Virus record (IMG/VR): IMGVR_UViG_3300009158_000053
Location: 1 to 60,461 of that record
Length of the DNA stretch: 60,461 nt
Direction: 5' to 3' (one strand)
DNA from: a virus
Shown: positions 1 to 60,461 of the stretch, piece after piece
How the letters are laid out: the number at the start of each line of letters is the position of its first letter
How positions within the stretch are numbered: the stretch's first letter is position 1
The notes under the pieces: model-generated
Database searches by the model: none
What the model was told of the DNA's origin: nothing
The model's input: the letters and a program-made list of their open reading frames with translations, nothing else
Program-made: the position numbers and the translations under genes

Positions 1-483
1 ACCGCTAATAATGTGGGTTTTGAAGAAATTAGTGGATTTGCAACAAGTACAAACGGATCCGGCTCTGTTACTATAACAGCCATCAACCACCCATATCAAC
101 ATGATGCATATTGGTCTGATGATGCAACACTAGTAGATGGTAGCATTCTCTACGCATATCAAAATGCTAACGAAACAGTTAACAATACATATTTTACACA
201 AGGAAATGCTCCCCAAATACGTCATATCACCACTAATGGCTCCGGTGTTGTTACTATAGTGTATCAGTGGGATGGAAGTTTACGTTGTAATGATTCTACA
301 ACCAAAGCCGTATATACCCCTTCCTCTATGTTAGCAATTGGAGTAGAATTGTATACCAATACCAACCTGAATAATGCTTATACTGAAGGGTCATTTTTAC
401 CGACTAATAGTAACACAAAATGGTTAGTAAACGGTAGTGGCGTAATTAATGGGTCAGCTGTTTGTGACGGCTACACAGATTAA
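1..483 (+). CDS. 3' end of a tail-type structural protein (partial)
   Basis: The reading frame is open to the left edge of the window, so the true start lies upstream; the GTG at 13 is internal. The visible 160 residues are rich in Asn, Thr, Gly and Tyr with alternating beta-strand-like stretches (for example TNGSGSVTIT and TNGSGVVTIV, a repeated phrase), as in phage tail or fibre proteins. It is followed after 12 nt by a glycosyltransferase gene on the same strand. No family is recognised; a virion role is inferred from composition and position. Confidence 0.7.
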   Translation, partial: TANNVGFEEISGFATSTNGSGSVTITAINHPYQHDAYWSDDATLVDGSILYAYQNANETVNNTYFTQGNAPQIRHITTNGSGVVTIVYQWDGSLRCNDSTTKAVYTPSSMLAIGVELYTNTNLNNAYTEGSFLPTNSNTKWLVNGSGVINGSAVCDGYTD

Positions 484-495
484 TAAATAAAATTA

Positions 496-1710
496 ATGAA
501 AATATCAATACCTGAAAAATTAAAATTAAATGTTGATATATTAGAAACCGTGTTTCTAGAAACTGCAACAGTAGATGCAGAAGGCAACACTTCGGCATTT
601 GTTGGCTCTGATATAACTCTACAACATATAGCTGCAGTTGATTTTGTAGACCTGCATAATAATGTTTTTGAAAATTGTGCAAAGATTCAATACCGAATAA
701 TTTATAAAAATAAAACCACAGAAATTTTCAAGTTCACCAACAAAACTGGCGCTATATACAGGTCAAAAACGGCTGCAGCGGTTCAGTCTTGTGTCAGATA
801 TAAAGTATCTGATTTTTATGAAGACACAAACGAAGGAAGATTAAAGTGTTTGTCAGAAATTGATTTAAAAATTATAGAAGCCACTATGCAGCCCATAGAC
901 AGCAAGGGTACAAAAAATCTAGTATATTACACTATTTATTTCAATACAGGTTATGTTGAGTTATTGAACAAATCTATAGAATCAATACTCAATTATAGTA
1001 AAGCTAACTTTGATTTGTTGCTAATAACTGATAAAAACACCAAAGAATTGATTCTCAAGCAGTCGTTTGTAAAAAAGATAACTCCTAAGTTTTACATAAC
1101 AGAAACTCCTTTTGATGGTGTAGTGGCCTCTCAAAACAAAGTTAGGGTGTTTGAGTATGAGAATATTGAAGAATATGATAAGGTGTTGTTTCTAGACTGT
1201 GACGTAATATGTCTTGGAGATATAAACACAATTCTAAATCAAAATATCAACCACGACACTTTATACACTGCAAGAAACTCAAATTTAGCTTTTTGGCATC
1301 ACAAAACCTTTCATCATGGTTTTGAATTTCTAGACCAATCTCATGTAAATGAAATGCAAATGGCAAAACAAATGCCCTTTAATGCTGGTCAATTCCTATT
1401 TAGAAACTCAGATCGCATGAGAGCCCATTTTAATAATGTTTGCTGGTTTATGGAAAGATGGACCGGTGAATACTTTTTTGAGCAATCTTTTATGTGTTAT
1501 TATTTCTGCAAATCATATATAACAGATGACACTATATTACAAAATCATATGAGTATTATAAATACTACAAATGTTACGGTCTATAATATTACAGAAAACA
1601 CTTGTCTTATACACTTTATAGCACCTCCATTAGACGCCAAAACTAAACTTAAACATATTGAACTTTTCCTACAAGATTATCAAAACAATAATCAGTATGA
1701 GATTATATAA
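496..1710 (+). CDS. GT8-like glycosyltransferase with N-terminal extension
   Basis: A 404-residue protein. From about residue 135 it reads like a GT-A fold glycosyltransferase of the GT8 type: YYTIYFNTGY opens the Rossmann-like part, and VLFLDCDVICLGD carries the metal-binding DxD (D234/D236) that holds the nucleotide-sugar phosphates. The first 130 residues are unassigned and could bind a virion or tail partner. It probably transfers a sugar from an activated donor to phage structural proteins or host surface glycans. A sulfotransferase gene follows 76 nt downstream, with a tiny ORF between them, suggesting joint glycan decoration. The substrate cannot be read from sequence. The ATG at 496 follows the previous stop closely and has no Shine-Dalgarno. 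Confidence 0.75.
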   Translation: MKISIPEKLKLNVDILETVFLETATVDAEGNTSAFVGSDITLQHIAAVDFVDLHNNVFENCAKIQYRIIYKNKTTEIFKFTNKTGAIYRSKTAAAVQSCVRYKVSDFYEDTNEGRLKCLSEIDLKIIEATMQPIDSKGTKNLVYYTIYFNTGYVELLNKSIESILNYSKANFDLLLITDKNTKELILKQSFVKKITPKFYITETPFDGVVASQNKVRVFEYENIEEYDKVLFLDCDVICLGDINTILNQNINHDTLYTARNSNLAFWHHKTFHHGFEFLDQSHVNEMQMAKQMPFNAGQFLFRNSDRMRAHFNNVCWFMERWTGEYFFEQSFMCYYFCKSYITDDTILQNHMSIINTTNVTVYNITENTCLIHFIAPPLDAKTKLKHIELFLQDYQNNNQYEII

Positions 1711-1721
1711 CTAGGTATAAT

Positions 1722-1787
1722 ATGAAAAAATTTGAAAACTATGACAGAGAAATGTTTGCTTCTAAAATTAAAGGTTTGTTAAAATAA
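1722..1787 (+). CDS. 21-residue peptide coupled to the sulfotransferase gene
   Basis: A short frame beginning MKKFENYDREMF and ending GLLK. Its TAA overlaps the ATG of the next gene by one base (TAATG), a stop/start overlap seen elsewhere in this genome. It starts in an AATATG context, the same as many genes here. It is highly charged with no domain. It could be a real small protein or a leader that sets translation of the sulfotransferase. Confidence 0.45.
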   Translation: MKKFENYDREMFASKIKGLLK

Positions 1788-2398
1788 TGAGCAACTTACT
1801 ACTTCCTAAGTCTAGCTTTATACATATTCCTAAATGTGCTGGTACTTTTCTGCAGGCATTTCTGTTTCATCTAACGTTACCAAAGCATCGGTATAATAGT
1901 CCACAAGACGGACATCTGTTTTTACATCAGATGATCGACAGCAAAGATACATATAATTTTTGTTTTGTTAGGCATCCTTATACTTGGTGGCCTTCATTCT
2001 ATGAGTGGAGCAAAAACACAAGATTTAGCTCTATGGAGCGAGAGTCTCCTGACTTTGAATCATGGTTAAAAGATTACGGCCCATTTTGGCTGGGGCTGTA
2101 CTCAAAGCTTGTATCAAGGTATACAGGTACAGATCAGAGCTACGCTAGTGACGTTAAAATGCACTTTGTGGGTAAAACAGAAAACCTATTTGAAGACCTT
2201 TACACAGCGTTGTCAAATGCTGGTGAAGTATTTGAAACTTCCAGATATTGGGAATTAGTACAACAATCTGACACTAATGAATCTTTAACTCAATGGAGTA
2301 ATAAACAAGATTATAAACGAGGAATATCAGAAGAAGCCAAAGAACTCATATATAATACAGAAAAACCTATATTTGAATTGTATGGCTATAAAAAATAA
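1787..2398 (+). CDS. Sulfotransferase (PAPS-dependent, Sulfotransfer_2-like)
   Basis: A 203-residue protein with the two hallmark PAPS sites of sulfotransferases: the 5'-phosphosulfate loop FIHIPKCAGTF near residues 11-21, and the 3'-phosphate element FCFVRHPYTWW near residues 59-69. Family members move sulfate from PAPS to a hydroxyl or amine of glycans; the IPKCAGT form is typical of carbohydrate sulfotransferases. It lies directly after a glycosyltransferase gene, so a sulfated sugar on the virion or on the host envelope is a reasonable product. It is shorter than many family members (about 250-350 residues) but both cofactor motifs are present. Another sulfotransferase occurs at 52011. 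Confidence 0.8.
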   Translation: MSNLLLPKSSFIHIPKCAGTFLQAFLFHLTLPKHRYNSPQDGHLFLHQMIDSKDTYNFCFVRHPYTWWPSFYEWSKNTRFSSMERESPDFESWLKDYGPFWLGLYSKLVSRYTGTDQSYASDVKMHFVGKTENLFEDLYTALSNAGEVFETSRYWELVQQSDTNESLTQWSNKQDYKRGISEEAKELIYNTEKPIFELYGYKK

Positions 2399-2439
2399 GT
2401 GTTAAATATCTTTAAAAATTTAATTACTCAATTTTAAAG

Positions 2440-2447
2440 ATAAATAT
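2440..2447 (+). promoter_or_regulatory. T4-late-like promoter box ATAAATAT
   Basis: ATAAATAT ends 5 nt before the ATG at 2453 in an otherwise AT-rich gap with no Shine-Dalgarno. It matches the T4 late -10 box TATAAATA in 7 of 8 positions by register. It would drive the long fibre gene late in infection; the transcript would begin at or next to the start codon. Confidence 0.55.
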
Positions 2448-2452
2448 TACAT

Positions 2453-5400
2453 ATGAGTCTTACTAGAGTGCCTATTACCATGTTTGAACCTACTTCCGGT
2501 GGAGGTTCTATCGTGGGTTTGAATAATGTTGTATCTAATGTCAATTCCTATGTTATAGGCACGGGTATCTCTACCACATTGGACAACACTAGTTATGTCA
2601 ACAATTTAAGTTCTTTGGGATTTGTATCTGCTCCAGTTTTAAGTGGCAGGTATTTATACGGTGATGGTAGTAGACTTTCTAATATTTACACCGCACCCAG
2701 TGCTGCAACATTCTCTGCCTCGGTTTCTGCTCCGGCAATGTCTGGAACTTTTTATGGTGACGGTAGTAATCTTACTGGGGTATTAAGATCTTCTGGTGGA
2801 GGAAATCTTAACGGAAATGTAACCATCAATAATGGTAATCTAACTGTTTTTGGTAATATATCTGCAACTGGAAATTCTACTTTTGTTAATACAACATTTA
2901 CCACAACCAGTGCTCTGAGTGTAGTCAATACTGGAGGCGGAGTGGCTTTGTGGATAGGAGGTAATAATAATGCAGATATTGCTTCTTTTTATGACATAGA
3001 TCAAGGTAAGGAAGTTTTGCATATTGGAGGTTATAATTCCAGTACTCAAGTTCCTTACATAGGCATTAACACTTCTTCTCCAAACAAAACTCTGACAGTT
3101 GTTGGAGAAGTTAGTGCTACTAATGGCTTCTTTGGTACTACTGGCACTTTTTATTCTTCTGTATCTGCTCCTTCTATAGCCGGAAATGGTAGTAATTTAA
3201 ATTCTTTAAATGCTTCTCAATTAACCACCGGTACTGTCAACAACTCTCTTTTATCATCTGCAGCTACCTTTAGTTCTTATGTATCTTCTCCAGCTTTAAG
3301 TGGTACTCACTATGGAGACGGTACTTTCTTGAGTAACATAAAAGATTCTACTAAATTAAACTTAACTGGTGGAGTAGTTTCTAATTATCTTCATCTCGGT
3401 ACTGGAAGTTTAGTAATTTCTGCTGGAGACCTAACTTTGGGCAGTGGAAATATAACTACTCCTGGTTCTGTGGCTATTGGCGGTTCTCTAGTTAGAAGCA
3501 AATTAGATCTCAATAACAAAGTTATAGCTGGTGTAGGAAATATAAGAGGTAATGCAGACACAGGTGCCTGGTCTCTTTGGGGCGGGCTTGGTGTTAGTGA
3601 TACAGATGTTAATGGTGGTAATATTGCTCTTTATGGTGGTTCTCATCCTTCCACACCAAATGTTGTTATTATAAATTCTTCTGCTGGAGTAGAATCTGCT
3701 AGATTCAATGCTAATGGTATTTCTTTAGCTAAACCCTTGACAGCAAACTCTGGATTGACCTTATTTGGTAATCTTAGTACTAACAATTCAGCCATATTTA
3801 ATACTTTAACATCTACCAGCGCTTCTATAACTAATTCTGTTTCTATAACAGGTTCTACCACTGTAACTGGAAATATAAGTGCTTCTGGTTCTGCAACCTT
3901 TAATAGTTTAACGGCTCTTGGAAATGTAACTTCGGGAAGTTCAACCATAAAAGGAAATCTTAGTGCCTCTGGTACAATAACTTCTATAGACCTAACTCTT
4001 AAGAGCACCGCTGCTCAAGAAGGTGGACAACTTAATTTTGCAAGACCTTCAGATAATGCAACTTCTTTTATTTTAGATGTTTATAGTGATGTTGCTAATG
4101 CTGATAACAGTAGATTGCGTATTTTTAATGGTGTAACTTCATCTGAATTAATGACAGTTTTGAGCAGTGGCAATGTTGGAATTGGTACATCTGCTCCGAG
4201 TTATAAATTAGAAGTCAATGGTGGTTCTTTCTTCAACAACCTAACATCAAATTCTAGTGTTTCTTTTATAAACGGAAATACTAGAATAGCCAAAAATGTT
4301 GTAGATAATGGTTTAGAATTTTTTACTTTTAATGCTTCTAGAATGTTTATAGCAGACTCTACTGGAAATGTAGGAATTGGGACAGTTACTCCGGGGACCA
4401 AGTTAACGGTAAACGGAGATATCAGTAGTAATGGTAATATTACAGCTTCTTCCCTCTATGGGGATGGAAGTAATTTAACCGGTCTTTATAAACCTAGTAC
4501 TTTGATAGCTTCCTTTGTTACAGCAGTTTCTGCTCCGGCTTTAAGTGGTAATATTGGTACATTTAATACATCTGTTTCTGCACCGGCTTTAAGTGGTACA
4601 CATTATGGAGATGGAAGCAACTTGACTTTTAATACGGGTTTAACTATCAACACTTTTGTTTCTGCTACCTCTTTAAGTGCTCAAGCTGGTACTTTTTCAA
4701 CTAGTAATATGCTCCTGGGGCAAAATGAAGGAGGTGCTTATTTTGGCAGAACAGGTATTAAAGAGCAGCAATTATATTTGATGGATGGTTCTATTGGAAC
4801 TAATTTTGTTCAAAGAGGAGTTGCGTGGAAACCTCCCTATAAAGGAGTCGCAATGTCTTCTGACGGAAAATATCAAACAGCTGTAGCTGGTGGAAACGGG
4901 ATTTTGGCATATTATATATACAGATCCACAGATTATGGTGTGACATGGAGCGTGAATTATGGAGCATATAGTGTATGGAGAGATGTGGCAATGTCTACAG
5001 ACGGTAAATATCAAATTGCATGTTCTGCTGATGGTAAAATATCTGTATCTTATGATTATGGAATAACCTGGAGTGCGAACAGAGGACCAGTTCGCACACA
5101 TAAAGCAGTTGCAATGTCTTCTGATGGAAAATATCAGACTGTAGTAGAAAATTCTGGTGGACGTATATATACATCATTAAACTTTGGAGCAACTACATTT
5201 ACTACAACTGGACCTACATTAGACTATCGGGGTATAGCAATGTCTTCAAACGGCAAATATCAAACGGCTGTGGCATACGGAAGTCAAATATATATTTCTA
5301 CAGATTATGGAACAAATTGGAATCCTTACGGGATTTCTCAAAATTATTATGACATAGCAATGTCTGCTGACGGTAAATATCAAACGGCTGTTACAGCTGC

Positions 5401-6745
5401 TGGGATATACACATCAAATAACTATGGATCTAACTGGACATTAAATAATTATTTTTCTACAACTGCATTTATAAAAGCAAAAATGTCGTCTGATGGACGT
5501 ATTCAAATAGTTTTATCTGGTTTAGGACAGTTATATAAATCAACAGATTGGGGCACTACATGGGTTCTAGCAGATTCTGCTTCAAATTACGTAGCAGCTG
5601 CTATATCTTCTGATAGCAAAGTTATAACACTAGCTACAAACATAGACGAACCAGGTAGTGGAGATACATACGTCAATGTGGGATACTTATATGCATCTTA
5701 TACAGATTCTGTTTTGCAAGGAAATCTTACAATCACTACTTCCGTAAGTGCTCCTATGTTAAGTGGTACTCATTACGGAGACGGAAGCAAATTAACTGGG
5801 ATAGATTTAAGTACCAAATTACCGTTATCCGCATCTTCTTACATAGCAGCGATTCCAGGAGATAATTTACTAACTAAATATGCAGCGGCAACAGCCTTGA
5901 CTCCTAATGGTTTAGATAAATCTACCTCCAACAGAGCAGTTCTTTTAATTTATCCAGGAACCTATAATTTAGGAGCAAATGTCCTTAATTTAACTACTGA
6001 ATTTGTGGATGTAATTGGAGTAACCGGAGATCCTTCTCATGTTATAATTAATTCATCTGCCTCGGTTACATTAAGCTGTTCTAACACTCTTAATAATTGT
6101 TTAACAAAAGCGGTTACTTTAAGTGGTATTACTTCTTATGTACCAGGCCCGTCCAATACACTCTCCTCCAAAATGGATAGCATAATATTTGCTCAAGATA
6201 TGCAATGGTTTGGAACCTATCCAGGAACATATACTAATTGTACAGCAAATGGATCATATTCATTTGGTGGTAATGGAGTTGCTAGTGGTACTTTTACTAA
6301 TTGTATTGTAACCGGTAATAATGCATTCGGTGGTGGAGGAGGTTCTGCCAGTGGTATATTTACTAATTGTACGGCCACCGGAACAAATGCATTTGGTGGT
6401 GGAACTGCTGGTATTGCTAGTGGTATATTCTCTAACTGTATCGCTACAGGAGGTTATTCATTTGGCGGTGGTGCTAGTAATGTATCCGGTACATTTACCA
6501 ACTGCACCGCCACCGGCAATTATGCATTTGGTGGTAATGCTTCCGCCGGTTCTACTACTATTACTGGTATATTTTCAAATTGTACAGCTAATGGTAGTTT
6601 TGCCTTCGGTTGGTTTGGTTCCAGCATTGCGGGTAAATTTATAAATTGCAGAACAAACCCCGGAAATTTTCCAACTCTTGGATCTGGTGGAATACAAATC
6701 AATTGTGTCGATGGTTTCTATAACATTATAGAAGGAGCTGGTTAA
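2453..6745 (+). CDS. Long tail fibre/adhesin with YGDGSNLTG repeats, Asp-box propeller and beta-helix tip
   Basis: A 1430-residue, low-cysteine, Ser/Thr/Gly-rich protein. Residues 1 to about 770 contain many copies of a phrase like SAPALSGTHYGDGSNLTG and VGIGTxxPxxKLxVNG, typical of trimeric phage fibre shafts. Around residues 780-1080 are MSSDGKYQTAV units paired with Asp-boxes such as STDYGTNW, diagnostic of BNR/sialidase-like beta-propellers. The C-terminal 200 residues carry repeated FTNCTATGxxAFGG turns, a pectate-lyase-like beta-helix. It probably forms a distal tail fibre that binds host glycans. The Asp-box module is shared with the gene at 7089, suggesting module exchange between fibres. 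No enzymatic residues are claimed. Confidence 0.8.
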   Translation: MSLTRVPITMFEPTSGGGSIVGLNNVVSNVNSYVIGTGISTTLDNTSYVNNLSSLGFVSAPVLSGRYLYGDGSRLSNIYTAPSAATFSASVSAPAMSGTFYGDGSNLTGVLRSSGGGNLNGNVTINNGNLTVFGNISATGNSTFVNTTFTTTSALSVVNTGGGVALWIGGNNNADIASFYDIDQGKEVLHIGGYNSSTQVPYIGINTSSPNKTLTVVGEVSATNGFFGTTGTFYSSVSAPSIAGNGSNLNSLNASQLTTGTVNNSLLSSAATFSSYVSSPALSGTHYGDGTFLSNIKDSTKLNLTGGVVSNYLHLGTGSLVISAGDLTLGSGNITTPGSVAIGGSLVRSKLDLNNKVIAGVGNIRGNADTGAWSLWGGLGVSDTDVNGGNIALYGGSHPSTPNVVIINSSAGVESARFNANGISLAKPLTANSGLTLFGNLSTNNSAIFNTLTSTSASITNSVSITGSTTVTGNISASGSATFNSLTALGNVTSGSSTIKGNLSASGTITSIDLTLKSTAAQEGGQLNFARPSDNATSFILDVYSDVANADNSRLRIFNGVTSSELMTVLSSGNVGIGTSAPSYKLEVNGGSFFNNLTSNSSVSFINGNTRIAKNVVDNGLEFFTFNASRMFIADSTGNVGIGTVTPGTKLTVNGDISSNGNITASSLYGDGSNLTGLYKPSTLIASFVTAVSAPALSGNIGTFNTSVSAPALSGTHYGDGSNLTFNTGLTINTFVSATSLSAQAGTFSTSNMLLGQNEGGAYFGRTGIKEQQLYLMDGSIGTNFVQRGVAWKPPYKGVAMSSDGKYQTAVAGGNGILAYYIYRSTDYGVTWSVNYGAYSVWRDVAMSTDGKYQIACSADGKISVSYDYGITWSANRGPVRTHKAVAMSSDGKYQTVVENSGGRIYTSLNFGATTFTTTGPTLDYRGIAMSSNGKYQTAVAYGSQIYISTDYGTNWNPYGISQNYYDIAMSADGKYQTAVTAAGIYTSNNYGSNWTLNNYFSTTAFIKAKMSSDGRIQIVLSGLGQLYKSTDWGTTWVLADSASNYVAAAISSDSKVITLATNIDEPGSGDTYVNVGYLYASYTDSVLQGNLTITTSVSAPMLSGTHYGDGSKLTGIDLSTKLPLSASSYIAAIPGDNLLTKYAAATALTPNGLDKSTSNRAVLLIYPGTYNLGANVLNLTTEFVDVIGVTGDPSHVIINSSASVTLSCSNTLNNCLTKAVTLSGITSYVPGPSNTLSSKMDSIIFAQDMQWFGTYPGTYTNCTANGSYSFGGNGVASGTFTNCIVTGNNAFGGGGGSASGIFTNCTATGTNAFGGGTAGIASGIFSNCIATGGYSFGGGASNVSGTFTNCTATGNYAFGGNASAGSTTITGIFSNCTANGSFAFGWFGSSIAGKFINCRTNPGNFPTLGSGGIQINCVDGFYNIIEGAG

Positions 6746-6759
6746 TACTTTATATTTTA

Positions 6760-6767
6760 ATAAATAT
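6760..6767 (+). promoter_or_regulatory. T4-late-like promoter box ATAAATAT
   Basis: ATAAATAT lies 7 nt before the ATG at 6775, in the same arrangement as at 2440. There is no Shine-Dalgarno between box and start. Confidence 0.45.
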
Positions 6768-6774
6768 TGATAAT

Positions 6775-7083
6775 ATGAAACAATTAAATTTAACCGGAAC
6801 AACTTGGTCGGAACGTAGATCTCTATCACCATCTGTAAATTTGCTAAAAATTATAGAAAAATCACCAGACACCCAAACTGAAGAAGATAAATTAAAAATT
6901 GAAGAATTTTTTCAACAATTAATAATTCAAGCAACTTCTGAAGATGTAGCAACTGCTCAAGAAATTTATGATAAACATAAAATAGAAGGAGCAGAATTAA
7001 TTGCAGCAGATGTAGAACTTCCTTCTGGAAGAGGAATTATTAATTGTCGAGTTGGTACAGAACATAAACAAATTAGATTTTAA
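6775..7083 (+). CDS. Small fibre-associated protein, function unknown
   Basis: A 102-residue soluble protein, mostly helical and acidic in the middle (EEDKLKIEEFFQQL), ending in a short basic segment. It sits between two tail-fibre genes and is only 5 nt from the next start. The position resembles that of small fibre assembly chaperones, but I see no recognised domain, so this role is inference from context alone. Confidence 0.6.
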   Translation: MKQLNLTGTTWSERRSLSPSVNLLKIIEKSPDTQTEEDKLKIEEFFQQLIIQATSEDVATAQEIYDKHKIEGAELIAADVELPSGRGIINCRVGTEHKQIRF

Positions 7084-7088
7084 AAATT

Positions 7089-8504
7089 ATGAACAAATAT
7101 TTTAATGGAGTTTTAGTGGAAACAAACGGAGTTCGTTCCAGCGCCAGTCTTCCGGCTATTGCTACTTTTACTTCTAGTGTTTCTGCTCCGACTTTGTATG
7201 CATCTTCTATAAATATATTGGATTCAGATTTTAGCACCAAAGCTCCTACCCAACCTTTTAACGCACTTTGGTTTAGTGTTGCAATGTCTTCAGACGGTAC
7301 AAAACAAACAGCTGTCCCTAGTGATGGTCTACTATGCATTTCTACAGATTCTGGTAATACTTGGACTACTAAAGATTCTCAGAGAGCTTGGTCTAGTGTA
7401 GCAATGTCTTCAGACGGTATAAAACAAACCGCAGTAACTAGTACAAGCCGAATATACGTTTCTACAGATTCTGGAAATACTTGGATTCCTAAAGATTCTG
7501 TTAGATGGTGGAGAGGTGTAGCAATGTCTTCAGACGGTACAAAACAAACCGCTGTAGTAATGGGAGGTCGAATATACGTTTCTACAGATTCTGGAAATAA
7601 TTGGGTTGCTAAAGATTCTAACAGAAATTGGATAGCAGTTGCAATGTCTTCAGATGGTGCTAAACAAACCGCAGTAGAAAGTGCAGGAGGTCGAATATAC
7701 GTTTCTACTGATTTTGGAAATAATTGGGTTGCTAAAGATTCTAACAGAAATTGGAATGCAGTTGCAATGTCTTCAGATGGTACTAAACAAACCGCAGTAG
7801 AAAATGGAGGACAAATATACGTTTCTACTGATTCTGGAAATACTTGGACACCTAAAGTTTCTAACAAAAAATGGATAGCAGTTGCAATGTCTTCTGATGG
7901 TATTAAACAAACTGCTGTATCTATGTACGATGTATCGAGTGGGCAAATATACACTTCTAGTGATTCCGGAAATAATTGGACACCCACTAACGATCCAGTC
8001 AGAGATTGGAGAGGCGTAGCAATGTCTTCAGATGGAACTAAACAGACTGCTGTAGTTTATGCTGGTACAATATATCTTTATAAGTTAATCGGATCAACAG
8101 TCATCAACAACGCTCTAGTTTATGCATCTGCTTTAAGCGGCACGTTCTACGGAAATATAGGAGGAGACACTACGGTCCAAGGAACTTTATATGCTACTGG
8201 AGATGTTGTAGCATATTATAGTTCTGATATACGATTGAAGAAAAATATTATAGAAATTTCAGATGCTTTGGAAAAAATTTCAACCATCAGAGGAATAGAA
8301 TATGATTGGGATACAGAGCTTCAAGAGGTGTATAGTGGCCATGATGTAGGAGTCGTTGCTCAGGAAATTGAAAAGGTACTTCCTAGTGTTGTAATGAACA
8401 GAGAGACTGGTTACAAAGCTGTTAAATATGAAAAAATAGTCCCATTATTAATTCAAGCTATAAAAGAATTAAAGACAGAAATAGAAATATTAAAATCTAA
8501 ATAA
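7089..8504 (+). CDS. Tail fibre protein with Asp-box propeller and C-terminal S74 intramolecular chaperone
   Basis: A 471-residue protein. After a short N-terminus come seven repeats of about 42 residues, each containing VAMSSDGxKQTAV and an Asp-box such as STDSGNTW, forming a BNR/Ycf48-like propeller. Residues from about 370 contain SDIRLKKNI, then GVVAQEIEKVLPSVV and a terminal helix LLIQAIKELKTEIEIL. This is the Peptidase_S74 (endosialidase-type) intramolecular chaperone, which trimerises the fibre and cuts itself off; the catalytic Ser-Asp pair is in SDIRLKKN. The repeats are near-identical at the DNA level, so copy number may change by recombination. It shares the propeller with the gene at 2453. 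Confidence 0.88.
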   Translation: MNKYFNGVLVETNGVRSSASLPAIATFTSSVSAPTLYASSINILDSDFSTKAPTQPFNALWFSVAMSSDGTKQTAVPSDGLLCISTDSGNTWTTKDSQRAWSSVAMSSDGIKQTAVTSTSRIYVSTDSGNTWIPKDSVRWWRGVAMSSDGTKQTAVVMGGRIYVSTDSGNNWVAKDSNRNWIAVAMSSDGAKQTAVESAGGRIYVSTDFGNNWVAKDSNRNWNAVAMSSDGTKQTAVENGGQIYVSTDSGNTWTPKVSNKKWIAVAMSSDGIKQTAVSMYDVSSGQIYTSSDSGNNWTPTNDPVRDWRGVAMSSDGTKQTAVVYAGTIYLYKLIGSTVINNALVYASALSGTFYGNIGGDTTVQGTLYATGDVVAYYSSDIRLKKNIIEISDALEKISTIRGIEYDWDTELQEVYSGHDVGVVAQEIEKVLPSVVMNRETGYKAVKYEKIVPLLIQAIKELKTEIEILKSK

Positions 8505-8509
8505 TTTTT

Positions 8510-9454
8510 ATGGCTTTACCTAGTTCTGGAACTATTAAAATGAGTGATATTAGGAATGAATATGGTATTCCCATTATTAATGTTTTAGCCGGAGTAGATG
8601 CCGACTCCGGCTACCCATACTATAACGGTGTTGAGTTTGTTGGTTTATCTCAATATTATAGAGGACTAGTTGGGCAAAACAATGATTTAATAGTTAAAGA
8701 ACGTGTTCCCAATTCTTCAGATAATAGTGCTATACCTACTTCTGGTACTATAACGTTGAGTAATTTTTACGGTTCTTCAAATTACAATATTACTTTAACC
8801 ATAGTCCAGTCAACACCAGAAACTGGTTCTGGGGGAAGTAATAACGGTAGCATTATTTTTAAACTTTCTGGAACTAGTAACAATTATCAGGTTAGAAAAC
8901 ATACAACTAGTAATACAGGTTATTTGCAACAAGATGTGGCTGCAAATACTAATATAACATTGGCTGGTTTAGATTCTGGCACTTCTTATGAAATTTTAGT
9001 GATAGATAAAACATATAACAAATGTTTTAAATTTTCTGTAACTGTTGGTTTAAATGTTTCCAATACAATTACTCGTAATGGAACCACTGTAGGAAGCTCT
9101 TACACCATGAATTCAACAGCAGATTTAAACAGCATTCCTCAAACTAATGGTGTGGTAGTATCTTCTGTTGGATACGGAAATTGTTATGGATATGCTACCG
9201 GATCTACGGATACAACAACAAATGGATTTGGTGGTACTTATGGTGTAAGTTATTTTTATGGAGCTGGTACTGTATTATATCTAGCACCCAGCATTGGAGC
9301 TTATGAATATTGTTCGGTTTGTGACCGAGTTGTTTGTGACTACCACCCAGATTCAATATTAACAAACGGCTCTGGAGGATGTTATTATGACAATGTATTT
9401 ACCGATTGTTCGGTCGTAGAATATAGTGCAAGTGCAAATATATGTTGCGATTAA
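8510..9454 (+). CDS. Tail-associated structural protein with SSGTIxMSDI/ITLSNFYG motifs
   Basis: A 314-residue protein opening MALPSSGTIKMSDIRNE, with a second related phrase PTSGTITLSNFYGSS near residue 85. This pair recurs in large myovirus tail proteins. Residues 95-180 resemble a fibronectin type III/Ig-like beta-sandwich (ITLAGLDSGTSYEILVIDKT), and the last 60 residues are unusually Cys-rich (CSVCDRVVCDYH). It probably sits in the tail tip or fibre. No catalytic feature is visible. It follows the S74 fibre gene after 5 nt. Confidence 0.65.
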   Translation: MALPSSGTIKMSDIRNEYGIPIINVLAGVDADSGYPYYNGVEFVGLSQYYRGLVGQNNDLIVKERVPNSSDNSAIPTSGTITLSNFYGSSNYNITLTIVQSTPETGSGGSNNGSIIFKLSGTSNNYQVRKHTTSNTGYLQQDVAANTNITLAGLDSGTSYEILVIDKTYNKCFKFSVTVGLNVSNTITRNGTTVGSSYTMNSTADLNSIPQTNGVVVSSVGYGNCYGYATGSTDTTTNGFGGTYGVSYFYGAGTVLYLAPSIGAYEYCSVCDRVVCDYHPDSILTNGSGGCYYDNVFTDCSVVEYSASANICCD

Positions 9455-9498
9455 TTTAATTCGATCTATTAATTTTTACAATAAGAATAAATAAATTT

Positions 9499-9876
9499 AT
9501 GTTGGAATTATTATTAGAAAATTTATCAAATCCTCTTAAAATTGTTAGAATAACTTTAAAAATTTCTGAAGAAATCTATCATTTAAAATATGTAACTATG
9601 CTTTTAGATGATACAGATCCATTAGAGGGCCCGGATGGAACTTTAACTCTATTAGATTTTATTACTCAAAAAAAATTAACATTTAATATAAAAGACATTG
9701 TAGCAGTTTTCTCTACAAATGAATTTATTGTAGATTTGGCTTATAAAAGTTTAAACAAGTATAAAGAAATTCTAGCAATTTGTTCTGATGAAAAAATATT
9801 AAATGACTTATTTTTTAGATTAGAATTTGAAAATTATAGTGTTTCTGATTTAAAATCAGAGAACTATAAAAATTAG
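9499..9876 (+). CDS. Hypothetical 125-residue protein in tail operon
   Basis: A helical, acidic, soluble protein starting MLELLLENLSNPLKIVRI, with no signal or membrane segment. It lies between tail genes and is preceded by AATAAATAA four bases from the start, a possible late promoter. It could be a tail assembly factor or minor structural component. I do not recognise its family. Confidence 0.6.
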   Translation: MLELLLENLSNPLKIVRITLKISEEIYHLKYVTMLLDDTDPLEGPDGTLTLLDFITQKKLTFNIKDIVAVFSTNEFIVDLAYKSLNKYKEILAICSDEKILNDLFFRLEFENYSVSDLKSENYKN

Positions 9877-9897
9877 AATTGGTTTTTTAATAATTGT

Positions 9898-9905
9898 TAT
9901 AAATA
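9898..9905 (+). promoter_or_regulatory. Exact T4 late promoter box TATAAATA
   Basis: TATAAATA, an 8/8 match to the T4 late consensus, ends 5 nt before the ATG at 9911. No Shine-Dalgarno intervenes. It is well placed to start late transcription of the LamG tail protein operon. Confidence 0.65.
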
Positions 9906-9910
9906 TATTA

Positions 9911-12900
9911 ATGGCTGCTTCTATTAATTTTCCAGATTTAAATCAAATAACCTGGCAACCTATACATTTTGATGTAGCCGGTGGACAGTTTACTGTAAAA
10001 CAAACAGATTTAAGTTTTAGAGGCGGAATGAAGTTGGGATTGTCTCCTCTTTTTAAGAATTTTAAAGACACCTCTTTTAATAGAAAAACTGGATTAATTT
10101 TAAGCAATTTAATTAATTCCACTTCTGCCTTTGAAGTACATCAACATCCGGCAATAGAGGAACCTCTTAGAGTTATAGAGACTCCAGTAGCCACAACCTC
10201 TTATCCGTATGATAATGTAGTTGGTATTCAAACCACTAATACCTCTTCTGGAGTTGCTGCTAGTTATTTACAGCAAACCACAAGAGCAGCACCCAACACA
10301 GTTGGTTACCCGGTCAATATTTCTGCTAATGATACGTTAAAATTTATATTTGTAAGAGATGAGGAAACAATAGATCCAATCGCAGATAAAGATTTGGTAA
10401 TGGTAGAAACTCCTTCTTTTAATAAAGCCAATAGCAAATCTCCTCATAGGTTTTTATTAACCTGGGACACCTCTACCATTTCTAGTACAGGTTCTTCGGT
10501 ATTACGATTTGCTCCTAGAAAATTTCCAGAAAGTATTACTCAAAAATTCGCTTACATTTTAAGTGAAGATGGTATTTGTTTATTTGTACCAAATACTAGT
10601 TTTCGATATTTTGTTGGTTTAGATTCAACAACTACTTCTAAAATATTTAAAATATTTCCTTGGTTTGTGGACGCTGGTTATCCAGGTAGACCTCTTCCGA
10701 CTTCTGGATTTTTAAAATTTATTTCTTATAAACACAGACCAATAGAAGATCGAGAAGTTTCAAATTCTCATATCACTAAATATACTACTAGCAAATTAGA
10801 TTACAGAGGAGAAATAACTCCGGATCCAATAACAAATGTTAGTCCTTTCTTGCAAAATTATCTAGGCCAGTATGCCTTCGAATATCCAAAGTTAAAAGAC
10901 GGACGCGCAGTTTATGAGTTAAATATCCACGGGTTAAAAAACTATCAAACTCCAGAATACAATTATAGCATGCATTCTGACTATGTAGGAGGTTTCTCCG
11001 GTATTCAAAGAGTGTATGAATCTATCTTTACGGGTACTAATCAAGACGGTGGATTGGATAAGGTTCATCTCGGATATCAGGCTTTTGGAGTAGAAAGAGT
11101 TTTTATAAAAGATAAAGAAACTCCATTTAGTTATACACCAACTGCTGAAAGAACTCCTATTCAAAATGTTGGATTAATAGAAGATGGAGCAGTTGCTGGA
11201 CACCATCCCTTTGTTTCTGATAGAATATATGCCAGACAAATAGATTATAAAGATACCATCGTAGGTCTACCACAACCTCCCAGTATTTCAATTAATTCTA
11301 ATACTTGGTTAGGAGCTTGGTTATCTGGCTCTAATGCTGGAGATAAGGTTTGGTTAGATAGATTTTATAATTCAGCTTATTATACATTTGATCAAGCTTT
11401 GTCTGCTCAGGTCATGTTATATAATGATCGTCTAGACCCTAATCAAAATTATGTATATGATGTTCCATCAACCTTGTATATGGAACCCGGAGCATTTTAT
11501 AAATATTTTCATGTCGGTCCAGAAACTAATTTATCCTATATACCATATCTAGACGGTGCTAAAAATTCTTCTTTAGGATCTAAGGTTTTAGAAATAACAG
11601 ATTGGAGCCAATCTCCTTTAATGGATTCTTCAGTTTATAATCATAATGGCATAGTGCATACCAATAGATTAGATCTTCAAAATTCAGATTATTGGGAATT
11701 GGATGGAACCACTCATGCAGTCTTTCCAGCCAGAACTAATCTTTTAGAAACCAGACACTTTACTACTTCTTTGTGGGTAAATGTGGAAGATTGGAATGAC
11801 ATTCAAGGAAGTCAAATTTTTGGAAATTATTATAATAGTGGATATGGATTAATAAACAACAGTGCTATGACAGCTCCATTGTTTACTATGGTAGATCGAG
11901 CCGGTGGCCAGATCTTTAGTTTAAATTATCAAAACAAAATTACCAATATATCCAATTTACCAACTACACGAACTGCTCCGATTTCTTCTACTAATTTTAT
12001 AACAATTAGGTTATTTGATTTTAGCTATTGGATTTTTGATACAAACAACGCTATTGGTTACAAATATGATGTAGACAACATTTTAATTAAAACCTATACA
12101 GGAACTTATGGAATAACCCAAATAGAAGTGGATGACACTGGAGTATTATATTTGTATCAAAATTCAAAACAACAAATTACTAAAATTTCTTCAGATGGAG
12201 TTTTTATAGACAATGTTTATTTGAAAAACAAAAATACAAGACGCATAGAAATTTTTAAATATAAAACAGCAAATACCCGAACAAAACTATTGCAGGTTTT
12301 AGAAATTTACGGAAATTGTTCTACAATAGATAATAAAGGTAATATTTGGCAGTCTTTGGGTAACAATGTTTATAAAACTGCATACAACCCTTTAACTGAT
12401 ACTCATGGCACCCCAACCATGTTTGCTACATTTGGACCAGTTCAACAAATAACTTGTGATTCTTCTAATAATGTATGGGTACTTCATGATCAAGATAGTA
12501 TATCTAGAATTGATGATTTTGGTATAATTAGAACCACTCGCATAGGCAAAAGGGCTAATGTAGAAGAAGATATTTGTATCAGAACCACAGAGACTTTTAG
12601 ATATATTAATTTTGTCAAAACCCCTATTAAAGGCTGTACAAAATTTTCATTCCAAGACCTAGCTGTAATCATAGACGCCCGAGACAAAGAATTGTATATG
12701 ATGGATATGAGTGGGGATTTGATAGCCAGAACAGATTTATCCACATTAGACAATTTAAATAATTTTTCTCCAGTATTTTGTGCCAGTGGAGACTTTTCCG
12801 GATTTCAATTTTTGCGTAAATTTTACAAATTTAACAAATCATTGTCTTGGAAACTTAAAATAGGTTACCCGTCTGGAACGTCTTTAGAAGACTTGACACT

Positions 12901-13456
12901 TACCTGTGACACTACAATATTAAAACCAGGATGGCATCATTTTGTTTTAAATTTTGATACTGAAAATCATAAAGCAAATTTTTATTTAGATGCTGTTTTA
13001 ATAGATTCTAAAATTATACCAGATAATAAACATTTATATTTTACCTATAGATCTTCTTTATTATTAGGAGCCGACTCTGTTAAAAATAGTACTTTAAATG
13101 ATGTGGTATTGGTACAAGATGCTTATAAATTTATAGGTAAAGTGGCGGATTTAAGAATTTATAACAAATCCCTAGAATATGGAGACATAGAACAACTTTA
13201 TCTTTGTTTTAAATTTTCTGACTCTCATCATGATTTGGTATGGAACATGCCTAGTGGTAATAGACATTATGTGGAAGAAATAGAACATTGGTTTAAAATG
13301 CAACTTCCAGGGAGTAAAAGTAAATATTATAATATAAACATACACAACTTTAATGGAGATGAAAAAACAAAAAAATATCTAGAAAGTGCAATAAAACAAA
13401 GTGTTTATAAAATATCACCGGCCCATATGTCTTTATATAAAATAAATTGGATATAA
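9911..13456 (+). CDS. Large tail protein with split LamG domain and inserted propeller-like repeats
   Basis: An 1181-residue protein. The N-terminal 570 residues are structural with no assigned family. At about residues 610-660 a LamG/concanavalin-like jellyroll begins (HFTTSLWVNVEDWND). It is then interrupted by about 300 residues with NHL-like turns (DDTGVLYLYQNS, DNKGNIWQSL, DSSNNVWVLHDQDSI) and resumes with GWHHFVLNFDTENHKANFYL and a closing strand IGKVADLRIYNKSLEYGDI. LamG jellyrolls bind carbohydrates, so this is probably a host-binding tail component. The insertion of one module inside another is the odd feature. It starts behind an exact TATAAATA and is followed one base later by the next gene. 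Confidence 0.75.
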   Translation: MAASINFPDLNQITWQPIHFDVAGGQFTVKQTDLSFRGGMKLGLSPLFKNFKDTSFNRKTGLILSNLINSTSAFEVHQHPAIEEPLRVIETPVATTSYPYDNVVGIQTTNTSSGVAASYLQQTTRAAPNTVGYPVNISANDTLKFIFVRDEETIDPIADKDLVMVETPSFNKANSKSPHRFLLTWDTSTISSTGSSVLRFAPRKFPESITQKFAYILSEDGICLFVPNTSFRYFVGLDSTTTSKIFKIFPWFVDAGYPGRPLPTSGFLKFISYKHRPIEDREVSNSHITKYTTSKLDYRGEITPDPITNVSPFLQNYLGQYAFEYPKLKDGRAVYELNIHGLKNYQTPEYNYSMHSDYVGGFSGIQRVYESIFTGTNQDGGLDKVHLGYQAFGVERVFIKDKETPFSYTPTAERTPIQNVGLIEDGAVAGHHPFVSDRIYARQIDYKDTIVGLPQPPSISINSNTWLGAWLSGSNAGDKVWLDRFYNSAYYTFDQALSAQVMLYNDRLDPNQNYVYDVPSTLYMEPGAFYKYFHVGPETNLSYIPYLDGAKNSSLGSKVLEITDWSQSPLMDSSVYNHNGIVHTNRLDLQNSDYWELDGTTHAVFPARTNLLETRHFTTSLWVNVEDWNDIQGSQIFGNYYNSGYGLINNSAMTAPLFTMVDRAGGQIFSLNYQNKITNISNLPTTRTAPISSTNFITIRLFDFSYWIFDTNNAIGYKYDVDNILIKTYTGTYGITQIEVDDTGVLYLYQNSKQQITKISSDGVFIDNVYLKNKNTRRIEIFKYKTANTRTKLLQVLEIYGNCSTIDNKGNIWQSLGNNVYKTAYNPLTDTHGTPTMFATFGPVQQITCDSSNNVWVLHDQDSISRIDDFGIIRTTRIGKRANVEEDICIRTTETFRYINFVKTPIKGCTKFSFQDLAVIIDARDKELYMMDMSGDLIARTDLSTLDNLNNFSPVFCASGDFSGFQFLRKFYKFNKSLSWKLKIGYPSGTSLEDLTLTCDTTILKPGWHHFVLNFDTENHKANFYLDAVLIDSKIIPDNKHLYFTYRSSLLLGADSVKNSTLNDVVLVQDAYKFIGKVADLRIYNKSLEYGDIEQLYLCFKFSDSHHDLVWNMPSGNRHYVEEIEHWFKMQLPGSKSKYYNINIHNFNGDEKTKKYLESAIKQSVYKISPAHMSLYKINWI

Positions 13457-13457
13457 T

Positions 13458-14243
13458 ATGATTTTAGCTTCTTTACCAGAAAAATTAAATTATGATTGTT
13501 CTATCATTCATTTGATAGATGAAGATTTGTGTTTAGATAAATCTGTAGACGTCATTAATTACAATGTAGAAGCCCTTTCTTATAGTTTATCTTCTTTAGA
13601 AGAAAAAGCGACAAACTGGAATGCCTTGTATTCTTTATTTTCATCTAATAGTGCGGCTTGGTTAAGTGTTACGTCTAATTTAAAAAATTTCGGTGAACGA
13701 TGGAATACCGCTCATAATACAGTTAAACAATTAAGTTCTAATTGGAGTATGGAATTTAGTCTAGTATTTCCAACTGTTATTAGTTTTGATGATTGGTATA
13801 CTAATTCTAATTATATTAACCTAAGTATTCCTAATTGGTTAAATGCTAACTTTATTTCTTCTAATTATACAGAAGGTCAAACAGTTTCTGTGTATGTAAA
13901 TCTTTTTAAAGATTATAATTTTTCTTATACCTTTGCGAGAAAATTAGAAGAACCCTGTACTCCAACTGGTGGAGGTGCTACCATTAATTGTTCGAGTTGC
14001 AGTAACCCCCATTCTCGGGGTTGTAATCATCACGGCGGTAATGCTGGTTGGGGTCCTTGTGATAATGCATATGACCATTGTACCTATACTACACCAGCGT
14101 TAGCCGTGTCAGCTCCTTGCCCTTCTTCTGGTGCCAAAACATTATCTATTTCTTATTCCTTGACTGGAGCAGATTCCACCACAGCTCGTATTGTAAGACA
14201 AAGATATAAAAATATAAATAATTCTTGGAACCTTATAACTTAA
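13458..14243 (+). CDS. Minor tail protein, Trp-rich N-terminus
   Basis: A 261-residue protein with a helical N-terminal half carrying regularly spaced tryptophans (SNSAAWLSV, NFGERWNTAH, LSSNWSMEF), also seen in the next two proteins. The C-terminal half has a Cys/His cluster near residues 180-210 (CSSCSNPHSRGCNHHGG), which could bind metal. It is the first of three consecutive related tail genes, each separated by 1-8 nt. A structural tail role is inferred. Confidence 0.6.
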   Translation: MILASLPEKLNYDCSIIHLIDEDLCLDKSVDVINYNVEALSYSLSSLEEKATNWNALYSLFSSNSAAWLSVTSNLKNFGERWNTAHNTVKQLSSNWSMEFSLVFPTVISFDDWYTNSNYINLSIPNWLNANFISSNYTEGQTVSVYVNLFKDYNFSYTFARKLEEPCTPTGGGATINCSSCSNPHSRGCNHHGGNAGWGPCDNAYDHCTYTTPALAVSAPCPSSGAKTLSISYSLTGADSTTARIVRQRYKNINNSWNLIT

Positions 14244-14244
14244 T

Positions 14245-15900
14245 ATGCCAACTACTTTACCAGTATCAAAAACAGATTTCATAGGAGATTCATTACAACT
14301 AATGAATCAGAACTATGCTAATTTGGATAAATGGGTTTATAACATAAAACTCAGTGCAGAAAGTTTGTGGCAACCTTTGTTTGATTTATTTTTATACAAT
14401 CAAGATGGTTGGGATAATGCTTTGACTTTAGCAAAACAAAATTCTGCTACATGGATTTCCTTTGCTTCTACCGTAGAAACTAATAGTGCTAAATGGTTAA
14501 AACCTTTAACCATTTTTTATCCCGGTATTTACAATTCTAAAACGAGCAAGCCAGCTGCAGTAGTTGAAGAAATCGGAAACTGGCTTAATAACCATTTTCC
14601 CGTAACCAACCCAACATCCACCATACCTCTATATGCAGAAAATCAAGAAGCCATTATTACCAACTTTTCTTTTACAGAAGAAATAATATCCAAACAGATT
14701 TCAAAAACAGATCCCACTACTTGCAGGACTGGTACGGCTATAGCTTATGCTCAGTGTGCTACATATGGTTCTGGCATCGGTTATTGTTCTAATGGAGATT
14801 TGAATTGCAATGGTCTCATATTAAAATGTCCTCAAACCAAAACGGTATATTGTCAATTTGATTTTCCTTATGAAAACATAAGTGACCCCGAAACACTTTC
14901 TGTAGATGGAGCCGTTTATTATGAAGAAAAAGAAGGACCACCTTGGACCGGAGAAATGATTGCCAAACAAACTCCAGCTTCTGTCATAACTGCGAGCGCT
15001 TTACAGGGAGAGGGTAGGATACAAATGAAACTGTATATTGACTACACCAATCGTAGAGAAAATACGGCTTTAAATTCTCTAAGATTTAAGGTGTCTAATT
15101 GTGCTTGGGTTTTTGATAGTGTGGTTGGCAATCAAATTACTACACCACAAACAGTCTCTCCAGTAATACACACACCTCCAATAGTGGACACTCCGCCACC
15201 ACCCACCACTGCAAATTTTGTTATAGACATAACATCTAACACTTATAATTTTAGCACAAAACAGGCATTAATAGATAAGGGTTGGGATCAAAAATTAACA
15301 CCAATTGTAACTATTAATATCAAAGAAGGAGTGATTGTAGGTTCTTCTTCTACAAACAAGCCAGCATTTACTGTGGAAAGTTTACCATTTTCCAGTAAAA
15401 TTACAATTAATAATTATGGTTATATAGTCGGAGCTGGTGGTGTTGGAGCCGGAGTTTCTAATGAGGCTGAAAACGGAGGAGATGCTTTACAAATCAATTC
15501 TAATGTTTCAATTAAAAATGTTGGAGTTATTAGCGGTGGTGGTGGTGGTGGTGGTACTATTGGTGATTTTATGGTTGTCGGCTTTCAGGCGATTCATCCA
15601 TCTGCTGCCGGTAGTGGTGGTGCTGGAAGTCTCCCAGGAGCAGGAGGAAGTTCTGGCACAACTAAAGTTTATGTAGTACCTGGCAAAAACGGAACACTTT
15701 TATCTGGGGGTTCATCTTCTGATTCTGGTTCATTATATACATTAGGAGGAGCTGGCGGCAATCTTGGATTGAATGGTTCTTCTGCGTCTAGTCTTGTAAA
15801 TTTTGATAAAAAATCTCCTGGCAATGCTGGTTATTATATTGTAGGCAATTCGTATGTGTCTTGGTCAAATATAGGGGATGTTCGAGGACCAGCCATTTAA
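14245..15900 (+). CDS. Tail protein with Trp-rich N-terminus and glycine-rich C-terminal domain
   Basis: A 551-residue protein. Residues 20-100 share the Trp-spaced helical segment of the preceding protein (QDGWDNALT, ATWISFAST, SAKWLKPL). A proline-rich linker (HTPPIVDTPPPPT) near residue 310 leads to a beta domain, then from about residue 390 a long polyglycine region (SGGGGGGGTIG) like the glycine-rich tips of T4-type fibre adhesins and minor tail hubs. The next gene has the same C-terminal design. It probably contributes a receptor-binding tip. Confidence 0.65.
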   Translation: MPTTLPVSKTDFIGDSLQLMNQNYANLDKWVYNIKLSAESLWQPLFDLFLYNQDGWDNALTLAKQNSATWISFASTVETNSAKWLKPLTIFYPGIYNSKTSKPAAVVEEIGNWLNNHFPVTNPTSTIPLYAENQEAIITNFSFTEEIISKQISKTDPTTCRTGTAIAYAQCATYGSGIGYCSNGDLNCNGLILKCPQTKTVYCQFDFPYENISDPETLSVDGAVYYEEKEGPPWTGEMIAKQTPASVITASALQGEGRIQMKLYIDYTNRRENTALNSLRFKVSNCAWVFDSVVGNQITTPQTVSPVIHTPPIVDTPPPPTTANFVIDITSNTYNFSTKQALIDKGWDQKLTPIVTINIKEGVIVGSSSTNKPAFTVESLPFSSKITINNYGYIVGAGGVGAGVSNEAENGGDALQINSNVSIKNVGVISGGGGGGGTIGDFMVVGFQAIHPSAAGSGGAGSLPGAGGSSGTTKVYVVPGKNGTLLSGGSSSDSGSLYTLGGAGGNLGLNGSSASSLVNFDKKSPGNAGYYIVGNSYVSWSNIGDVRGPAI

Positions 15901-15908
15901 ATAAATTT

Positions 15909-17291
15909 ATGAATCGAAATTTTACATTTGAAATGTTTCCAGACGATTGTGTTGGTAACGACGCAGGTAAGCATAATTACAATGCTTTAAAATTAGAAGC
16001 AGAAATATGTAATCTGGATACAAAATTTTTCTCTAGTGATAGTGCTACAAAATTTTTAGATTCTTTCACTTCTCGTTTACATTTACTATCTTCTCTTGGT
16101 GATCTGCAAAGATATAACAATGCCTATACCGCAGTTTCTTTATTAAGTTCTATTTGGCAAACCAAAGAATTTTCCGTAGTTTATGAAGTAAATATAGATT
16201 CTACAGATGGCAAAACCATCTCCAATCCAAATTATAAGTCTACTATAGAACAAATAACATCTTTAGCACAAACCTATGTAGATGCAAATTTTCCAGCAAT
16301 TAATTATCCAGAACTTACAAAAATTAATGTCTGTATGTTTTTATACAGTACAGCAACCAATCAAAGCAGACCAAATGATTTAATAACTACGAAATTATCC
16401 TCAGCGGACATATCCTATATGAACCGGTATGTGACTGCATCTATTTCTAGAGCCGATGTGTATTTTAAATTTGGCAAGATTGTAACATTTATGGCCGGAG
16501 CTGGTAAATGGGATTTTGTTAATTTAATAGGTCCTACTCTTAATACGACCACCGGTAGAACATCTGCAACTCTAAACATCACTAAAGATGTTATTGATTT
16601 TAATATAGTAGATTATACAGATAAACTGCCTGGTTATATATCAGGACACACCGACATTATAGTAACAGTTTCACCTGGAGTCCGTATTACTTCTTCAAAT
16701 TCAAGAATTGCGGCGATGACTTTGTCTAATTTAGAAGAAGGAGATTCAGTAGTACTTTTTAATTATGGTCTCATAGGAGGTCATGGTGGAGAAGGAGGAG
16801 CAGGTGGGGATAGTTTTGATGGAGATTCTGGTAAAGGTAAAATCGGCAAGCCAGGAGGGCGTGGGGGAACTGCCATAGCTGCTTTCGTACCAACCATTAT
16901 AGAAAATCATGGTAGCATACTCGGAGGAGGAGGCGGCGGCGGTGGCGGCAACGGTGGTTTAAACGGCAGTACCTCTACTGGTGGTGGAGGTGGTGGAGGT
17001 GCCGGATTTGCTCCTGGAGCTGGTGGTTATAGAGGCACTAATGCTCTTTTGAAAAGTAAGGGAATAGTAGTCAGGGACGGATCTATTGCCTCAGAAAATA
17101 AAGGTGGTCTGGGTGGAGTAGGATTAGACTCAGATAATTTTAATGATGCTATTGGAGGAGCTGGTGGTGAAATTGGTAAGCCAGGTCAAAATAGTAAATC
17201 TGCAGTTGGTGGCAGTGCTGGTTTTTTCTTAATAGGTCTCTCCAATGTTTACTTTGCAGTTCGTGGACATTTGTTAGGAAATGAGTCATAA
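15909..17291 (+). CDS. Tail protein with glycine-rich C-terminal tip, paralogous to the preceding gene
   Basis: A 460-residue protein. I place the start at 15909 (MNRNFTFEMF), just after the upstream stop; the frame is open further 5' but that would run into the preceding gene. The N-terminal half has the same order of helical elements as the two upstream proteins. From about residue 285 the sequence is dominated by glycine runs (ILGGGGGGGGGNGG, TGGGGGGGAGF) as in polyglycine-II-type adhesin tips. The two consecutive Gly-rich paralogues look like products of gene duplication. Confidence 0.65.
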   Translation: MNRNFTFEMFPDDCVGNDAGKHNYNALKLEAEICNLDTKFFSSDSATKFLDSFTSRLHLLSSLGDLQRYNNAYTAVSLLSSIWQTKEFSVVYEVNIDSTDGKTISNPNYKSTIEQITSLAQTYVDANFPAINYPELTKINVCMFLYSTATNQSRPNDLITTKLSSADISYMNRYVTASISRADVYFKFGKIVTFMAGAGKWDFVNLIGPTLNTTTGRTSATLNITKDVIDFNIVDYTDKLPGYISGHTDIIVTVSPGVRITSSNSRIAAMTLSNLEEGDSVVLFNYGLIGGHGGEGGAGGDSFDGDSGKGKIGKPGGRGGTAIAAFVPTIIENHGSILGGGGGGGGGNGGLNGSTSTGGGGGGGAGFAPGAGGYRGTNALLKSKGIVVRDGSIASENKGGLGGVGLDSDNFNDAIGGAGGEIGKPGQNSKSAVGGSAGFFLIGLSNVYFAVRGHLLGNES

Positions 17292-17299
17292 TACTTCAT

Positions 17300-17695
17300 A
17301 TGTATGTATTGTTTAACAGAGAAGGTACCTTTATAGGATATAGTCCAGATGCCCCACCCCAAGCTAATATATTAAAAATAGAAATACCAGATCACTTAAA
17401 GTTGACGGAATGGTATTGGGAAGGAGATTTCAATAATGGCAAAATGGTTCCTAACTTATCAGATAATCCCAACGAGGCTAATGAAATTTTAATTTTTGAA
17501 AAGCTTAATCAAAGATATCCGTTATCCAAACAACTACATCTCATAGTGAGACAACTTTATAAGACAACTAAAGACAATCCAGAAGCAGATTCTGAATTTT
17601 TAGATATGGCAGAACAAATAATAGATGCTATTGATAACAGAACCCAGCGACTTAAATATTATTCTTCTTTTAAAAAACAACATGAATCCAACTAA
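17300..17695 (+). CDS. Hypothetical 131-residue protein in tail operon
   Basis: It opens MYVLFNREGTFIGYSPD, followed by PPQANILKIEIPDHL and a helical C-terminal half (EFLDMAEQIIDAIDN). No membrane segment is present. The beta-rich start plus helical end, directly after a fibre gene, resembles fibre assembly proteins, but no family is certain. It overlaps the next gene by 14 nt. Confidence 0.6.
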   Translation: MYVLFNREGTFIGYSPDAPPQANILKIEIPDHLKLTEWYWEGDFNNGKMVPNLSDNPNEANEILIFEKLNQRYPLSKQLHLIVRQLYKTTKDNPEADSEFLDMAEQIIDAIDNRTQRLKYYSSFKKQHESN

Positions 17696-18134
17696 AGATC
17701 CTCGGTTACAGTTAAAATATAGTAATGGTCTCGGTGATGTTATTGCTTCTATTTTACATTCTAATTTCTTAGGTTGGTTAACTAAACTTATTACAGGCAA
17801 AGACGCTCCGTGTACAACTTGCAGTAAACGAGCAGAAGCTTTGAATATACTATTTCCATTTAAAGTATGGAAATTTTATTTTAAAAATGAAGAGTCTATG
17901 ATTGCTAGTTTGGTAACAGAATTAGAAGCTTGTGGTTATATAACCAATGTTAAACAAGGCAATCAATTGATATATGGATATATAGATTCAACCTCTCAAT
18001 TAGATACAATGGCTCGAACTACAGCCGCCAGCCCAATTGATGTACCAGAAAATTATTTTTTACTAACCTCTAATGATGATAAAATAGATAACATCATCAT
18101 CAGAAATCAAGTCTTTAAACTTAGAAATTCATGA
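17682..18134 (+). CDS. Phage protein with CxxC motif, unknown function
   Basis: A 150-residue protein. I take the ATG at 17682 (MNPTKDPRLQLKYSNGLGDV), which overlaps the upstream gene by 14 nt; the longer frame would bury itself in that gene. A phrase GLGDVIASIL, a CTTC pair and LNILFPFKVW resemble a small conserved family of T4-like phages linked to tail genes, from memory only. It overlaps the next start by ATGA, indicating coupled translation. Confidence 0.6.
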   Translation: MNPTKDPRLQLKYSNGLGDVIASILHSNFLGWLTKLITGKDAPCTTCSKRAEALNILFPFKVWKFYFKNEESMIASLVTELEACGYITNVKQGNQLIYGYIDSTSQLDTMARTTAASPIDVPENYFLLTSNDDKIDNIIIRNQVFKLRNS

Positions 18135-18598
18135 ACGCAAACATCACAATTATTAAAATGCAAGAAACAGACAATCTAGATTCTTCTAGATTTTTTGGTT
18201 TACTACTATCCAGAGTACTCACTTCTATTCATATGGTTCATTGGTATTCCACCAACTTTAACGTACATGAGATCTTGGGGGATTTATACGAAGACTTGGA
18301 TGGTCTTTTTGATAAACTCCAAGAAGAAATTATAGGCACTAGTAAAAATGATACGCAACTTTTTCCAAGTTTTGACCCTGAAAAAATTAATTTAGAAATT
18401 GATAATTACAAGAATACGGATTCTTTAATGAAAAATTATTACCAGACAGTTACTACTCTAGTTTCTATTCTCAATTCTCAAGAATTTTCTACATATATCA
18501 TCAATGTCTCTTCTGGTTTAAATAACACCAAAGAAGACATTTTGTCTAGAATCAATAAATCTAATTACTTGTTAGATATGGTTTCTTTTGGCAAATAA
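18131..18598 (+). CDS. Putative ferritin/Dps-fold four-helix protein
   Basis: A 155-residue helical protein. The segment IHMVHWYSTNFNVHEILGDLYEDLDGL resembles the conserved H-W...H...L...D helix pair of Dps/ferritin-like proteins. Several phages encode such shortened Dps-like proteins of unknown role. Iron binding cannot be confirmed: only some candidate ligands (His and Asp/Glu) are visible. It ends the plus-strand tail block and abuts the minus-strand gene that ends at 18599. Confidence 0.5.
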   Translation: MNANITIIKMQETDNLDSSRFFGLLLSRVLTSIHMVHWYSTNFNVHEILGDLYEDLDGLFDKLQEEIIGTSKNDTQLFPSFDPEKINLEIDNYKNTDSLMKNYYQTVTTLVSILNSQEFSTYIINVSSGLNNTKEDILSRINKSNYLLDMVSFGK

Positions 18599-21500
18599 TT
18601 AAAATCCTCTCTTGCTTCTTACAATAATAGTTTTAGTAGGAGTTACGGTATATCCAGCTATATTGGATATCTTACAATAATAATACCCAGTATCTGGGAT
18701 AGAGGTTTTATATATGGTAAAGGTAGGCAATGTTCCTTTTGGAATAACCACATCATCTTTATACCACTGATAAGAATATGGAGCATATCCACTAACAGTT
18801 ACACTAAATGTTAGTAAAGTATCGGTTAACAGATCAAGTAAACTAGAGCTTATATTTGAAGTAAAACTAGTGATTCCAGGTGGGTCTTTGTGAACATACA
18901 CCATATCTTCATAATTAAGAGATTCGGTGTGTTTATAAAGACCGTAATCATATCCAAAAATATCCGTACGCCATTGTACCAAGGCCCCTCTATTGGTTAA
19001 TAGAGCGCCCACTCGCTTCTGATAAACTCCGTCATTAATTTCATTACGATAACTAGTGTCTACATTTTGCTGATCCCATCTAGGTTCTGGTTGGTCATAA
19101 TTCCAAAATTCAAAATCATCATCCTGACGGGACAGTCCGTGTTTATTATATCCTAGGGTTTCATAAGAGGTTTGATAAGGTGTAAATTTTTGATTTTCTT
19201 TTGTATTAATTAATACACCAGCCTTACCACCAGAGCTGTATGGTTCCATTATCCAACTGTTATCTGTATGTTTGAGAGTAATTGGAGATAGTTGATCTTC
19301 TTCTGTTAAACCTCTGTTTCTAGAACCATATTTTTGAGTATCTAAAAATAATCGCTCAGCACTCAAAGCATCTATTTTACTTAAAACATTTGTATCTATT
19401 TCATATTCAAATCCCCTACCCCTATAACTAGAAACTCCTAAAAATTCCGGCAATAAATATCCACCTGTTTGTTTTTCTGTAACTGCTAAAGAAGGAAAAG
19501 AAACATTAGCTATAGTTGGGTAATATCGATTGGTTAAATTTTGATGAGGATTTAATGGTTCCATAACCAATCCAGAAACAAGAGAGGTGTAACTGTTGCT
19601 ACATTTGTTTCTTAAATACAATTTTTCAGAATAGGTTAAAGCATTTCTAGCAATATAATGATATCTTGCTGGTTTATATTGAGAAAAACTTTCTAACAAT
19701 AAATTACTAAGAATTTTAGTATTATCTACCATTACATCATATATATTGGTTTTAAGAAAATCTCTTAAATTAGAAAAAGTTTTATCAAATACTATTTCAT
19801 TCCAAGTATTACCTTCAAAACTTTCATCCATTTTTAAAGGCTGTATCCATCTTAAATCATTAACTGGCACCGGCGACCTAGTATAGGTTAAATAGTCTGC
19901 ATGATGAATAACCATACCAGAAATGTCCGGCTGATGTATAGGTACATATTCATTTATAAAACGCACCACACCACCCATGGAAACCGTGTCAGTAGGAACA
20001 ATGGCCCAAAAAGGCTTGCCACCCATTTCCGGACCTACACTAGTTACAGAAAAAGAATTGGTAGTATAGTTCCAACCATCTAATTTTACATTTATGGTAA
20101 ATGGCGAAGTAACTTGAACAAATGTAGATAAATCATATAAATCATTATACGCAATAGTGCTGCGATGTTGATATATTATAATATCATTGGGACGCAAAAC
20201 CATATCTGACGGTATTTCTGTACCGATCCAATTCCCAGTACTATTTTTGATGGCTTTTTTCCAAGTTGGTCTTGATGGAACTACTCCATTTACTCGATGA
20301 GATACATAAGAAACAAAAGAATCATAATCCCCATCTCCAGAAACCAAATATTTATGGAGATTGAAATGATTTGATTTGTTAGAAGCTATCTGATCCATTT
20401 TTGAACCCGTAATAGATAATTCGCCAAGACTAACGGTCATTATTTCTATACCAGCTTTCTTGATAGAATCTGCCAAAGCCAAAGTATTTACTGTAGGAGC
20501 TGTTTCAATACCATCACTAATTAAAACTATTTTCTTATTAGCTTTTGGATTTGGACTGTTAACTGTTTTGAGCAATCCTAAATAATTAACTATAGTAGTA
20601 TTTAGATTGTTACACACCCCAGCAATAGTTCCTAAGGAATTATTAGAAGAAGGAAACGGTTCGGTTAATAATATTCGAGATAACTGTAAAGCTCCACTTA
20701 TGTTGGTGGTATAATCTTTTTGAAAATCAAATTGTTTTACTCCATCCACCATTAAAGAAAGAGAATAAGAATCGGTGGTCAAATAACTTACAAAAGAAGC
20801 CTTTGTTCCAAAAGTAACAACAGAAATTTGAGTTTTACGAGATTTGGTTAAAGTGGCTTCTTTAACTAATTCAGCAACTGCTTTTTTTATTTTTTCAAAA
20901 TTATAAGTTTGGGAACGACTTATGTCCCAAGCTATTACTATATCATAATAATTGCTATCATCTGGCACTGAACTTTTTAAAGTACTATATGGAAACTTTG
21001 ATACAAAAGAAGGAATTTGTATATTTCGAGAAGCTCCTATTCTGAGGTTGGATCTGCAGTAAACATATTTTCTTCCAGTTTTAAGAATTAAACGGTCTCC
21101 AACACTAGATAATTTTTTATCAGAAGTTTTCCAATTTCCTTCTCCGAACCCAACCACATTATCTCCTTTATTATTTGGAGATAATTGAAAGAATGCAAAT
21201 TGAGGACTTTCTCTATAATCTAATCCATGTGTATCTCTCCAACCGGTTAATGTAAAATTGTCTCCTAAATTAAACGGATCAGCATACACGTAATCTGTTA
21301 AAGAATTATAGTCTTCAAAATTTTGTCCGGCATGACCTAATGGAGAATAATAAACTGCCTTACAAGTACATTTATTCCAATGATTTTTATCATAAAGAGG
21401 ATCTGGATTTATATAATCCTGGTCTTCATAATAATCATGTGGATAGGTTTTGACATAAGGACACCCCGAGGCATGTTCTGTAAATTTGAATACATAATCC

Positions 21501-23392
21501 GCTCGGGTATCTGGACCACACCAAACAAAAGAGGTTCGCGTGCCACCTGCAGAATTAAAAGATAAAGCCCCTTGAATAGGGCCTTCTATATAGTGGGCAC
21601 AATTCACTGCAGATAAAGGTCCGTATATATTTATATTTTCTCTTATCAGAGTATTTATAGAAGCAGATTGAAGCCAAGCGCCTTCTATGGCTTTAGTAAA
21701 ATCACCATTAGAATCTAATTTATAAATAATATCAGCTTGATCTATAGTCAAACCAGCAACAGCTCCATCAAAATCATAGGTTGCATTGGTGTCTATTAAT
21801 CTTACCGGCAAACTAGTTTCTTCATTTAATGTAATCGGCAAATTTATGCCAGCACTATAAGTGGTGACTGGCCATAAAATATTTTGATTTCCAGTTACTA
21901 TAGGCAAATCGGTGCGATCAAATTTATAAAGATATGCCTTTTCTATTTCTCCATTATAAACATTGGGCAGAGTGTAAGAATGAGGATTGCGGGTTATGCT
22001 GTCTGCTGCATCAGAAAATGCATTAGCATAGGCTCCTTGGGAAATAAGATTGGTTTGATTTAGATAAATTGATCTACTTGCAGTTGATGGAAAGGTTTGT
22101 GTATAATAATCTGATAAAGTAGTTAACTGTTGAGATATGGTTAAAGTCTTAAACAATTTAACATCCCTTCCAGTTAAAGAATGAGTTTTAAATGTTAAAC
22201 TTTTAGGGGACAACTCAAATCCAACATAAGGATATAAAAATTCAGTTATTTCTCCAGATTTAATAGTTAAATCTGTTATACCGTTTCTTGGTTCTGTATA
22301 CGGTCCTTGTAACCAAGCACCTTCTACCACTCCATTTTTATCCGTAAATATAATATCAGAATTAGTCAAATCTGTTCCAGCAGTCGCTCCACTAGCTAAT
22401 AAATTGGATTGTTGAATGTTTAACGGAACATAAGAGTTATTATAAACCTTCTCAGTCAAAGTTTGATATCCAGTGGGCCATAAAAACCAATTACTACCGA
22501 CAGTAAAAGTATTATTTAAAATATAATCTGGTTGAGTATAATCTTCTACTTTAACAGCAGTCAATCCATAAACCTTTTCTCCCAAATATTTTTCTGTTGC
22601 AGCTATTTCAGCATTAATTTGATAGGTTAAATCACTGCTATTATTAGATTGCAAAACATTGGTCAAATAATCTTTAAATAAAGTAGATAAAGTGGTTTCT
22701 GACACGCGAGGCAATATCTTGCTAGAAATAATATTATAGACCATTTCATCCGTAACATTCATCAACGGAAAATAATCATCTAGATATTCTTCTCCTTTCA
22801 ATAAAGAATCTAAACTAGGTAAATTATTTTTATCATGATAAGAATGAGGTTCATGCAACTCTTCTATTTCTACAAAAAAATCATTTTTAATAGCACTTAA
22901 TTCTGGAAATTTAGCTTGTACAGCCAATACTGGAATTTGACTAATGTGTCCTTGATTTTGAGTAAAACTTTTTAATATGTATTCATATAAAAGAGACTGT
23001 AAGCCTTCTGTGGAGCCAATAGAATTGTATCTAGATTTAGCTCTTTTGACCGTTTCTCGTTTGTTGGTTAAAACATTAGCAATTTCTTTAAGTTTTTTAG
23101 CAAAAAATGGAATTGCTAATATTAATTCTTCTTCATTATCATAATTTATATCTTTCAGAAAAGGATCTGAAGTAGTCTCCTTGAACAAAAAATTTAAATC
23201 TTTGAGTAATTGTACATACTGTTCTTTGAGTGTTTTTTGATTTTCTGTTCTGGTATTTTTTTGAGATTTGTACCAAGTTTGTAGATATTCAACATACAAA
23301 AATTCATTTGTTTCATGAATTGTTGCATTTTGATAATTAATCCATTGAGTATAAGTCAATGGAGTTTGAGTATTTAGTGGAACAGAAGACAT
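18599..23392 (-). CDS. Giant virion protein with von Willebrand A and C-terminal Ig-like domains
   Basis: A 1597-residue protein. The N-terminal 180 residues are helical with FFAKKLKEIANVL and KRAKSRYNSIGSTEGL, a segment I associate with large myovirus baseplate/tail proteins. Residues about 812-985 form a vWA domain: the MIDAS motif DISRS, then TFGTKASF, and SDGIET near 955. The last 80 residues form an Ig-like domain ending with the Y-x-C pattern DTGYYYCKISN. vWA domains bind metal-dependent protein ligands, so attachment or baseplate architecture is likely. It is transcribed from the beta-helix gene upstream with a 9-nt gap and has no Shine-Dalgarno. It is exceptionally long for a phage structural protein. 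Confidence 0.75.
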   Translation of the reverse strand: MSSVPLNTQTPLTYTQWINYQNATIHETNEFLYVEYLQTWYKSQKNTRTENQKTLKEQYVQLLKDLNFLFKETTSDPFLKDINYDNEEELILAIPFFAKKLKEIANVLTNKRETVKRAKSRYNSIGSTEGLQSLLYEYILKSFTQNQGHISQIPVLAVQAKFPELSAIKNDFFVEIEELHEPHSYHDKNNLPSLDSLLKGEEYLDDYFPLMNVTDEMVYNIISSKILPRVSETTLSTLFKDYLTNVLQSNNSSDLTYQINAEIAATEKYLGEKVYGLTAVKVEDYTQPDYILNNTFTVGSNWFLWPTGYQTLTEKVYNNSYVPLNIQQSNLLASGATAGTDLTNSDIIFTDKNGVVEGAWLQGPYTEPRNGITDLTIKSGEITEFLYPYVGFELSPKSLTFKTHSLTGRDVKLFKTLTISQQLTTLSDYYTQTFPSTASRSIYLNQTNLISQGAYANAFSDAADSITRNPHSYTLPNVYNGEIEKAYLYKFDRTDLPIVTGNQNILWPVTTYSAGINLPITLNEETSLPVRLIDTNATYDFDGAVAGLTIDQADIIYKLDSNGDFTKAIEGAWLQSASINTLIRENINIYGPLSAVNCAHYIEGPIQGALSFNSAGGTRTSFVWCGPDTRADYVFKFTEHASGCPYVKTYPHDYYEDQDYINPDPLYDKNHWNKCTCKAVYYSPLGHAGQNFEDYNSLTDYVYADPFNLGDNFTLTGWRDTHGLDYRESPQFAFFQLSPNNKGDNVVGFGEGNWKTSDKKLSSVGDRLILKTGRKYVYCRSNLRIGASRNIQIPSFVSKFPYSTLKSSVPDDSNYYDIVIAWDISRSQTYNFEKIKKAVAELVKEATLTKSRKTQISVVTFGTKASFVSYLTTDSYSLSLMVDGVKQFDFQKDYTTNISGALQLSRILLTEPFPSSNNSLGTIAGVCNNLNTTIVNYLGLLKTVNSPNPKANKKIVLISDGIETAPTVNTLALADSIKKAGIEIMTVSLGELSITGSKMDQIASNKSNHFNLHKYLVSGDGDYDSFVSYVSHRVNGVVPSRPTWKKAIKNSTGNWIGTEIPSDMVLRPNDIIIYQHRSTIAYNDLYDLSTFVQVTSPFTINVKLDGWNYTTNSFSVTSVGPEMGGKPFWAIVPTDTVSMGGVVRFINEYVPIHQPDISGMVIHHADYLTYTRSPVPVNDLRWIQPLKMDESFEGNTWNEIVFDKTFSNLRDFLKTNIYDVMVDNTKILSNLLLESFSQYKPARYHYIARNALTYSEKLYLRNKCSNSYTSLVSGLVMEPLNPHQNLTNRYYPTIANVSFPSLAVTEKQTGGYLLPEFLGVSSYRGRGFEYEIDTNVLSKIDALSAERLFLDTQKYGSRNRGLTEEDQLSPITLKHTDNSWIMEPYSSGGKAGVLINTKENQKFTPYQTSYETLGYNKHGLSRQDDDFEFWNYDQPEPRWDQQNVDTSYRNEINDGVYQKRVGALLTNRGALVQWRTDIFGYDYGLYKHTESLNYEDMVYVHKDPPGITSFTSNISSSLLDLLTDTLLTFSVTVSGYAPYSYQWYKDDVVIPKGTLPTFTIYKTSIPDTGYYYCKISNIAGYTVTPTKTIIVRSKRGF

Positions 23393-23401
23393 ACAACAAT
23401 A

Positions 23402-24994
23402 TTAAGGAGCTTGATAAGCCAATACTTTGGTAGATTTACCACTAGAGTCTTTTATGGTAATATATCCGTTGGCTGAAATGTCTGGGCTAGATGTAAAGAC
23501 TCCGTATTGAACATTGTTACCTAATTGAATATATTTAGAAGTTCCTTTGGGTATGATTTGTAAATCAGAATCAGCTCCTAATACAGAAACAACCACTGGA
23601 CCAGCAGATCCTCCAGAACTTATACCTCCTGTAATAGTAAGATAAGAATTAGAGGCATTGTCTACAATTTGTAATTGGGTTTTGGTTGTATTGGTTTTAA
23701 AATAAATAGAGCTATTATCAGAAGTGCTTACCGTTAAAGAACCTTTATTAGCATTCACAGTAGCTCCGATATCTGTTGCAAAGAATGTAGATACAAAGGT
23801 ATTAATTTTTCCCAAAACATTAGAAGAGCCGCCAACATTTGGACCACCATAAACAACCCCACCATTTAACATTTCATACCCGTATCTATTATTCAAATCA
23901 GAGACAGTTAGCGTAGGGATTATATCATAACATTCTATAATTCCACCATCTTTGCTATAAAAACCAGACCCTCCATTAGATCTAGAAGTACTGGCAGAAG
24001 CTTTAATTTGAGCATTAGTAAAAGCTGCAGCACCATTATAGGTTGCTGCAGATAAAGTGCCGTAAGAACAATTTATTTGACCACCGTAATCTGCCTTCAC
24101 ACAATTTTCACCACCTATTGCCACGGCATAAGGCATATCTATAATTCCTCCGTAGCTAGCATATATACCAACCCCGTAACAACCTCTAACTATTGTAGAA
24201 GCATTATTTGGGGTGGTTTTGCGTCTAACTATAGATCCATTACTTGAATATATTCCATAATACCATTGCTCTATTATATTATTAGTCCCTAAAATTATAG
24301 AACTACCTCCATAAAGTCTCAAAGCTGTTCGTTGATAAGATTGAGTTAAAATCCCCCCCTGAATATAAAAATTTTCTATCAAACCAAATTGATATCCATC
24401 ATAACAAGAAAATAAATCATATTCAATAGAAGAAATATTTGGAGGACTTATTGTAATTCTTCCTCCACCGGTTGGTGCTCCTATGATATTTATATTTTTG
24501 CCATAAGGATGATTAAGAACTATAGGACCACTAAATGTAAAATTTTGAGTTACATTTAAATTTATAGAAGCTCCATTTTCAATATACCAATCCGCCATTC
24601 CTATTAAAGCATCTTGAATAGTTGAAAAGTCTTCGGGAATATAAAGATTAATTGTTCCTGAATTACCTTTTATGAAAAGCCGTTGAGTTTTACAAGATCT
24701 ACAAGCCGCAGCTGGTGAAGTAAAATCTGCCGTGGTTCTGATATCATTAAGCTTATTATCCAAAGAATTGCTGATAGTACTATCACCATCAGCTTTATAA
24801 GAAATCTTATCAACACTTATATTTTTAAGAGGCATTAACCTATCAGCTTGAGACATCAGATCCGCAGTTGTGACTTGTATTTCGTAGGGGTCTCCACTAT
24901 CTGGAACAGATCTATAACCCACCAAATAATCGGTAGACTTCAGAGGATTATCTGTAGCGTTTGCCGTACTGAACTGTTGAAAGGTTTTAGACAT
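23402..24994 (-). CDS. Tail spike-like protein with right-handed beta-helix
   Basis: A 530-residue protein. The N-terminus (MSKTFQQFSTANATDNPL, then TDYLVGYRS) resembles the virion-anchoring segments of the protein at 50097 (MALKTQTFNDF, then CDYLIGI). From about residue 120, FSTIQDALIGMADWYIENGA followed by NINIIGAPTGGG is the classic entry to a pectate-lyase-like beta-helix, with many Gly/Ser/Tyr turns up to about 380. It probably is a tail spike or fibre that touches polysaccharide; catalytic acids cannot be assigned. A late-like box lies 6 nt upstream. Confidence 0.7.
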   Translation of the reverse strand: MSKTFQQFSTANATDNPLKSTDYLVGYRSVPDSGDPYEIQVTTADLMSQADRLMPLKNISVDKISYKADGDSTISNSLDNKLNDIRTTADFTSPAAACRSCKTQRLFIKGNSGTINLYIPEDFSTIQDALIGMADWYIENGASINLNVTQNFTFSGPIVLNHPYGKNINIIGAPTGGGRITISPPNISSIEYDLFSCYDGYQFGLIENFYIQGGILTQSYQRTALRLYGGSSIILGTNNIIEQWYYGIYSSNGSIVRRKTTPNNASTIVRGCYGVGIYASYGGIIDMPYAVAIGGENCVKADYGGQINCSYGTLSAATYNGAAAFTNAQIKASASTSRSNGGSGFYSKDGGIIECYDIIPTLTVSDLNNRYGYEMLNGGVVYGGPNVGGSSNVLGKINTFVSTFFATDIGATVNANKGSLTVSTSDNSSIYFKTNTTKTQLQIVDNASNSYLTITGGISSGGSAGPVVVSVLGADSDLQIIPKGTSKYIQLGNNVQYGVFTSSPDISANGYITIKDSSGKSTKVLAYQAP

Positions 24995-25000
24995 ATATTA

Positions 25001-25008
25001 TTATTTAT
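25001..25008 (-). promoter_or_regulatory. T4-late-like promoter box ATAAATAA (minus strand)
   Basis: On the minus strand ATAAATAA lies 6 nt before the ATG at 24994, in the same geometry as the other late boxes of this genome. Confidence 0.45.
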
Positions 25009-25010
25009 GG

Positions 25011-25259
25011 TTAAATATTAGAAATATTATCTGATTTAATAGTGGTTAGGGTTTCACCGGATAAAGAAGTAATATAAGTTTGTATTTTTGTTACAGCAAC
25101 ATCTGGCTCTTCAGACAATATATGCCTTTTTAATTGTAATTCAGTTAAATCCACTGGTTGAGGACAGGCTAATTGATCTAATAAAGTTACTGGAAAATTT
25201 CCCCTTATTATTCGATCACCCATTTGGTAACTTGAGACATAAACAATGTAATCTGCCAT
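25011..25259 (-). CDS. Small 82-residue protein upstream of the spike gene
   Basis: It begins MADYIVYVSSYQMGDRIIRG with a helical C-terminal half. It is the first gene of the minus-strand structural block, divergent from the gene at 25313. Its size and position suggest a small virion or assembly protein. No family is recognised. Confidence 0.55.
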   Translation of the reverse strand: MADYIVYVSSYQMGDRIIRGNFPVTLLDQLACPQPVDLTELQLKRHILSEEPDVAVTKIQTYITSLSGETLTTIKSDNISNI

Positions 25260-25271
25260 ATTTAAATTTAG

Positions 25272-25301
25272 TTGAAAAATGCCTTAAACAAGGGATTATA
25301 T
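25272..25301 (+). promoter_or_regulatory. Sigma70-like promoter
   Basis: TTGAAA at 25272, 17-18 nt spacer, then ATTATA/TTATAT. It precedes the ATG at 25313 by 11 nt and lies in the divergent gap between two gene blocks. Confidence 0.45.
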
Positions 25302-25312
25302 AAGATACTTAT

Positions 25313-26077
25313 ATGTTTTTCAAAAAAGTAGAGATTGAATTTATAGCTGCTAATGAATTTATGACAGATATTCTAGAAAAACCCTATCCAGCCAAACTCC
25401 GGACTCCAGAATGGTTTGCTAAAACCTCTAGATATATTCACGATGTTCCAGATGTAGATCAGTATGGGGATCCTAATAGTACCATTAAAAAATGTCTTCC
25501 AGTAATTGATGCTTTGGGAGCTGGTTATCACATACCTCTTTATTGTGATCTATGGATGGAAAATGCTGGAGAATTAAATTTGTCTTTTAAATGGTCTTGG
25601 GAATATGGATCTGTAGTAACTGTCCAGAAAACTGAACAACATTCTTCTTATCCCGTACCTTTTGGTTACTATCCCACCGCTTTTAAATTTTTAAATCCCT
25701 GGATTATTAAAACCCCTCCAGGATGGTCTACTCTATTTATACATCCTCAACATCACGAGGAGTTACCGTTTCGATGCCTATCTGGATTGGTGGATACCGA
25801 TAAATTTCCAGCATTTGTACATTTTCCATTTTTCTTGAAAAAAGGATTTAATGGTTTGATTCCAAAGCAAACCCCAATGATACAAGCTATTCCTATTAAG
25901 AGAGAAAATTTCAAAGCCTCTTATTCTTGGGATAAAGAATTTACATTAAAAAAAATATGGAATAAAGCTCAATCAGAATTTTTTGAAAGATATCAAAGAC
26001 ACTTCAGACAACCAAAATCCTATGGCAATGTCAATAAAAAAGAATCCAAAGGGTGTCCTTTTGGCTTTGGGGGATAA
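25313..26077 (+). CDS. Conserved phage protein of unknown function (DUF6065-like)
   Basis: A 254-residue protein. The centre reads PPGWSTLFIHPQHHEELPFR, followed by SGLVDTDKFPAFVHFPFFL. These resemble the conserved blocks of a small family I remember as DUF6065, whose members look like double-stranded beta-helix (cupin-like) proteins; this is from memory and moderate at best. The His pair HHEEL could be metal ligands. The C-terminal tail is basic and ends KGCPFGFGG. It is the first gene of a plus-strand block. Confidence 0.6.
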   Translation: MFFKKVEIEFIAANEFMTDILEKPYPAKLRTPEWFAKTSRYIHDVPDVDQYGDPNSTIKKCLPVIDALGAGYHIPLYCDLWMENAGELNLSFKWSWEYGSVVTVQKTEQHSSYPVPFGYYPTAFKFLNPWIIKTPPGWSTLFIHPQHHEELPFRCLSGLVDTDKFPAFVHFPFFLKKGFNGLIPKQTPMIQAIPIKRENFKASYSWDKEFTLKKIWNKAQSEFFERYQRHFRQPKSYGNVNKKESKGCPFGFGG

Positions 26078-26089
26078 TTATTTAATGTA

Positions 26090-26290
26090 ATGACAACAGA
26101 ACAAGTACGGGTATCCATCAAACTTCCAGACAATGCAACCTTTGCTGAAAGAGAAACATCATTAACCAATCAACTTCACAGAATCAGAGAGGACATTGGT
26201 GCCAGAGGATTGCGTTACATTGACCATCGTATAGACCACCGTTCAGATTCTAAAGCGGTAGTGACTGTCTTTTTTGGCTCACCCTCTTAG
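26090..26290 (+). CDS. Small 66-residue protein
   Basis: It begins MTTEQVRVSIKLPDNATF, with alternating beta and helical segments and a Arg/His/Asp-rich middle (DHRIDHRSD). It starts 12 nt after the previous stop. No family is recognised. Confidence 0.55.
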   Translation: MTTEQVRVSIKLPDNATFAERETSLTNQLHRIREDIGARGLRYIDHRIDHRSDSKAVVTVFFGSPS

Positions 26291-26297
26291 ATTCTAG

Positions 26298-26326
26298 TTG
26301 AGTTTCCCCTTATGTCATGTTAAGAT
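26298..26326 (+). promoter_or_regulatory. Sigma70-like promoter giving a leaderless start
   Basis: TTGAGT, 17-nt spacer beginning TTCCCC, then TAAGAT ending 6 nt before the ATG at 26333. Transcription would begin at or next to the start codon. It shares the TTCC after the -35 box with other promoters here. Confidence 0.6.
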
Positions 26327-26332
26327 TTAAAC

Positions 26333-27154
26333 ATGATTGAAACACTAACACTAAATCAAGCCATTGAACGTTGTCCTTCCATTGCCGCAACTGAACCAGC
26401 AGCCAAAGCATCAAAACAGTACAACTTCATATCGACCCTCAATATCTTGAATTCAGCTCTAGATAATGATTGGTTAATCCGTTCTGTAAAAGGAACTGGA
26501 TCAAGACACGGTATGCATAATATCGCCTTGGTTCATAAAAGCCAAATAGAAAAATCTGTAGTTGAGGGATTTCCACAGGTAAACATCGTCAATAGCCACA
26601 ATCTAACCAAGAGATTTTCTACGGTTCTTGGATTCTTCCGATTAATTTGTTCTAATGGATTAGTTGCTCCTACTGGAATGATGACCTCAGTTCAACCCAC
26701 TCTTCACCGTCTTTCTAGTGGTAAGAGTATCACAGAAGATATCAACACCGTCTTGGAAAAAGCTTTTGGTCAATATGACACTATTGTAAATCAAACCCAG
26801 CTGTTGAAGGAAAGACAGTTAACAGAAGAAGAACGAACCTATCTAGCTCGGTATGCTTATTACATTCGTTTTCGTTATCGGATGTCCCAGCCCAAGAAAG
26901 TAGATGCCTCTACTATCCTAGCACCACGCCGAGAAGCAGATGCGGGTACAGATTTATGGACCACCTTTAATGTAATTCAAGAGAATCTAACCCAGGGAGG
27001 TAATCGTATCGGATCCGGTATTACTAGGGTTCAGGATGATTTGAAGTTCAATCAGGAATTATGGACCGGAGTTGATAAGGCTCTTCTGTACCGAGATTCT
27101 GATTTAGAAACCACCCTCAAAGCTCTTTTCCCTAAAAAACAAAAAACCAATTAA
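26333..27154 (+). CDS. DUF932-family phage protein
   Basis: A 273-residue protein. The block NSHNLTKRFSTVLGFFRLICSNGLV, read in parts, matches the signature of the DUF932 (formerly DUF945) family found in phages and plasmids, where an N-S-H-D/N segment is followed by FRLVCSNGL. Family members are unlinked to a fixed biochemical role; some lie near DNA metabolism genes. The length is close to the family norm. It begins immediately after its own promoter, probably as a leaderless mRNA. Confidence 0.75.
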   Translation: MIETLTLNQAIERCPSIAATEPAAKASKQYNFISTLNILNSALDNDWLIRSVKGTGSRHGMHNIALVHKSQIEKSVVEGFPQVNIVNSHNLTKRFSTVLGFFRLICSNGLVAPTGMMTSVQPTLHRLSSGKSITEDINTVLEKAFGQYDTIVNQTQLLKERQLTEEERTYLARYAYYIRFRYRMSQPKKVDASTILAPRREADAGTDLWTTFNVIQENLTQGGNRIGSGITRVQDDLKFNQELWTGVDKALLYRDSDLETTLKALFPKKQKTN

Positions 27155-27164
27155 AATAAATTGT

Positions 27165-27368
27165 ATGAGTGTCTGTATTTCCTTACAGGAGTTTAAACGT
27201 ATAGCCGAAAAAGAATGTTTAAAGCAAACCAGTCTTTCGTTAGAAGATTTTCCGGATGTAATAGTTGAAGATTTTTGGCCAGCTTTAGATCCGGATGATA
27301 CTATCACTGTAAAAGAATCTAAAGTAGCTTTAGCAGAATTGTTAAATTCTTTGACCTTGCTAGGATAA
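27165..27368 (+). CDS. Small acidic 67-residue protein
   Basis: It begins MSVCISLQEFKRIAEKEC and is largely helical and acidic. It starts 10 nt after the DUF932 gene and probably shares its transcript. No domain is recognised. Confidence 0.55.
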   Translation: MSVCISLQEFKRIAEKECLKQTSLSLEDFPDVIVEDFWPALDPDDTITVKESKVALAELLNSLTLLG

Positions 27369-27436
27369 TTATTATTAGTTCTGGAGCTCAAGAGACTAGA
27401 ATTAAAACAACACTTGCTCGAAAGAGGAGTACTAAT

Positions 27437-27931
27437 ATGACAACAAAAATTATTACCACAAATAATACTAAGCCATTTATTGGCACAGTGTATGGTCCCA
27501 ACCAATTACCAGCACTGTTTAACGACAATTGGTTTAATTCATTCTTCAAAGACATGGACAAGGCCTTTGAATCACCGGGAGTTCACTATCCGTATGACAT
27601 CCTGCTTCACAAAACCAAAGAGGACAATATTCCTTTCGAATATGAAGTTCATGTGGCCCTCGCAGGTTTGACTAAGGAAGATATTAAAATCCAGGTCAAA
27701 GAAAATAAACTAGTGATTAAAATAGATCCTCAAGATGAGATTCCACCAGAAGATCATCTTGTTACCTATCTGCGCACCGGAATCAGTTATCGCAACGCTA
27801 CTTTAGAGTTTAGCATTGCTAAAGAAGTAGAGACGGAACACATCCGAAGTAAATTTAAAGATGGTTTACTTAAGATATACATTCCTATCACCAAACCCAC
27901 AAGTTCAGACATTATCATTGATGTAGATTAA
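27437..27931 (+). CDS. Small heat-shock protein (Hsp20/alpha-crystallin family)
   Basis: A 164-residue protein with a full alpha-crystallin domain at about residues 50-150: YEVHVALAGLTKEDIKIQ, then KENKLVIKI, the AxLEFSI strand (NATLEFSIAKEV) and FKDGLLKIYIPI, the usual GxLxIxxP region. The short C-terminal tail carries DIIIDVD in place of the usual I-x-I/V anchor. It is an ATP-independent holdase that keeps unfolding proteins soluble; T4-like cyanophages carry similar genes, thought to help capsid folding. It has the clearest Shine-Dalgarno in the window (AGAGGAG 8 nt before ATG) and a strong terminator right after it, so it is a monocistronic unit. Confidence 0.92.
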   Translation: MTTKIITTNNTKPFIGTVYGPNQLPALFNDNWFNSFFKDMDKAFESPGVHYPYDILLHKTKEDNIPFEYEVHVALAGLTKEDIKIQVKENKLVIKIDPQDEIPPEDHLVTYLRTGISYRNATLEFSIAKEVETEHIRSKFKDGLLKIYIPITKPTSSDIIIDVD

Positions 27932-27957
27932 ACAACTTCTTGAGCACCAGAGACTTT

Positions 27958-27985
27958 AAAAAGCCCTCACAACGAGGGCTTTTTT
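27958..27985 (+). terminator. Rho-independent terminator after hsp20
   Basis: Stem AAAAAGCCCTC / GAGGGCTTTTT with a 5-nt loop (ACAAC), followed by T residues. It is placed 26 nt after the Hsp20 stop. Confidence 0.9.
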
Positions 27986-28007
27986 GTTTTTACATATAAT
28001 TATTCTT

Positions 28008-28214
28008 ATGAGCTTTAGGATAGATCCAGTTGATGAAAAGGGTGTTTTTGATCACGACTACTACTCTTCTCCCGAATATAGTTCCCATGTTAAAATTCTT
28101 AAACAGTATTTAAAAGATGAGGGATTTGAATCCAAAACAGAAAGATTTTCCATCTCATTCTTAAACCGAGAATGGGTTTGTGCACCAATAGTCAATAAGA
28201 AGAAAAACAAATGA
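28008..28214 (+). CDS. Small 68-residue protein
   Basis: It begins MSFRIDPVDEKGVFDHDYY. I use the ATG at 28008 rather than the upstream in-frame codons, which lie in the terminator T-tract. It overlaps the next gene's ATG by 4 nt. No family is recognised. Confidence 0.55.
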   Translation: MSFRIDPVDEKGVFDHDYYSSPEYSSHVKILKQYLKDEGFESKTERFSISFLNREWVCAPIVNKKKNK

Positions 28215-28645
28215 AAATTATAGCAATAACAATCCTTATGTTGAGTAGTATTATTTCAGACAATTCTACTCCTCAAAACTCTCCTTCTCCTAATTATGGT
28301 CCTCGTTTAGATGTAGAACATTATCTATCAGATACTAATGGAATCGTTTTACCTTCTCAAATTATTAAATGTACTATCGGCGATCTTATAAAAATTTATA
28401 GACCAGACGGATTTTATTATACTGGAAAAATCACAGAACTGGAAGAAGGAGAAGGAATTTTTAAAATTTACGGTCAAATAAATAATGTAGAGGATGCTGG
28501 TTTCGGATTTATTTTGGCTAAGGGGGGTATATTAGCCGGCGCAATAGTAGAAAGAAAAAACTCTAAGACTTATGTCTTAGAGTTTTCTGAAAATCTTAAA
28601 AAATTTATACTAGTCAGATCTTTTAAAAATGATAAAGTTATTTAA
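28211..28645 (+). CDS. Secreted 144-residue protein, unknown function
   Basis: The N-terminus MKIIAITILMLSSIISDNST looks like a cleavable signal peptide. The mature part has beta-rich segments including KIYRPDGFYYTGKITELEEG, which could be a small barrel. Residues 98-108 (LAKGGILAGAI) are glycine-rich and hydrophobic. An intrinsic-terminator-like hairpin lies inside the 3' part of the gene (28557-28586). The gene overlaps by 8 nt with a convergent small membrane-protein gene. Function unknown; periplasmic or envelope location inferred. Confidence 0.55.
   Translation: MKIIAITILMLSSIISDNSTPQNSPSPNYGPRLDVEHYLSDTNGIVLPSQIIKCTIGDLIKIYRPDGFYYTGKITELEEGEGIFKIYGQINNVEDAGFGFILAKGGILAGAIVERKNSKTYVLEFSENLKKFILVRSFKNDKVI
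28557..28586 (+). terminator. Terminator-like hairpin inside a coding region
   Basis: A perfect 13-bp stem (AAAACTCTAAGAC with GTCTTAGAGTTTT) with a 4-nt loop TTAT, ending in TTTT, lies within the gene at 28211, about 20 codons before its stop. It may attenuate full-length expression or act for the convergent minus-strand genes. Confidence 0.5.
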
Positions 28646-28814
28646 GAAATAATTTTAAAAAAATACCAAAAATCATTATAAAAATAATTGGCATCCAAAA
28701 AGGAAACAATACCCAACCCCAAGACCAATTAATATATCCAGTTAGTTTCAACACAATTAAAACTGTTTGCAAAATAGTGGATATAGTATTAATAATTAAG
28801 TTAAATTTATTCAT
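28638..28814 (-). CDS. Small membrane protein (58 aa)
   Basis: On the minus strand: starts MNKFNLIINTISTILQTV, one hydrophobic segment, a central WSWGW, then a second hydrophobic segment PFWMPIIFIMIFGIFL. The start codon overlaps the stop of the upstream minus-strand membrane gene by 8 nt, so the pair is probably cotranslated. Two small, two-helix membrane proteins in tandem recall holin or superinfection-immunity proteins, but no family is certain. Confidence 0.55.
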   Translation of the reverse strand: MNKFNLIINTISTILQTVLIVLKLTGYINWSWGWVLFPFWMPIIFIMIFGIFLKLFLK

Positions 28815-28989
28815 CAGATTTTGTTTCTTTAATTATATGTATAGGCATGTAAGGTAACCTAGAAGAGAGAAATGCTAAAATAATTAATGGCCAAAATCCA
28901 TTTTTTCCGTTGTCTTCTAAATAGGTTGCACAAAACACCGCACTTATAGATAACAAATTACAAGCAATGATATATAAAATTCCAATCAT
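28807..28989 (-). CDS. Small membrane protein (60 aa), partner of the next minus-strand gene
   Basis: It starts MIGILYIIACNLLSISAVF (first membrane helix), a short polar turn EDNGKNG, then FWPLIILAFLSSRLP (second helix) and a charged tail IIKETKSDE. It is upstream of and overlaps the gene ending at 28638. Together they form an isolated minus-strand pair within plus-strand genes. Confidence 0.55.
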   Translation of the reverse strand: MIGILYIIACNLLSISAVFCATYLEDNGKNGFWPLIILAFLSSRLPYMPIHIIKETKSDE

Positions 28990-29037
28990 ATTTAAATTCT
29001 CCTGGAAAATTAAAAAAAATCACTATTAAAAAATTCC

Positions 29038-29065
29038 TTGAATAATTAATTTAACCCTTTATAAT
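29038..29065 (+). promoter_or_regulatory. Sigma70-like promoter giving a leaderless start
   Basis: TTGAAT, 16-nt spacer, perfect TATAAT ending 6 nt before the ATG at 29072. Confidence 0.6.
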
Positions 29066-29071
29066 TTTTTT

Positions 29072-29383
29072 ATGGATTTCGAAGCCCTTAAAGCAAATAT
29101 GGAAGATTTGTTAAAAGAACAACTTTCCAAAGCAGAGACCCCACGTCAAAAGGTGGATCAAACTCAACATACCTCTACTCAAAAACAAAATACAGTTTTG
29201 GATTTAATAAAAGGAATGATTCCTCAAGACCAATGTCCAGATTATGTAGAGAAAGAAAGAGACAAAGAAAAGGCCTATAATGAATTTTGTGGCAAAATTA
29301 TTCAAATTGCTTTAAGTAATTTTCCGGAAGAATATCATGAAGAAATCCTAAAAAAATACAATGAAACTTTAGAAAAAAAATAA
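29072..29383 (+). CDS. Charged 103-residue protein
   Basis: It begins MDFEALKANMEDLLKEQL. The N-terminal 40 residues and the C-terminal third are strongly helical and charged, joined by a Gln/Thr-rich linker (QTQHTSTQKQN). A pair of cysteines (CPDY, FCGK) is present. No family is recognised. It starts directly after its own promoter. Confidence 0.6.
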   Translation: MDFEALKANMEDLLKEQLSKAETPRQKVDQTQHTSTQKQNTVLDLIKGMIPQDQCPDYVEKERDKEKAYNEFCGKIIQIALSNFPEEYHEEILKKYNETLEKK

Positions 29384-29385
29384 AT

Positions 29386-29514
29386 ATGTCAGAAAAACCT
29401 AATTCAGAAGACTGTGGTATTCCTCAACTTATTTTATTTTGGTTCTTTTTTTTAGAAATATTACAATTGAGTGTTCTTATAGGTTTAATACAGTTTAGTA
29501 GTAGACATGGATAA
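29386..29514 (+). CDS. Single-pass membrane peptide (42 aa)
   Basis: MSEKPNSEDCGIPQ followed by about 22 hydrophobic residues (LILFWFFFLEILQLSVLIGL) and a short polar tail. It begins 2 nt after the preceding stop. Its size and composition fit a small phage membrane protein. A late box overlaps its stop codon. Confidence 0.5.
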   Translation: MSEKPNSEDCGIPQLILFWFFFLEILQLSVLIGLIQFSSRHG

Positions 29515-29518
29515 ATAT
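29511..29518 (+). promoter_or_regulatory. T4-late-like promoter box ATAAATAT
   Basis: ATAAATAT ends 7 nt before the ATG at 29526 and overlaps the stop of the upstream gene. Confidence 0.45.
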
Positions 29519-29525
29519 AACATAT

Positions 29526-29888
29526 ATGCGCACGCTTGATACAATCAATTTAGAAAAAGCTTATGGATTGGTATTTGAATCCAGAGCAGCCGGAACAGAA
29601 AGCCAGCAAGCCGGAGAAAATGCAAAGTCTTTAGCTATTGAAAAAACTTTAATCAAAGCTATTACAGAAGACCTCAATGCTACCGCAGCTCATTTAGAAA
29701 CCATTCAACCTTTGTTAGGAACTTTTGAACAAGGACATGAAGGAGAAGATTTCCAAGGTTTAATGAATGCAATGCAAGCTGTGCAAACCGCTGTTGGAAA
29801 TCTCCAATCTCGCATGTCTTCTGGTTCAGAAGAAACTACAGAAGACATGCCTCCAGAGAAGTTTCCTGAAGAAGCTCCTGGATTTTAA
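29526..29888 (+). CDS. Helical protein with capsid-targeting-like N-terminus
   Basis: A 120-residue helical, acidic protein. The N-terminus MRTLDTINLEKAYGLVFES closely resembles those at 42798, 40175 and 39592 (M-basic-T/S-x-D...LLEEAY), suggesting a shared, removable leader such as the capsid-targeting sequences of T4 internal head proteins. The remainder is an Ala/Gln-rich helix followed by an acidic Pro-rich tail. It has a late-like promoter and a strong terminator, so it is a separate late unit. An internal head or scaffold-like role is inferred. Confidence 0.6.
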   Translation: MRTLDTINLEKAYGLVFESRAAGTESQQAGENAKSLAIEKTLIKAITEDLNATAAHLETIQPLLGTFEQGHEGEDFQGLMNAMQAVQTAVGNLQSRMSSGSEETTEDMPPEKFPEEAPGF

Positions 29889-29912
29889 TTTCAACCTATA
29901 GAAGCAGTGAAT

Positions 29913-29946
29913 AAAAACCCTCTGGCAAAATCCAGAGGGTTTTTTG
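29913..29946 (+). terminator. Rho-independent terminator
   Basis: Stem AAAAACCCTCTGG / CCAGAGGGTTTTT with a 6-nt loop, ending in a T run. It separates the helical protein gene from the RNA ligase gene. Confidence 0.9.
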
Positions 29947-29975
29947 TTGTATTCCGGATAATCTCGAGATAATAT
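29947..29975 (+). promoter_or_regulatory. Sigma70-like promoter giving a leaderless start
   Basis: TTGTAT, 17-nt spacer beginning TCCGG, TAATAT ending 6 nt before the ATG at 29982. It directly follows a terminator. Confidence 0.6.
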
Positions 29976-29981
29976 GATTAC

Positions 29982-31013
29982 ATGAAATTAGCATCTCTAG
30001 AAATTATCTCAGAAATTCTTCCTATAGAAGGAGCCGATAAAATTGAACTGGCTAGAGTTCTGGGTTGGCAAAGTGTTATCAAGAAAGATGAATATAAAAT
30101 AGGTGATCAAATTATTTTTGTTCCTATTGATACCGTCCTCACTCCTAGAGAATGGAATAAATTTCTTTGGGATAAGAATGATCCTTCTAAACCTATCCGA
30201 GTTAAGACCGCCAAGCTTCGCGGAGCTATTTCTCAAGGTCTCATCTTTCCTAAGACTTTGGTTAGTGCTCAAGAAGTCTGGGATCATATGGATGATTCTT
30301 CTGAAGATGTTTCTCTGGCTAGTATGCTTGGTATTACCAAATATGAAAAACCAATTCCAGTTCAACTAGCCGGACAAGTTAAAGGAGACTTTCCCACTCA
30401 TTTGGTTTCTAAAACGGATGAAGACAATCTTAAATCTAACATAGAAGCATTAGATGAATTGGGAGAAGCTGAATGGGTAGAAGCTACTCTTAAAATAGAT
30501 GGAACCTCTGCAACTTATATTAAAGAATTGGATGGTACTTTTCGAGTTTGTTCTCGTAATCTAGAGCTTAAAGATACTACCGAAAATGTATACTGGAAAA
30601 TGGCTCGAAAATATAATATCCAAGAAAATCTTAAACCTGGATTTTGTATTCAAGGAGAAATTGCTGGACCTGGTATTCAAGGTAATCCAGCTGGTTATCC
30701 AGAGGTTAGTTTATATCTCTTTAACATGTTTGAAGTACCTTCTCGGAAGCCAGTTCTTCCTTTGAATTGGGTCGATGGTCTAGGAGTTGATTCAAATATT
30801 CCAGGAGTTCCAGTTGTTAAATTATTTAAACATTTCAACCTCTCAACTATAGATGAATTGCAAAATTGGGTCAATACTATCAAGTATCCTAATGATAAAC
30901 CAGCAGAAGGCATTGTCTTCCGTGGTTATAATCAAAATAATGAATTGATGTATAGTAAGAAATTACAGAAAATGCTTAGTGTAAAAATTATTAATCAAAA
31001 TTTCAAAGATTAA
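29982..31013 (+). CDS. RNA ligase of the DraRnl (Rnl5) type with N-terminal OB-like domain
   Basis: A 343-residue nucleotidyltransferase. Residues 1-130 form the N-terminal OB-like module typical of the Deinococcus DRB0094 RNA ligase family (LPIEGADKIELARVLGWQSV; LRGAISQGLIFP). The ligase core follows: motif I TLKIDGTS with nucleophile K171, motif III around YLFNMFEV, motif IV EGIVFRG near 306-312, and motif V LSVKIINQNF at the C-terminus. These enzymes use ATP to join 3'-OH and 5'-phosphate RNA ends, often in nicked duplex. It heads an operon with a P-loop kinase 1 nt downstream, pointing to RNA repair near the tRNA array. Confidence 0.88.
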   Translation: MKLASLEIISEILPIEGADKIELARVLGWQSVIKKDEYKIGDQIIFVPIDTVLTPREWNKFLWDKNDPSKPIRVKTAKLRGAISQGLIFPKTLVSAQEVWDHMDDSSEDVSLASMLGITKYEKPIPVQLAGQVKGDFPTHLVSKTDEDNLKSNIEALDELGEAEWVEATLKIDGTSATYIKELDGTFRVCSRNLELKDTTENVYWKMARKYNIQENLKPGFCIQGEIAGPGIQGNPAGYPEVSLYLFNMFEVPSRKPVLPLNWVDGLGVDSNIPGVPVVKLFKHFNLSTIDELQNWVNTIKYPNDKPAEGIVFRGYNQNNELMYSKKLQKMLSVKIINQNFKD

Positions 31014-31014
31014 A

Positions 31015-31419
31015 ATGAAAAATACTCTTTATATCATCCGTGGATTACCTGGTTCTGGAAAATCTACAGAAGCTCAAAGACTCCTCAATACAGACCCAGA
31101 AAATTTTCGTTGGTTTGAAGCAGATATGTTCTTTGTGCATTCTATAACCGGAGAATATAAATTCAATGCATCTCTTCTCAAACACGCTCATGAGTGGTGT
31201 CTGTTTATGACAGAAGTAGCTTTGAAGCAAGAGTTTAATGTTATTGTATCAAATACATTTTCTACCAAGAGAGAATTCAGACCATATGCAGATTTGGCTA
31301 GTAAGCTGAATGTTCCAATAGATATTAGACAGATGAATGGAAATTACGGAAGCATTCATAATGTTCCGGAAAAAACTATTGAAGTGATGAAAAATAGATG
31401 GGCAACTTATCTTTCATAG
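31015..31419 (+). CDS. P-loop kinase, likely polynucleotide 5'-kinase (AAA_33 type)
   Basis: A 134-residue ATPase starting with a Walker A motif IIRGLPGSGKST at residues 7-18. The family with GLPGSGKST and a following F-E-A-D element (RWFEADMFF) includes the kinase domain of T4 Pnk-like proteins and bacterial Pnkp; ASTFST-like VSNTFSTKREF fits the lid region. The usual reaction is phosphate transfer to a 5'-OH, healing an RNA end before ligation. It lacks a phosphatase domain, but a metallophosphoesterase is encoded at 33839. It overlaps no gene and starts 1 nt after the RNA ligase stop. Confidence 0.75.
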   Translation: MKNTLYIIRGLPGSGKSTEAQRLLNTDPENFRWFEADMFFVHSITGEYKFNASLLKHAHEWCLFMTEVALKQEFNVIVSNTFSTKREFRPYADLASKLNVPIDIRQMNGNYGSIHNVPEKTIEVMKNRWATYLS

Positions 31420-31443
31420 CCAAATTTTCTCCTAAGTATATTG

Positions 31444-31785
31444 ATGGAACCCTCTGAAATAGATTTTAAAAAATATGGGATAGACATAGGTTTACTGGTT
31501 AGTGGCCTTTTTGGAGCTATTTTGTTGACTTCTAAGGGATCTGCTATGAATTTAACTAGAACCATCTCTAGTTTAGTAGGAGGAGCTGCTAGTGCCAATT
31601 ATATTACTCCGATAATCATTAATATTACTAAGTTAGATGATAGTCATTATCATTATGGTATTGCTTTTTTATTAGGGTTTTTAGGATTGAAAGGAATTGA
31701 ATATTTTAGTCATAAAATATTACCAGATGAAGTAGTTCCAGTACCTCCAACAACTCCTATTAGAAGAATTAGGAAACATAAATAA
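31444..31785 (+). CDS. Holin-like membrane protein
   Basis: A 113-residue protein with three hydrophobic stretches: GLLVSGLFGAILLTS, ISSLVGGAASANYITPIII and YGIAFLLGFLGLKGIEYF, and a basic tail RRIRKHK. The middle segment followed by a conserved-looking NYITP is reminiscent of phage holin-type proteins. The start could be the TTG at 31441 or the ATG at 31444; I prefer ATG. The next gene is another three-helix membrane protein 4 nt downstream, so they probably act together in lysis. This is an inference from topology. Confidence 0.55.
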   Translation: MEPSEIDFKKYGIDIGLLVSGLFGAILLTSKGSAMNLTRTISSLVGGAASANYITPIIINITKLDDSHYHYGIAFLLGFLGLKGIEYFSHKILPDEVVPVPPTTPIRRIRKHK

Positions 31786-31789
31786 TTCC

Positions 31790-32149
31790 ATGAACCCATA
31801 TACATTTATTAATATTTTATCTAATTGTACCATAGCAATTTCTGCCTTGGGTTTATTAATACATATTTTTGGAGATCCAGATAACTCTATATGGGATAAT
31901 AAGATAAAGGCTTGGTTGGCTAAATTTGGATTAACAGTAACTATTTGTGGAGCCTTGTTAAATGTTCTAACACTTTCAACTCCTAATAGAACTGAGATAG
32001 TATTGAATGTAGGTATGTCTCTTACATTTTTCTGGTTGTCTTGGTGGCAATGGGAACAATTTCAAGCTATTAAAAAAGCAGCTCAAAGGAAACCAGTCCG
32101 TAAAAAAAGAGTCCACAAAAAACCTAAACTATCTATTATAGAAGGTTGA
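31790..32149 (+). CDS. Three-helix membrane protein with very basic tail
   Basis: A 119-residue protein: hydrophobic segments around residues 8-28, 45-63 and 70-87 (VGMSLTFFWLSWWQW), then a strongly basic tail (RKPVRKKRVHKKPK). Size, topology and the positively charged C-terminus fit a holin or antiholin. It directly follows another holin-like gene. No family match is certain. Confidence 0.55.
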   Translation: MNPYTFINILSNCTIAISALGLLIHIFGDPDNSIWDNKIKAWLAKFGLTVTICGALLNVLTLSTPNRTEIVLNVGMSLTFFWLSWWQWEQFQAIKKAAQRKPVRKKRVHKKPKLSIIEG

Positions 32150-32174
32150 TTTCCTCCTCTTCAAATGCTATTAT
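32146..32174 (+). promoter_or_regulatory. Sigma70-like promoter giving a leaderless start
   Basis: TTGATT, 17-nt spacer beginning TCCTCC, TATTAT ending 6 nt before the ATG at 32181. The -35 box overlaps the end of the upstream gene. Confidence 0.6.
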
Positions 32175-32180
32175 GATAGC

Positions 32181-32489
32181 ATGAAAAGAAAGTATGTAAA
32201 AATTACCAAACTAGCAGTTTGTGATAATCCAGAATTTCCTACCCCCAACTTTGAAAATTACGAAGCGGGTAAATGTAATGGAAATGTATCTATTCCAGTA
32301 GACTACTGGTTAGAAGGGTATCTTATATCTGAACCAGAGGTAGGTAAACCAGTTGTGGTAGACAGAGAAGTCCGTTGTGGAGTAAAAATGGGAGGAATCT
32401 TTACTTCTTCAGTAGTAACAGAAGTTACTGATACCGGTTTCAAGACTCTTAATTCAGTTTATAATTTAGAATATGTTTCAGCCAATTGA
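32181..32489 (+). CDS. Small beta-rich protein, 102 aa
   Basis: It begins MKRKYVKITKLAVCDNPEF; the body has alternating strands (GYLISEPEVGKPVVVDREV) and ends NLEYVSAN. It looks like a small beta-barrel. It overlaps the Rnl1-like ligase gene by 17 nt, so the two are translationally linked. No recognised family. Confidence 0.6.
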   Translation: MKRKYVKITKLAVCDNPEFPTPNFENYEAGKCNGNVSIPVDYWLEGYLISEPEVGKPVVVDREVRCGVKMGGIFTSSVVTEVTDTGFKTLNSVYNLEYVSAN

Positions 32490-33600
32490 TGTAACCAATT
32501 TTAACATCAAAGATTGTATAGTAGCTGGAGATGAATGCATCTTGGTTACCCCTAAAGACATGGGGGTAACTTGGACAGACGAAAACAAAATCTTTCGTTC
32601 TTCTATCTGGCGTAAGTCTGATAGAAAGCTCGTGTCTGCTGGTTTTAAAAAGTTTGTAAATCTAGGAGAACAACCAGAATTTGAACCTATAGACGACCAT
32701 ACGGACCTAGAATTTATCCGCAAACTTGATGGAAGTCTCTTAATTGTGTCTCGACATAATGGTGAGCTTATTGTTCGTACCCGTGGGACTATAGATGCAT
32801 CTCAGTTAGAAAACGGACATGAAATAGAATTGCTGAAAACCAAGTATCCTGATGCCTTTAATAATTTTTGGTTAGACTCTGAAAAGTTTTCACTTTTATT
32901 TGAATGGACTACTCCTACTAATCGCATTGTTCTTCGGGAATCTGAAGAACCTACTTTGTGGCTTATTGGTATTGTAGGACACGACTCTTATTCATTTATG
33001 GGTAAGCATGATCCGTATTATTATCTTCCTCAAGATGCTTTAGATCAGCAAGCAAGATTTTTTGGCGTGTTACGTCCAGAAAGATACACTTTAAATTTAC
33101 AAAATGTAGCCGAGTATCTTAAGGATGAAACCTCTATAGAAGGAGTTGTTATCTATGCCAACAACGGACAAATTTTAAAGAAAGTCAAGACTCCTCGATA
33201 TTTGTACTTGCATCGAGTATTTACAGGAGTCAAGACTGTCGATCATTTGTTTGATCTGTTTGTGGAATATGGCCAACCAGTTAGAGAAGATTTTGAAAAG
33301 AAACTAGCTGACAATTTTGATTGGGAGTTAGTAACTGCTTTGAAACCTCTAATGGATGAGCTATATGATAAGATTAGATTGATTACATATAAGATAATGC
33401 AGATAAATGTATATTTAATTAATCCAGATTTTATATCTTTAGACCGTAAAGGAAAAGCTCAAAAAATATTGGAGTTGTTTCCTGATTATAGTTGGATTGG
33501 TTTTTCCATCCTGGATGGAAAAGAATTAGATCCGCACAAGCTGTGGAAGACTTATATCACCAATTCTTGCAAGAAAAATATTTTGGAGTTCCGGGTTTAG
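32473..33600 (+). CDS. T4 Rnl1-like RNA ligase
   Basis: A 375-residue ligase, almost the same length as T4 RNA ligase 1 (374). Motif I is FIRKLDGSLL with nucleophile K84; IVRTRGT follows as the conserved R-x-K/R-G element; LLFEWTTPTNRIVL matches the Rnl1 F-E-x-x-x-P-x-N-R-I-V-L block; EGVVIYANN and LKKVKTPRYLYLH are motifs IV and V. The C-terminal 130 residues are helical like the Rnl1 specificity domain, which recognises broken tRNA anticodon loops. The likely job is resealing tRNAs cut by host anticodon nucleases. Its 3' end overlaps a convergent gene by 44 nt. Confidence 0.88.
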   Translation: MFQPIDVTNFNIKDCIVAGDECILVTPKDMGVTWTDENKIFRSSIWRKSDRKLVSAGFKKFVNLGEQPEFEPIDDHTDLEFIRKLDGSLLIVSRHNGELIVRTRGTIDASQLENGHEIELLKTKYPDAFNNFWLDSEKFSLLFEWTTPTNRIVLRESEEPTLWLIGIVGHDSYSFMGKHDPYYYLPQDALDQQARFFGVLRPERYTLNLQNVAEYLKDETSIEGVVIYANNGQILKKVKTPRYLYLHRVFTGVKTVDHLFDLFVEYGQPVREDFEKKLADNFDWELVTALKPLMDELYDKIRLITYKIMQINVYLINPDFISLDRKGKAQKILELFPDYSWIGFSILDGKELDPHKLWKTYITNSCKKNILEFRV

Positions 33601-33826
33601 CATCTGCACAACCATGTCTTGCCCGGAAACTCTTTCTTCTCTTTGGATTTGACTTTTTAATTCTCATATTAGGATCCCCATAATGAACCCGTTTAAGTTT
33701 ACCATTGACTCTAGCACATCTCATATACTTCTTGTCTTTACGCGAGGACTGTTGTTGACCAGTCACCTTTGTACAAGGTTGGTTATGTTTTTCTAAAAGA
33801 GTGTTGACTAGAGCATCAAATTTCAT
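33557..33826 (-). CDS. Basic conserved phage protein with RRKSFRARH motif
   Basis: An 89-residue, very basic protein. The C-terminal half carries VHYGDPNMRIKKSNPKRR, KSFRARHGC and PGTPKYFSCKNW. This block is widespread in unrelated large phages and some algal virus genomes, usually as a short ORF of unknown role; it resembles a nucleic-acid-binding or metal-binding knuckle (one Cys and His in RARHGC, a second Cys in FSCKNW). It is the only minus-strand gene in this stretch and overlaps the Rnl1 gene convergently by 44 nt. Confidence 0.7.
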   Translation of the reverse strand: MKFDALVNTLLEKHNQPCTKVTGQQQSSRKDKKYMRCARVNGKLKRVHYGDPNMRIKKSNPKRRKSFRARHGCADAKPGTPKYFSCKNW

Positions 33827-33838
33827 ACAATACTATTT

Positions 33839-34459
33839 ATGCAAGTAATTTACAAAATGCCAGAAGAAGAATACAATAATTTGTATGTTACTTCAGATAC
33901 CCACTTCGGGCATAATAAAGAATTTCTCTATGGAAAGAGAGGTTATCAAAATCCAGAAGAGATGAATCAAGATATGATTCGTATCATTAATGAAACTGTT
34001 GGAGAAAATGGTATTCTTCTACATCTAGGAGACTTTTGTCTTAATACTTCTTTAGAACAGTATCAAAGTATTATGTTCCAGCTGAAGGTTAAAGCTGTTT
34101 GGATGTTGTGGGGTAATCATAACAACCCTATTCAGAAATCCTATGGAGGTTCTGTTCATCAAATAGCTGGTTCTATTCGAGGAACTATGGTGCGTTATTT
34201 GCATCATTATTTTACCTTTAGAAAAGGTAGAAAGACTTTTGTTTGTTTTCATTTTCCCATTCACAGCTGGGATGGTATGTCTGATGGTGGTATGCACCTC
34301 TGCGGACATTCTCACGGCACTCTGCCTATCTCTCGACCAGAAAACAAGACTCATAAGATCCTAGATTGCGGTTGGGATGTCCATGGCAAGCCTCTAAGTT
34401 TTGCGGAAGTAGAAGCCATCATGGACACTAAAGATGTTAACAACCTACACCATCCATAA
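33839..34459 (+). CDS. Calcineurin-like metallophosphoesterase
   Basis: A 206-residue protein with the five metallophosphoesterase blocks in order: TSDTHFGH (D20, H22), HLGDF near 63, WGNHN near 92, the FHFPIHSW histidine region, and LCGHSHG near 155. These bind two metal ions and cleave phosphomonoesters or diesters. In bacterial Pnkp such a domain removes 2',3'-cyclic or 3'-phosphates from RNA ends; with the kinase and ligases just upstream, that is a reasonable role here. A nucleotide phosphodiesterase or a generic phosphatase is equally possible by sequence. Confidence 0.82.
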   Translation: MQVIYKMPEEEYNNLYVTSDTHFGHNKEFLYGKRGYQNPEEMNQDMIRIINETVGENGILLHLGDFCLNTSLEQYQSIMFQLKVKAVWMLWGNHNNPIQKSYGGSVHQIAGSIRGTMVRYLHHYFTFRKGRKTFVCFHFPIHSWDGMSDGGMHLCGHSHGTLPISRPENKTHKILDCGWDVHGKPLSFAEVEAIMDTKDVNNLHHP

Positions 34460-34463
34460 TTTC

Positions 34464-34492
34464 TGGATGTTCCCATTAATTTAATCCATTAT
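34464..34492 (+). promoter_or_regulatory. Weak sigma70-like promoter giving a leaderless start
   Basis: TGGATG, 17-nt spacer beginning TTCCC, CATTAT ending 6 nt before the ATG at 34499. The -35 box is weak but spacing and TTCC match the other promoters. Confidence 0.45.
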
Positions 34493-34498
34493 TAAAAC

Positions 34499-34822
34499 AT
34501 GAGCAGTACATTAGACTACAATAAATTAAAGAAACAAGGCTGGCAAATTTCCTTTCGCCATGTTCGGCGGTATGTTAAACCTCCATTTGGCCAAATGCGC
34601 ATGGATCAATCTAAGAAAATGTCTCCCTTCGGAGGTTTTACTACTTGTGTATTACACGTTCCGGGAGGTCTTATTGAGGAAGGTCCCTGTTTGGCTATTG
34701 GAATCCATCAATGTCCGGACACCGCTCGTTTTATTAAGAAGCAAAATAATAAAAAAGCTTTCTATAAAGCCTTGCGTAAATCCGGATATCTAGATATTAT
34801 TAAGCATGGAAACCACCTCTAA
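34499..34822 (+). CDS. Hypothetical 107-residue protein
   Basis: A basic protein starting MSSTLDYNKLKKQGWQISF, with a beta-rich centre (TTCVLHVPGGLIEEGPCLAIG) and a helical end. No family is recognised. Its 3' end overlaps the next small gene by 17 nt. Confidence 0.6.
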   Translation: MSSTLDYNKLKKQGWQISFRHVRRYVKPPFGQMRMDQSKKMSPFGGFTTCVLHVPGGLIEEGPCLAIGIHQCPDTARFIKKQNNKKAFYKALRKSGYLDIIKHGNHL

Positions 34823-34940
34823 ATACATCATCAGTTTTGACAACGGTCGACCGATCTATTCTTCAATTCTCCCAGAACCAAAAAAAGTCAGTATCCTAAA
34901 ATATATACATAACCTAATCATTCGTCTAATTAATTGTTAA
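34806..34940 (+). CDS. Small 44-residue protein
   Basis: It starts METTSKYIISFDNGRPIYSS and ends with an amphipathic, hydrophobic-basic helix (LKYIHNLIIRLINC) that could associate with membranes. It overlaps the preceding gene by 17 nt and ends one base before the next ATG, a tight operon arrangement that supports it. Confidence 0.5.
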   Translation: METTSKYIISFDNGRPIYSSILPEPKKVSILKYIHNLIIRLINC

Positions 34941-34941
34941 T

Positions 34942-35154
34942 ATGAATAAACTAATCCACGTCCAAGTAAAAAATGCCAATCGTTTTGATGTCTATGATAA
35001 TCGTAACGGATCTGTGCTTGGTGAAATTGTAAGAGATACCTACGGGGTCTTTAATTATCATCCAGAGAGTAGCCAACAAGTTATTGGTGAAGTTACAGAG
35101 CTAGAAGGAGCTATCCTTACAGAAGTCTCTCGGTTAAATTCTGAAATTGTCTAA
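34942..35154 (+). CDS. Small 70-residue protein
   Basis: It begins MNKLIHVQVKNANRFDVYD; the first half looks beta-stranded (VLGEIVRDTYGVF), the second half acidic and helical. It follows the previous stop by one base. No family is recognised. Confidence 0.55.
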   Translation: MNKLIHVQVKNANRFDVYDNRNGSVLGEIVRDTYGVFNYHPESSQQVIGEVTELEGAILTEVSRLNSEIV

Positions 35155-35156
35155 TT

Positions 35157-35279
35157 ATGGCTGGCAAAGGAAGTAAACCTCGACCAGTTAATAAAACCAA
35201 GTACAATGAAAATTGGAATGATATTGATTGGTCTAAAAAAGAATCCCAATCTCCTAAGGAAGTAACCCCTAAAAAATAA
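35157..35279 (+). CDS. Small basic 40-residue protein
   Basis: MAGKGSKPRPVNKTKYNENW: a low-complexity, basic, Asn/Lys-rich peptide. This G-K-G-S-K-P-R-P start recurs in small phage ORFs from memory. It begins 2 nt after the preceding stop and ends just before the first tRNA-like gene. Confidence 0.5.
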   Translation: MAGKGSKPRPVNKTKYNENWNDIDWSKKESQSPKEVTPKK

Positions 35280-35292
35280 TTTTATACTTTTG

Positions 35293-35392
35293 TCTTCAGT
35301 AACTCAGCTGGTAGATCTAGTGCTCCCTCATGGTTAAGGGCCAAAATGCCGGGATAAAGCGCTCGCCGTTGGTTCGAATCCAACCTGAAGAC
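35293..35392 (+). tRNA. tRNA-like gene with a 35-nt anticodon loop (anticodon not assignable)
   Basis: Acceptor TCTTCAG/CTGAAGA pairs 7/7, T-arm GTTGG-TTCGAAT-CCAAC is canonical, D-loop contains GG, and an anticodon stem AGTGC (35319-35323) / GCGCT (35359-35363) is clear, but the loop between is 35 nt instead of 7. The loop can fold with TCCC/GGGA and CAT/ATG pairs. D-stem pairing is poor and no CCA is encoded. It may be a tRNA with an insert or a decaying gene. Confidence 0.6.
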
Positions 35393-35402
35393 AAATTTTT
35401 TC

Positions 35403-35431
35403 TTGAAGTTCCTACTAAAAACAAAGATTAT
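35403..35431 (+). promoter_or_regulatory. Sigma70-like promoter giving a leaderless start
   Basis: TTGAAG, 17-nt spacer beginning TTCCTA, GATTAT ending 6 nt before the ATG at 35438. Confidence 0.55.
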
Positions 35432-35437
35432 ATTAAC

Positions 35438-35674
35438 ATGATTAAGAACACGTTAAGCAAATGGAAAGATCGTAGTCACGCCAGTATTACAGATGAGGAA
35501 ATTGAAAACCTCTCTGAAGCAGAGTATCAGTCTTATATCCAATGGCGAGTCCAGGTCAATCTAGAACATATGGTAGCAGAAGGCTTCATTGCTAAGGAAT
35601 TGAATGAAGAAGGCAATGTAGTCTATCGCAAAAAGTCCGACGAAGAATTGTTGGCTGAAATTGAAAATCTCTAA
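35438..35674 (+). CDS. Small 78-residue helical protein
   Basis: It begins MIKNTLSKWKDRSHASITDE. I choose the ATG at 35438, right behind a promoter; the longer in-frame start would lie inside the tRNA-like gene. The protein is charged and helical throughout with no recognised domain. Like its neighbours it is probably translated from a leaderless message. Confidence 0.6.
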   Translation: MIKNTLSKWKDRSHASITDEEIENLSEAEYQSYIQWRVQVNLEHMVAEGFIAKELNEEGNVVYRKKSDEELLAEIENL

Positions 35675-35682
35675 GAAATCTC

Positions 35683-35711
35683 TTGAACTTCCTAGTAAAA
35701 AACTGTATTAT
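35683..35711 (+). promoter_or_regulatory. Sigma70-like promoter giving a leaderless start
   Basis: TTGAAC, 17-nt spacer beginning TTCCTA, TATTAT ending 7 nt before the ATG at 35719. Its -35/spacer start is almost identical to that of the promoter at 35403. Confidence 0.6.
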
Positions 35712-35718
35712 TAACACA

Positions 35719-35985
35719 ATGAAGAACATCAATCCAAACCATCACGACATGCACACCCTCAGCCATCCTTTGAAGCACTCCTTCATCGATGCAGCTCAAT
35801 CCGTAGTTTCTTGGAGAGAACCTCTAGAGGACCTTTTGGCGGAATATATCTGCGAAGCCGAACACCAGGACGGTGTTGGTTATTGGGACCAGTTTGAATG
35901 TGTCCTGGATGCCGTAGAAGACTTTAAACGGTTTGTAGAATTTTGCAATGAATCAGAAGATAGTAATTCTGTATTTGAATTGTAA
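35719..35985 (+). CDS. Small acidic 88-residue protein
   Basis: It begins MKNINPNHHDMHTLSHPLKH and becomes acidic (LLAEYICEAEHQDG). The start at 35719 is chosen because the promoter's -10 box lies 7 nt upstream; an earlier in-frame ATG would fall inside that promoter. No family is recognised. Confidence 0.6.
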   Translation: MKNINPNHHDMHTLSHPLKHSFIDAAQSVVSWREPLEDLLAEYICEAEHQDGVGYWDQFECVLDAVEDFKRFVEFCNESEDSNSVFEL

Positions 35986-36000
35986 GTAAATTTTTAAAGC

Positions 36001-36077
36001 GCTCCTATAGACCAACGGGCAGAGTCAACAAACTTAAAATTTGTGTAGTGCTGGTTCGAATCCAGCTAGGAGTACCA
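36001..36077 (+). tRNA. tRNA with UAA anticodon (Leu codon UUA), short variable loop
   Basis: GCTCCTA/TAGGAGT acceptor, stem ACAAA/TTTGT, loop CTTAAAA (anticodon TAA), T-arm GCTGG-TTCGAAT-CCAGC, and encoded CCA. The variable loop is only 5 nt, although bacterial tRNA-Leu normally has a long variable arm. Confidence 0.85.
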
Positions 36078-36111
36078 TCTTTGATCTTTGATATTTTAAT
36101 TTGTAAGTAAT

Positions 36112-36183
36112 GGACCTGTAGCTCAAGGGCAGAGCGTGGTGCTCATAACACCCGGGTTGTTGGTTCGAATCCAACCGGGTCCA
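36112..36183 (+). tRNA. tRNA with CAU anticodon (Met or Ile2)
   Basis: GGACCTG/CGGGTCC acceptor, D-arm GCTC/GAGC, loop CTCATAA, T-arm GTTGG-TTCGAAT-CCAAC. No CCA is encoded. The CAU anticodon may be elongator Met or lysidine-modified Ile; sequence alone does not decide. Confidence 0.85.
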
Positions 36184-36191
36184 CTTTTTTT

Positions 36192-36217
36192 ATAGTCCAT
36201 TGGTATAATGGCAACAC
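36192..36217 (+). other. Fragment resembling the D-arm of the following tRNA-Gln
   Basis: TATAGTCCATTGGTATAATG and the bases after it match the 5' part of the adjacent tRNA (TTG..ATAATGGCA) but have no partner acceptor or anticodon arm. It looks like a truncated tRNA remnant from local duplication. Confidence 0.4.
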
Positions 36218-36288
36218 AGGCCTGTTGCATAATGGCAGTGCACCTCTCTTTGAAAGAGGTAGTGGTGGTTCGACTCCACCCAGGCCTA
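36218..36288 (+). tRNA. tRNA-Gln (UUG)
   Basis: AGGCCTG/CAGGCCT acceptor 7/7, D-arm GCAT/GTGC, stem CCTCT/AGAGG with loop CTTTGAA (anticodon TTG), T-arm GGTGG-TTCGACT-CCACC. No CCA encoded. Confidence 0.9.
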
Positions 36289-36302
36289 TTTTTACTTTTT
36301 AT

Positions 36303-36378
36303 GCTTGGGTAACTTAGTGGCTAAAGTACCTGCTTTACACGCAGATTATCGTGGGTTCGAGTCCCACCCCAAGCACCA
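36303..36378 (+). tRNA. tRNA-Val (UAC)
   Basis: GCTTGGG/CCCAAGC acceptor, stem CCTGC/GCAGA with loop TTTACAC (anticodon TAC), T-arm GTGGG-TTCGAGT-CCCAC, encoded CCA. Confidence 0.9.
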
Positions 36379-36675
36379 CTTTTCTCAGTAACCACGACCC
36401 CTCTGGTATTTAGGTAAGTCTGTAATTGGAACGTAGCAGACCGTAAACCCTGCTGAGATTGCGACACCTGCCTCTTCTGTGGTTATCACGGAGGAGAACG
36501 GCCTGGACATATCCGGGCGATACAAGTGGTGTGACTCTAGGAGAGACTAGACACTTCCCCCAATTGGGGAGTGACACCTGCCGAAGGCTGAAGGCCTCTC
36601 TGAGCTTGATTAAGGATTCCTTAGGGTTTACCTGGTTGAGAAGTGGTGTGACACTGGGAGAGACTAGACAATTCT
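36379..36675 (+). ncRNA. Candidate structured RNA with two tandem domains
   Basis: About 300 nt without a credible plus-strand gene, GC-richer than its surroundings. Two tandem units (36461-36556 and 36571-36673) each open with G(C/T)GACACCTGCC and close with a nearly identical 33-nt segment containing AAGTGGTGTGAC and GAGAGACTAGACA. Inside unit 1 are a 10-bp stem (36472-36481 with 36487-36496) and a 7-bp stem (36501-36507 with 36512-36518). TCTAG-GAGAGA-CTAGA forms a hairpin in unit 1, with CTGG/CTAG in unit 2. Before unit 1, CTCAG/CTGAG and GTCTG/CAGAC also pair. It lies between tRNA-Val and an HNH gene whose 3' end runs into unit 2. Strand is tentative. Confidence 0.5.
36461..36673. repeat. 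Imperfect tandem repeat, two units of about 100 nt
   Basis: Unit 1 (36461-36556) and unit 2 (36571-36673) share their first 12 nt at 11/12 and their last 33 nt with four or fewer differences; the middles differ. The conserved ends suggest a selected structure rather than a fresh duplication. Confidence 0.75.
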
Positions 36676-36980
36676 TCTGCAGCATCTAATTCCACATTAG
36701 GATTAAAAGATTTCCAATCTCTATAATGACCTATGTTAAAATGACAATCAATGTCTCCATATTCACACAGAGTAATAAGATTGGTAGGTTCTAGTTCTAA
36801 GTCCGGATGCAAATGATAAGGTTGTTTGTGATGAACCTGTAATTTTTGTGTACCCCCACAAGCCGCACAGGTAGGTTGTTTTTGAAGATGATGTTTTCTA
36901 ACAGTAGACCAATGAGAAGATCTCACAGCAAGAGGCTTTCCTTCTAAAGATTCTTTGAGAGCTTTAAGATGTCTTATCAT
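36621..36980 (-). CDS. HNH homing-type endonuclease
   Basis: A 119-residue protein. The HNH core reads PTCAACGGTQKLQVHHKQP, followed by PTNLITLCEYGDIDCHFNIGH, with the zinc cysteines (CAAC; C in TLCEY and DCH) and the HH catalytic pair. After NPNVELDAA the tail (EELSSLSQCHTTS) is read from the tandem RNA repeat, so the gene's 3' end seems to have been set by insertion next to that element. Such HNH enzymes nick DNA and spread as free-standing homing endonucleases; this one sits in a tRNA array. Confidence 0.85.
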   Translation of the reverse strand: MIRHLKALKESLEGKPLAVRSSHWSTVRKHHLQKQPTCAACGGTQKLQVHHKQPYHLHPDLELEPTNLITLCEYGDIDCHFNIGHYRDWKSFNPNVELDAAEELSSLSQCHTTSQPGKP

Positions 36981-37012
36981 GGTATTATTACTTATGTCTT
37001 ATAAGTAAGTAA

Positions 37013-37606
37013 ATGACCTTCCAGCAGTATCTTCATCTTAAAGAAGCAACCAGTGCTCCAATTACCTTTGGAGATTTGAAACAAGCTATTAAAAAAGCCG
37101 CAAATCAAAAAATGGCTGGAAAGTTAGTTGGTTCTGCTGTTAAGGGAGCAATCAAAACTACATTTAATGCTGGAGTCGGATCAACAGTCTTTGGTCAAGG
37201 GCAGAACTCAATTGATCCATTGGATGCTATAGAAACTGCTGGTGATATGGCTCAAGCTGTAGCTGCAAGGTATTTAGATCCTACTGGACCGATATTGGCT
37301 ACTTTTAAAAAATTCATGAAAGTAGCTGACAACCTTAGAGGTAATAATGCCTTAAGTAAAATAGATATAGATGATGAAGCAGCAGATATAGTTGCAGATA
37401 ATGTAGAAGATAGTTTTGTTTTCTACATGATAAAAACTTTGAATAACTTTCCGGATAATCAGGTTATTCCACCCGGTTGGAGTATGACTAAAGAATTGAT
37501 TAGATATTTGTCTAACACCTATAAAGGCAGAACCTTGAGTGTTCCAGGAGATCTAAAAACATCATCCTCAGCCCCAGCTACACCACTTCCTCCAAAATTT
37601 TCTTAA
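37013..37606 (+). CDS. 197-residue protein with T4 capsid-targeting-like N-terminus
   Basis: It begins MTFQQYLHLKEATSAP, very like the T4 internal-protein leader (M-K-T-Y-Q-E-F-I-x-E-A) that directs proteins into the prohead and is removed by the prohead protease. The rest is Ala/Gly-rich and helical (AGKLVGSAVKGAIKTTF) with a Pro/Ser-rich end. A protein packaged in the capsid is a reasonable inference. It is divergent from the HNH gene, with ATTACTTATG/TATAAGTAAG sequences between them. Confidence 0.6.
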   Translation: MTFQQYLHLKEATSAPITFGDLKQAIKKAANQKMAGKLVGSAVKGAIKTTFNAGVGSTVFGQGQNSIDPLDAIETAGDMAQAVAARYLDPTGPILATFKKFMKVADNLRGNNALSKIDIDDEAADIVADNVEDSFVFYMIKTLNNFPDNQVIPPGWSMTKELIRYLSNTYKGRTLSVPGDLKTSSSAPATPLPPKFS

Positions 37607-37612
37607 AAAAGG

Positions 37613-37641
37613 TGGTTTCCCATTAACCCCTGTAGTATAAT
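37613..37641 (+). promoter_or_regulatory. Sigma70-like promoter upstream of tRNA segment
   Basis: TGGTTT, 17-nt spacer beginning CCCATT, perfect TATAAT at 37636. The start site would be near 37648, just before tRNA-like sequence. Confidence 0.55.
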
Positions 37642-37653
37642 TATTACATCAAC

Positions 37654-37700
37654 CGCGGGGTCGTCAAGTGGGAAGGCGGTTAGTTCTTTCACATCTTAAT
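37654..37700 (+). other. Degenerate tRNA-Glu-like 5' fragment
   Basis: GCGGGG followed by a D-arm-like TCGTCAAGTGGGAAGGC and a loop CTTTCAC (anticodon TTC), but with a mispaired anticodon stem and no T-arm before the next tRNA begins. It looks like a remnant. Confidence 0.3.
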
Positions 37701-37791
37701 AGCAGGGTATAGAAGTCTGGTCGATCTAGCTTGGCTCATAACCAAGAAGCTACTAAAACGCGCATAAGTGGTTCAAATCCCGCCCCTGCAA
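37701..37791 (+). tRNA. Unusual tRNA with CAU anticodon, enlarged variable region
   Basis: GCAGGG/CCCTGC acceptor with an A-A mismatch at position 1-72 (as initiator tRNAs have a 1-72 mismatch), D-stem TAGA/TCTA, anticodon stem CTTGG/CCAAG with loop CTCATAA, then a 21-nt variable region and a T-arm with only 4 bp and an 8-nt loop. Its 3' end overlaps the end of the convergent endonuclease gene. It may be functional Met/Ile2 or damaged by that insertion. Confidence 0.65.
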
Positions 37792-38591
37792 CTTTCTTTT
37801 ATAAATTGAAATGCCTTTTCTGGAGTATATTTATTATCATTAAAGAATAAAACTTTCCATCCAGCTGATGTTAGAACATCTGTTTTGATTTTATCTCGGT
37901 TTTGTACTTGAGCTAAAGAATGATTCTTTAGTGACAATTGTTTGTAATGCCAAGGTCCATTCCAGAGTATAGCCAATTTGTAATCATCTATAATGATATC
38001 TGCATCCCAACCATCTGAGATAATTTCATTGTGTCTTACAGAATTAAAATAATTTTTACAGAAACTATATAATTTTATTTCATCTCTAGATCTTTTAACA
38101 ATCTTTGAAGCTGATATTTTTCCACCCAGACTACCTCCCCTTTGTTTTAAACGTTTAGAACATTCTACAGAACAACACTTACGAATAGCAGACGTATTAA
38201 ATTCTTTAGAACAACACTTACACATCATAATTTTTGTTTTAGTTATTTTACAATCAACACATTTAGCCTTCTTTGCACTATAGTTTTTTCCTATCTTAAT
38301 GTTTGCTTGACAAATAATGCAACATGCTTCTTTTGTTAGTCCTTTTTGATATACAAAGTTTGTTTTGCGCGTAAGATTAGATTGTAGACGATTTTGATTA
38401 TTGTGTTTAGCTGCACAAGATCTATTACAGAATTTACGTTTGTTTCTTTCATATAAAGCAATGTATGGCATTGAGTTTTTGCAGAACAAACACTCATCAG
38501 GATTTTTGTTATAATCTTCTTGTCTTTGTTTCAATTGTTCTTCATTATATTTTCCAGCCCCGATACTCCATCTCTCAGATCGTGATTTCAT
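37773..38591 (-). CDS. Zinc-finger, Vsr-like (EDxHD-type) homing endonuclease
   Basis: A 272-residue protein. The N-terminal 160 residues carry several Cys4 knuckles (CLFCKN...CNRSC; CCIICQ...CVDC; CKCCSKEF...CCSVEC), likely DNA-binding zinc ribbons. The C-terminal 110 residues contain WDADIIIDDYKLAILWNGPWHY and LTSAGWKVLFFND, the D...N/E-G-x-W-H pattern of Vsr-like/EDxHD nucleases such as I-Bth0305I. Its last codons are read from the complement of the 3' end of the tRNA at 37701, showing insertion at a tRNA gene end. It probably is a mobile free-standing nuclease. Confidence 0.8.
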   Translation of the reverse strand: MKSRSERWSIGAGKYNEEQLKQRQEDYNKNPDECLFCKNSMPYIALYERNKRKFCNRSCAAKHNNQNRLQSNLTRKTNFVYQKGLTKEACCIICQANIKIGKNYSAKKAKCVDCKITKTKIMMCKCCSKEFNTSAIRKCCSVECSKRLKQRGGSLGGKISASKIVKRSRDEIKLYSFCKNYFNSVRHNEIISDGWDADIIIDDYKLAILWNGPWHYKQLSLKNHSLAQVQNRDKIKTDVLTSAGWKVLFFNDNKYTPEKAFQFIKESCRGGI

Positions 38592-38644
38592 AACAATATT
38601 TACCGTTGCGGATCTGGTTTGTGAACTGTTAAAAACAAAAAAAG

Positions 38645-38673
38645 TTGGCTTCCCTCACATTTCCGGTTATAAT
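38645..38673 (+). promoter_or_regulatory. Sigma70-like promoter for the main tRNA array
   Basis: TTGGCT, 17-nt spacer beginning TCCCTC, perfect TATAAT at 38668. It is the first promoter before tRNA-Tyr and the run of tRNAs that follows; the leader between is about 65 nt. Confidence 0.65.
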
Positions 38674-38742
38674 TATTAACAGCGGAGATACAAGTCTCAC
38701 ACCAATTTTGTTCTTTGATAGTTTAATATAAGTTTGTATAAA

Positions 38743-38830
38743 GGGTAGTTATACCGTTAAGGAGACGGTCCGGTTTGTAGAACCGGCGCATGTAAATGCT
38801 CTGTGGGATCGTTACCCACACTACCCACCA
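38743..38830 (+). tRNA. tRNA-Tyr (GUA) with noncanonical T-loop
   Basis: GGGTAGT/ACTACCC acceptor, D-stem ACCG/CGGT, CCGGT-TTGTAGA-ACCGG (anticodon GTA), type II variable arm GCAT/ATGC as expected for Tyr, T-stem GTGGG/CCCAC, encoded CCA. The T-loop is ATCGTTA instead of TTCRANY. Confidence 0.9.
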
Positions 38831-38836
38831 TTTTAA

Positions 38837-38912
38837 GAGCCTGTAGCTCAGTTGGCAGAGCAATTGGCTTTTAACCAGTTGGTCGTTGGTTCGAGTCCAA
38901 CCAGGCTCACCA
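38837..38912 (+). tRNA. tRNA-Lys (UUU)
   Basis: GAGCCTG/CAGGCTC acceptor, D-arm GCTC/GAGC, ATTGG/CCAGT with loop CTTTTAA (anticodon TTT), T-arm GTTGG-TTCGAGT-CCAAC, encoded CCA. Confidence 0.93.
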
Positions 38913-38924
38913 TTTTTATTATTC

Positions 38925-39028
38925 GCCAACATAGCTCAGTGGTAGAGCAGCGGTTTTGAGAGTTGTCACCAACCGAGACAGTTCTTATAAACCGCCGGTC
39001 GTCGGTTCAATCCCGACTGTTGGCTCCA
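38925..39028 (+). tRNA. tRNA-Ile (UAU) interrupted by a 29-nt hairpin in the anticodon loop
   Basis: A canonical cloverleaf (GCCAACA/TGTTGGC, GCTC/GAGC, GCGGT/ACCGC, GTCGG-TTCAATC-CCGAC, encoded CCA) except that the anticodon loop is 36 nt. Bases 38958-38986 form 10 consecutive pairs (three G-U) closed around a 9-nt loop; removing them joins TTT to ATAA, giving the ideal 7-nt loop TTTATAA with anticodon TAT. The insert lies between positions 34 and 35 (or 33 and 34; the flanking T makes them equivalent). Confidence 0.85.
38958..38986 (+). other. Hairpin insert (intron-like) in the tRNA anticodon loop
   Basis: Stem 38958-38967 pairs fully with 38977-38986 (G-U at 58/86, 62/82 and 63/81), loop ACCAACCGA. 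Its removal exactly restores a standard anticodon loop. No group I or II intron core fits in 29 nt. Confidence 0.75.
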
Positions 39029-39035
39029 TTTTATT

Positions 39036-39114
39036 GGGGTTTGGGACTGCTTGGTGTGGTCATCTCATTTGCAATGAGAATATCAGATCGGTTCGATTCC
39101 GATAAGCTCCACCA
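39036..39114 (+). tRNA. tRNA-Ala (UGC)
   Basis: GGGGTTT/AAGCTCC acceptor with two G-U pairs, D-stem GACT/GGTC, TCTCA-TTTGCAA-TGAGA (anticodon TGC), T-arm ATCGG-TTCGATT-CCGAT, encoded CCA. The variable loop is slightly long (7 nt). Confidence 0.88.
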
Positions 39115-39125
39115 TTTTTATAAAT

Positions 39126-39202
39126 GACCTCATCGTCTAATTAGTTAGGATAGTTGACTTTCAATCAACAGATGTTCGGTGCGAATCCGACTGGGGTTGC
39201 CA
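39126..39202 (+). tRNA. tRNA-Glu (UUC)
   Basis: GACCTCA/TGGGGTT acceptor, GTTGA-CTTTCAA-TCAAC (anticodon TTC), T-stem TCGG/CCGA with loop TGCGAAT, discriminator G, encoded CCA. Position 54 is T and 55 is G rather than TT. Confidence 0.87.
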
Positions 39203-39210
39203 ATTTCATA

Positions 39211-39288
39211 TCCCCTTAGTAGCACAAAGGTTTAGTGTTTCCGATTGTGATTCGGACGATCTAGGTTCAAATCCTAGCTAGGGGACCA
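39211..39288 (+). tRNA. tRNA-His (GUG)
   Basis: CCCC(T)TAG/CTAGGGG acceptor with an extra T at 5' side, D-stem GCAC/GTGT, TCCGA-TTGTGAT-TCGGA (anticodon GTG), T-arm CTAGG-TTCAAAT-CCTAG, A then encoded CCA. A T at 39211 could pair with the discriminator A in place of the usual G-1. Confidence 0.85.
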
Positions 39289-39291
39289 AAA

Positions 39292-39365
39292 TGTCTGGTA
39301 GCTCAAAAGTAGAGCTCTCGACTGATAATCGAAAGACGAAGGAGCGTTACCTTCCCAGACAACCA
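39292..39365 (+). tRNA. tRNA-Ile (GAU) with noncanonical T-loop
   Basis: TGTCTGG/CCAGACA acceptor 7/7, GCTC/GAGC, loop CTGATAA (anticodon GAT), T-stem GAAGG/CCTTC, encoded CCA. The T-loop AGCGTTA lacks the usual TTC-purine-A. The anticodon stem has one mismatch at its base. Confidence 0.85.
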
Positions 39366-39368
39366 TTT

Positions 39369-39443
39369 GCTCAGTGACCTAGTTGGCTAAGGGAGGGTCT
39401 GCAAAACCCTTGTTGATCGGTTCGATTCCGATACTGAGCTCCA
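39369..39443 (+). tRNA. tRNA-Cys (GCA)
   Basis: GCTCAGT/ACTGAGC acceptor, AGGGT-CTGCAAA-ACCCT (anticodon GCA), T-arm ATCGG-TTCGATT-CCGAT, discriminator T typical for Cys (U73), encoded CCA. Confidence 0.92.
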
Positions 39444-39449
39444 TTTTAA

Positions 39450-39524
39450 CGTGACGTAGCCTAGAGGACAGGCACTAGTTTTGGGAACTAGTCCACGTGA
39501 GTTCGATCCTCACCGTCACGACCA
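39450..39524 (+). tRNA. tRNA-Pro (UGG)
   Basis: CGTGACG/CGTCACG acceptor, GCCT/AGGC D-arm, CTAGT-TTTGGGA-ACTAG (anticodon TGG), T-arm GTGAG-TTCGATC-CTCAC, encoded CCA. Confidence 0.92.
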
Positions 39525-39591
39525 TTAATTTGCATTTTTTCGTGCAAATGCTTCCTTTTAATATAATATTAATATAATTAAGAATATAAAC

Positions 39592-39978
39592 ATGAATTCT
39601 AAAGACAAAGCGTTATTACAAGAAGCCTATTTAAAGGTCCTATTAAAAGAAAACCCAGAACCACAATCAAGCAACACTTGGTACGTAGCTCAGATAGATG
39701 AATACGGTGGTGATTTGTATACTCTTAAAGGAAGCTCTTTTGAAAATGCCGTAGCAAATCAAATAAAATCAGACAAGTTTGCTTTAGGATTTGATGTAGA
39801 AGGAGAATTTCATAATGATCCAGCTACGGCTGTAGAAGTGATTACCGGAAAAGAATTAGACAATGGTGGTACTTCAGACAGAAGTTGGTTTCAAATATAC
39901 GGCCCTGGCTTCCGGGATGTAAGTGAATTACCACAATCTCCAGAAGATAGAATGAACGAATACGATCTTAATAGATAA
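39592..39978 (+). CDS. Acidic protein with LLQEAY leader motif, in tRNA array
   Basis: A 128-residue protein starting MNSKDKALLQEAYLKVLL, a member of the group of proteins here sharing M-x-(T/S)-K-D...LL(E/Q)EAY. The remainder (TWYVAQIDEYGGDLYTLKG; DGGTSDRSWFQIYGPGF) is acidic and probably a small alpha/beta fold. The shared leader is reminiscent of capsid-targeting sequences of T4 internal proteins. It is preceded by very AT-rich sequence with two TATAAT-like hexamers. Confidence 0.6.
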   Translation: MNSKDKALLQEAYLKVLLKENPEPQSSNTWYVAQIDEYGGDLYTLKGSSFENAVANQIKSDKFALGFDVEGEFHNDPATAVEVITGKELDNGGTSDRSWFQIYGPGFRDVSELPQSPEDRMNEYDLNR

Positions 39979-39984
39979 CAACAT

Positions 39985-40059
39985 TCCTGGATAGCTCAAT
40001 GGTAGAGCGCCTCGCTGTTAACGAGGATGTTGTAGGTTCGAGCCCTACTCCAGGAGCCA
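39985..40059 (+). tRNA. tRNA-Asn (GUU)
   Basis: TCCTGGA/TCCAGGA acceptor, GCTC/GAGC, CCTCG-CTGTTAA-CGAGG (anticodon GTT), T-arm GTAGG-TTCGAGC-CCTAC, discriminator G, encoded CCA. Confidence 0.93.
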
Positions 40060-40068
40060 CTTTCAAAC

Positions 40069-40144
40069 GCGCCGATGGCTCGACAAGCAAGGCAACGGTC
40101 TCCAAAACCGTCTTATGTAGGGGCGGTACCTACTCGGCGTGCCA
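40069..40144 (+). tRNA. tRNA-Trp (CCA), copy 1, noncanonical T-loop
   Basis: GCGCCGA/TCGGCGT acceptor, ACGGT-CTCCAAA-ACCGT (anticodon CCA), T-stem GTAGG/CCTAC, discriminator G, encoded CCA. The T-loop is GGCGGTA. An identical 76-nt copy lies at 40691. Confidence 0.9.
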
Positions 40145-40174
40145 ATCTTAACAAGCATATAACAAGCATATAAC

Positions 40175-40636
40175 ATGAAAACCAAAGACCAACAACTTCT
40201 AGAAGAAGCTTATACAAGAATCATTATTGAACAAATCACAGATGAATGGTTTCAACAAGGTTCTTTTCAGACCTATAAAAAGCCAGCCATAGAACCTTAT
40301 GAGGTAGCTAGTCAAGACGGAACCCTTCAAACACTCGAAGGCCGTCAGCAATACAAAGCTGGGTTCTATATTATGACAGGTCCAAAAGGAGAGAAGTATT
40401 CTATGCCTCCAGAAAAGTTTCAAGAGTTGAAGGATGACAACGGAGACGGTTCTGCCTCTCCTAAGAAGATTGTAAAGCTTGCTAAGCTAGCAGATTCAGA
40501 CGGCAAAGTAAAGACTTCTTGGGGAGCAGAGTTAGAATATAAGACTGGAGAAGATTATATTGTTAAGCATGGTCCAGGTGATTACGGAGTCATTAAAAAA
40601 GATATCTTTAGTCAGACTTATGCTTTAAATAAATAA
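40175..40636 (+). CDS. 153-residue protein with LLEEAY leader motif
   Basis: It begins MKTKDQQLLEEAYTRIII. The body has two similar beta-rich stretches (QTLEGRQQYKAGFYIMTGPKG and the GAELEYKTGEDYIVKHGPGD region), suggesting an internal repeat, perhaps a small SH3-like barrel. The leader matches those at 39592, 42798 and 29526. A truncated copy of its first codons follows at 40643. Packaging into the capsid as an internal protein is a hypothesis from the leader. Confidence 0.6.
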   Translation: MKTKDQQLLEEAYTRIIIEQITDEWFQQGSFQTYKKPAIEPYEVASQDGTLQTLEGRQQYKAGFYIMTGPKGEKYSMPPEKFQELKDDNGDGSASPKKIVKLAKLADSDGKVKTSWGAELEYKTGEDYIVKHGPGDYGVIKKDIFSQTYALNK

Positions 40637-40642
40637 AAAGAC

Positions 40643-40807
40643 ATGAAATCCAAAGACCAAAGGATTGAACAACAAATTGCGGGTATAGACGCGCCGATGG
40701 CTCGACAAGCAAGGCAACGGTCTCCAAAACCGTCTTATGTAGGGGCGGTACCTACTCGGCGTGCCATTTTAAATGTCCCTAGTGTACAGATTTATCTGTG
40801 CATATAA
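40643..40807 (+). pseudogene. Truncated copy of the MKTKDQ gene start, running into tRNA-Trp copy 2
   Basis: ATGAAATCCAAAGACCAAAG repeats the start of the gene at 40175 (MKSKDQ vs MKTKDQ), but after about 14 codons the frame runs straight through the second tRNA-Trp and ends at 40807. It looks like debris of a local duplication of tRNA-Trp plus neighbouring gene start. Confidence 0.6.
40691..40766 (+). tRNA. tRNA-Trp (CCA), copy 2, noncanonical T-loop
   Basis: Identical in all 76 positions to the copy at 40069, including the unusual T-loop GGCGGTA and encoded CCA. Identity implies a recent duplication or gene conversion. Confidence 0.9.
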
Positions 40808-40816
40808 AGGACACCA
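40774..40816 (+). ncRNA. 43-nt tRNA-like minihelix ending in CCA
   Basis: TGTCCCT/AAGGACA forms a 7-position acceptor-like stem with one mismatch, enclosing a 7-bp hairpin GTACAGA-TTTA-TCTGTGC, and is followed by CCA. No D- or T-arm is present. It sits between two tRNA genes with normal spacing. Confidence 0.4.
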
Positions 40817-40817
40817 C

Positions 40818-40891
40818 GCGGGTATAGCATAGTGGTAATGCCTTAGTCTTCCAAACTAATGAGGAGGGTTCGATTCCCTCTACCCGCTCCA
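40818..40891 (+). tRNA. tRNA-Gly (UCC)
   Basis: GCGGGTA/TACCCGC acceptor, GCAT/ATGC D-arm, TTAGT-CTTCCAA-ACTAA (anticodon TCC), T-arm GAGGG-TTCGATT-CCCTC, discriminator T (U73 as in Gly), encoded CCA. Confidence 0.93.
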
Positions 40892-40896
40892 CTTTT

Positions 40897-40989
40897 GGAT
40901 GGGACGTAGATGTCGGTTTTCTACAGCAGTTTGCTAAACTGTCGTGCTCCTTAAAGGCACCGTGGGTTCAATTCCCACTCTATCCGCCA
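40897..40989 (+). tRNA. tRNA-Ser (GCU)
   Basis: GGATGGG/TCTATCC acceptor with G-U pairs, D-stem GTAGA/TCTAC, GCAGT-TTGCTAA-ACTGT (anticodon GCT), long variable arm GTGC/GCAC as expected for Ser, T-arm GTGGG-TTCAATT-CCCAC, discriminator G, encoded CCA. Confidence 0.92.
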
Positions 40990-41194
40990 CTTAGTGCCGG
41001 TCTAGATAGCCGGACAACCTGGAGTAAGTTTTGGTCAGTTTATGTTTGTATCTCCAGCTCTTTCTTAAACACTGGCCTTAGACGTTATTGGATTGCCGTA
41101 TGGTAGTCGATCGTTGAATGATGTGACAAGTCTCGCGAGGAAAACACATCTTTTTCATTGATTTCCCTTCTCTGGAAATCTATAATCTTTACAT
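40990..41194. other. Non-coding stretch in the tRNA array with hairpins and tRNA remnants
   Basis: No ORF and no intact cloverleaf. It contains a CTGGAG/CTCCAG hairpin near 41030-41060 and, around 41107-41135, a copy of GATCGTTgAATGATGTGACAAG resembling the 5' half of the tRNA-like fragment at 41195. A promoter (41158) lies at its end. I see no other feature. Confidence 0.45.
41158..41186 (+). promoter_or_regulatory. Strong sigma70-like promoter before the last tRNA
   Basis: TTGATT, 17-nt spacer beginning TCCCTT, perfect TATAAT at 41181. The predicted start falls at the beginning of a tRNA-like 5' half (41195), upstream of tRNA-Arg and an endonuclease gene. Confidence 0.65.
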
Positions 41195-41240
41195 GTCTCG
41201 ATCGTTTAATGGATAGGACAAGAGTGTTTTATAATATTTT
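41195..41240 (+). other. Truncated tRNA-Arg-like 5' half
   Basis: GTCTCGA, D-arm-like GTTTAATGGATAGGAC, then AAGAGTG; similar to the first 35 nt of many tRNA-Arg genes. No anticodon stem closure or T-arm follows. It is a remnant, or a 5' leader that keeps tRNA structure. Confidence 0.4.
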
Positions 41241-41256
41241 AGGATAAGTAGTTTAT

Positions 41257-41331
41257 GTCGTTGTAGCTCAATGGAAGAGCAATTTCCTTCTAAGAAATTG
41301 GTTGCTGGTTCGAATCCAGTCAGCGACACCA
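41257..41331 (+). tRNA. tRNA-Arg (UCU)
   Basis: GTCGTTG/CAGCGAC acceptor, GCTC/GAGC, ATTTC-CTTCTAA-GAAAT (anticodon TCT), T-arm GCTGG-TTCGAAT-CCAGT, encoded CCA. Confidence 0.92.
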
Positions 41332-41342
41332 TTTCAAAAAAT

Positions 41343-42080
41343 ATGAAAAAAATAATTTGTTCTAAATGTAATCATGAATTTAGAAATCAAAGGTCTAATT
41401 TTAATAGACATTTTGCATCTTGTAACGGATCATACAAGCCATTTCAAAAACTCTCATCTTGTAAATATTGCGATTTAAACTTTGAAACTCTATCTGCATC
41501 TCAACGAGCAAACCATAGCAGATGGTGCTCCTACAATCCAAGATCTATTGAAGACAAAAATCAATTATCAAAACGAATATTAGAAGTTACAAAACAAAAC
41601 AAAGGAAAGCCTCTAACTATAGAACATAAAGAAAAAATTAAAGAAGCCCATAAAAACGGAAAATATTCTCATGTATTACATAACGCATTCCTCGGCAGAA
41701 AACATACAGACAAAGCAAAACAGCTTATAAGAGAAAAAGCTTTATCTTCTTCTCACAGAAGATTAAAAAAAGGAATGATAGAGTATAATGGAATAATGTT
41801 AGATTCTTCTTGGGAATTAGAACTGGCAAAAAGATTAGACTATCTTCAAATTTCTTGGATCAGACCATTACCTATTCAGTGGGTGGATTCAGAAAATCAA
41901 ACTCATAAATATTTTCCAGATTTTTATCTTCCTACATATGATTTATATTTGGATCCAAAAAACCCATACGCTGTAAAAACTCAACAAAACAAAATAGAAA
42001 TTTTAAAATCTCTATACAATAACATTATTTTTTTATATACATTAAAAGAATGTAAGGAATTTGATATTATTAAAAAATAA
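41343..42080 (+). CDS. Homing endonuclease: zinc fingers, NUMOD3 repeats and PD-(D/E)XK nuclease
   Basis: A 245-residue protein starting 11 nt after tRNA-Arg; the longer frame beginning inside the tRNA is rejected. Residues 1-60 contain two Zn-finger-like units (CSKCNHEF...HFASC; CKYCDLNF...HSRWC). Residues about 85-130 hold two NUMOD3-type DNA-binding motifs (GKPLTIEHKEKIKEAHKNG; GRKHTDKAKQLIREK). The C-terminal half is a compact nuclease: SSWELELAKRL, then KYFPDFYLPTYDLYLDPKN, which supplies the PD...DxK catalytic pattern. It is likely a free-standing mobile endonuclease cutting at the tRNA locus of related phages. Confidence 0.85.
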   Translation: MKKIICSKCNHEFRNQRSNFNRHFASCNGSYKPFQKLSSCKYCDLNFETLSASQRANHSRWCSYNPRSIEDKNQLSKRILEVTKQNKGKPLTIEHKEKIKEAHKNGKYSHVLHNAFLGRKHTDKAKQLIREKALSSSHRRLKKGMIEYNGIMLDSSWELELAKRLDYLQISWIRPLPIQWVDSENQTHKYFPDFYLPTYDLYLDPKNPYAVKTQQNKIEILKSLYNNIIFLYTLKECKEFDIIKK

Positions 42081-42109
42081 AAAATTTCTAATCCACAATA
42101 CCATTTTTT

Positions 42110-42361
42110 ATGAGCTTATATTATACTGAATGTCTTTATGACAATTCCAAATTAGGTACCACAGTCTTCAAAGTTAAAATTAAAGAAGGCATTTTTACCG
42201 TGTTAAATTATAACAACAAAGATACCGAAATATATTGGCTCCACGGCACCGTATTAGTCAATCCCCACTCAAATGAATACAAGGCAGCAAACAAAGCTGT
42301 CTCTAGTTTTTTAGAAACCATATCAAAATCTACAAAATTACAAAACTATGATTCCAATTAA
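42110..42361 (+). CDS. Small 83-residue protein
   Basis: It begins MSLYYTECLYDNSKLGTTV; beta-rich first half, helical Lys/Ser-rich end. It overlaps the next ATG by 14 nt. No family is recognised. Confidence 0.55.
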   Translation: MSLYYTECLYDNSKLGTTVFKVKIKEGIFTVLNYNNKDTEIYWLHGTVLVNPHSNEYKAANKAVSSFLETISKSTKLQNYDSN

Positions 42362-42584
42362 AGATAAATTGTATAAAATTAACTACACAGATCCAACCTG
42401 CAGAGAAGCAGACTATAAAGGAGTGGGTCGTTTTACTGGTTATATAGAAGAAGACAGTGATGAACCAGATTTAACAAAGGGCATCATATATAGATTCACC
42501 GGATTGGAAACCGCATTTGGATTCACTGCAGAAGGTTTCTTTGGAGAAGAAGATATTATAGAAGAGGTTTTAGAAAAAACATAA
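42348..42584 (+). CDS. Small acidic 78-residue protein
   Basis: It begins MIPIKDKLYKINYTDPTC; acidic centre EEDSDEPD and a beta-rich region (GIIYRFTGLETAFGF). It overlaps the preceding gene by 14 nt. It might be a small SH3-like barrel. No family is recognised. Confidence 0.55.
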   Translation: MIPIKDKLYKINYTDPTCREADYKGVGRFTGYIEEDSDEPDLTKGIIYRFTGLETAFGFTAEGFFGEEDIIEEVLEKT

Positions 42585-42600
42585 AATATACCTTTTCTGG

Positions 42601-42608
42601 ATAAATAT
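42601..42608 (+). promoter_or_regulatory. T4-late-like promoter box ATAAATAT
   Basis: ATAAATAT ends 5 nt before the ATG at 42614, the usual geometry here. Confidence 0.5.
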
Positions 42609-42613
42609 ATCAT

Positions 42614-42793
42614 ATGCCGGAAGAAATTGATTCCACACCAGTTGAAGTTCCAGTTGAAGTTCCTGTAAAAGTAACTAAAGCAGAAACTCTAATCAAAACA
42701 CCAGAACCAGCTCCAGTTGCTCCTTCAGAAACAGAAGAACAACGAATTGCTAGAGAAGAGTTCCAAAAATGGTGGCGCAGAGAACAAATGTAA
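42614..42793 (+). CDS. Small Pro/Val-rich acidic protein (59 aa)
   Basis: MPEEIDSTPVEVPVEVPVKV: short VEVP repeats, an Ala/Pro linker, and a charged helical end REEFQKWWRREQM. It looks disordered except for the C-terminal helix. It has its own late-like promoter and is followed 4 nt later by the next gene. Too short for the usual ORF cut-off, but context supports it. Confidence 0.55.
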   Translation: MPEEIDSTPVEVPVEVPVKVTKAETLIKTPEPAPVAPSETEEQRIAREEFQKWWRREQM

Positions 42794-42797
42794 TTTT

Positions 42798-43202
42798 ATG
42801 AGAACTAAAGACACTATTTTATTAGAAGAAGCCTATACTTTAGTAGTCAATGAGACCTCTAAAGGTCATAAGCCAGATTGGCTCCTTGCAGCTCAATTAA
42901 AAGCTGAAGGTAAAAAAGGTAAAAAAGGTAACGGAAACACTAAATGTCCGAAATGTGGATGCAATCCAGATAAACCCAAAGCTGGTTGTAAATGCAAACA
43001 CAAGAACAAAAAGATGATGAAGGAAGAGTTCGGAGAACAAGAAGAACGAGATCCTATAAAGCGAAAAGTATCAGATATTCTTAAAAAAGTTTGGCATCAA
43101 GAAATTTCATACGAAGAAGCCACAGAGATGATTAACAATCTTTATGATGAATCACTAGTAGGTCCTCTTCTGGATGGTCCTACAGAGGATGATATGCATT
43201 AG
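42798..43202 (+). CDS. 134-residue protein with LLEEAY leader and Cys-rich centre
   Basis: I start at 42798 (MRTKDTILLEEAYTLVV); the longer frame is inside the preceding gene. The leader belongs to the group discussed at 29526, 39592 and 40175. The middle is very basic with a zinc-ribbon-like cluster KCPKCGCNPDKPKAGCKCKH, and the end is an acidic helical region. A DNA-binding protein packaged with the genome would fit but is inference. It ends before a strong terminator. Confidence 0.62.
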   Translation: MRTKDTILLEEAYTLVVNETSKGHKPDWLLAAQLKAEGKKGKKGNGNTKCPKCGCNPDKPKAGCKCKHKNKKMMKEEFGEQEERDPIKRKVSDILKKVWHQEISYEEATEMINNLYDESLVGPLLDGPTEDDMH

Positions 43203-43240
43203 CACCAAATTAGACTAATAATTTCTTCCCAGAATCTTAA

Positions 43241-43270
43241 AAAGACCCAGATTAACGTCTGGGTCTTTTT
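43241..43270 (+). terminator. Rho-independent terminator
   Basis: AAAGACCCAGA / TCTGGGTCTTT stem with a 6-nt loop and a T tract, 38 nt after the stop at 43202. Confidence 0.92.
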
Positions 43271-43282
43271 TTGCCTTAAAGT

Positions 43283-43311
43283 CGTGTGTTCCTCTTATCA
43301 AACTGTTATTC
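43283..43311 (+). promoter_or_regulatory. Weak sigma70-like promoter giving a leaderless start
   Basis: CGTGTG, 17-nt spacer beginning TTCCTC, TTATTC ending 7 nt before the ATG at 43319. Hexamers are poor; spacing and TTCC fit the group. Confidence 0.35.
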
Positions 43312-43318
43312 TTTAAAC

Positions 43319-43432
43319 ATGAAGCAACCTGTAACGTTTGATGATGTCCTCGCCGAAGAAGAAGAGTTCCTAGCTCGCGAAGCTTTCATGTCTAGCGAAG
43401 AATGGAATCTAAGTTCTCCGCAAGGAAGTTAA
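43319..43432 (+). CDS. Small acidic 37-residue protein
   Basis: MKQPVTFDDVLAEEEEFLAR: a highly acidic helical peptide. It starts at the expected position behind a weak promoter and lies between a terminator and the next promoter, so it would form a separate tiny unit. Confidence 0.45.
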   Translation: MKQPVTFDDVLAEEEEFLAREAFMSSEEWNLSSPQGS

Positions 43433-43437
43433 TAAAG

Positions 43438-43466
43438 TTGTAATTCCCTACAATCCACTCTAACAT
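43438..43466 (+). promoter_or_regulatory. Sigma70-like promoter giving a leaderless start
   Basis: TTGTAA, 17-nt spacer beginning TTCCCT, TAACAT ending 8 nt before the ATG at 43475. Confidence 0.5.
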
Positions 43467-43474
43467 TATTCATA

Positions 43475-43819
43475 ATGAAAATTAATAAAAACCTAGCAGT
43501 CTCTTTACTCCTTCTCGGATCTTTCCTAAATGGAGGTTGTATTATTGGATCTGGAAAGATCTCCGTATTAAACCGAGAAGGTATAACCTCTCTGCCTCCA
43601 ATTAATATTCACAATGTAAATAACAATACCAATTCAGTTAAAAATACATCTCCTCAACCACCTCCTCCTGCTCCACCAGCTTGGACTCAATATAATTCTA
43701 GCTATAATGAAGATGTACAATATCTACAATCGGACCCTAAAAGATTTGACACACCATCTGGTTGCTTGTCTCCTCTTATGTATGACGGCAAACTACCTCT
43801 CAGATTTCCTCCTAAATAA
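43475..43819 (+). CDS. Proline-rich lipoprotein
   Basis: A 114-residue protein with a lipoprotein signal: basic start MKINKN, hydrophobic LAVSLLLLGSFL, and lipobox LNGGC. The mature part has a Pro run (SPQPPPPAPPAW). Small Pro-rich lipoproteins are common as outer-membrane spanins (Rz1-type) in phage lysis cassettes, and the next gene is a secreted RlpA-like protein, which supports an envelope role. No inner-membrane spanin partner is identified with certainty. Confidence 0.65.
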   Translation: MKINKNLAVSLLLLGSFLNGGCIIGSGKISVLNREGITSLPPINIHNVNNNTNSVKNTSPQPPPPAPPAWTQYNSSYNEDVQYLQSDPKRFDTPSGCLSPLMYDGKLPLRFPPK

Positions 43820-43825
43820 CCTAAA

Positions 43826-44182
43826 ATGAAAATTTTTCTAACATTCTTAGTATCTCTTTTCTCATTACAATCAGCCCAGGCCAACTCTCAAACTGGTTTA
43901 GCCTCTTGGTACGGATTTGAAAATAAAATTTCTTCTACCGGCAAAAGATTAAACCGTAAAATTCCAGCAGCTGCTCATCGAACTTTACCCATTGGAACCA
44001 AAGTAATAATTACAGTCAAAGACACCAATAAGTCTATTGTGGCGGTTATAGAAGATCGAGGACCTTATATTAAAAAGCGAATTATAGATGTCAATAAATT
44101 CGCAGCTAAACAATTAGGGTTTGTGGATCGGGGTTTAGTTAAAGTAACAGTGACACCAGTTCAATTTCCTTACAAGACCTAA
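43826..44182 (+). CDS. RlpA-like secreted protein (double-psi beta-barrel)
   Basis: A 118-residue protein. MKIFLTFLVSLFSLQSAQA is a typical signal peptide with A-x-A cleavage. The mature domain shows the RlpA/DPBB pattern: GLASWYGFENK, S-T-G-x-R-L-N, AAHRTLPIGTKVIITV, then EDRGPYIKKRIIDVNKFAAKQLG, including the conserved D-R-G-P-(F/Y). RlpA proteins are septal lytic transglycosylases acting on denuded glycan; here it likely attacks peptidoglycan during lysis or entry. It follows a lipoprotein gene by 6 nt. Confidence 0.88.
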   Translation: MKIFLTFLVSLFSLQSAQANSQTGLASWYGFENKISSTGKRLNRKIPAAAHRTLPIGTKVIITVKDTNKSIVAVIEDRGPYIKKRIIDVNKFAAKQLGFVDRGLVKVTVTPVQFPYKT

Positions 44183-44193
44183 GTATATTTCTT

Positions 44194-44994
44194 ATGCTTA
44201 CAGAGTCTAAATTTTCTACTGTAGAAGATGATATTACGAAACAGAAGTTTACTAAACAAATTAAACAGTGGATTACTTCTTTTCGAGATCAAAACCTTCA
44301 AGGAAGAGGTAGATTGACCAATGCTACTCGAGCTGAGGCTTTAAAAGATCTTAAAGACCGACTACACAAAGAAAAGAAATTTCTTTTAGGACAATTTTAT
44401 TTAGGACGCAAAAGAATTGATGTTTGGATTCAAGACATTCCAGACAGAGCTTCCTGGCATCAAATGTATAAGAGATCTTCCTACATTATAATTGGTTTAA
44501 ATCTTATAATAGATAATCCAGATTTAGCATTATCTTCTTTGGTACATGAAATTTTACATGCTAATCAAGAATATAAAAAACAATCTCCGGAATATGATGA
44601 AGCTGCCTCTAAATTATCTGGAGAAACTGAAGAAGATTGGTTTTATTATTATACAGAACCCAAAGAATTAGAAGCTCAATTAGGAGAATTGGGGCATAAT
44701 ATAGTTTCTTATTTTAAAAAGAAAAGAGACAAACAAGAAATTCTTAATTTGTTAGATGAAGTATTAACGATGCCTAGGGAAAAATTTGTAGACATAAACT
44801 GGGTTCATGATATGTCTCAACCCCGTTATGCTTATGATATTTTTAAAAACAATACTTTTTTCTTAAAAAGTATTAGCAAACCTCCTACAAGTATGTCCGA
44901 CAAGCTTAAAGCCAATCAAACCATCGATCGGTGCTGGAGACAATTTAAACTAAAAATGTTTTCTTTGGTCCAAGCCTTAAAAGAATCTTTGTAA
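44194..44994 (+). CDS. Zinc metallopeptidase-like protein (HExxH)
   Basis: A 266-residue protein, first gene after the RlpA-like protein (11-nt gap). SLVHEILHANQEY carries the zinc motif H118-E119-x-x-H122, and EPKELEAQLGELGHN about 35 residues later offers the third ligand (Glu). This fits gluzincin-like peptidases. N-terminal 80 residues are basic and helical. No signal peptide. It starts MLTESKFS. Substrate unknown; could process virion proteins or cut peptidoglycan cross-links. Confidence 0.68.
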   Translation: MLTESKFSTVEDDITKQKFTKQIKQWITSFRDQNLQGRGRLTNATRAEALKDLKDRLHKEKKFLLGQFYLGRKRIDVWIQDIPDRASWHQMYKRSSYIIIGLNLIIDNPDLALSSLVHEILHANQEYKKQSPEYDEAASKLSGETEEDWFYYYTEPKELEAQLGELGHNIVSYFKKKRDKQEILNLLDEVLTMPREKFVDINWVHDMSQPRYAYDIFKNNTFFLKSISKPPTSMSDKLKANQTIDRCWRQFKLKMFSLVQALKESL

Positions 44995-45000
44995 AAAATC

Positions 45001-45029
45001 TTGAATTCCCAGCAATTTTCTAATATATT
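45001..45029 (+). promoter_or_regulatory. Sigma70-like promoter
   Basis: TTGAAT, 17-nt spacer beginning TCCCAG, TATATT at 45024. The next ATG (45060) is 30 nt away, so this transcript has a short leader, unlike most others here. Confidence 0.55.
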
Positions 45030-45059
45030 TAAATCATTCAGTAAAACAACAAACAATAT

Positions 45060-45290
45060 ATGAACATCAAAAACGTAAAATACGCCATCTACTCCAACAA
45101 AGCAGGACGTCCTAATTCTAACCCCACCGTAGCTTTCCTTATGCGAGCTCTACAGCCAGGAGAATTTATGTATGTCAGCCCCTCGGAACAACGTGACGTA
45201 CATAGCTTCAAGCGATCTATGACCAAGTCTTTCTCTACAAAGGTTTGTAATCGTAATCTATTGAAGGTTACTTGTACAGCCTCGTATTAA
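45060..45290 (+). CDS. Small basic 76-residue protein
   Basis: It begins MNIKNVKYAIYSNKAGRPNS and is basic throughout, with two cysteines near the end. It is flanked by its own promoter and a hairpin terminator, so it forms a single-gene unit. No recognised family. Confidence 0.6.
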   Translation: MNIKNVKYAIYSNKAGRPNSNPTVAFLMRALQPGEFMYVSPSEQRDVHSFKRSMTKSFSTKVCNRNLLKVTCTASY

Positions 45291-45310
45291 AAGTTAGATA
45301 AAAACAAATC

Positions 45311-45346
45311 TCAAACGCCTTCAGATTCGGTTCTGAAGGCGTTTGA
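45311..45346 (+). terminator. Hairpin terminator between 45290 and the DUF1501 gene
   Basis: A 15-bp perfect stem (TCAAACGCCTTCAGA with TCTGAAGGCGTTTGA) and loop TTCGGT. The T tract is weak, but the stem is strong; it insulates the downstream late unit. Confidence 0.75.
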
Positions 45347-45356
45347 ACTATAAAGG

Positions 45357-45364
45357 TATAAATA
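45357..45364 (+). promoter_or_regulatory. Exact T4 late promoter box TATAAATA before the DUF1501 gene
   Basis: TATAAATA (8/8) ends 5 nt before the ATG at 45370 and follows a strong hairpin terminator. This places the two host-type genes under the phage late programme. Confidence 0.68.
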
Positions 45365-45369
45365 GTTAT

Positions 45370-46737
45370 ATGAGCGACTGCGGCAATCATCCCAATTCCT
45401 CTCTCAACCGTAGAGAATTCCTCACAGACTTTGGAGCAGGTCTGGGTGGTCTATCACTAGCTGCTCTTTATGGTATTAATGCAAATACAGCAGAAGCTGC
45501 ATCCCCTCTGGCTGCTAGGAATCCTCACTTCCCTGTAAAAGCTAAGGCAATCATTCAATTGTTTGCTAGTGGAGCACCTTCCCATATTGATACTTTTGAC
45601 TATAAACCAGAATTAAAAGCCAAAGATGGAATGAAAGCCGAGAGCGGCGGATTCTTATTTGCTTCTCCGTTTGAATTCCCTCAGTTTGGCAAATCTGGAT
45701 TGAACATTTCAGAAGTATGGAGTAAAGTAGGATCCCATGCAGATGAGTTAGCTATTATTAACTCTATGCAAACCCCTATTCCAGATCACGATCTCGCTGC
45801 TAAGATGATGAACACCGGAGATTCTCAATTACCCAAGCCTAGTGTTGGTAGCTGGATGGTATATGGTCTTGGTACAGCAAATCAAAACATGCCCGGATTC
45901 ATTTCTTTGAATGGCAATCCAAATTGGAGACAATGTGCTTTCTTACCCGGAATGTTCCAAGGCTGCAATGTTCAATATCGTCAAGGAATGCGTTCAGATG
46001 AGATATTAGCAAACCTTACCAGTCAATTCTCTACACAAGAAAGACAGCGCAGACAAATTGAATTTTCTCGTAGCATGAATTTCATGCACATGGAAAAGCT
46101 TCAAAAAGACATTCAACTAGAATCTCGTATTGAAGCATTTGAAACTGCATTCAAAATGCAAACAGAAGCTACGGATGCTTTTGATGTATCTAAAGAACCA
46201 GAAAATATTAAAGACCTTTATGGACGTACAGAAGACGGAGCCAAGTTAATGGTGGCTCGTAGATTAGTAGAAAGAGGAGTGCGGTTTGTTCAGGTCAATG
46301 TTGGAGGGTTTGACCATCATGAAAACATTAAGCTCAATATGACTAATACCGCGGCAAAATACGATACAGCTATTGCTGGATTGCTTACAGACTTAAAACA
46401 ACGCGGACTACTTGATTCTACTTTGGTAATATGGGGCGGAGAATTTGGTCGCACAGCAACTGCTGGCGGCGGAGCAGGTACTCCTGGTAGAGATCACAAT
46501 GGCAAAGCATTCTCAATCTGGATGGCTGGAGGGAATGTCAAAGGTGGAATGAGATACGGTAAGACAGATGAGACAGGGGCTAAAGCAGTTGAAGATATTG
46601 TTACCATTCATGATTTGCATGCAACTATTTTGCACTTGATGGGATTTGATCATAAGAAATTGACATACAATTACAATGGTCGTAATTTTAGATTGACAGA
46701 TAATTTTGGTGAAGTAATTAAAGATATAATTGTTTAA
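45370..46737 (+). CDS. DUF1501 protein with Tat signal (alkaline-phosphatase-superfamily fold)
   Basis: A 455-residue protein. The N-terminus has a twin-arginine signal (NRREFLTDFGAGLGGLSL), so it is exported folded. The body matches DUF1501: ASGAPSHIDTFDYKPEL, PIPDHDLAAKMMNTGD, VQVNVGGFDHHENI, IWGGEFGRTATA, GRDHNGKAFSIWMAGG and the terminal IHDLHATILHLMGFDH. These Asp/His clusters are those of sulfatase/alkaline-phosphatase-like enzymes. The family is typical of Planctomycetota and Verrucomicrobiota, almost always beside a DUF1549/DUF1553 gene, as here; its activity is unknown. Start at 45370 is set by the late promoter 5 nt upstream; an earlier in-frame start would lie before the promoter. 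Confidence 0.92.
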   Translation: MSDCGNHPNSSLNRREFLTDFGAGLGGLSLAALYGINANTAEAASPLAARNPHFPVKAKAIIQLFASGAPSHIDTFDYKPELKAKDGMKAESGGFLFASPFEFPQFGKSGLNISEVWSKVGSHADELAIINSMQTPIPDHDLAAKMMNTGDSQLPKPSVGSWMVYGLGTANQNMPGFISLNGNPNWRQCAFLPGMFQGCNVQYRQGMRSDEILANLTSQFSTQERQRRQIEFSRSMNFMHMEKLQKDIQLESRIEAFETAFKMQTEATDAFDVSKEPENIKDLYGRTEDGAKLMVARRLVERGVRFVQVNVGGFDHHENIKLNMTNTAAKYDTAIAGLLTDLKQRGLLDSTLVIWGGEFGRTATAGGGAGTPGRDHNGKAFSIWMAGGNVKGGMRYGKTDETGAKAVEDIVTIHDLHATILHLMGFDHKKLTYNYNGRNFRLTDNFGEVIKDIIV

Positions 46738-46738
46738 T

Positions 46739-49702
46739 ATGAGAAAAACATACGTTGGGTTGAGTGTGGTGATGAGCTCACTGCTCATCGTAACTAGTTT
46801 TGGAAGAGTAGATCCTACTCCTGAACAGCAACAGACTTTTGACAAAGAGATATTGCCTCTGCTTACAGAGCAATGTATGGATTGTCATTCTGTTACCAAA
46901 GGCAAAACTAAAGCAGGCCTTAGCTTAGATTCTCATGAAAGCCTCCTCAAAGGAGGAGAAAATGGCAAGGTAATCGACTTTCATAATATTAAAGAAAGCA
47001 CATTTATCAAAGCTATCAACTGGGATGGAGATCTTAGGATGCCTGAAAAGAAAAAGCTTTCTGATGAACAAATAGCTTTGCTGACTAAATGGATTGAACA
47101 AGGAGCTTATGATACGAGAGCTTCTGGAGAACTCAAAGACAAAAGAGATCATTGGGCATTCAAAGTACCTCAGGTTCCCAAGGTGCCAACAGTTAAAAAT
47201 GAATCTTGGTGCTATAATAAGCTTGATTATTTTATTCTTTCTAAATTAGAAGAAAAAGGCATCATACCTGCTCCTCTTGCAAGTAAAGAAATTTTACTAA
47301 GAAGAGCTTATTTTGATCTTATTGGTTTGCCTCCGACTCCAAAGGAAATTGAACAATTTATTCAAGATGAATCTCCAAAAGCTTATGAAAAAGTAATTGA
47401 TAGACTTTTAGCAGACAAAGGATATGGAGAAAGATGGGGAAGACATTGGTTGGATACTGCAAGATATTCAGATACCACTGGCATCACAACTTTTCAAAGG
47501 TTAGATGATTACCGTTTGCCATATGCTTGGACCTATAGAAATTGGGTTTTTGATGCTATCAACACAGACATGCCTTATGATACATTTTTAAAAAATCAAT
47601 TGGCTGCAGATAGAATTCCAGATAACAACGTTTCTAATTTAGCAGCTCTGGGATTCATGACCATTGGTCAACGATTCAACAATGTCAGTGATACAATAAA
47701 CGATCGTATTGATGCTGTAGGCAGAGGCATGTTGGGTTTGACTCTAGCCTGTATTCGTTGCCATGATCACAAATTTGATCCGTTGACCATTACAGACTAC
47801 TATGCTTTGAAGGGAGTATTTCTTAGCTGTACAGAACCAACCGAAGGACCAATAATTAGCAAAAAAGAAGGTTTCCAAGAATTTCAAACCAAACTAAATG
47901 AACTAGAACAAAAAGCAGTTGAAGCATTTTACAAGATTCAAAGAGAAGAAGCAGACTTCTTTGGCAAAAACGCTTCTTCTATAGCTGAGTATATTATTTT
48001 AATGGGCAAAGATTCAAATGCAGATCGTAAAAAGCTAGCTGCAGAGATTCAAACTAAAAATAAATGGGATGCTAGAATAGCAAGGCACATTGAGAGTGCA
48101 GTGGGTCGTCAATTTAATCCCAACGGCAAAATTCTAGGACCGTTCTTCAAATTAGTTCACACCAAAGAAAATAGAGAAGACGTCTTGTCTAAGATGTTGC
48201 AAGACACAAAAACATATTCCCCAATCGTAATCAATTTTCTTAAACAACAACCACAACCTTTGCCAGATGATATACATGCTGTCGCAGAATTAGTGGGCAA
48301 GTTGTTCCAAGAATTTGAATCTCAACGAGCAAATTTGTTTGTTCAAATAACCAACAACGCTTTTGATCCGGATGATAAGGATCCTTACAACATGGCTGTT
48401 TTTCCAACATCTTTGAATTTGGCTAAGAACATTAATTTTGAAACTATGAGAGTAGAAGCCAAGAAATGGTCTATTGAAATGCAAGACAAATTAAGAGCTT
48501 CCAATTTTATTCAACAAATTAATGAATTTAAACTCACCTCCAATAATGGTCTAGTTAGAGCCATGGCTGTTGAAGATGCAGCCAAACCCACAGACTCTCC
48601 TTTGTTTCCAAGAGGCAATCCACCTATACCTGGACAAGTCACTGTGGTACCTAGAAGATTTTTAGAAATATTGAATCCAGAAAAAACTCCTTTTAGTTCA
48701 AAAGAAAGTGGTCGACTAGAATTAGCAGAAGCCATTGCAAACAAAGATAATCCTTTGACAGCTCGAGTTTTGGTTAATAGGGTTTGGATGTATCATTTTG
48801 GTGAAGGTTTGGTTAAAACACCGGATGATTTAGGTAATTCGGCTGGCAATCCAACCCATCCAGAATTATTAGATTTCTTAGCAACTTGGTTTATGACAGA
48901 CTACGGTCCACAGAAACCAGCATGGAGTGTCAAGGCTTTGCACAAAGCAATCATGCTTTCCAAAGTATATCAACAATCTAGCAATACCTTTAGTGTAGAT
49001 ACATTAAAAGAATATAGCAAAATAGATCCAGGCAACAATCTTTTGTGGAGAGCTAATGTAAGAAGATTGGATTTTGAAGCTTATAGAGATTCTTTATTGA
49101 GCATGGGCAGAGTATTGCAAAGAGAGCCGTATGGAGGACCTTCTTTCAATGTTTCAGAAGAGCCAATCATTTTTAGAAGAACTGCTTATGCTTACATAGA
49201 CAGGTTAGATATGCCAGATGTATTGATGCAGTTTGATATGTCTAATCCAGATCAACCCAATACCCGCAGAGCCTCTACAGTAGTGCCTCAACAAGCTCTA
49301 TTCCTAATGAATAGTCCGTTAGTAGCAGAAGTAGTTCAAAAGATATCTCAACGCCCGGAATTAGTAGACGCTGTGGTCAAAGAAAAAAATACAGATAAAG
49401 GTATTACAGCAGTGTTCAAAATTGTTTTACAGCGTTATCCAACTCCTAAAGAAAGAAAGATGGCTTTGGATTTCTTAATCAAAGAAAATAAAGAACAAGC
49501 TAGTGTTAAAACCGGAGCTGAAACTATTACAGCTCAAGGTAAAAAATTAGCAGAAGCTAAATTTAAGCAACAAATGAATAACAAAGATCCTAAAAGAGCT
49601 ATTGTTAACCAAGGAGAATTGGTAGAACGCGTAGCATTCTCTCCTTGGGAAACACTGATTCAAGCTTTGATATTCTCAAATGAAGCTGCTTACGTAAATT
49701 AA
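46739..49702 (+). CDS. PSCyt1-DUF1549-DUF1553 protein (planctomycete-type cytochrome c fusion)
   Basis: A 987-residue exported protein starting one base after the DUF1501 stop. A signal/anchor helix (VGLSVVMSSLLIVT) precedes a PSCyt1-type cytochrome domain with one heme motif C46-M-D-C49-H50 and RMPEKKKLSDEQIALLTKWIEQG. DUF1549 follows (KLDYFILSKLEEKG; LRRAYFDLIGLPPTP; GERWGRHWLDTARYSD), a second C-x-x-C-H-like CIRCHDHKFDP near residue 340, then DUF1553 (DNPLTARVLVNRVWMYHFG; GNSAGNPTHPELLDFLA). It is full length for the family. In hosts it pairs with DUF1501; function unknown, suggested in surface or polysaccharide metabolism. Finding it in a phage is unusual. Confidence 0.92.
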   Translation: MRKTYVGLSVVMSSLLIVTSFGRVDPTPEQQQTFDKEILPLLTEQCMDCHSVTKGKTKAGLSLDSHESLLKGGENGKVIDFHNIKESTFIKAINWDGDLRMPEKKKLSDEQIALLTKWIEQGAYDTRASGELKDKRDHWAFKVPQVPKVPTVKNESWCYNKLDYFILSKLEEKGIIPAPLASKEILLRRAYFDLIGLPPTPKEIEQFIQDESPKAYEKVIDRLLADKGYGERWGRHWLDTARYSDTTGITTFQRLDDYRLPYAWTYRNWVFDAINTDMPYDTFLKNQLAADRIPDNNVSNLAALGFMTIGQRFNNVSDTINDRIDAVGRGMLGLTLACIRCHDHKFDPLTITDYYALKGVFLSCTEPTEGPIISKKEGFQEFQTKLNELEQKAVEAFYKIQREEADFFGKNASSIAEYIILMGKDSNADRKKLAAEIQTKNKWDARIARHIESAVGRQFNPNGKILGPFFKLVHTKENREDVLSKMLQDTKTYSPIVINFLKQQPQPLPDDIHAVAELVGKLFQEFESQRANLFVQITNNAFDPDDKDPYNMAVFPTSLNLAKNINFETMRVEAKKWSIEMQDKLRASNFIQQINEFKLTSNNGLVRAMAVEDAAKPTDSPLFPRGNPPIPGQVTVVPRRFLEILNPEKTPFSSKESGRLELAEAIANKDNPLTARVLVNRVWMYHFGEGLVKTPDDLGNSAGNPTHPELLDFLATWFMTDYGPQKPAWSVKALHKAIMLSKVYQQSSNTFSVDTLKEYSKIDPGNNLLWRANVRRLDFEAYRDSLLSMGRVLQREPYGGPSFNVSEEPIIFRRTAYAYIDRLDMPDVLMQFDMSNPDQPNTRRASTVVPQQALFLMNSPLVAEVVQKISQRPELVDAVVKEKNTDKGITAVFKIVLQRYPTPKERKMALDFLIKENKEQASVKTGAETITAQGKKLAEAKFKQQMNNKDPKRAIVNQGELVERVAFSPWETLIQALIFSNEAAYVN

Positions 49703-49728
49703 TTAACAAATTACATCAAAGCATAAAA

Positions 49729-49759
49729 AATGGGATAGGGAATTAAACCCTATCCCATT
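49729..49759. terminator. Bidirectional terminator
   Basis: A 12-bp stem AATGGGATAGGG / CCCTATCCCATT with A-rich sequence on one side and T-rich on the other. It lies between convergent transcripts ending at 49702 (plus) and 49780 (minus). Confidence 0.88.
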
Positions 49760-49779
49760 AAATTTTTAATTAACTACGC

Positions 49780-50013
49780 TTAAGCCCAGTTAATAGCAGA
49801 TGCACTAAGAACTGTTGTCGCACGGGCAACAACTGTTTCATTAGTCCAAACACCAGCTGCTGTATATTCAGCATCACCCTTCCAGAGAACTACTGGACGA
49901 GGAAGACCTTTGATACGAGCAATGACTGTCTTTTCTTCAAAAAGATCTCTTACTGCAATTACTTCTATTGTATCAAGAGTTACGGTTTGTTTGACTTGAG
50001 TTACTATTTCCAT
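49780..50013 (-). CDS. Small 77-residue protein downstream of structural genes
   Basis: It begins MEIVTQVKQTVTLDTIEVIA and is predominantly beta, with WKGDAEYTAAGVWTNE. It is the last gene of a minus-strand block of virion-type genes. An 83-nt gap with a CCTCTTA/TAAGAGG hairpin separates it from the gene upstream. Probably a small structural protein; not recognised. Confidence 0.55.
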   Translation of the reverse strand: MEIVTQVKQTVTLDTIEVIAVRDLFEEKTVIARIKGLPRPVVLWKGDAEYTAAGVWTNETVVARATTVLSASAINWA

Positions 50014-50059
50014 ATGTATTTTTTTTTATTTTGTTGGGGATTTACGGATTCGTTGTAAT

Positions 50060-50080
50060 CCTCTTACACCCATAAGAGGC
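50060..50080 (-). terminator. Hairpin between two minus-strand structural genes
   Basis: CCTCTTA and TAAGAGG (7 bp) around loop CACCCA on the plus strand, within an 83-nt gap after the stop of the beta-roll gene. It lacks a clear T tract and may be a weak terminator or an RNA-processing/stability element. Confidence 0.4.
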
Positions 50081-50096
50081 GATTCCTTATAGATAT

Positions 50097-51419
50097 TTAG
50101 GCTCTAACGGCTGTTAAAGAACCAGAATTTGTAACAGTTATGTTATAAGCAGTTCCGTTTGGTGATTTCATACGAATGTAATTCACACCAGCATTTCCAG
50201 CTTGAAGAACTTCTTGGTCATTTGAAACAAGAGATACCCATCCATCATTGCTTCCAGAAAGATTTGGATTAAAACTGAATAAACCAGTATCTCCATCTCC
50301 AGTATCAAATCCATAACCAACATTACCAGGTCCACCGGCTGGAAATCCAGAACTAGCTATTACATTCCCGAAAGATACCAAATTATTAACAAATGTAGTA
50401 TCATTTTTACATGATGTAATACAAGATCCAATAATATGAACATTATAGTGTCCATTTACAGTATTTTCTCCACCACCCAAGATACTAGAACAGTTACCAT
50501 TGACAGCGTTACTACATCCACCAGCAATTACAGAACTGTGAGAATTGGCTCCGACTGTATTATTTAAACCGCCACCGATGGAAGAATTGCAAGCACAAGC
50601 ATTAATTACATTGTTATATCCACCGGCTATGGTTGAACCGATGGCATGTCGACAAATATCATTACTATAACCACCACCAATAGTACCAGAATCTCCACAA
50701 GCATGAATGCTATTATTGGACCCCCCACCAATGACTCCACCATCTGTGTTCCAAGTTATTTCATTGCTATAGCCACCGCTAACTGTGTTGTAAGCTCCGT
50801 TCCAAGAACAATTATCATATCCGCCGCTAATTGTAGAAGCATATCCACTAACACTGTTATTATATCCACCTGAAATTGTACCAGAATCGCCTTCTATATA
50901 ATTGCTATAACCGCCACCAATAGTAGCACAGTCCGCATAATCAATAGTATTATTACGTCCACCACCTATAGTAGCTTCATCTCCGCAATAAATTTCATTA
51001 CAAGAACCACCTCCTATAGAACCCCCATGAGTACAATCTCCAGAGCCTATACAATTGTACTTTCCTCCGGCAATTGTAGAACTTCCGCCGCACACATAAT
51101 TGCCCTGACCACCACCAATTACAGGAGCCCATCCACATTGTAAAGTGTTGTTTCTACCACCAGAGATGGTAGAACCTTCTTCAGAATTAATAGTATTACC
51201 ACACCCACCACCAATTACAGAACAGCTAGATCCGTTAATATCATTATTACCACATATAGGTGCTATAGAATTTTGATTGTCTAAAGAGTAAGCTCCTACA
51301 TCAGAGATAAGAACTCTGAATTCATTTGAACCATCATTACAAATCCCTATCAAATAATCACAGGTTTGGGGATTAGTATTTTCACAAAAATCATTAAAAG
51401 TTTGGGTCTTGAGTGCCAT
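50097..51419 (-). CDS. Fibre protein with hyper-regular IGGGxxN repeats (YadA-head-like beta-roll)
   Basis: A 440-residue protein. MALKTQTFNDF then CDYLIGI resembles the anchoring start of the protein at 23402. Residues about 65-340 contain roughly 15 copies of a unit such as STISGGYNNSVSG or ATIGGGRNNTI, spaced by about 14-24 residues with many Cys and Asn, like the left-handed beta-rolls of trimeric autotransporter heads and certain phage fibres. The C-terminal 100 residues form a non-repeat tip (GYGFDTGDGDTGLFSFNP). Repeat-driven variation in length is likely. A late-like box precedes it. Confidence 0.75.
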   Translation of the reverse strand: MALKTQTFNDFCENTNPQTCDYLIGICNDGSNEFRVLISDVGAYSLDNQNSIAPICGNNDINGSSCSVIGGGCGNTINSEEGSTISGGRNNTLQCGWAPVIGGGQGNYVCGGSSTIAGGKYNCIGSGDCTHGGSIGGGSCNEIYCGDEATIGGGRNNTIDYADCATIGGGYSNYIEGDSGTISGGYNNSVSGYASTISGGYDNCSWNGAYNTVSGGYSNEITWNTDGGVIGGGSNNSIHACGDSGTIGGGYSNDICRHAIGSTIAGGYNNVINACACNSSIGGGLNNTVGANSHSSVIAGGCSNAVNGNCSSILGGGENTVNGHYNVHIIGSCITSCKNDTTFVNNLVSFGNVIASSGFPAGGPGNVGYGFDTGDGDTGLFSFNPNLSGSNDGWVSLVSNDQEVLQAGNAGVNYIRMKSPNGTAYNITVTNSGSLTAVRA

Positions 51420-51426
51420 ATATGTT

Positions 51427-51434
51427 ATATTTAT
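51427..51434 (-). promoter_or_regulatory. T4-late-like promoter box ATAAATAT (minus strand)
   Basis: ATAAATAT on the minus strand ends 7 nt before the ATG at 51419. Confidence 0.5.
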
Positions 51435-51931
51435 CCTTGGTTAGTTACTATTCCTTCACCTTTAGTAATAGTTATGATAGATTTGCCATTTGTTCCTACC
51501 ATACTATTTTCATAACGATCTGGTTCGATGGTTTTATAAGCCAAAACTGCACCATATTGTAAAGAAAAACTATAAATTTGACCGTTAATTTCAAAACCGA
51601 CCGGTAATTCATAAGCAGTCAAATTACCAACCGTGGTATTATCAATAGTAGCAGAAGAAATTTTACAAGCAGAAAGTACTTTTAAGGTTTGATAATTTCC
51701 TTCATGAACTGCATTGTCATCTACAAAATCAAAACCATTATCGTCTTCTTTCTGGCGAATTACGTTGATTAACTCGGTTAGTAAGTCATTTGTATCTTCT
51801 GCATTAACAGAATAGGTAGACTGAGCAAACAAGGGTCTACCAGCATTGTTAACCACTCTTAACCAAGAATTACAATACCCTACATTAGGGTTAACACCAT
51901 CTTCTACTTTCGGTATTAAATTTGAAGCCAT
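51431..51931 (-). CDS. Structural protein, 166 aa
   Basis: It begins MASNLIPKVEDGVNPNVGYC; a beta-rich C-terminal half (ELPVGFEINGQIYSFSLQYG) follows an acidic helical centre. It is 11 nt upstream of the beta-roll fibre gene. By position it is likely a fibre-connector or tail protein. No family is recognised. Confidence 0.6.
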   Translation of the reverse strand: MASNLIPKVEDGVNPNVGYCNSWLRVVNNAGRPLFAQSTYSVNAEDTNDLLTELINVIRQKEDDNGFDFVDDNAVHEGNYQTLKVLSACKISSATIDNTTVGNLTAYELPVGFEINGQIYSFSLQYGAVLAYKTIEPDRYENSMVGTNGKSIITITKGEGIVTNQG

Positions 51932-52010
51932 ATTATTTACTTATTCTAAAAGATTATCCACATGATTGTTTTGATAGAGATTTTTTTAAACAAAGAGTTA
52001 TTATTATAAT

Positions 52011-52826
52011 ATGATCTTTTTTAATTCTTCTATGCCTCGGAGTATGTCTACATTATTGCAATGTATTCTTAACCAAAACTCAAGCATAGCAGCAACTCCT
52101 ACAGATCCGGTTTTAGAATATTTGTATGGAGCCCGTATGAATTATACCAACACTCCAGAAGTTAAAGCCATTGACACAGAGTTAGCTGTTAGGGCTTGGA
52201 GAGGTTTTTGTTGGGGCGGTTTAAAAGGATATTCAGAATCTTATAGTAATAGACCCCATTTATGTATTAAGACCCGTGGAGGAACCATCCACTATCGTTG
52301 GTTTGAAGCCTTTATGCCATACAAACCTAAAATGATATGTATGGTAAGAGATCTTAAAAGTATCATGGCTTCTATGGAAAAGATTTATCGCAAGAGACAA
52401 GAAAGTCATCAATCTATTCAAAACCATAGTAAAATGACTGGAACCTCTACAGCCAAGAGAGTAGTAGAATGGTCTAAATCAGTACCAGTTGGTATGGCCC
52501 TAGAAAGAATGGAACAATGTTTTTTAGAAAGTATAGATCAAAGTGTTCTATATATTAGAGCAGAAGATCTAACCACCAACCCTTTTACAGAATTAAATAG
52601 AATTTACAATTATTTAGGTCTACCTCCTTTTAGCCATGATTTTGATAATGTGGAACAATCTATTAAAGAAGATGATGCGGTTTATGGATTGACTCCTGAT
52701 CTACACACCATCAGACGTAAAATTTCTCCAGTTAAAATAGACTATGAAGAAATTTTAGGCAAAGATGTTTGTCTCTGGATAGATAACAATTTTCAAAAAT
52801 ATCAACAACAATTTGGTTATATTTAA
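52011..52826 (+). CDS. Sulfotransferase (PAPS-dependent)
   Basis: A 271-residue protein of normal length for the family. MIFFNSSMPRSMSTLLQCIL holds the 5'-phosphosulfate binding loop (S-M-P-R-S-x-S-T), MICMVRDLKSIMASMEKI holds the 3'-phosphate-binding R-D...S, and YIRAEDLTTNPFTELNRIYNYLG is the conserved Y-E-D-L...P-x-x...I-x-x-F-L-G block. It transfers sulfate from PAPS to a glycan, protein or small molecule. It differs clearly from the shorter protein at 1787, so the phage has two separate sulfotransferases. PAPS must come from the host. Confidence 0.85.
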   Translation: MIFFNSSMPRSMSTLLQCILNQNSSIAATPTDPVLEYLYGARMNYTNTPEVKAIDTELAVRAWRGFCWGGLKGYSESYSNRPHLCIKTRGGTIHYRWFEAFMPYKPKMICMVRDLKSIMASMEKIYRKRQESHQSIQNHSKMTGTSTAKRVVEWSKSVPVGMALERMEQCFLESIDQSVLYIRAEDLTTNPFTELNRIYNYLGLPPFSHDFDNVEQSIKEDDAVYGLTPDLHTIRRKISPVKIDYEEILGKDVCLWIDNNFQKYQQQFGYI

Positions 52827-52839
52827 AGACAAAATCAAG

Positions 52840-52868
52840 TTGCTCTTTCCCTACAATAGAGATATTAT
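52840..52868 (+). promoter_or_regulatory. Sigma70-like promoter giving a leaderless start
   Basis: TTGCTC, 17-nt spacer beginning TTTCCC, TATTAT ending 6 nt before the ATG at 52875. Confidence 0.6.
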
Positions 52869-52874
52869 AATTTT

Positions 52875-53276
52875 ATGGAAAATTCAAATCAAAGACGTCT
52901 TTTGGTCAATGCTATTATTACTCCAGACGGTACTAGAATAGAATCCAAGCATCGACATGATTATGTATGCTATAAAGATGCTAATGGAGAAGTTTATATG
53001 GTAGATGGTGGCTCAGATTATATTCGCAGGAGTGTAAATGCTACTCCGGCTATAGATGATTGTGTTTATACAGAGGATTCCCATATGAGAATACGAGAGA
53101 CATTTAGATGGGGTACAAGAGGTAAGGATGGTAAACAACCTCTGGAAAGAATGATATTGTCTTCTTTAGAAACAGCTCATATCGAAGCTATACTAGAAAC
53201 CCAATTTCATATAGAAGAACATATTAAAAATGTTTTTGAAAACGAATTGATTTTTAGAAAAACAAATTTACAATAA
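52875..53276 (+). CDS. Conserved phage protein with HRHDY and WGTRGKDG motifs
   Basis: A 133-residue protein. SKHRHDYVCYKDANGEVYMVDGG, then RETFRWGTRGKDGKQPL, form blocks that I recall from small ORFs of many large myoviruses. The fold is probably a small beta-barrel with helical C-terminus (SLETAHIEAILETQ). Function unknown. It heads a long run of small accessory genes and has its own promoter. Confidence 0.65.
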   Translation: MENSNQRRLLVNAIITPDGTRIESKHRHDYVCYKDANGEVYMVDGGSDYIRRSVNATPAIDDCVYTEDSHMRIRETFRWGTRGKDGKQPLERMILSSLETAHIEAILETQFHIEEHIKNVFENELIFRKTNLQ

Positions 53277-53282
53277 AAAAAT

Positions 53283-53465
53283 ATGACAACAACTAATAAC
53301 CAAGCAAAAGTATTTCAACTCTGTACAGAACTAGAAGAAACCAAGAAACGCAAGAAGCATGTGGTAGGAGCTTTCAATGATGAAATTAAACGTCTTCAGG
53401 CAGAGATTAAAGATCTAGTAAACCCAGAAGAAGCAGTAGACATCCACGGAGACGATCTACCCTAA
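53283..53465 (+). CDS. Small coiled-coil protein, 60 aa
   Basis: MTTTNNQAKVFQLCTELEET followed by a Lys/Glu-rich heptad segment (FNDEIKRLQAEIKDLV) and an acidic tail. It starts 6 nt after the previous stop. Likely oligomeric; no function assigned. Confidence 0.55.
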   Translation: MTTTNNQAKVFQLCTELEETKKRKKHVVGAFNDEIKRLQAEIKDLVNPEEAVDIHGDDLP

Positions 53466-53467
53466 GC

Positions 53468-53665
53468 ATGGCTACATTATACCTATCCCAGGTTGGTTCT
53501 GCCCTAGAAGCTGAACTGGCTGCTAAGAATGAACATATAGCAGAATTGGAAAAACAAATAATTTTCCTAACAAAACAAAGAGATCTAATTAAAGAAAAAT
53601 GGGAAGATCTTATGGAACACTTAGAAAAAGTTCCTCAATTTAATTATGAAACACAAAATCACTAA
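53468..53665 (+). CDS. Small coiled-coil protein, 65 aa
   Basis: MATLYLSQVGSALEAELAAK leads into about 40 residues of heptads (HIAELEKQIIFLTKQRDL). It begins 2 nt after the preceding coiled-coil gene and overlaps the next by 20 nt; the two coiled-coil peptides may associate. Confidence 0.55.
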   Translation: MATLYLSQVGSALEAELAAKNEHIAELEKQIIFLTKQRDLIKEKWEDLMEHLEKVPQFNYETQNH

Positions 53666-53888
53666 ACAAGATTATTGTTATGAATGTGGAGATGGTTGTT
53701 GTGTTGAATGGGGTACTGTATGGAAAGTGGGAGACCAAGAAGTCTATAGAGGACTGGACAATGACTCTGCTATTGTAGACATATTGAAACATTTTGGAAT
53801 TCAAGTAGAATTGGTGTTACTAGATCTGGAAGGAGAATCTGTAGCTTCTATTCAAAGTTATGAAGATCTAAATCAAGAAACAGAATAA
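53646..53888 (+). CDS. Small YECGDGCC-motif protein (paralogue 1)
   Basis: An 80-residue protein starting MKHKITKQDYCYECGDGCCV. It is clearly related to the protein at 57800 (MKHKISIKPYSYECGDGCCS), with the same order of segments: C-rich start, G..V/E.YR/HR, then HFGIQVELVLLDLEGE vs ALGIQVEIVNLDIDTGE. The C-x-x-G-D-G-C-C cluster could bind metal. Function unknown. Confidence 0.65.
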   Translation: MKHKITKQDYCYECGDGCCVEWGTVWKVGDQEVYRGLDNDSAIVDILKHFGIQVELVLLDLEGESVASIQSYEDLNQETE

Positions 53889-53891
53889 ATT

Positions 53892-54740
53892 ATGAATATT
53901 TGTAATTTAAAATTTGACCATATTAAAAATCATCATACAATAAAAGAAATCTTTGACATTTACAAAACTGGAAATTATAATTCTGAATTACTTCTTCAAC
54001 ACAGCTTAATACACCTTATGAATATATCAGCTCAAAATAAAAAACAAGAATTACTAAAAACTATTGGAGACATAGAATCAAACTCTCAAATATTGTATAG
54101 TCTTTTGAATAAAATATATGATTCTCCGTACACACCCCCTAGCTTAGAAGACGAGAAAAAATTTGTAGACACTTGTCATTATTTACAAATGTGTGCTAGG
54201 CAAGCTCTACAAACTACTGGTTATTATAAAAAATTGTCAGGAGTTCCTAGAAAACAGTATGCACCAGAAGAACTAGAAGGAGACCTTTCAGAATTTTCTG
54301 AGTTTATAAAAGTAGAATTTAATAAATTAGAAGAACAAATAAAAGAGGGCAACAAATATAAACCTATTCAGGAACCAGACTCCACCAAAGAAGAATGGTT
54401 ACAATCCGTAGAACGAGCCAAGACTTATTACTCAAAAATTTATAATGAGGCAAAAGAATTTTTTGATAATAATGAAGACAAATATTGGTGCGTAGAACCA
54501 GTAGAGACCCATATTATTTTGGATGAAAAAATCATTAATATGGCTAAAGGATATATGATAGGCCCGGTTGGATTATTCCGAAACAATTTGATAGAAGCAA
54601 TTGTTCAATCATTTGACAATTTGCCAGAAATGCAGCTCTTTCTTGAAGTTCAAAGCAAAACCAAAGATATGGTATTGTATATGATCTACGAACAAGCCGG
54701 AAAGCATTTCTTTAGAGGCAACTTTGTATATAAAATGTAA
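53892..54740 (+). CDS. Helical 282-residue protein, unknown function
   Basis: An all-helical, charged protein starting MNICNLKFDHIKNHHTIKEI. Cys/His/Trp residues are scattered without clear motif (DTCHYLQMCARQAL). The C-terminal 70 residues are the most hydrophobic but have no membrane helix. It lies between small accessory genes; its stop overlaps the next ATG (TAATG). Confidence 0.6.
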   Translation: MNICNLKFDHIKNHHTIKEIFDIYKTGNYNSELLLQHSLIHLMNISAQNKKQELLKTIGDIESNSQILYSLLNKIYDSPYTPPSLEDEKKFVDTCHYLQMCARQALQTTGYYKKLSGVPRKQYAPEELEGDLSEFSEFIKVEFNKLEEQIKEGNKYKPIQEPDSTKEEWLQSVERAKTYYSKIYNEAKEFFDNNEDKYWCVEPVETHIILDEKIINMAKGYMIGPVGLFRNNLIEAIVQSFDNLPEMQLFLEVQSKTKDMVLYMIYEQAGKHFFRGNFVYKM

Positions 54741-54832
54741 TGAGATACGGTTCTTTTCTTGCTTTTGCTGCATTTATATTATATTTTGGTTACTCGGGAT
54801 GGTGGATATTTTTAGCAGTTTTATTTCTATAA
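54740..54832 (+). CDS. 30-residue membrane peptide
   Basis: MRYGSFLAFAAFILYFGYSG then WWIFLAVLFL: nearly all hydrophobic, a single or hairpin membrane segment. Its ATG overlaps the TAA of the upstream gene and the next gene starts 4 nt later. Too short to be sure, but context and composition are good. Confidence 0.45.
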   Translation: MRYGSFLAFAAFILYFGYSGWWIFLAVLFL

Positions 54833-54836
54833 TTTT

Positions 54837-55133
54837 ATGAACAACAAACAATGGCCCAAAGTCGGTAGTAAAGTAACATACAAAGGAACTCATATGTTCT
54901 GGTTTAAGAACATTATTAAAGATGCAGAAGAGCTTTTGGAGGTTGGCAAAGAATACACAGTTTCCAAAGTAGAGCTTGCTTCTAGTTGGTGTGGTGTTAG
55001 ACTAGAAGAATTTCCAGATAAGAAGTTTGCTTTATCTTTCTTCACCTATGATAAAGATCTGACAACTCAAGAGCAACATGCTATTGAAGGAAGAATTCCA
55101 ATCAGAACAATGGAAGATCTTAAAAACAAATAA
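54837..55133 (+). CDS. Small SH3-like protein, 98 aa
   Basis: MNNKQWPKVGSKVTYKGTHM; the phrase LLEVGKEYTVSKVELASSW and FPDKKFALSFFTYD suggest a small beta-barrel (SH3/KOW-like), with a charged tail. One base separates it from the next ATG (TAATATG). No family certain. Confidence 0.55.
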   Translation: MNNKQWPKVGSKVTYKGTHMFWFKNIIKDAEELLEVGKEYTVSKVELASSWCGVRLEEFPDKKFALSFFTYDKDLTTQEQHAIEGRIPIRTMEDLKNK

Positions 55134-55134
55134 T

Positions 55135-55326
55135 ATGAGTTACGTCTTTGAATCAAAAAAAGATCTAATATATCATCAAAATTATATCGCTTTAGAACAA
55201 GCAATTGAACGAGCAGGAGGTTTTGGTGAAAAAGTTATCAAAGACCTAGCATTAGGCTTGCTGGATACCTTAGCAAGAAATGAGATTAAATTAAATGCAG
55301 AATACACTGGAGATAGACCAGAATAA
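55135..55326 (+). CDS. Small 63-residue protein
   Basis: MSYVFESKKDLIYHQNYIAL; helical with AIERAGGFGEKVIKDLALG. I start at 55135, directly after the upstream stop; the longer frame lies inside the neighbouring gene. No family is recognised. Confidence 0.5.
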   Translation: MSYVFESKKDLIYHQNYIALEQAIERAGGFGEKVIKDLALGLLDTLARNEIKLNAEYTGDRPE

Positions 55327-55327
55327 T

Positions 55328-55561
55328 ATGGAAGAACAACACAAAGATATGCTAAAAGAAGCCTATCAATATGGATATGCTCATGGTATAGAAGATGTAG
55401 AGAAACAGCTTAAAATTGTTTTAAAAGAACAATTTTTGAATAATCCAGACTGCACAGAATATCAAGAAGTTGTTGAAACAGTACTCAATGAATTGATAAA
55501 ATTATTGTCAGAATTTGCTAGTGATACAAAGAAGAAAGAACTTAAAGACTACAACGTATAA
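55328..55561 (+). CDS. Small helical protein, 77 aa
   Basis: MEEQHKDMLKEAYQYGYAHG with a charged helical rest (KQLKIVLKEQFL). The ATG at 55328 follows the upstream stop by one base. The start recalls the x-LKEAY- leaders in this genome only loosely. Function unknown. Confidence 0.5.
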   Translation: MEEQHKDMLKEAYQYGYAHGIEDVEKQLKIVLKEQFLNNPDCTEYQEVVETVLNELIKLLSEFASDTKKKELKDYNV

Positions 55562-55562
55562 T

Positions 55563-55607
55563 ATGCCACCCTTAGAAGAATTCAGAGATCTAGATAATAG
55601 GATATAA
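55563..55607 (+). CDS. Possible 14-residue peptide
   Basis: ATG in the AATATG context one base after a stop, encoding MPPLEEFRDLDNRI. It is very short and could be chance. Confidence 0.2.
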   Translation: MPPLEEFRDLDNRI

Positions 55608-55648
55608 AACCCGGAACTGTTCTAGAATAAAATGATGTAAATATATAC

Positions 55649-57436
55649 ATGTTATCAGACGATTTAAAAATGTATCAACTTTACCTAGAAGGTGCGGCGG
55701 AAGATATGATTTCTTCCGGACTAACCAAGCTTCAAGCTCCTCAAGATATCATCCAATTCTTTCTCCAAAAAGAAGCTGGTAAGTTAATTTTTAAGCCGGA
55801 ACATATTCCGATTCTTTATTCTTGGATTAAAGATCAACATGCAGATCAAGGATCTTTAGTAGAAGATTATAAAGCATATCAAAAATTCTTTCAAAATAAA
55901 CCTTTAACAAATTTTAACTCTTATTTAAATTGGACCGAAGAGGTGCATGAAAAAAGAGATAAAACACAATATCAATCCAGAAACAAAAATTTAAAACCCC
56001 TAGATATTAGTGGAGAAGATAAAGAAAATGTTTTGGCAGACGATGAAAATGTTTTAATTCTTAAAGGAGATGACGAACATAAATGTGTTCGTTACGGAGG
56101 AGCTTATAAATTTTGTATCTCTAGGTCCGGAGGAGGAAATATGTATGGCACTTATAGACTTACTAAGGCTTCCACGTTTTATTTTATTTTCTTCAAGAAA
56201 GTGCCTCAATCAGATAAACATCATATTATGGTTCTAGATAAAACTGCAGATGGTTGGGAATGGACTTTTGCAGATAATGGAACTCAAACGATACACGGTG
56301 GATGGAATGAAATAATTAAAAAATTTCCGGTGTTGGCGAAATATGAAACATTATTTGTTAATAAACCTCTAACAGACCCGGAAAGAATATATCAAGACAA
56401 ATTAAAAAAATTTGCAAAATCTCCATCTTTGAAAAAATTTAAACAATTTTCGTACAAAGAAAGGGCTGATGTATTGAAGTTTGGTATGTTAATACCTTTA
56501 GATTTGTTTCAAAGTTTGAATGATGATCTAAGAAATGAATGGATTAGTGTTGGTCCTAAAATGTCTGAAGACATTTATGAATTATTGGCAGATAAAGAAA
56601 AACAAAGATTTTTCATTGTTAGAAAACAACAATTAACACTAAGAAAACCGCAAGATAAATTTGATATTGAAATATGTAACAATGATCCTATATTGTATCA
56701 GAAATATTTAAAGCGAGATAAAGAGTTGTTTGAAAAGGAAGAGAAAGAAATACTAAGCAAGATAATTGATGGGGTTTGTAATGGGGACATTGTTTCAACT
56801 AGTAAATATTTCTTTCCTAATTTAAATAATTTAAAAGAAATTAACGGAAATATTAAAATCAAGTCAATTGGAGAATTGAGTTTACCACAACTACAAAAAT
56901 GTCGCAATATTACCGCAGATCAAATTTCAAGTCTAAGTGCACCCCAATTACAAATTTGTAAGAACATTAGTTCGGTTGATGCTAAAAAATTAAGTTTTCC
57001 GCAGTTACAAATTGTTGGAACCTTTCACTCTACATTTGCTTCTATTATAGAATTGCCTCAGTTACGAACATGCAAAGGACTGTTTGTTTTAAGTGTTGCT
57101 AATTTATATTTGCCACAGTTGCAAACATGTAACGGTAATATCAACTGTGGGTTCATAAACCTTAGTCTGGATTTACCAAAATTACAAAACGTTCGCGGCG
57201 GCATTTATTCTAGATCAACAGTTTATTTTAATTTACCAAAGTTACAAAGTACCGGTGGTAGTATCTCTGCAGAATCTGCTAAAAAAATAATAATACCGTT
57301 TAAATTTAAATCAAAACTGTGGGATGTATCAGAAGAATGTGAAATAATAGAACCAATTCAAGAATTAAACGATTCAATTTTTTACAAAAATAAAGTTGTT
57401 TTAGGTTCTTTTAAACATTTTTTTAATAAAATTTAG
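55649..57436 (+). CDS. Large protein with phage-specific central domain and C-terminal leucine-rich repeats
   Basis: A 595-residue protein. Residues 1-110 are helical (MLSDDLKMYQLYLEGAAEDM). Residues about 120-250 contain a compact domain with DDEHKCVRYGGAYKF, CISRSGGGNMYGTYR and DGWEWTFADNGTQ, which I think recurs in other large phages but cannot name. Residues about 265-390 are helical linkers. Residues about 400-560 carry 6-8 repeats of about 21 residues with a core LxLPQLQxCxxI (LSLPQLQKCRNI, LSAPQLQICKNI, LYLPQLQTCNGN), an LRR-like solenoid. LRRs bind proteins, suggesting a target-recognition protein. It is by far the largest gene of the 3' accessory block. Confidence 0.65.
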   Translation: MLSDDLKMYQLYLEGAAEDMISSGLTKLQAPQDIIQFFLQKEAGKLIFKPEHIPILYSWIKDQHADQGSLVEDYKAYQKFFQNKPLTNFNSYLNWTEEVHEKRDKTQYQSRNKNLKPLDISGEDKENVLADDENVLILKGDDEHKCVRYGGAYKFCISRSGGGNMYGTYRLTKASTFYFIFFKKVPQSDKHHIMVLDKTADGWEWTFADNGTQTIHGGWNEIIKKFPVLAKYETLFVNKPLTDPERIYQDKLKKFAKSPSLKKFKQFSYKERADVLKFGMLIPLDLFQSLNDDLRNEWISVGPKMSEDIYELLADKEKQRFFIVRKQQLTLRKPQDKFDIEICNNDPILYQKYLKRDKELFEKEEKEILSKIIDGVCNGDIVSTSKYFFPNLNNLKEINGNIKIKSIGELSLPQLQKCRNITADQISSLSAPQLQICKNISSVDAKKLSFPQLQIVGTFHSTFASIIELPQLRTCKGLFVLSVANLYLPQLQTCNGNINCGFINLSLDLPKLQNVRGGIYSRSTVYFNLPKLQSTGGSISAESAKKIIIPFKFKSKLWDVSEECEIIEPIQELNDSIFYKNKVVLGSFKHFFNKI

Positions 57437-57440
57437 CTTC

Positions 57441-57803
57441 ATGTATAATATGTTTGAAGATATTCCATCATATGCTTTCATAACATCTCAAGATTATGAT
57501 ACCCCTTCCGTTGCTTTTAAAGATGATTACTTTATCTTTATTAGCAAGAAAGCAGCTCCTCACTTTGCAGAGAAGGTTGCACTAACATCTATGAAACATG
57601 CATGGGGTGTACAGGTGTGGGAGTCTACTGATAAGGAAGATGACTTGGCTGTAATCACTATTGGAAAACATGCTCCGTTCAGCAAGATAGAGGAAGATCT
57701 ATTTGAATATAAGAACACAGAGACTAACAAAGATGTTAAGGAATCTGGTTTCTGGGGTCAGTACGACATTGGGTATAAGAATAAGACTTGGAATTTAATA
57801 TGA
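57441..57803 (+). CDS. Hypothetical 120-residue protein
   Basis: MYNMFEDIPSYAFITSQDYD; a mixed alpha/beta protein with DDYFIFISKKAAPHFAEKVA and an acidic C-terminal half. Starts at 57441 or 57450 are both possible; the latter has the AATATG context. Its stop overlaps the next ATG (ATGA). No family recognised. Confidence 0.55.
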   Translation: MYNMFEDIPSYAFITSQDYDTPSVAFKDDYFIFISKKAAPHFAEKVALTSMKHAWGVQVWESTDKEDDLAVITIGKHAPFSKIEEDLFEYKNTETNKDVKESGFWGQYDIGYKNKTWNLI

Positions 57804-58045
57804 AACACAAGATATCCATTAAACCATACTCCTACGAATGTGGAGATGGGTGTTGTAGTGAATTTGGTAATGAATACTACGTGAACGGAGAGTTTGTTCA
57901 TCGTAGTCCTTGTGATGACAACGGATGGTTGGCAGTGTTAACAGCATTAGGAATTCAAGTAGAGATTGTTAATCTAGACATTGACACTGGAGAAGAAGTT
58001 TGCGGGATTGATAATTTTGTTGACGTTCCAGAGGAAACCGAATAA
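57800..58045 (+). CDS. Small YECGDGCC-motif protein (paralogue 2)
   Basis: An 81-residue protein starting MKHKISIKPYSYECGDGCCS; start chosen at 57800 by match with the paralogue at 53646 and the ATGA overlap with the upstream gene. The two proteins align over their whole length with similar acidic tails (VPEETE, NQETE). Two copies 4 kb apart point to duplication and possibly a conserved metal-binding role. Confidence 0.65.
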   Translation: MKHKISIKPYSYECGDGCCSEFGNEYYVNGEFVHRSPCDDNGWLAVLTALGIQVEIVNLDIDTGEEVCGIDNFVDVPEETE

Positions 58046-58057
58046 TATTGTAGCACA

Positions 58058-58249
58058 ATGAAATTATTTGATACTGAATATAGAATTGAATTTTATAATG
58101 AAAACAGTGGAGAGTGGCGAGAACATATTTCTGGATTTTTTTCAAAAGATGAGGCTATTGCAACATTAAAAGAAAAACGTCAATATTATTTTAACACTAC
58201 ATATCGTTTGATGGAATTAACCATATTAACAAAAGTACTTGATGTATGA
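58058..58249 (+). CDS. Small 63-residue protein
   Basis: MKLFDTEYRIEFYNENSGEW then FFSKDEAIATLKEKRQYYF; a beta-alpha-beta pattern ending in LMELTILTKVLDV. It resembles small proteins in phage accessory regions that have a strand, a D-E-A helix and a strand. Function unknown. Confidence 0.5.
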   Translation: MKLFDTEYRIEFYNENSGEWREHISGFFSKDEAIATLKEKRQYYFNTTYRLMELTILTKVLDV

Positions 58250-58307
58250 AATTCAACAGAGAACACCTTTACAAGAGAAGCAGCAGAGAACGCAAATCTA
58301 CATTAAT

Positions 58308-58547
58308 ATGAAATGTTTTGAGTGTGACGAAGGTGTATACAAAAATGTTGTTCGAGATTATGAAACAACAACCAAGCGCGGTAATAAAATGATTGCAACT
58401 AATATTGAAATTTTAACTTGTAATCTCTGTGGTAATACATACCTTGATGATAATGCTTGTAAACAAATTAATGATGCGCGAGATAATGTTGAGGGTGGTT
58501 TTGCTGAAATTTTTAAAGCATTACATCTAGTTTTAGAAAATGAATAA
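58308..58547 (+). CDS. YgiT/MqsA-type zinc-finger protein
   Basis: A 79-residue protein. MKCFECDEGVYKNV and ILTCNLCGNTYLDDNACKQI form a two-C-x-x-C zinc ribbon followed by a short helix, as in the N-terminal domain of MqsA antitoxins (YgiT-type zinc finger). The helix-turn-helix domain of MqsA is missing, so it is not a complete antitoxin. I start at 58308 because the family begins with M-K-C and the AATATG context fits; an in-frame start at 58242 would add 22 residues. Confidence 0.6.
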   Translation: MKCFECDEGVYKNVVRDYETTTKRGNKMIATNIEILTCNLCGNTYLDDNACKQINDARDNVEGGFAEIFKALHLVLENE

Positions 58548-58548
58548 T

Positions 58549-58755
58549 ATGAACAAAGAATACTTCATTCGCACAGTAACTGAGAAGGGCAAACTAAAAA
58601 CTCCTAAGTATCAAACTGGAGAACCAGTAGCCTTTTGGAGAACATTCAAATCAGAAGCAGAAGCTCTTGAATTTGCTAAAGAATATGATTTGGATAATTT
58701 CGTAATCTTAACAAAATACGTACAATCAAAAGAAATTACAGAGAGGTTTGATTAA
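58549..58755 (+). CDS. Small 68-residue protein
   Basis: MNKEYFIRTVTEKGKLKTPK then FWRTFKSEAEALEFAKEYDL. It has the strand-helix-strand layout of its neighbours. The ATG at 58549 follows the preceding stop by one base; 58540 is also possible. No family recognised. Confidence 0.5.
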   Translation: MNKEYFIRTVTEKGKLKTPKYQTGEPVAFWRTFKSEAEALEFAKEYDLDNFVILTKYVQSKEITERFD

Positions 58756-58756
58756 A

Positions 58757-58921
58757 ATGAAAGAATTAATTATAGTGGTTATAATAACTGTTATGCTTGT
58801 ATTTTTAGGTGCATGGACCCAACACGCAATAGAGCAGAGAAAGGCTATCAAAGCTGGGGTAGCCTACTACGCATCAGACAAATTAGGTTATAGCGTGTTC
58901 AAATATATCACAGAAAAATAA
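58757..58921 (+). CDS. Single-pass membrane protein, 54 aa
   Basis: MKELIIVVIITVMLVFLGAW is a membrane helix with N-terminal charge, followed by a charged/aromatic tail (TQHAIEQRKAIKAGVAYYAS). It starts one base after the previous stop and is followed one base later by the next gene, which supports it though it is short. Confidence 0.55.
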   Translation: MKELIIVVIITVMLVFLGAWTQHAIEQRKAIKAGVAYYASDKLGYSVFKYITEK

Positions 58922-58922
58922 A

Positions 58923-59123
58923 ATGAGCGATATTAACTGGAGATTCATTAGCGAAGACCATAGTCTATTCTTAGAGGAGAATCGGAACAGAAAGATTGTA
59001 GTAGAGACTCCTTATGGAGTTATTAGAGATACTTGGGGTCGTTATGTAGAGGATTCTTATCCATATAAGATGATTTGCCTCCATAGCAACGAGGTTGTAG
59101 AGAAATACGCTTACATTGACTAA
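58923..59123 (+). CDS. Small 66-residue protein
   Basis: MSDINWRFISEDHSLFLEEN; beta-rich with VETPYGVIRDTWGRYVED. It is one base after the preceding gene. No family recognised. Confidence 0.5.
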   Translation: MSDINWRFISEDHSLFLEENRNRKIVVETPYGVIRDTWGRYVEDSYPYKMICLHSNEVVEKYAYID

Positions 59124-59124
59124 T

Positions 59125-59352
59125 ATGACACTAGTACAACAAATCACATTTATAACATTCCCACTTGCTGCATTGATTGGAATGTTTGGTGGATGGTTTG
59201 CGTATCAATTATCTCTAGAACATGTTCGAAAAGAAGATGATTTTAATAGATTCTTTTTACAAATTATGGTAGGGGTATCAGTTGTTCTTATATTTTTTAT
59301 CGTAATAATTACAAACACAACTTTTGAAAAATTGATACAATTGAGATATTAA
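59125..59352 (+). CDS. Two-helix membrane protein, 75 aa
   Basis: MTLVQQITFITFPLAALIGM contains the first membrane helix (to residue about 28), then a charged linker (EHVRKEDDFNR) and a second helix (GVSVVLIFFIVIIT). The start at 59125 follows TAAT; 59116 is an alternative. Small phage membrane protein of unknown role. Confidence 0.55.
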   Translation: MTLVQQITFITFPLAALIGMFGGWFAYQLSLEHVRKEDDFNRFFLQIMVGVSVVLIFFIVIITNTTFEKLIQLRY

Positions 59353-59355
59353 ATC

Positions 59356-59739
59356 ATGAAGAACAAAACTAAGCAGCGGCTTGCGAGAAAATCTAAGCTA
59401 TGGGATCGTATCATAGCTAATCATATCTTTGTAGATTGCGTTAGTGAGCGATCTCTTGAAGAAACAATTAAACGTATTGAACTTCATTCTGGTGTGATTA
59501 AGAAGTATCGAGATTATATTGATCTACAGATGCAAAGGATCAATAAAGCATACGGTTGGGAACATAAACCAGATACTAGGTCTGGAGCAGAGTCTTACGG
59601 ATACAAATCCATTAAACATGTTAAAGGCAATCTTGATTACATTTCAGATCGCTTTAGTGTAGAGTTTCGTTTGACATGGATGCTTGATCTACCTAGTCAT
59701 ATCGAAGGTCTTCCAGAGACTCATTACACAGAAGAATAA
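59356..59739 (+). CDS. Hypothetical 127-residue basic helical protein
   Basis: MKNKTKQRLARKSKLWDRII with a predominantly helical body (EETIKRIELHSGVIKKYRD). The codon usage is a little richer in GC than its neighbours. It may be nucleic-acid binding because of its basic start. No family recognised. Confidence 0.55.
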   Translation: MKNKTKQRLARKSKLWDRIIANHIFVDCVSERSLEETIKRIELHSGVIKKYRDYIDLQMQRINKAYGWEHKPDTRSGAESYGYKSIKHVKGNLDYISDRFSVEFRLTWMLDLPSHIEGLPETHYTEE

Positions 59740-59740
59740 T

Positions 59741-59965
59741 ATGAATTATTATTACATTATTAGTTTCTATGATAGTCACGATAAATGGAACTATACTGAC
59801 GACCATCATAGAGTAGTTAAATTTAACGAACAAGACGAAGCTGAGAAAAAGGTTGAGCAGATCTTGAAGCAGGACAACTCTATCGTCGCAGCCGACGTTA
59901 TACTAGTCAACGAGTCTGTGATAACGCATGTAGAAAAATACTGTTATGTTTCTCAAAAAAGGTGA
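59741..59965 (+). CDS. Small 74-residue protein
   Basis: MNYYYIISFYDSHDKWNYTD then EQDEAEKKVEQILKQ; the strand-helix-strand pattern of this block. I start at 59741, one base after the upstream stop, rather than inside the upstream gene. It overlaps the next gene by 20 nt. Confidence 0.5.
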   Translation: MNYYYIISFYDSHDKWNYTDDHHRVVKFNEQDEAEKKVEQILKQDNSIVAADVILVNESVITHVEKYCYVSQKR

Positions 59966-60461
59966 AAAATATTTATTAACATATAATGTTGGTAATTATA
60001 CAGAGATTGGTACTTATACTGGCATAATACATTGGGATGACAATGGTATTGAACATAGGTTCAAAGTAGGTGAACGCTCTGTATTAGTTCTTGAAGAAGA
60101 GAATAAAGAAATTAAACCGAATCTTATGGAAGAACTAACAGAAGGCATTGAAGCTTTGAAAGAAAGAAGAAACATGGAACGAGATAAACTAGACGAAAGA
60201 TTGGGTAAACGTGATCGAGTAGATCAAGAAGAAACTTTTGCTCCACACATGGGCGAAGAGCAATACATTAATATAAATGATTTAGTGAAAGACTTTGCAC
60301 GACTTATTGATGGGCAAAGAAAGGAAATTGATACTTTGACAGAAGAGAGAAATATGACTAGAGATCAACTACTAAAAGATTATGCTCGTATTATAGACGA
60401 ACAACGAAAAGAGATAGAACAATTAAAAGAATCTGTTGATTATTACTCTTCTTTAGCAGAT
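59946..60461 (+). CDS. Coiled-coil protein, 5' part (continues past window)
   Basis: The frame from ATG 59946 is open for 172 codons to the window end. The N-terminal 50 residues look like a small barrel (MFLKKGEKYLLTYNVGNYTE), followed by a long charged coiled coil (ELTEGIEALKERRNME; DEQRKEIEQLKESV) with two similar stretches containing ERxNMxRDxL (residues about 76 and 137), so a repeat is present. Function unknown. Confidence 0.65.
   Translation, partial: MFLKKGEKYLLTYNVGNYTEIGTYTGIIHWDDNGIEHRFKVGERSVLVLEEENKEIKPNLMEELTEGIEALKERRNMERDKLDERLGKRDRVDQEETFAPHMGEEQYININDLVKDFARLIDGQRKEIDTLTEERNMTRDQLLKDYARIIDEQRKEIEQLKESVDYYSSLAD

Follow-up and report, generated by a model that had tools for sequence, protein, structure and literature searches.

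A 29-nt hairpin insert inside the anticodon of a phage tRNA-Thr(UGU) gene: a possible intron encoded near a T4 Rnl1-like RNA ligase

The question raised by this locus is whether a phage tRNA gene that is interrupted within its anticodon gives rise to a precursor from which the interruption is removed and, if so, by which enzymes. The window analyzed here is a 60,461-base IMG/VR virus record. A tRNA was detected by Rfam (RF00005, 58.6 bits, E 4.2e-10) at 38925-39025, corresponding to the tRNA gene at 38925-39028. The acceptor, D, anticodon and T stems of this gene were found to be intact, CCA is encoded, and the anticodon loop is 36 nt in length. These features, and the pairing of 38958-38967 with 38977-38986 (10 bp including three G-U), had been described in an initial annotation made from the sequence alone and were borne out. 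When ARAGORN was used with default settings, 17 tRNAs were reported in the window and the gene at 38925-39028 was missed; when introns were allowed, a 29-nt intron was found in this tRNA, but the label assigned was tRNA-Ser(tga). Default tRNA callers can thus overlook genes of this type.

The loop alone is indecisive on isotype, since removal of 29 nt yields the anticodon UAU, UGU or UGA depending on the position of the cut. A probe consisting of the 5' half of the tRNA, and thus blind to the insert, identified seven IMG/VR stretches: a near-identical twin that carries the insert and six contigs that do not. All six of the latter (L084-L089; three distinct tRNA sequences) encode tRNA-Thr(UGU) with the empty site TTTTG/TAAA (slash, junction), which places the insert between G35 and U36; other registers do not fit. 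When the insert-free copy was compared by BLAST to 50,697 phage records, 357 records matched and, among the 60 listed, 47 were tRNA-Thr, the remaining 13 had no tRNA annotation and none was of another isotype. By sequence comparison, the interrupted tRNA is tRNA-Thr(UGU), and exact removal of the insert is shown by the alignment to leave the loop UUUGUAA, as in the orthologs. As a fact about the DNA, a 29-nt insert precisely placed in a tRNA-Thr(UGU) gene is near certain. The intron-like reading and the 29-nt length given in the initial annotation hold, but the isotype (tRNA-Ile(UAU)) and the junction (34/35) proposed there do not. Although removal at 32/33, 33/34 or 34/35 would leave TTTATAA, orthologs that are uniformly Thr(UGU) and annotated body hits that are all Thr among the 60 listed make tRNA-Ile(UAU) scarcely tenable. 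The Ser(UGA) register of the ARAGORN label was likewise ruled out by the empty sites and the isotype of the body. The features of the locus are listed in Table 1.

Table 1. Coordinates of the interrupted tRNA gene, its parts and the RNA-repair genes in the window.
Feature	Position	Strand	Basis
Second RNA ligase (PHA02142 OB fold and RNA_ligase domain)	29982..31013	+	PF21189, PF09414
Polynucleotide kinase-like ATPase	31015..31419	+	phrog_2071 1e-29; phrog_505 1.7e-10
T4 Rnl1-like RNA ligase, candidate joining enzyme	32473..33600	+	PF09511 1.4e-14; phrog_562
Calcineurin-like phosphoesterase	33839..34459	+	phrog_547, PF00149
Interrupted tRNA-Thr(UGU) gene, CCA encoded	38925..39028	+	RF00005 58.6 bits; isotype from intron-less orthologs and BLAST of insert-free copy
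tRNA-Thr 5' half, last base G35 (second anticodon base)	38925..38958	+	Alignment with empty sites L084-L089; sequence verified
29-nt hairpin insert, between 35 and 36	38959..38987	+	Absent from 6/6 other contigs; predicted fold; single copy
tRNA-Thr 3' half, first base U36 (third anticodon base)	38988..39028	+	Alignment with empty sites; sequence verified

Apart from the insert, the tRNA body was found to resemble that of its orthologs. Compared to L084, 3 of 75 positions differ, all in stems and with pairing kept, and one pair was judged by eye to have changed on both sides. Five differences separate it from L086, four of which correspond by eye to two stem pairs that changed on both sides and are still paired. 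L087 is the most distant ortholog: it departs from the window tRNA at 11 of 75 positions, and by eye one pair of its anticodon stem is unpaired, such that some loss of pairing also occurs in an insert-free tRNA. When ARAGORN was applied to the window and to the loci of the twin contig, no further tRNA-Thr was called.

In the predicted fold of the precursor, the helix of the insert, with an additional U34-A pair, is stacked on the 7-bp anticodon helix to form a total of 18 bp with one bulged U, and this bulged base is U36 at the 3' junction of the insert. The whole 38925-39028 RNA was predicted to fold at -41.1 kcal/mol (z -5.35), with none of 200 dinucleotide-preserving shuffles equally stable, and the same result (0/200) was obtained for the anticodon arm alone. 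Such shuffles destroy the tRNA or the arm itself, and tests restricted to the insert were weaker. Terminal stems of 9 bp or more arose in 70 of 200000 shuffles of the insert and in 433 of 200000 random 29-mers of the window (about 0.04-0.2%). The energy of the arm was equalled by 61/5000 shuffles and 54/5000 random window 29-mers (about 1%), and that of the insert folded alone by 412/5000 and 318/5000, respectively (6-8%); 4 of 500 loop-shuffled versions of the arm also matched. By itself, the hairpin strength of the insert is only modestly beyond chance.

Exact-match scans revealed the insert in one other contig, the 131-kb IMGVR_UViG_3300027733_000034, which differs from the window by 5 mismatches over 12,724 bases and 3 over 20,618. 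Its presence in this twin would argue against an assembly error. The initial annotation had suggested a search for the same insert in the tRNAs of related phages; it is present in this near-identical contig, while the six other contigs with the tRNA lack it, and to this extent the insert has been seen in one phage species only. No second copy within 3 mismatches was found in the window, the twin or two relatives, and a mobile palindrome was set aside on the basis of these four records. The eight closest loci other than the twin (L004-L009, L011 and L012), which were identified through the phosphoesterase at 58-70% identity and read over 6-21 kb each, included six without tRNA-Thr and two with an insert-free tRNA-Thr. 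One relative encodes a terminase with approximately 37% identity to its counterpart in Sinorhizobium phage phiM9 and with matches to annotated gp17 proteins; judging from this resemblance to T4-type gp17, the host of the phage is likely bacterial. A 1181-residue protein of the window had no tblastn match among the phage records.

A second hairpin insert was found in a tRNA-Thr(UGU) of another virus contig. Virus and genome collections were scanned for tRNA-Thr(UGU) genes in which TTG and TAA are separated by 15-44 nt. The pattern demanded GGTTCRANTCC, whereas the interrupted tRNA-Thr of the window itself has GGTTCAATCCC, so that similar genes with this T loop escape the scan. Each of these UGU-specific scans listed 80 of 114 stretches (at least 114 in total for the genome scan), and scripts covered all of the fetched loci. 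Among 196 distinct matches in the fetched loci, three had a paired anticodon stem and acceptor: L270, L417 (Woesearchaeota) and L111, the last with an insert that contains a T-arm-like hairpin. L270 (IMGVR_UViG_3300044797_000047) carries a 26-nt hairpin insert, the removal of which at 35/36 or 36/37 would leave the same UUUGUAA loop as in the window. In the predicted fold, a 7-bp helix with U36 as the single bulged base is formed, and the last two bases of the insert pair with U34 and G35; in any one case, the pairing of these two bases would be expected by chance about one time in four (an estimate). When the L270 copy without its insert was used in BLAST, 20 rows were listed, 13 of them tRNA-Thr, 7 without tRNA annotation and none of another isotype. 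L270 thus resembles the window tRNA in its short hairpin at 35/36, its restored loop, its 7-bp helix and its bulged U36, but differs in sequence and contig, in an internal G/G mismatch in the helix and in that CCA is not encoded; its discovery carries the bias of a UGU-restricted scan. No similarity was detected between the L270 contig and the window by blastn (14 kb) or between nine of its ORFs and the window, L003 and L012 by tblastn. This contig encodes a nucleotidyltransferase that is approximately 40% identical to homologs of Klebsiella, Shigella and Caulobacter phages and has a tail-fibre match; PF09511 gave no match on its 31-kb fragment, in a search in which the controls were equally silent.

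The initial annotation had also proposed that RNA-repair genes upstream could do the joining. These genes are present, with that for the Rnl1-like ligase located 5 kb upstream of the interrupted tRNA-Thr, but they are not specific to the insert. By tblastn, the Rnl1-like ligase was found in all eight related loci counted (L003-L006, L008, L009, L011 and L012, of which L003 is the twin; L007 was left out of this count), compared to three of five records matched by Pfam PF09511. The contigs of L011 and L012 encode this ligase together with an insert-free tRNA-Thr. A tie between the repair genes and the insert was thus ruled out and, since the ligase is equally present in insert-free relatives, it was not acquired for splicing. 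With regard to nucleases, the window, the 131-kb twin and two relatives were searched for RNase III (PF00636) and yielded no match; tRNA intron endonuclease (PF01974) matched none of four virus records and all four archaeal controls; and RtcB (PF01139) matched none of five virus records, where the virus records in each of these searches may be fragments. As these three families were unmatched in the phage records, the nuclease would be that of the host.

RNase III makes staggered cuts that leave 2-nt 3' overhangs with 3'-OH and 5'-phosphate ends, and ends of this type are joined by T4 Rnl1, the natural substrate of which is a break in a tRNA anticodon loop. In the route that we propose, the insert would extend the anticodon stem of the precursor into one long helix with U36 bulged at the 3' junction, and a double-strand-specific host nuclease of the RNase III type would make one cut just 3' of G35 and another just 5' of U36. 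With an offset of two base pairs between them, these cuts would generate 2-nt 3' overhangs on the excised hairpin and on the 5' half, with 3'-OH and 5'-phosphate ends, and the T4 Rnl1-like ligase of the phage would then join G35 to U36. In the predicted fold of the window tRNA-Thr, a single helix carries both junctions, one on each strand; in this fold and in that of L270, the junction positions would fit the RNase III stagger.

We consider that the insert is a hairpin intron that may be cut out and sealed by the phage ligase, with a probability of roughly 45%, because all six empty sites agree, the tRNA body is intact and ARAGORN found no other tRNA-Thr in the window or twin loci, and because of the parallel in L270, the precedent in Lak phages and the Rnl1-like ligase that the window encodes. 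It is somewhat probable that a protein route of some kind removes the insert from the RNA. The exact pairing of RNase III with the phage Rnl1 is a tentative and rather unlikely assignment modeled on the known activities of these enzymes. Equally unlikely, if a serious prospect, is the wider reading that phages have a protein-dependent form of tRNA splicing unlike any described, in which a hairpin intron within the anticodon would be cut out by a double-strand-specific nuclease of the host and the halves sealed by a T4-type RNA ligase of the phage. If true, phage Rnl1 would gain a role in tRNA maturation beside that in repair. T4 Pnkp and Rnl1 repair tRNAs that are broken in the anticodon loop, where the breaks are inflicted by the host; the locus shares with this system a ligase of the same family encoded 5 kb upstream of the interrupted tRNA-Thr, but the substrate here would be a precursor with two cuts. 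The interrupted tRNA-Thr is the simplest version of such a gene: its anticodon holds a single hairpin, the empty site is known, and a suitable ligase is encoded close by. One transcript and two purified enzymes would therefore suffice to test splicing. Its RNA would have either to undergo splicing by a mechanism that is not known in bacteria or to have some other function.

Several alternatives were weighed against a hairpin intron sealed by the phage ligase. The gene may be dead, with a recent short palindromic insertion having destroyed a tRNA of which the body has not yet decayed. Its restriction to the window and one other, near-identical contig in exact-match scans would agree with this, as would the ability of a host tRNA-Thr to substitute, but the body stems are intact with paired changes relative to orthologs, the insert extends the anticodon stem, a second case (L270), on another contig, has its insert at the corresponding position, and the lack of insert copies elsewhere in four records points away from an active element; overall we regard this as unlikely. 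Removal by other proteins would involve a sequence- or structure-specific nuclease that leaves 2',3'-cyclic phosphate and 5'-OH ends, with the phage kinase healing these ends before a ligase, or else a host RtcB, seals them; this reading draws on the same precise-insertion evidence of the empty sites and on the clustering of a kinase, a phosphoesterase and two RNA ligases upstream. This route appears more doubtful still, as no candidate for the splicing nuclease was found (PF01974 in 0/4 and RtcB in 0/5 records, which may be fragments) and the repair cluster is common to insert-free relatives. A comparably low probability is given to the proposal that the RNA stays unspliced and serves, through its long arm, as a decoy or sponge for targets such as a host anticodon nuclease: an exact empty site within a normal tRNA-Thr(UGU) anticodon is not required for such a function, even though the predicted 18-bp arm is stable and a tRNA-like RNA encoded elsewhere (L127:5491-5596, minus strand, IMGVR_UViG_3300002918_000119) has a 36-nt anticodon loop that folds into a 15-bp hairpin with a UUCG cap, and a mature anticodon is not obvious in it.

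An archaeal or eukaryotic-type intron cut by the tRNA splicing endonuclease is similar to the insert in its short size and anticodon-loop location, and every loop insert to pass the tRNA test among the matches listed in the genome scan for UGU tRNAs was archaeal (L394, L417 twice and L437, within 24 rows of a wider local test). The bulge-helix-bulge motif of such introns consists of two 3-nt bulges separated by a 4-bp helix, whereas the predicted fold of the window tRNA has a single 1-nt bulge. By eye, the three archaeal Thr cases allow a reading in which the whole anticodon lies in the 5' part, with the junction at 37/38 and not 35/36. With PF01974, and thus a splicing endonuclease gene, unmatched in four virus records that may be fragments, and a bacterial host likely from the T4-type gp17-like terminase of a relative, this origin is very improbable. 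Group I introns insert into the anticodon loops of bacterial or phage tRNAs, as does the insert, but a group I ribozyme is much longer than 29 nt, and to our knowledge bacterial tRNA introns are generally taken as large self-splicing ribozymes. A known ribozyme intron was rejected, as the tRNA model was the only Rfam model above its gathering score in the search and four weaker matches to other families were far below theirs.

The initial annotation had found no match among known introns; tRNA introns have, however, been published for Lak phages, where they were described as enigmatic and, to the knowledge of those authors, as the first phage report (Devoto et al. 2019, PMC6784885). The parts of that account available to us contain neither a splicing route nor removal at the RNA level, and they include the wording 'intron that may encode a tRNA', a precedent for T-arm-like inserts. 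T-arm-like hairpins were observed in tRNA inserts of L096, L111, L116, L131, L196 and Lak-C1 (L449:2064-2223). A tRNA-Gly(UCC) of Lak-A1 without insert was found to match, by position and sequence, a Lak-C1 copy with approximately 87 extra bases, which ARAGORN labels Ala. As far as that account goes, the window tRNA is like these genes in having a precise insert that relatives lack and in yielding a normal tRNA after removal (6/6 empty sites), but its insert is 29 nt, a simple hairpin and located at 35/36, in contrast to the T-arm-like insert of Lak-C1. Introns of the Lak kind are thus known but unexplained, and what the window presents is a plain hairpin of 29 nt within the anticodon itself, the empty site of which is clear. 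Among the open-licence papers listed in searches, none was recognised as treating the splicing of phage tRNA introns.

A separate family of inserts was identified by a general scan for 22-51 extra bases between the D and T arms (at least 120 stretches, 80 listed). Of 119 distinct matches, 24 passed the tRNA and junction test among the matches listed, insert types other than that of the window included. Many phage tRNAs in this set have inserts of about 40-50 nt composed of a hairpin, then about 3 nt, then ACNGCAA. A search for this motif in the fetched loci gave 38 rows, 28 of which were flagged as fitting. The alignment of 30 rows comprised 25 flagged rows and five unflagged rows added by eye (L166:7370, L167:9815, L169:2317, L191 and L197); eight rows were left out, seven by eye (L115, L116, L129, L159, L160, L183 and L206, with L129 and L159 previously flagged) and L212:282 as a near-duplicate. 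By RNAalifold, two-sided changes were detected at all seven pairs of the hairpin. Cells changed on both sides numbered 59 compared to 17.5 in shuffles, and the covariation score was 0.767 compared to 0.278, each reached in 0/500 shuffles, although rows drawn from one phage, or from phages that are related, do not count as independent; the plain count of pairs with two-sided change (7 compared to 5.9 in shuffles, 134/500) was not significant. In 17 of the 30 rows, removal of the insert from the anticodon arm restores a 5-bp stem, U33 and a purine at 37 (shuffled expectation 0.28), with the cut after position 27, 28 or 29 in 16 of these 17. Four of the five rows added by eye already had such a junction in an earlier test, and without the five the count is 13/25. 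The remaining 13 rows, both rows of the cultured Aeromonas phage Aeh1 included, gave no such solution.

A covariance model of this family (R1) was built from the alignment. Run on 42 of the loci, it yielded further matches at L166:7610-7683 (a candidate, 41.3 bits), L081 and L093; it also gave two matches in Aeh1 that are both training rows, and nothing in Lak-A1 or Lak-C1. The insert of the window was not assigned to this family: with filters off, 14 R1 matches at E<=10 fell within 35900-41500, none of which overlapped 38925-39028 on either strand. A 'GAGACAG' common to this insert and L081 was likewise discounted, as it is only a 7-mer and may be chance. Carriers include L104:10535-10647, L095, L191, L199, L109, L166, L209 and L161 (Aeh1); some genomes have several insert copies, and cultured Aeromonas phages are among the carriers. 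The genome paper of Aeh1, in the part available, lists a Val CAC tRNA and pseudo-tRNAs and describes no tRNA introns (PMC1524935). PF09511 was found in the L081 phage and in none of four other carriers, for which the controls were also silent, and RtcB was found in one of eight carriers but had no match in the L081 phage; the family is thus not consistently accompanied by any joining enzyme. BLAST of the insert-free L191 gave tRNA-Lys as the first row, and the 30 listed rows were mostly Asn, plus Thr and one Met. If the hairpin-intron reading of the window is true, then together with this stem-intron family it would imply that very small structured introns are widespread and varied among phage tRNAs.

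Other tRNA-like genes were observed in the course of this work. L168:10265-10357 and L173:3847-3941 share the same anticodon stem, with hairpin inserts of 22 and 24 nt flanked by AAA and TACCTAA, and the related phages encode a tRNA-Ile(TAT) with an extra-long variable region (L004:11645-11734 and L012:15663-15753). Within the window, positions 40067-40144 and 40689-40766 are an identical 78-nt probable tRNA-Trp (CCA), of which the Rfam gathering score reports the second only; an apparent 5' remnant of a second tRNA-Gln (36194-36220) lies just ahead of the tRNA-Gln at 36218; and a tRNA called Met(CAT) at 37700-37792 has one mismatched pair in its acceptor stem and a variable arm of the long class II type. 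In or beside the tRNA array are a weak match to an HNH endonuclease (37773-38591, minus strand, 3e-05) and an endonuclease or Holliday-resolvase-like gene (41271-42080, plus strand, 2.4e-09). The non-coding stretch at 41008-41168, with no Rfam match at gathering score, is 81-85% identical in L004 and L012 and may be a conserved RNA.
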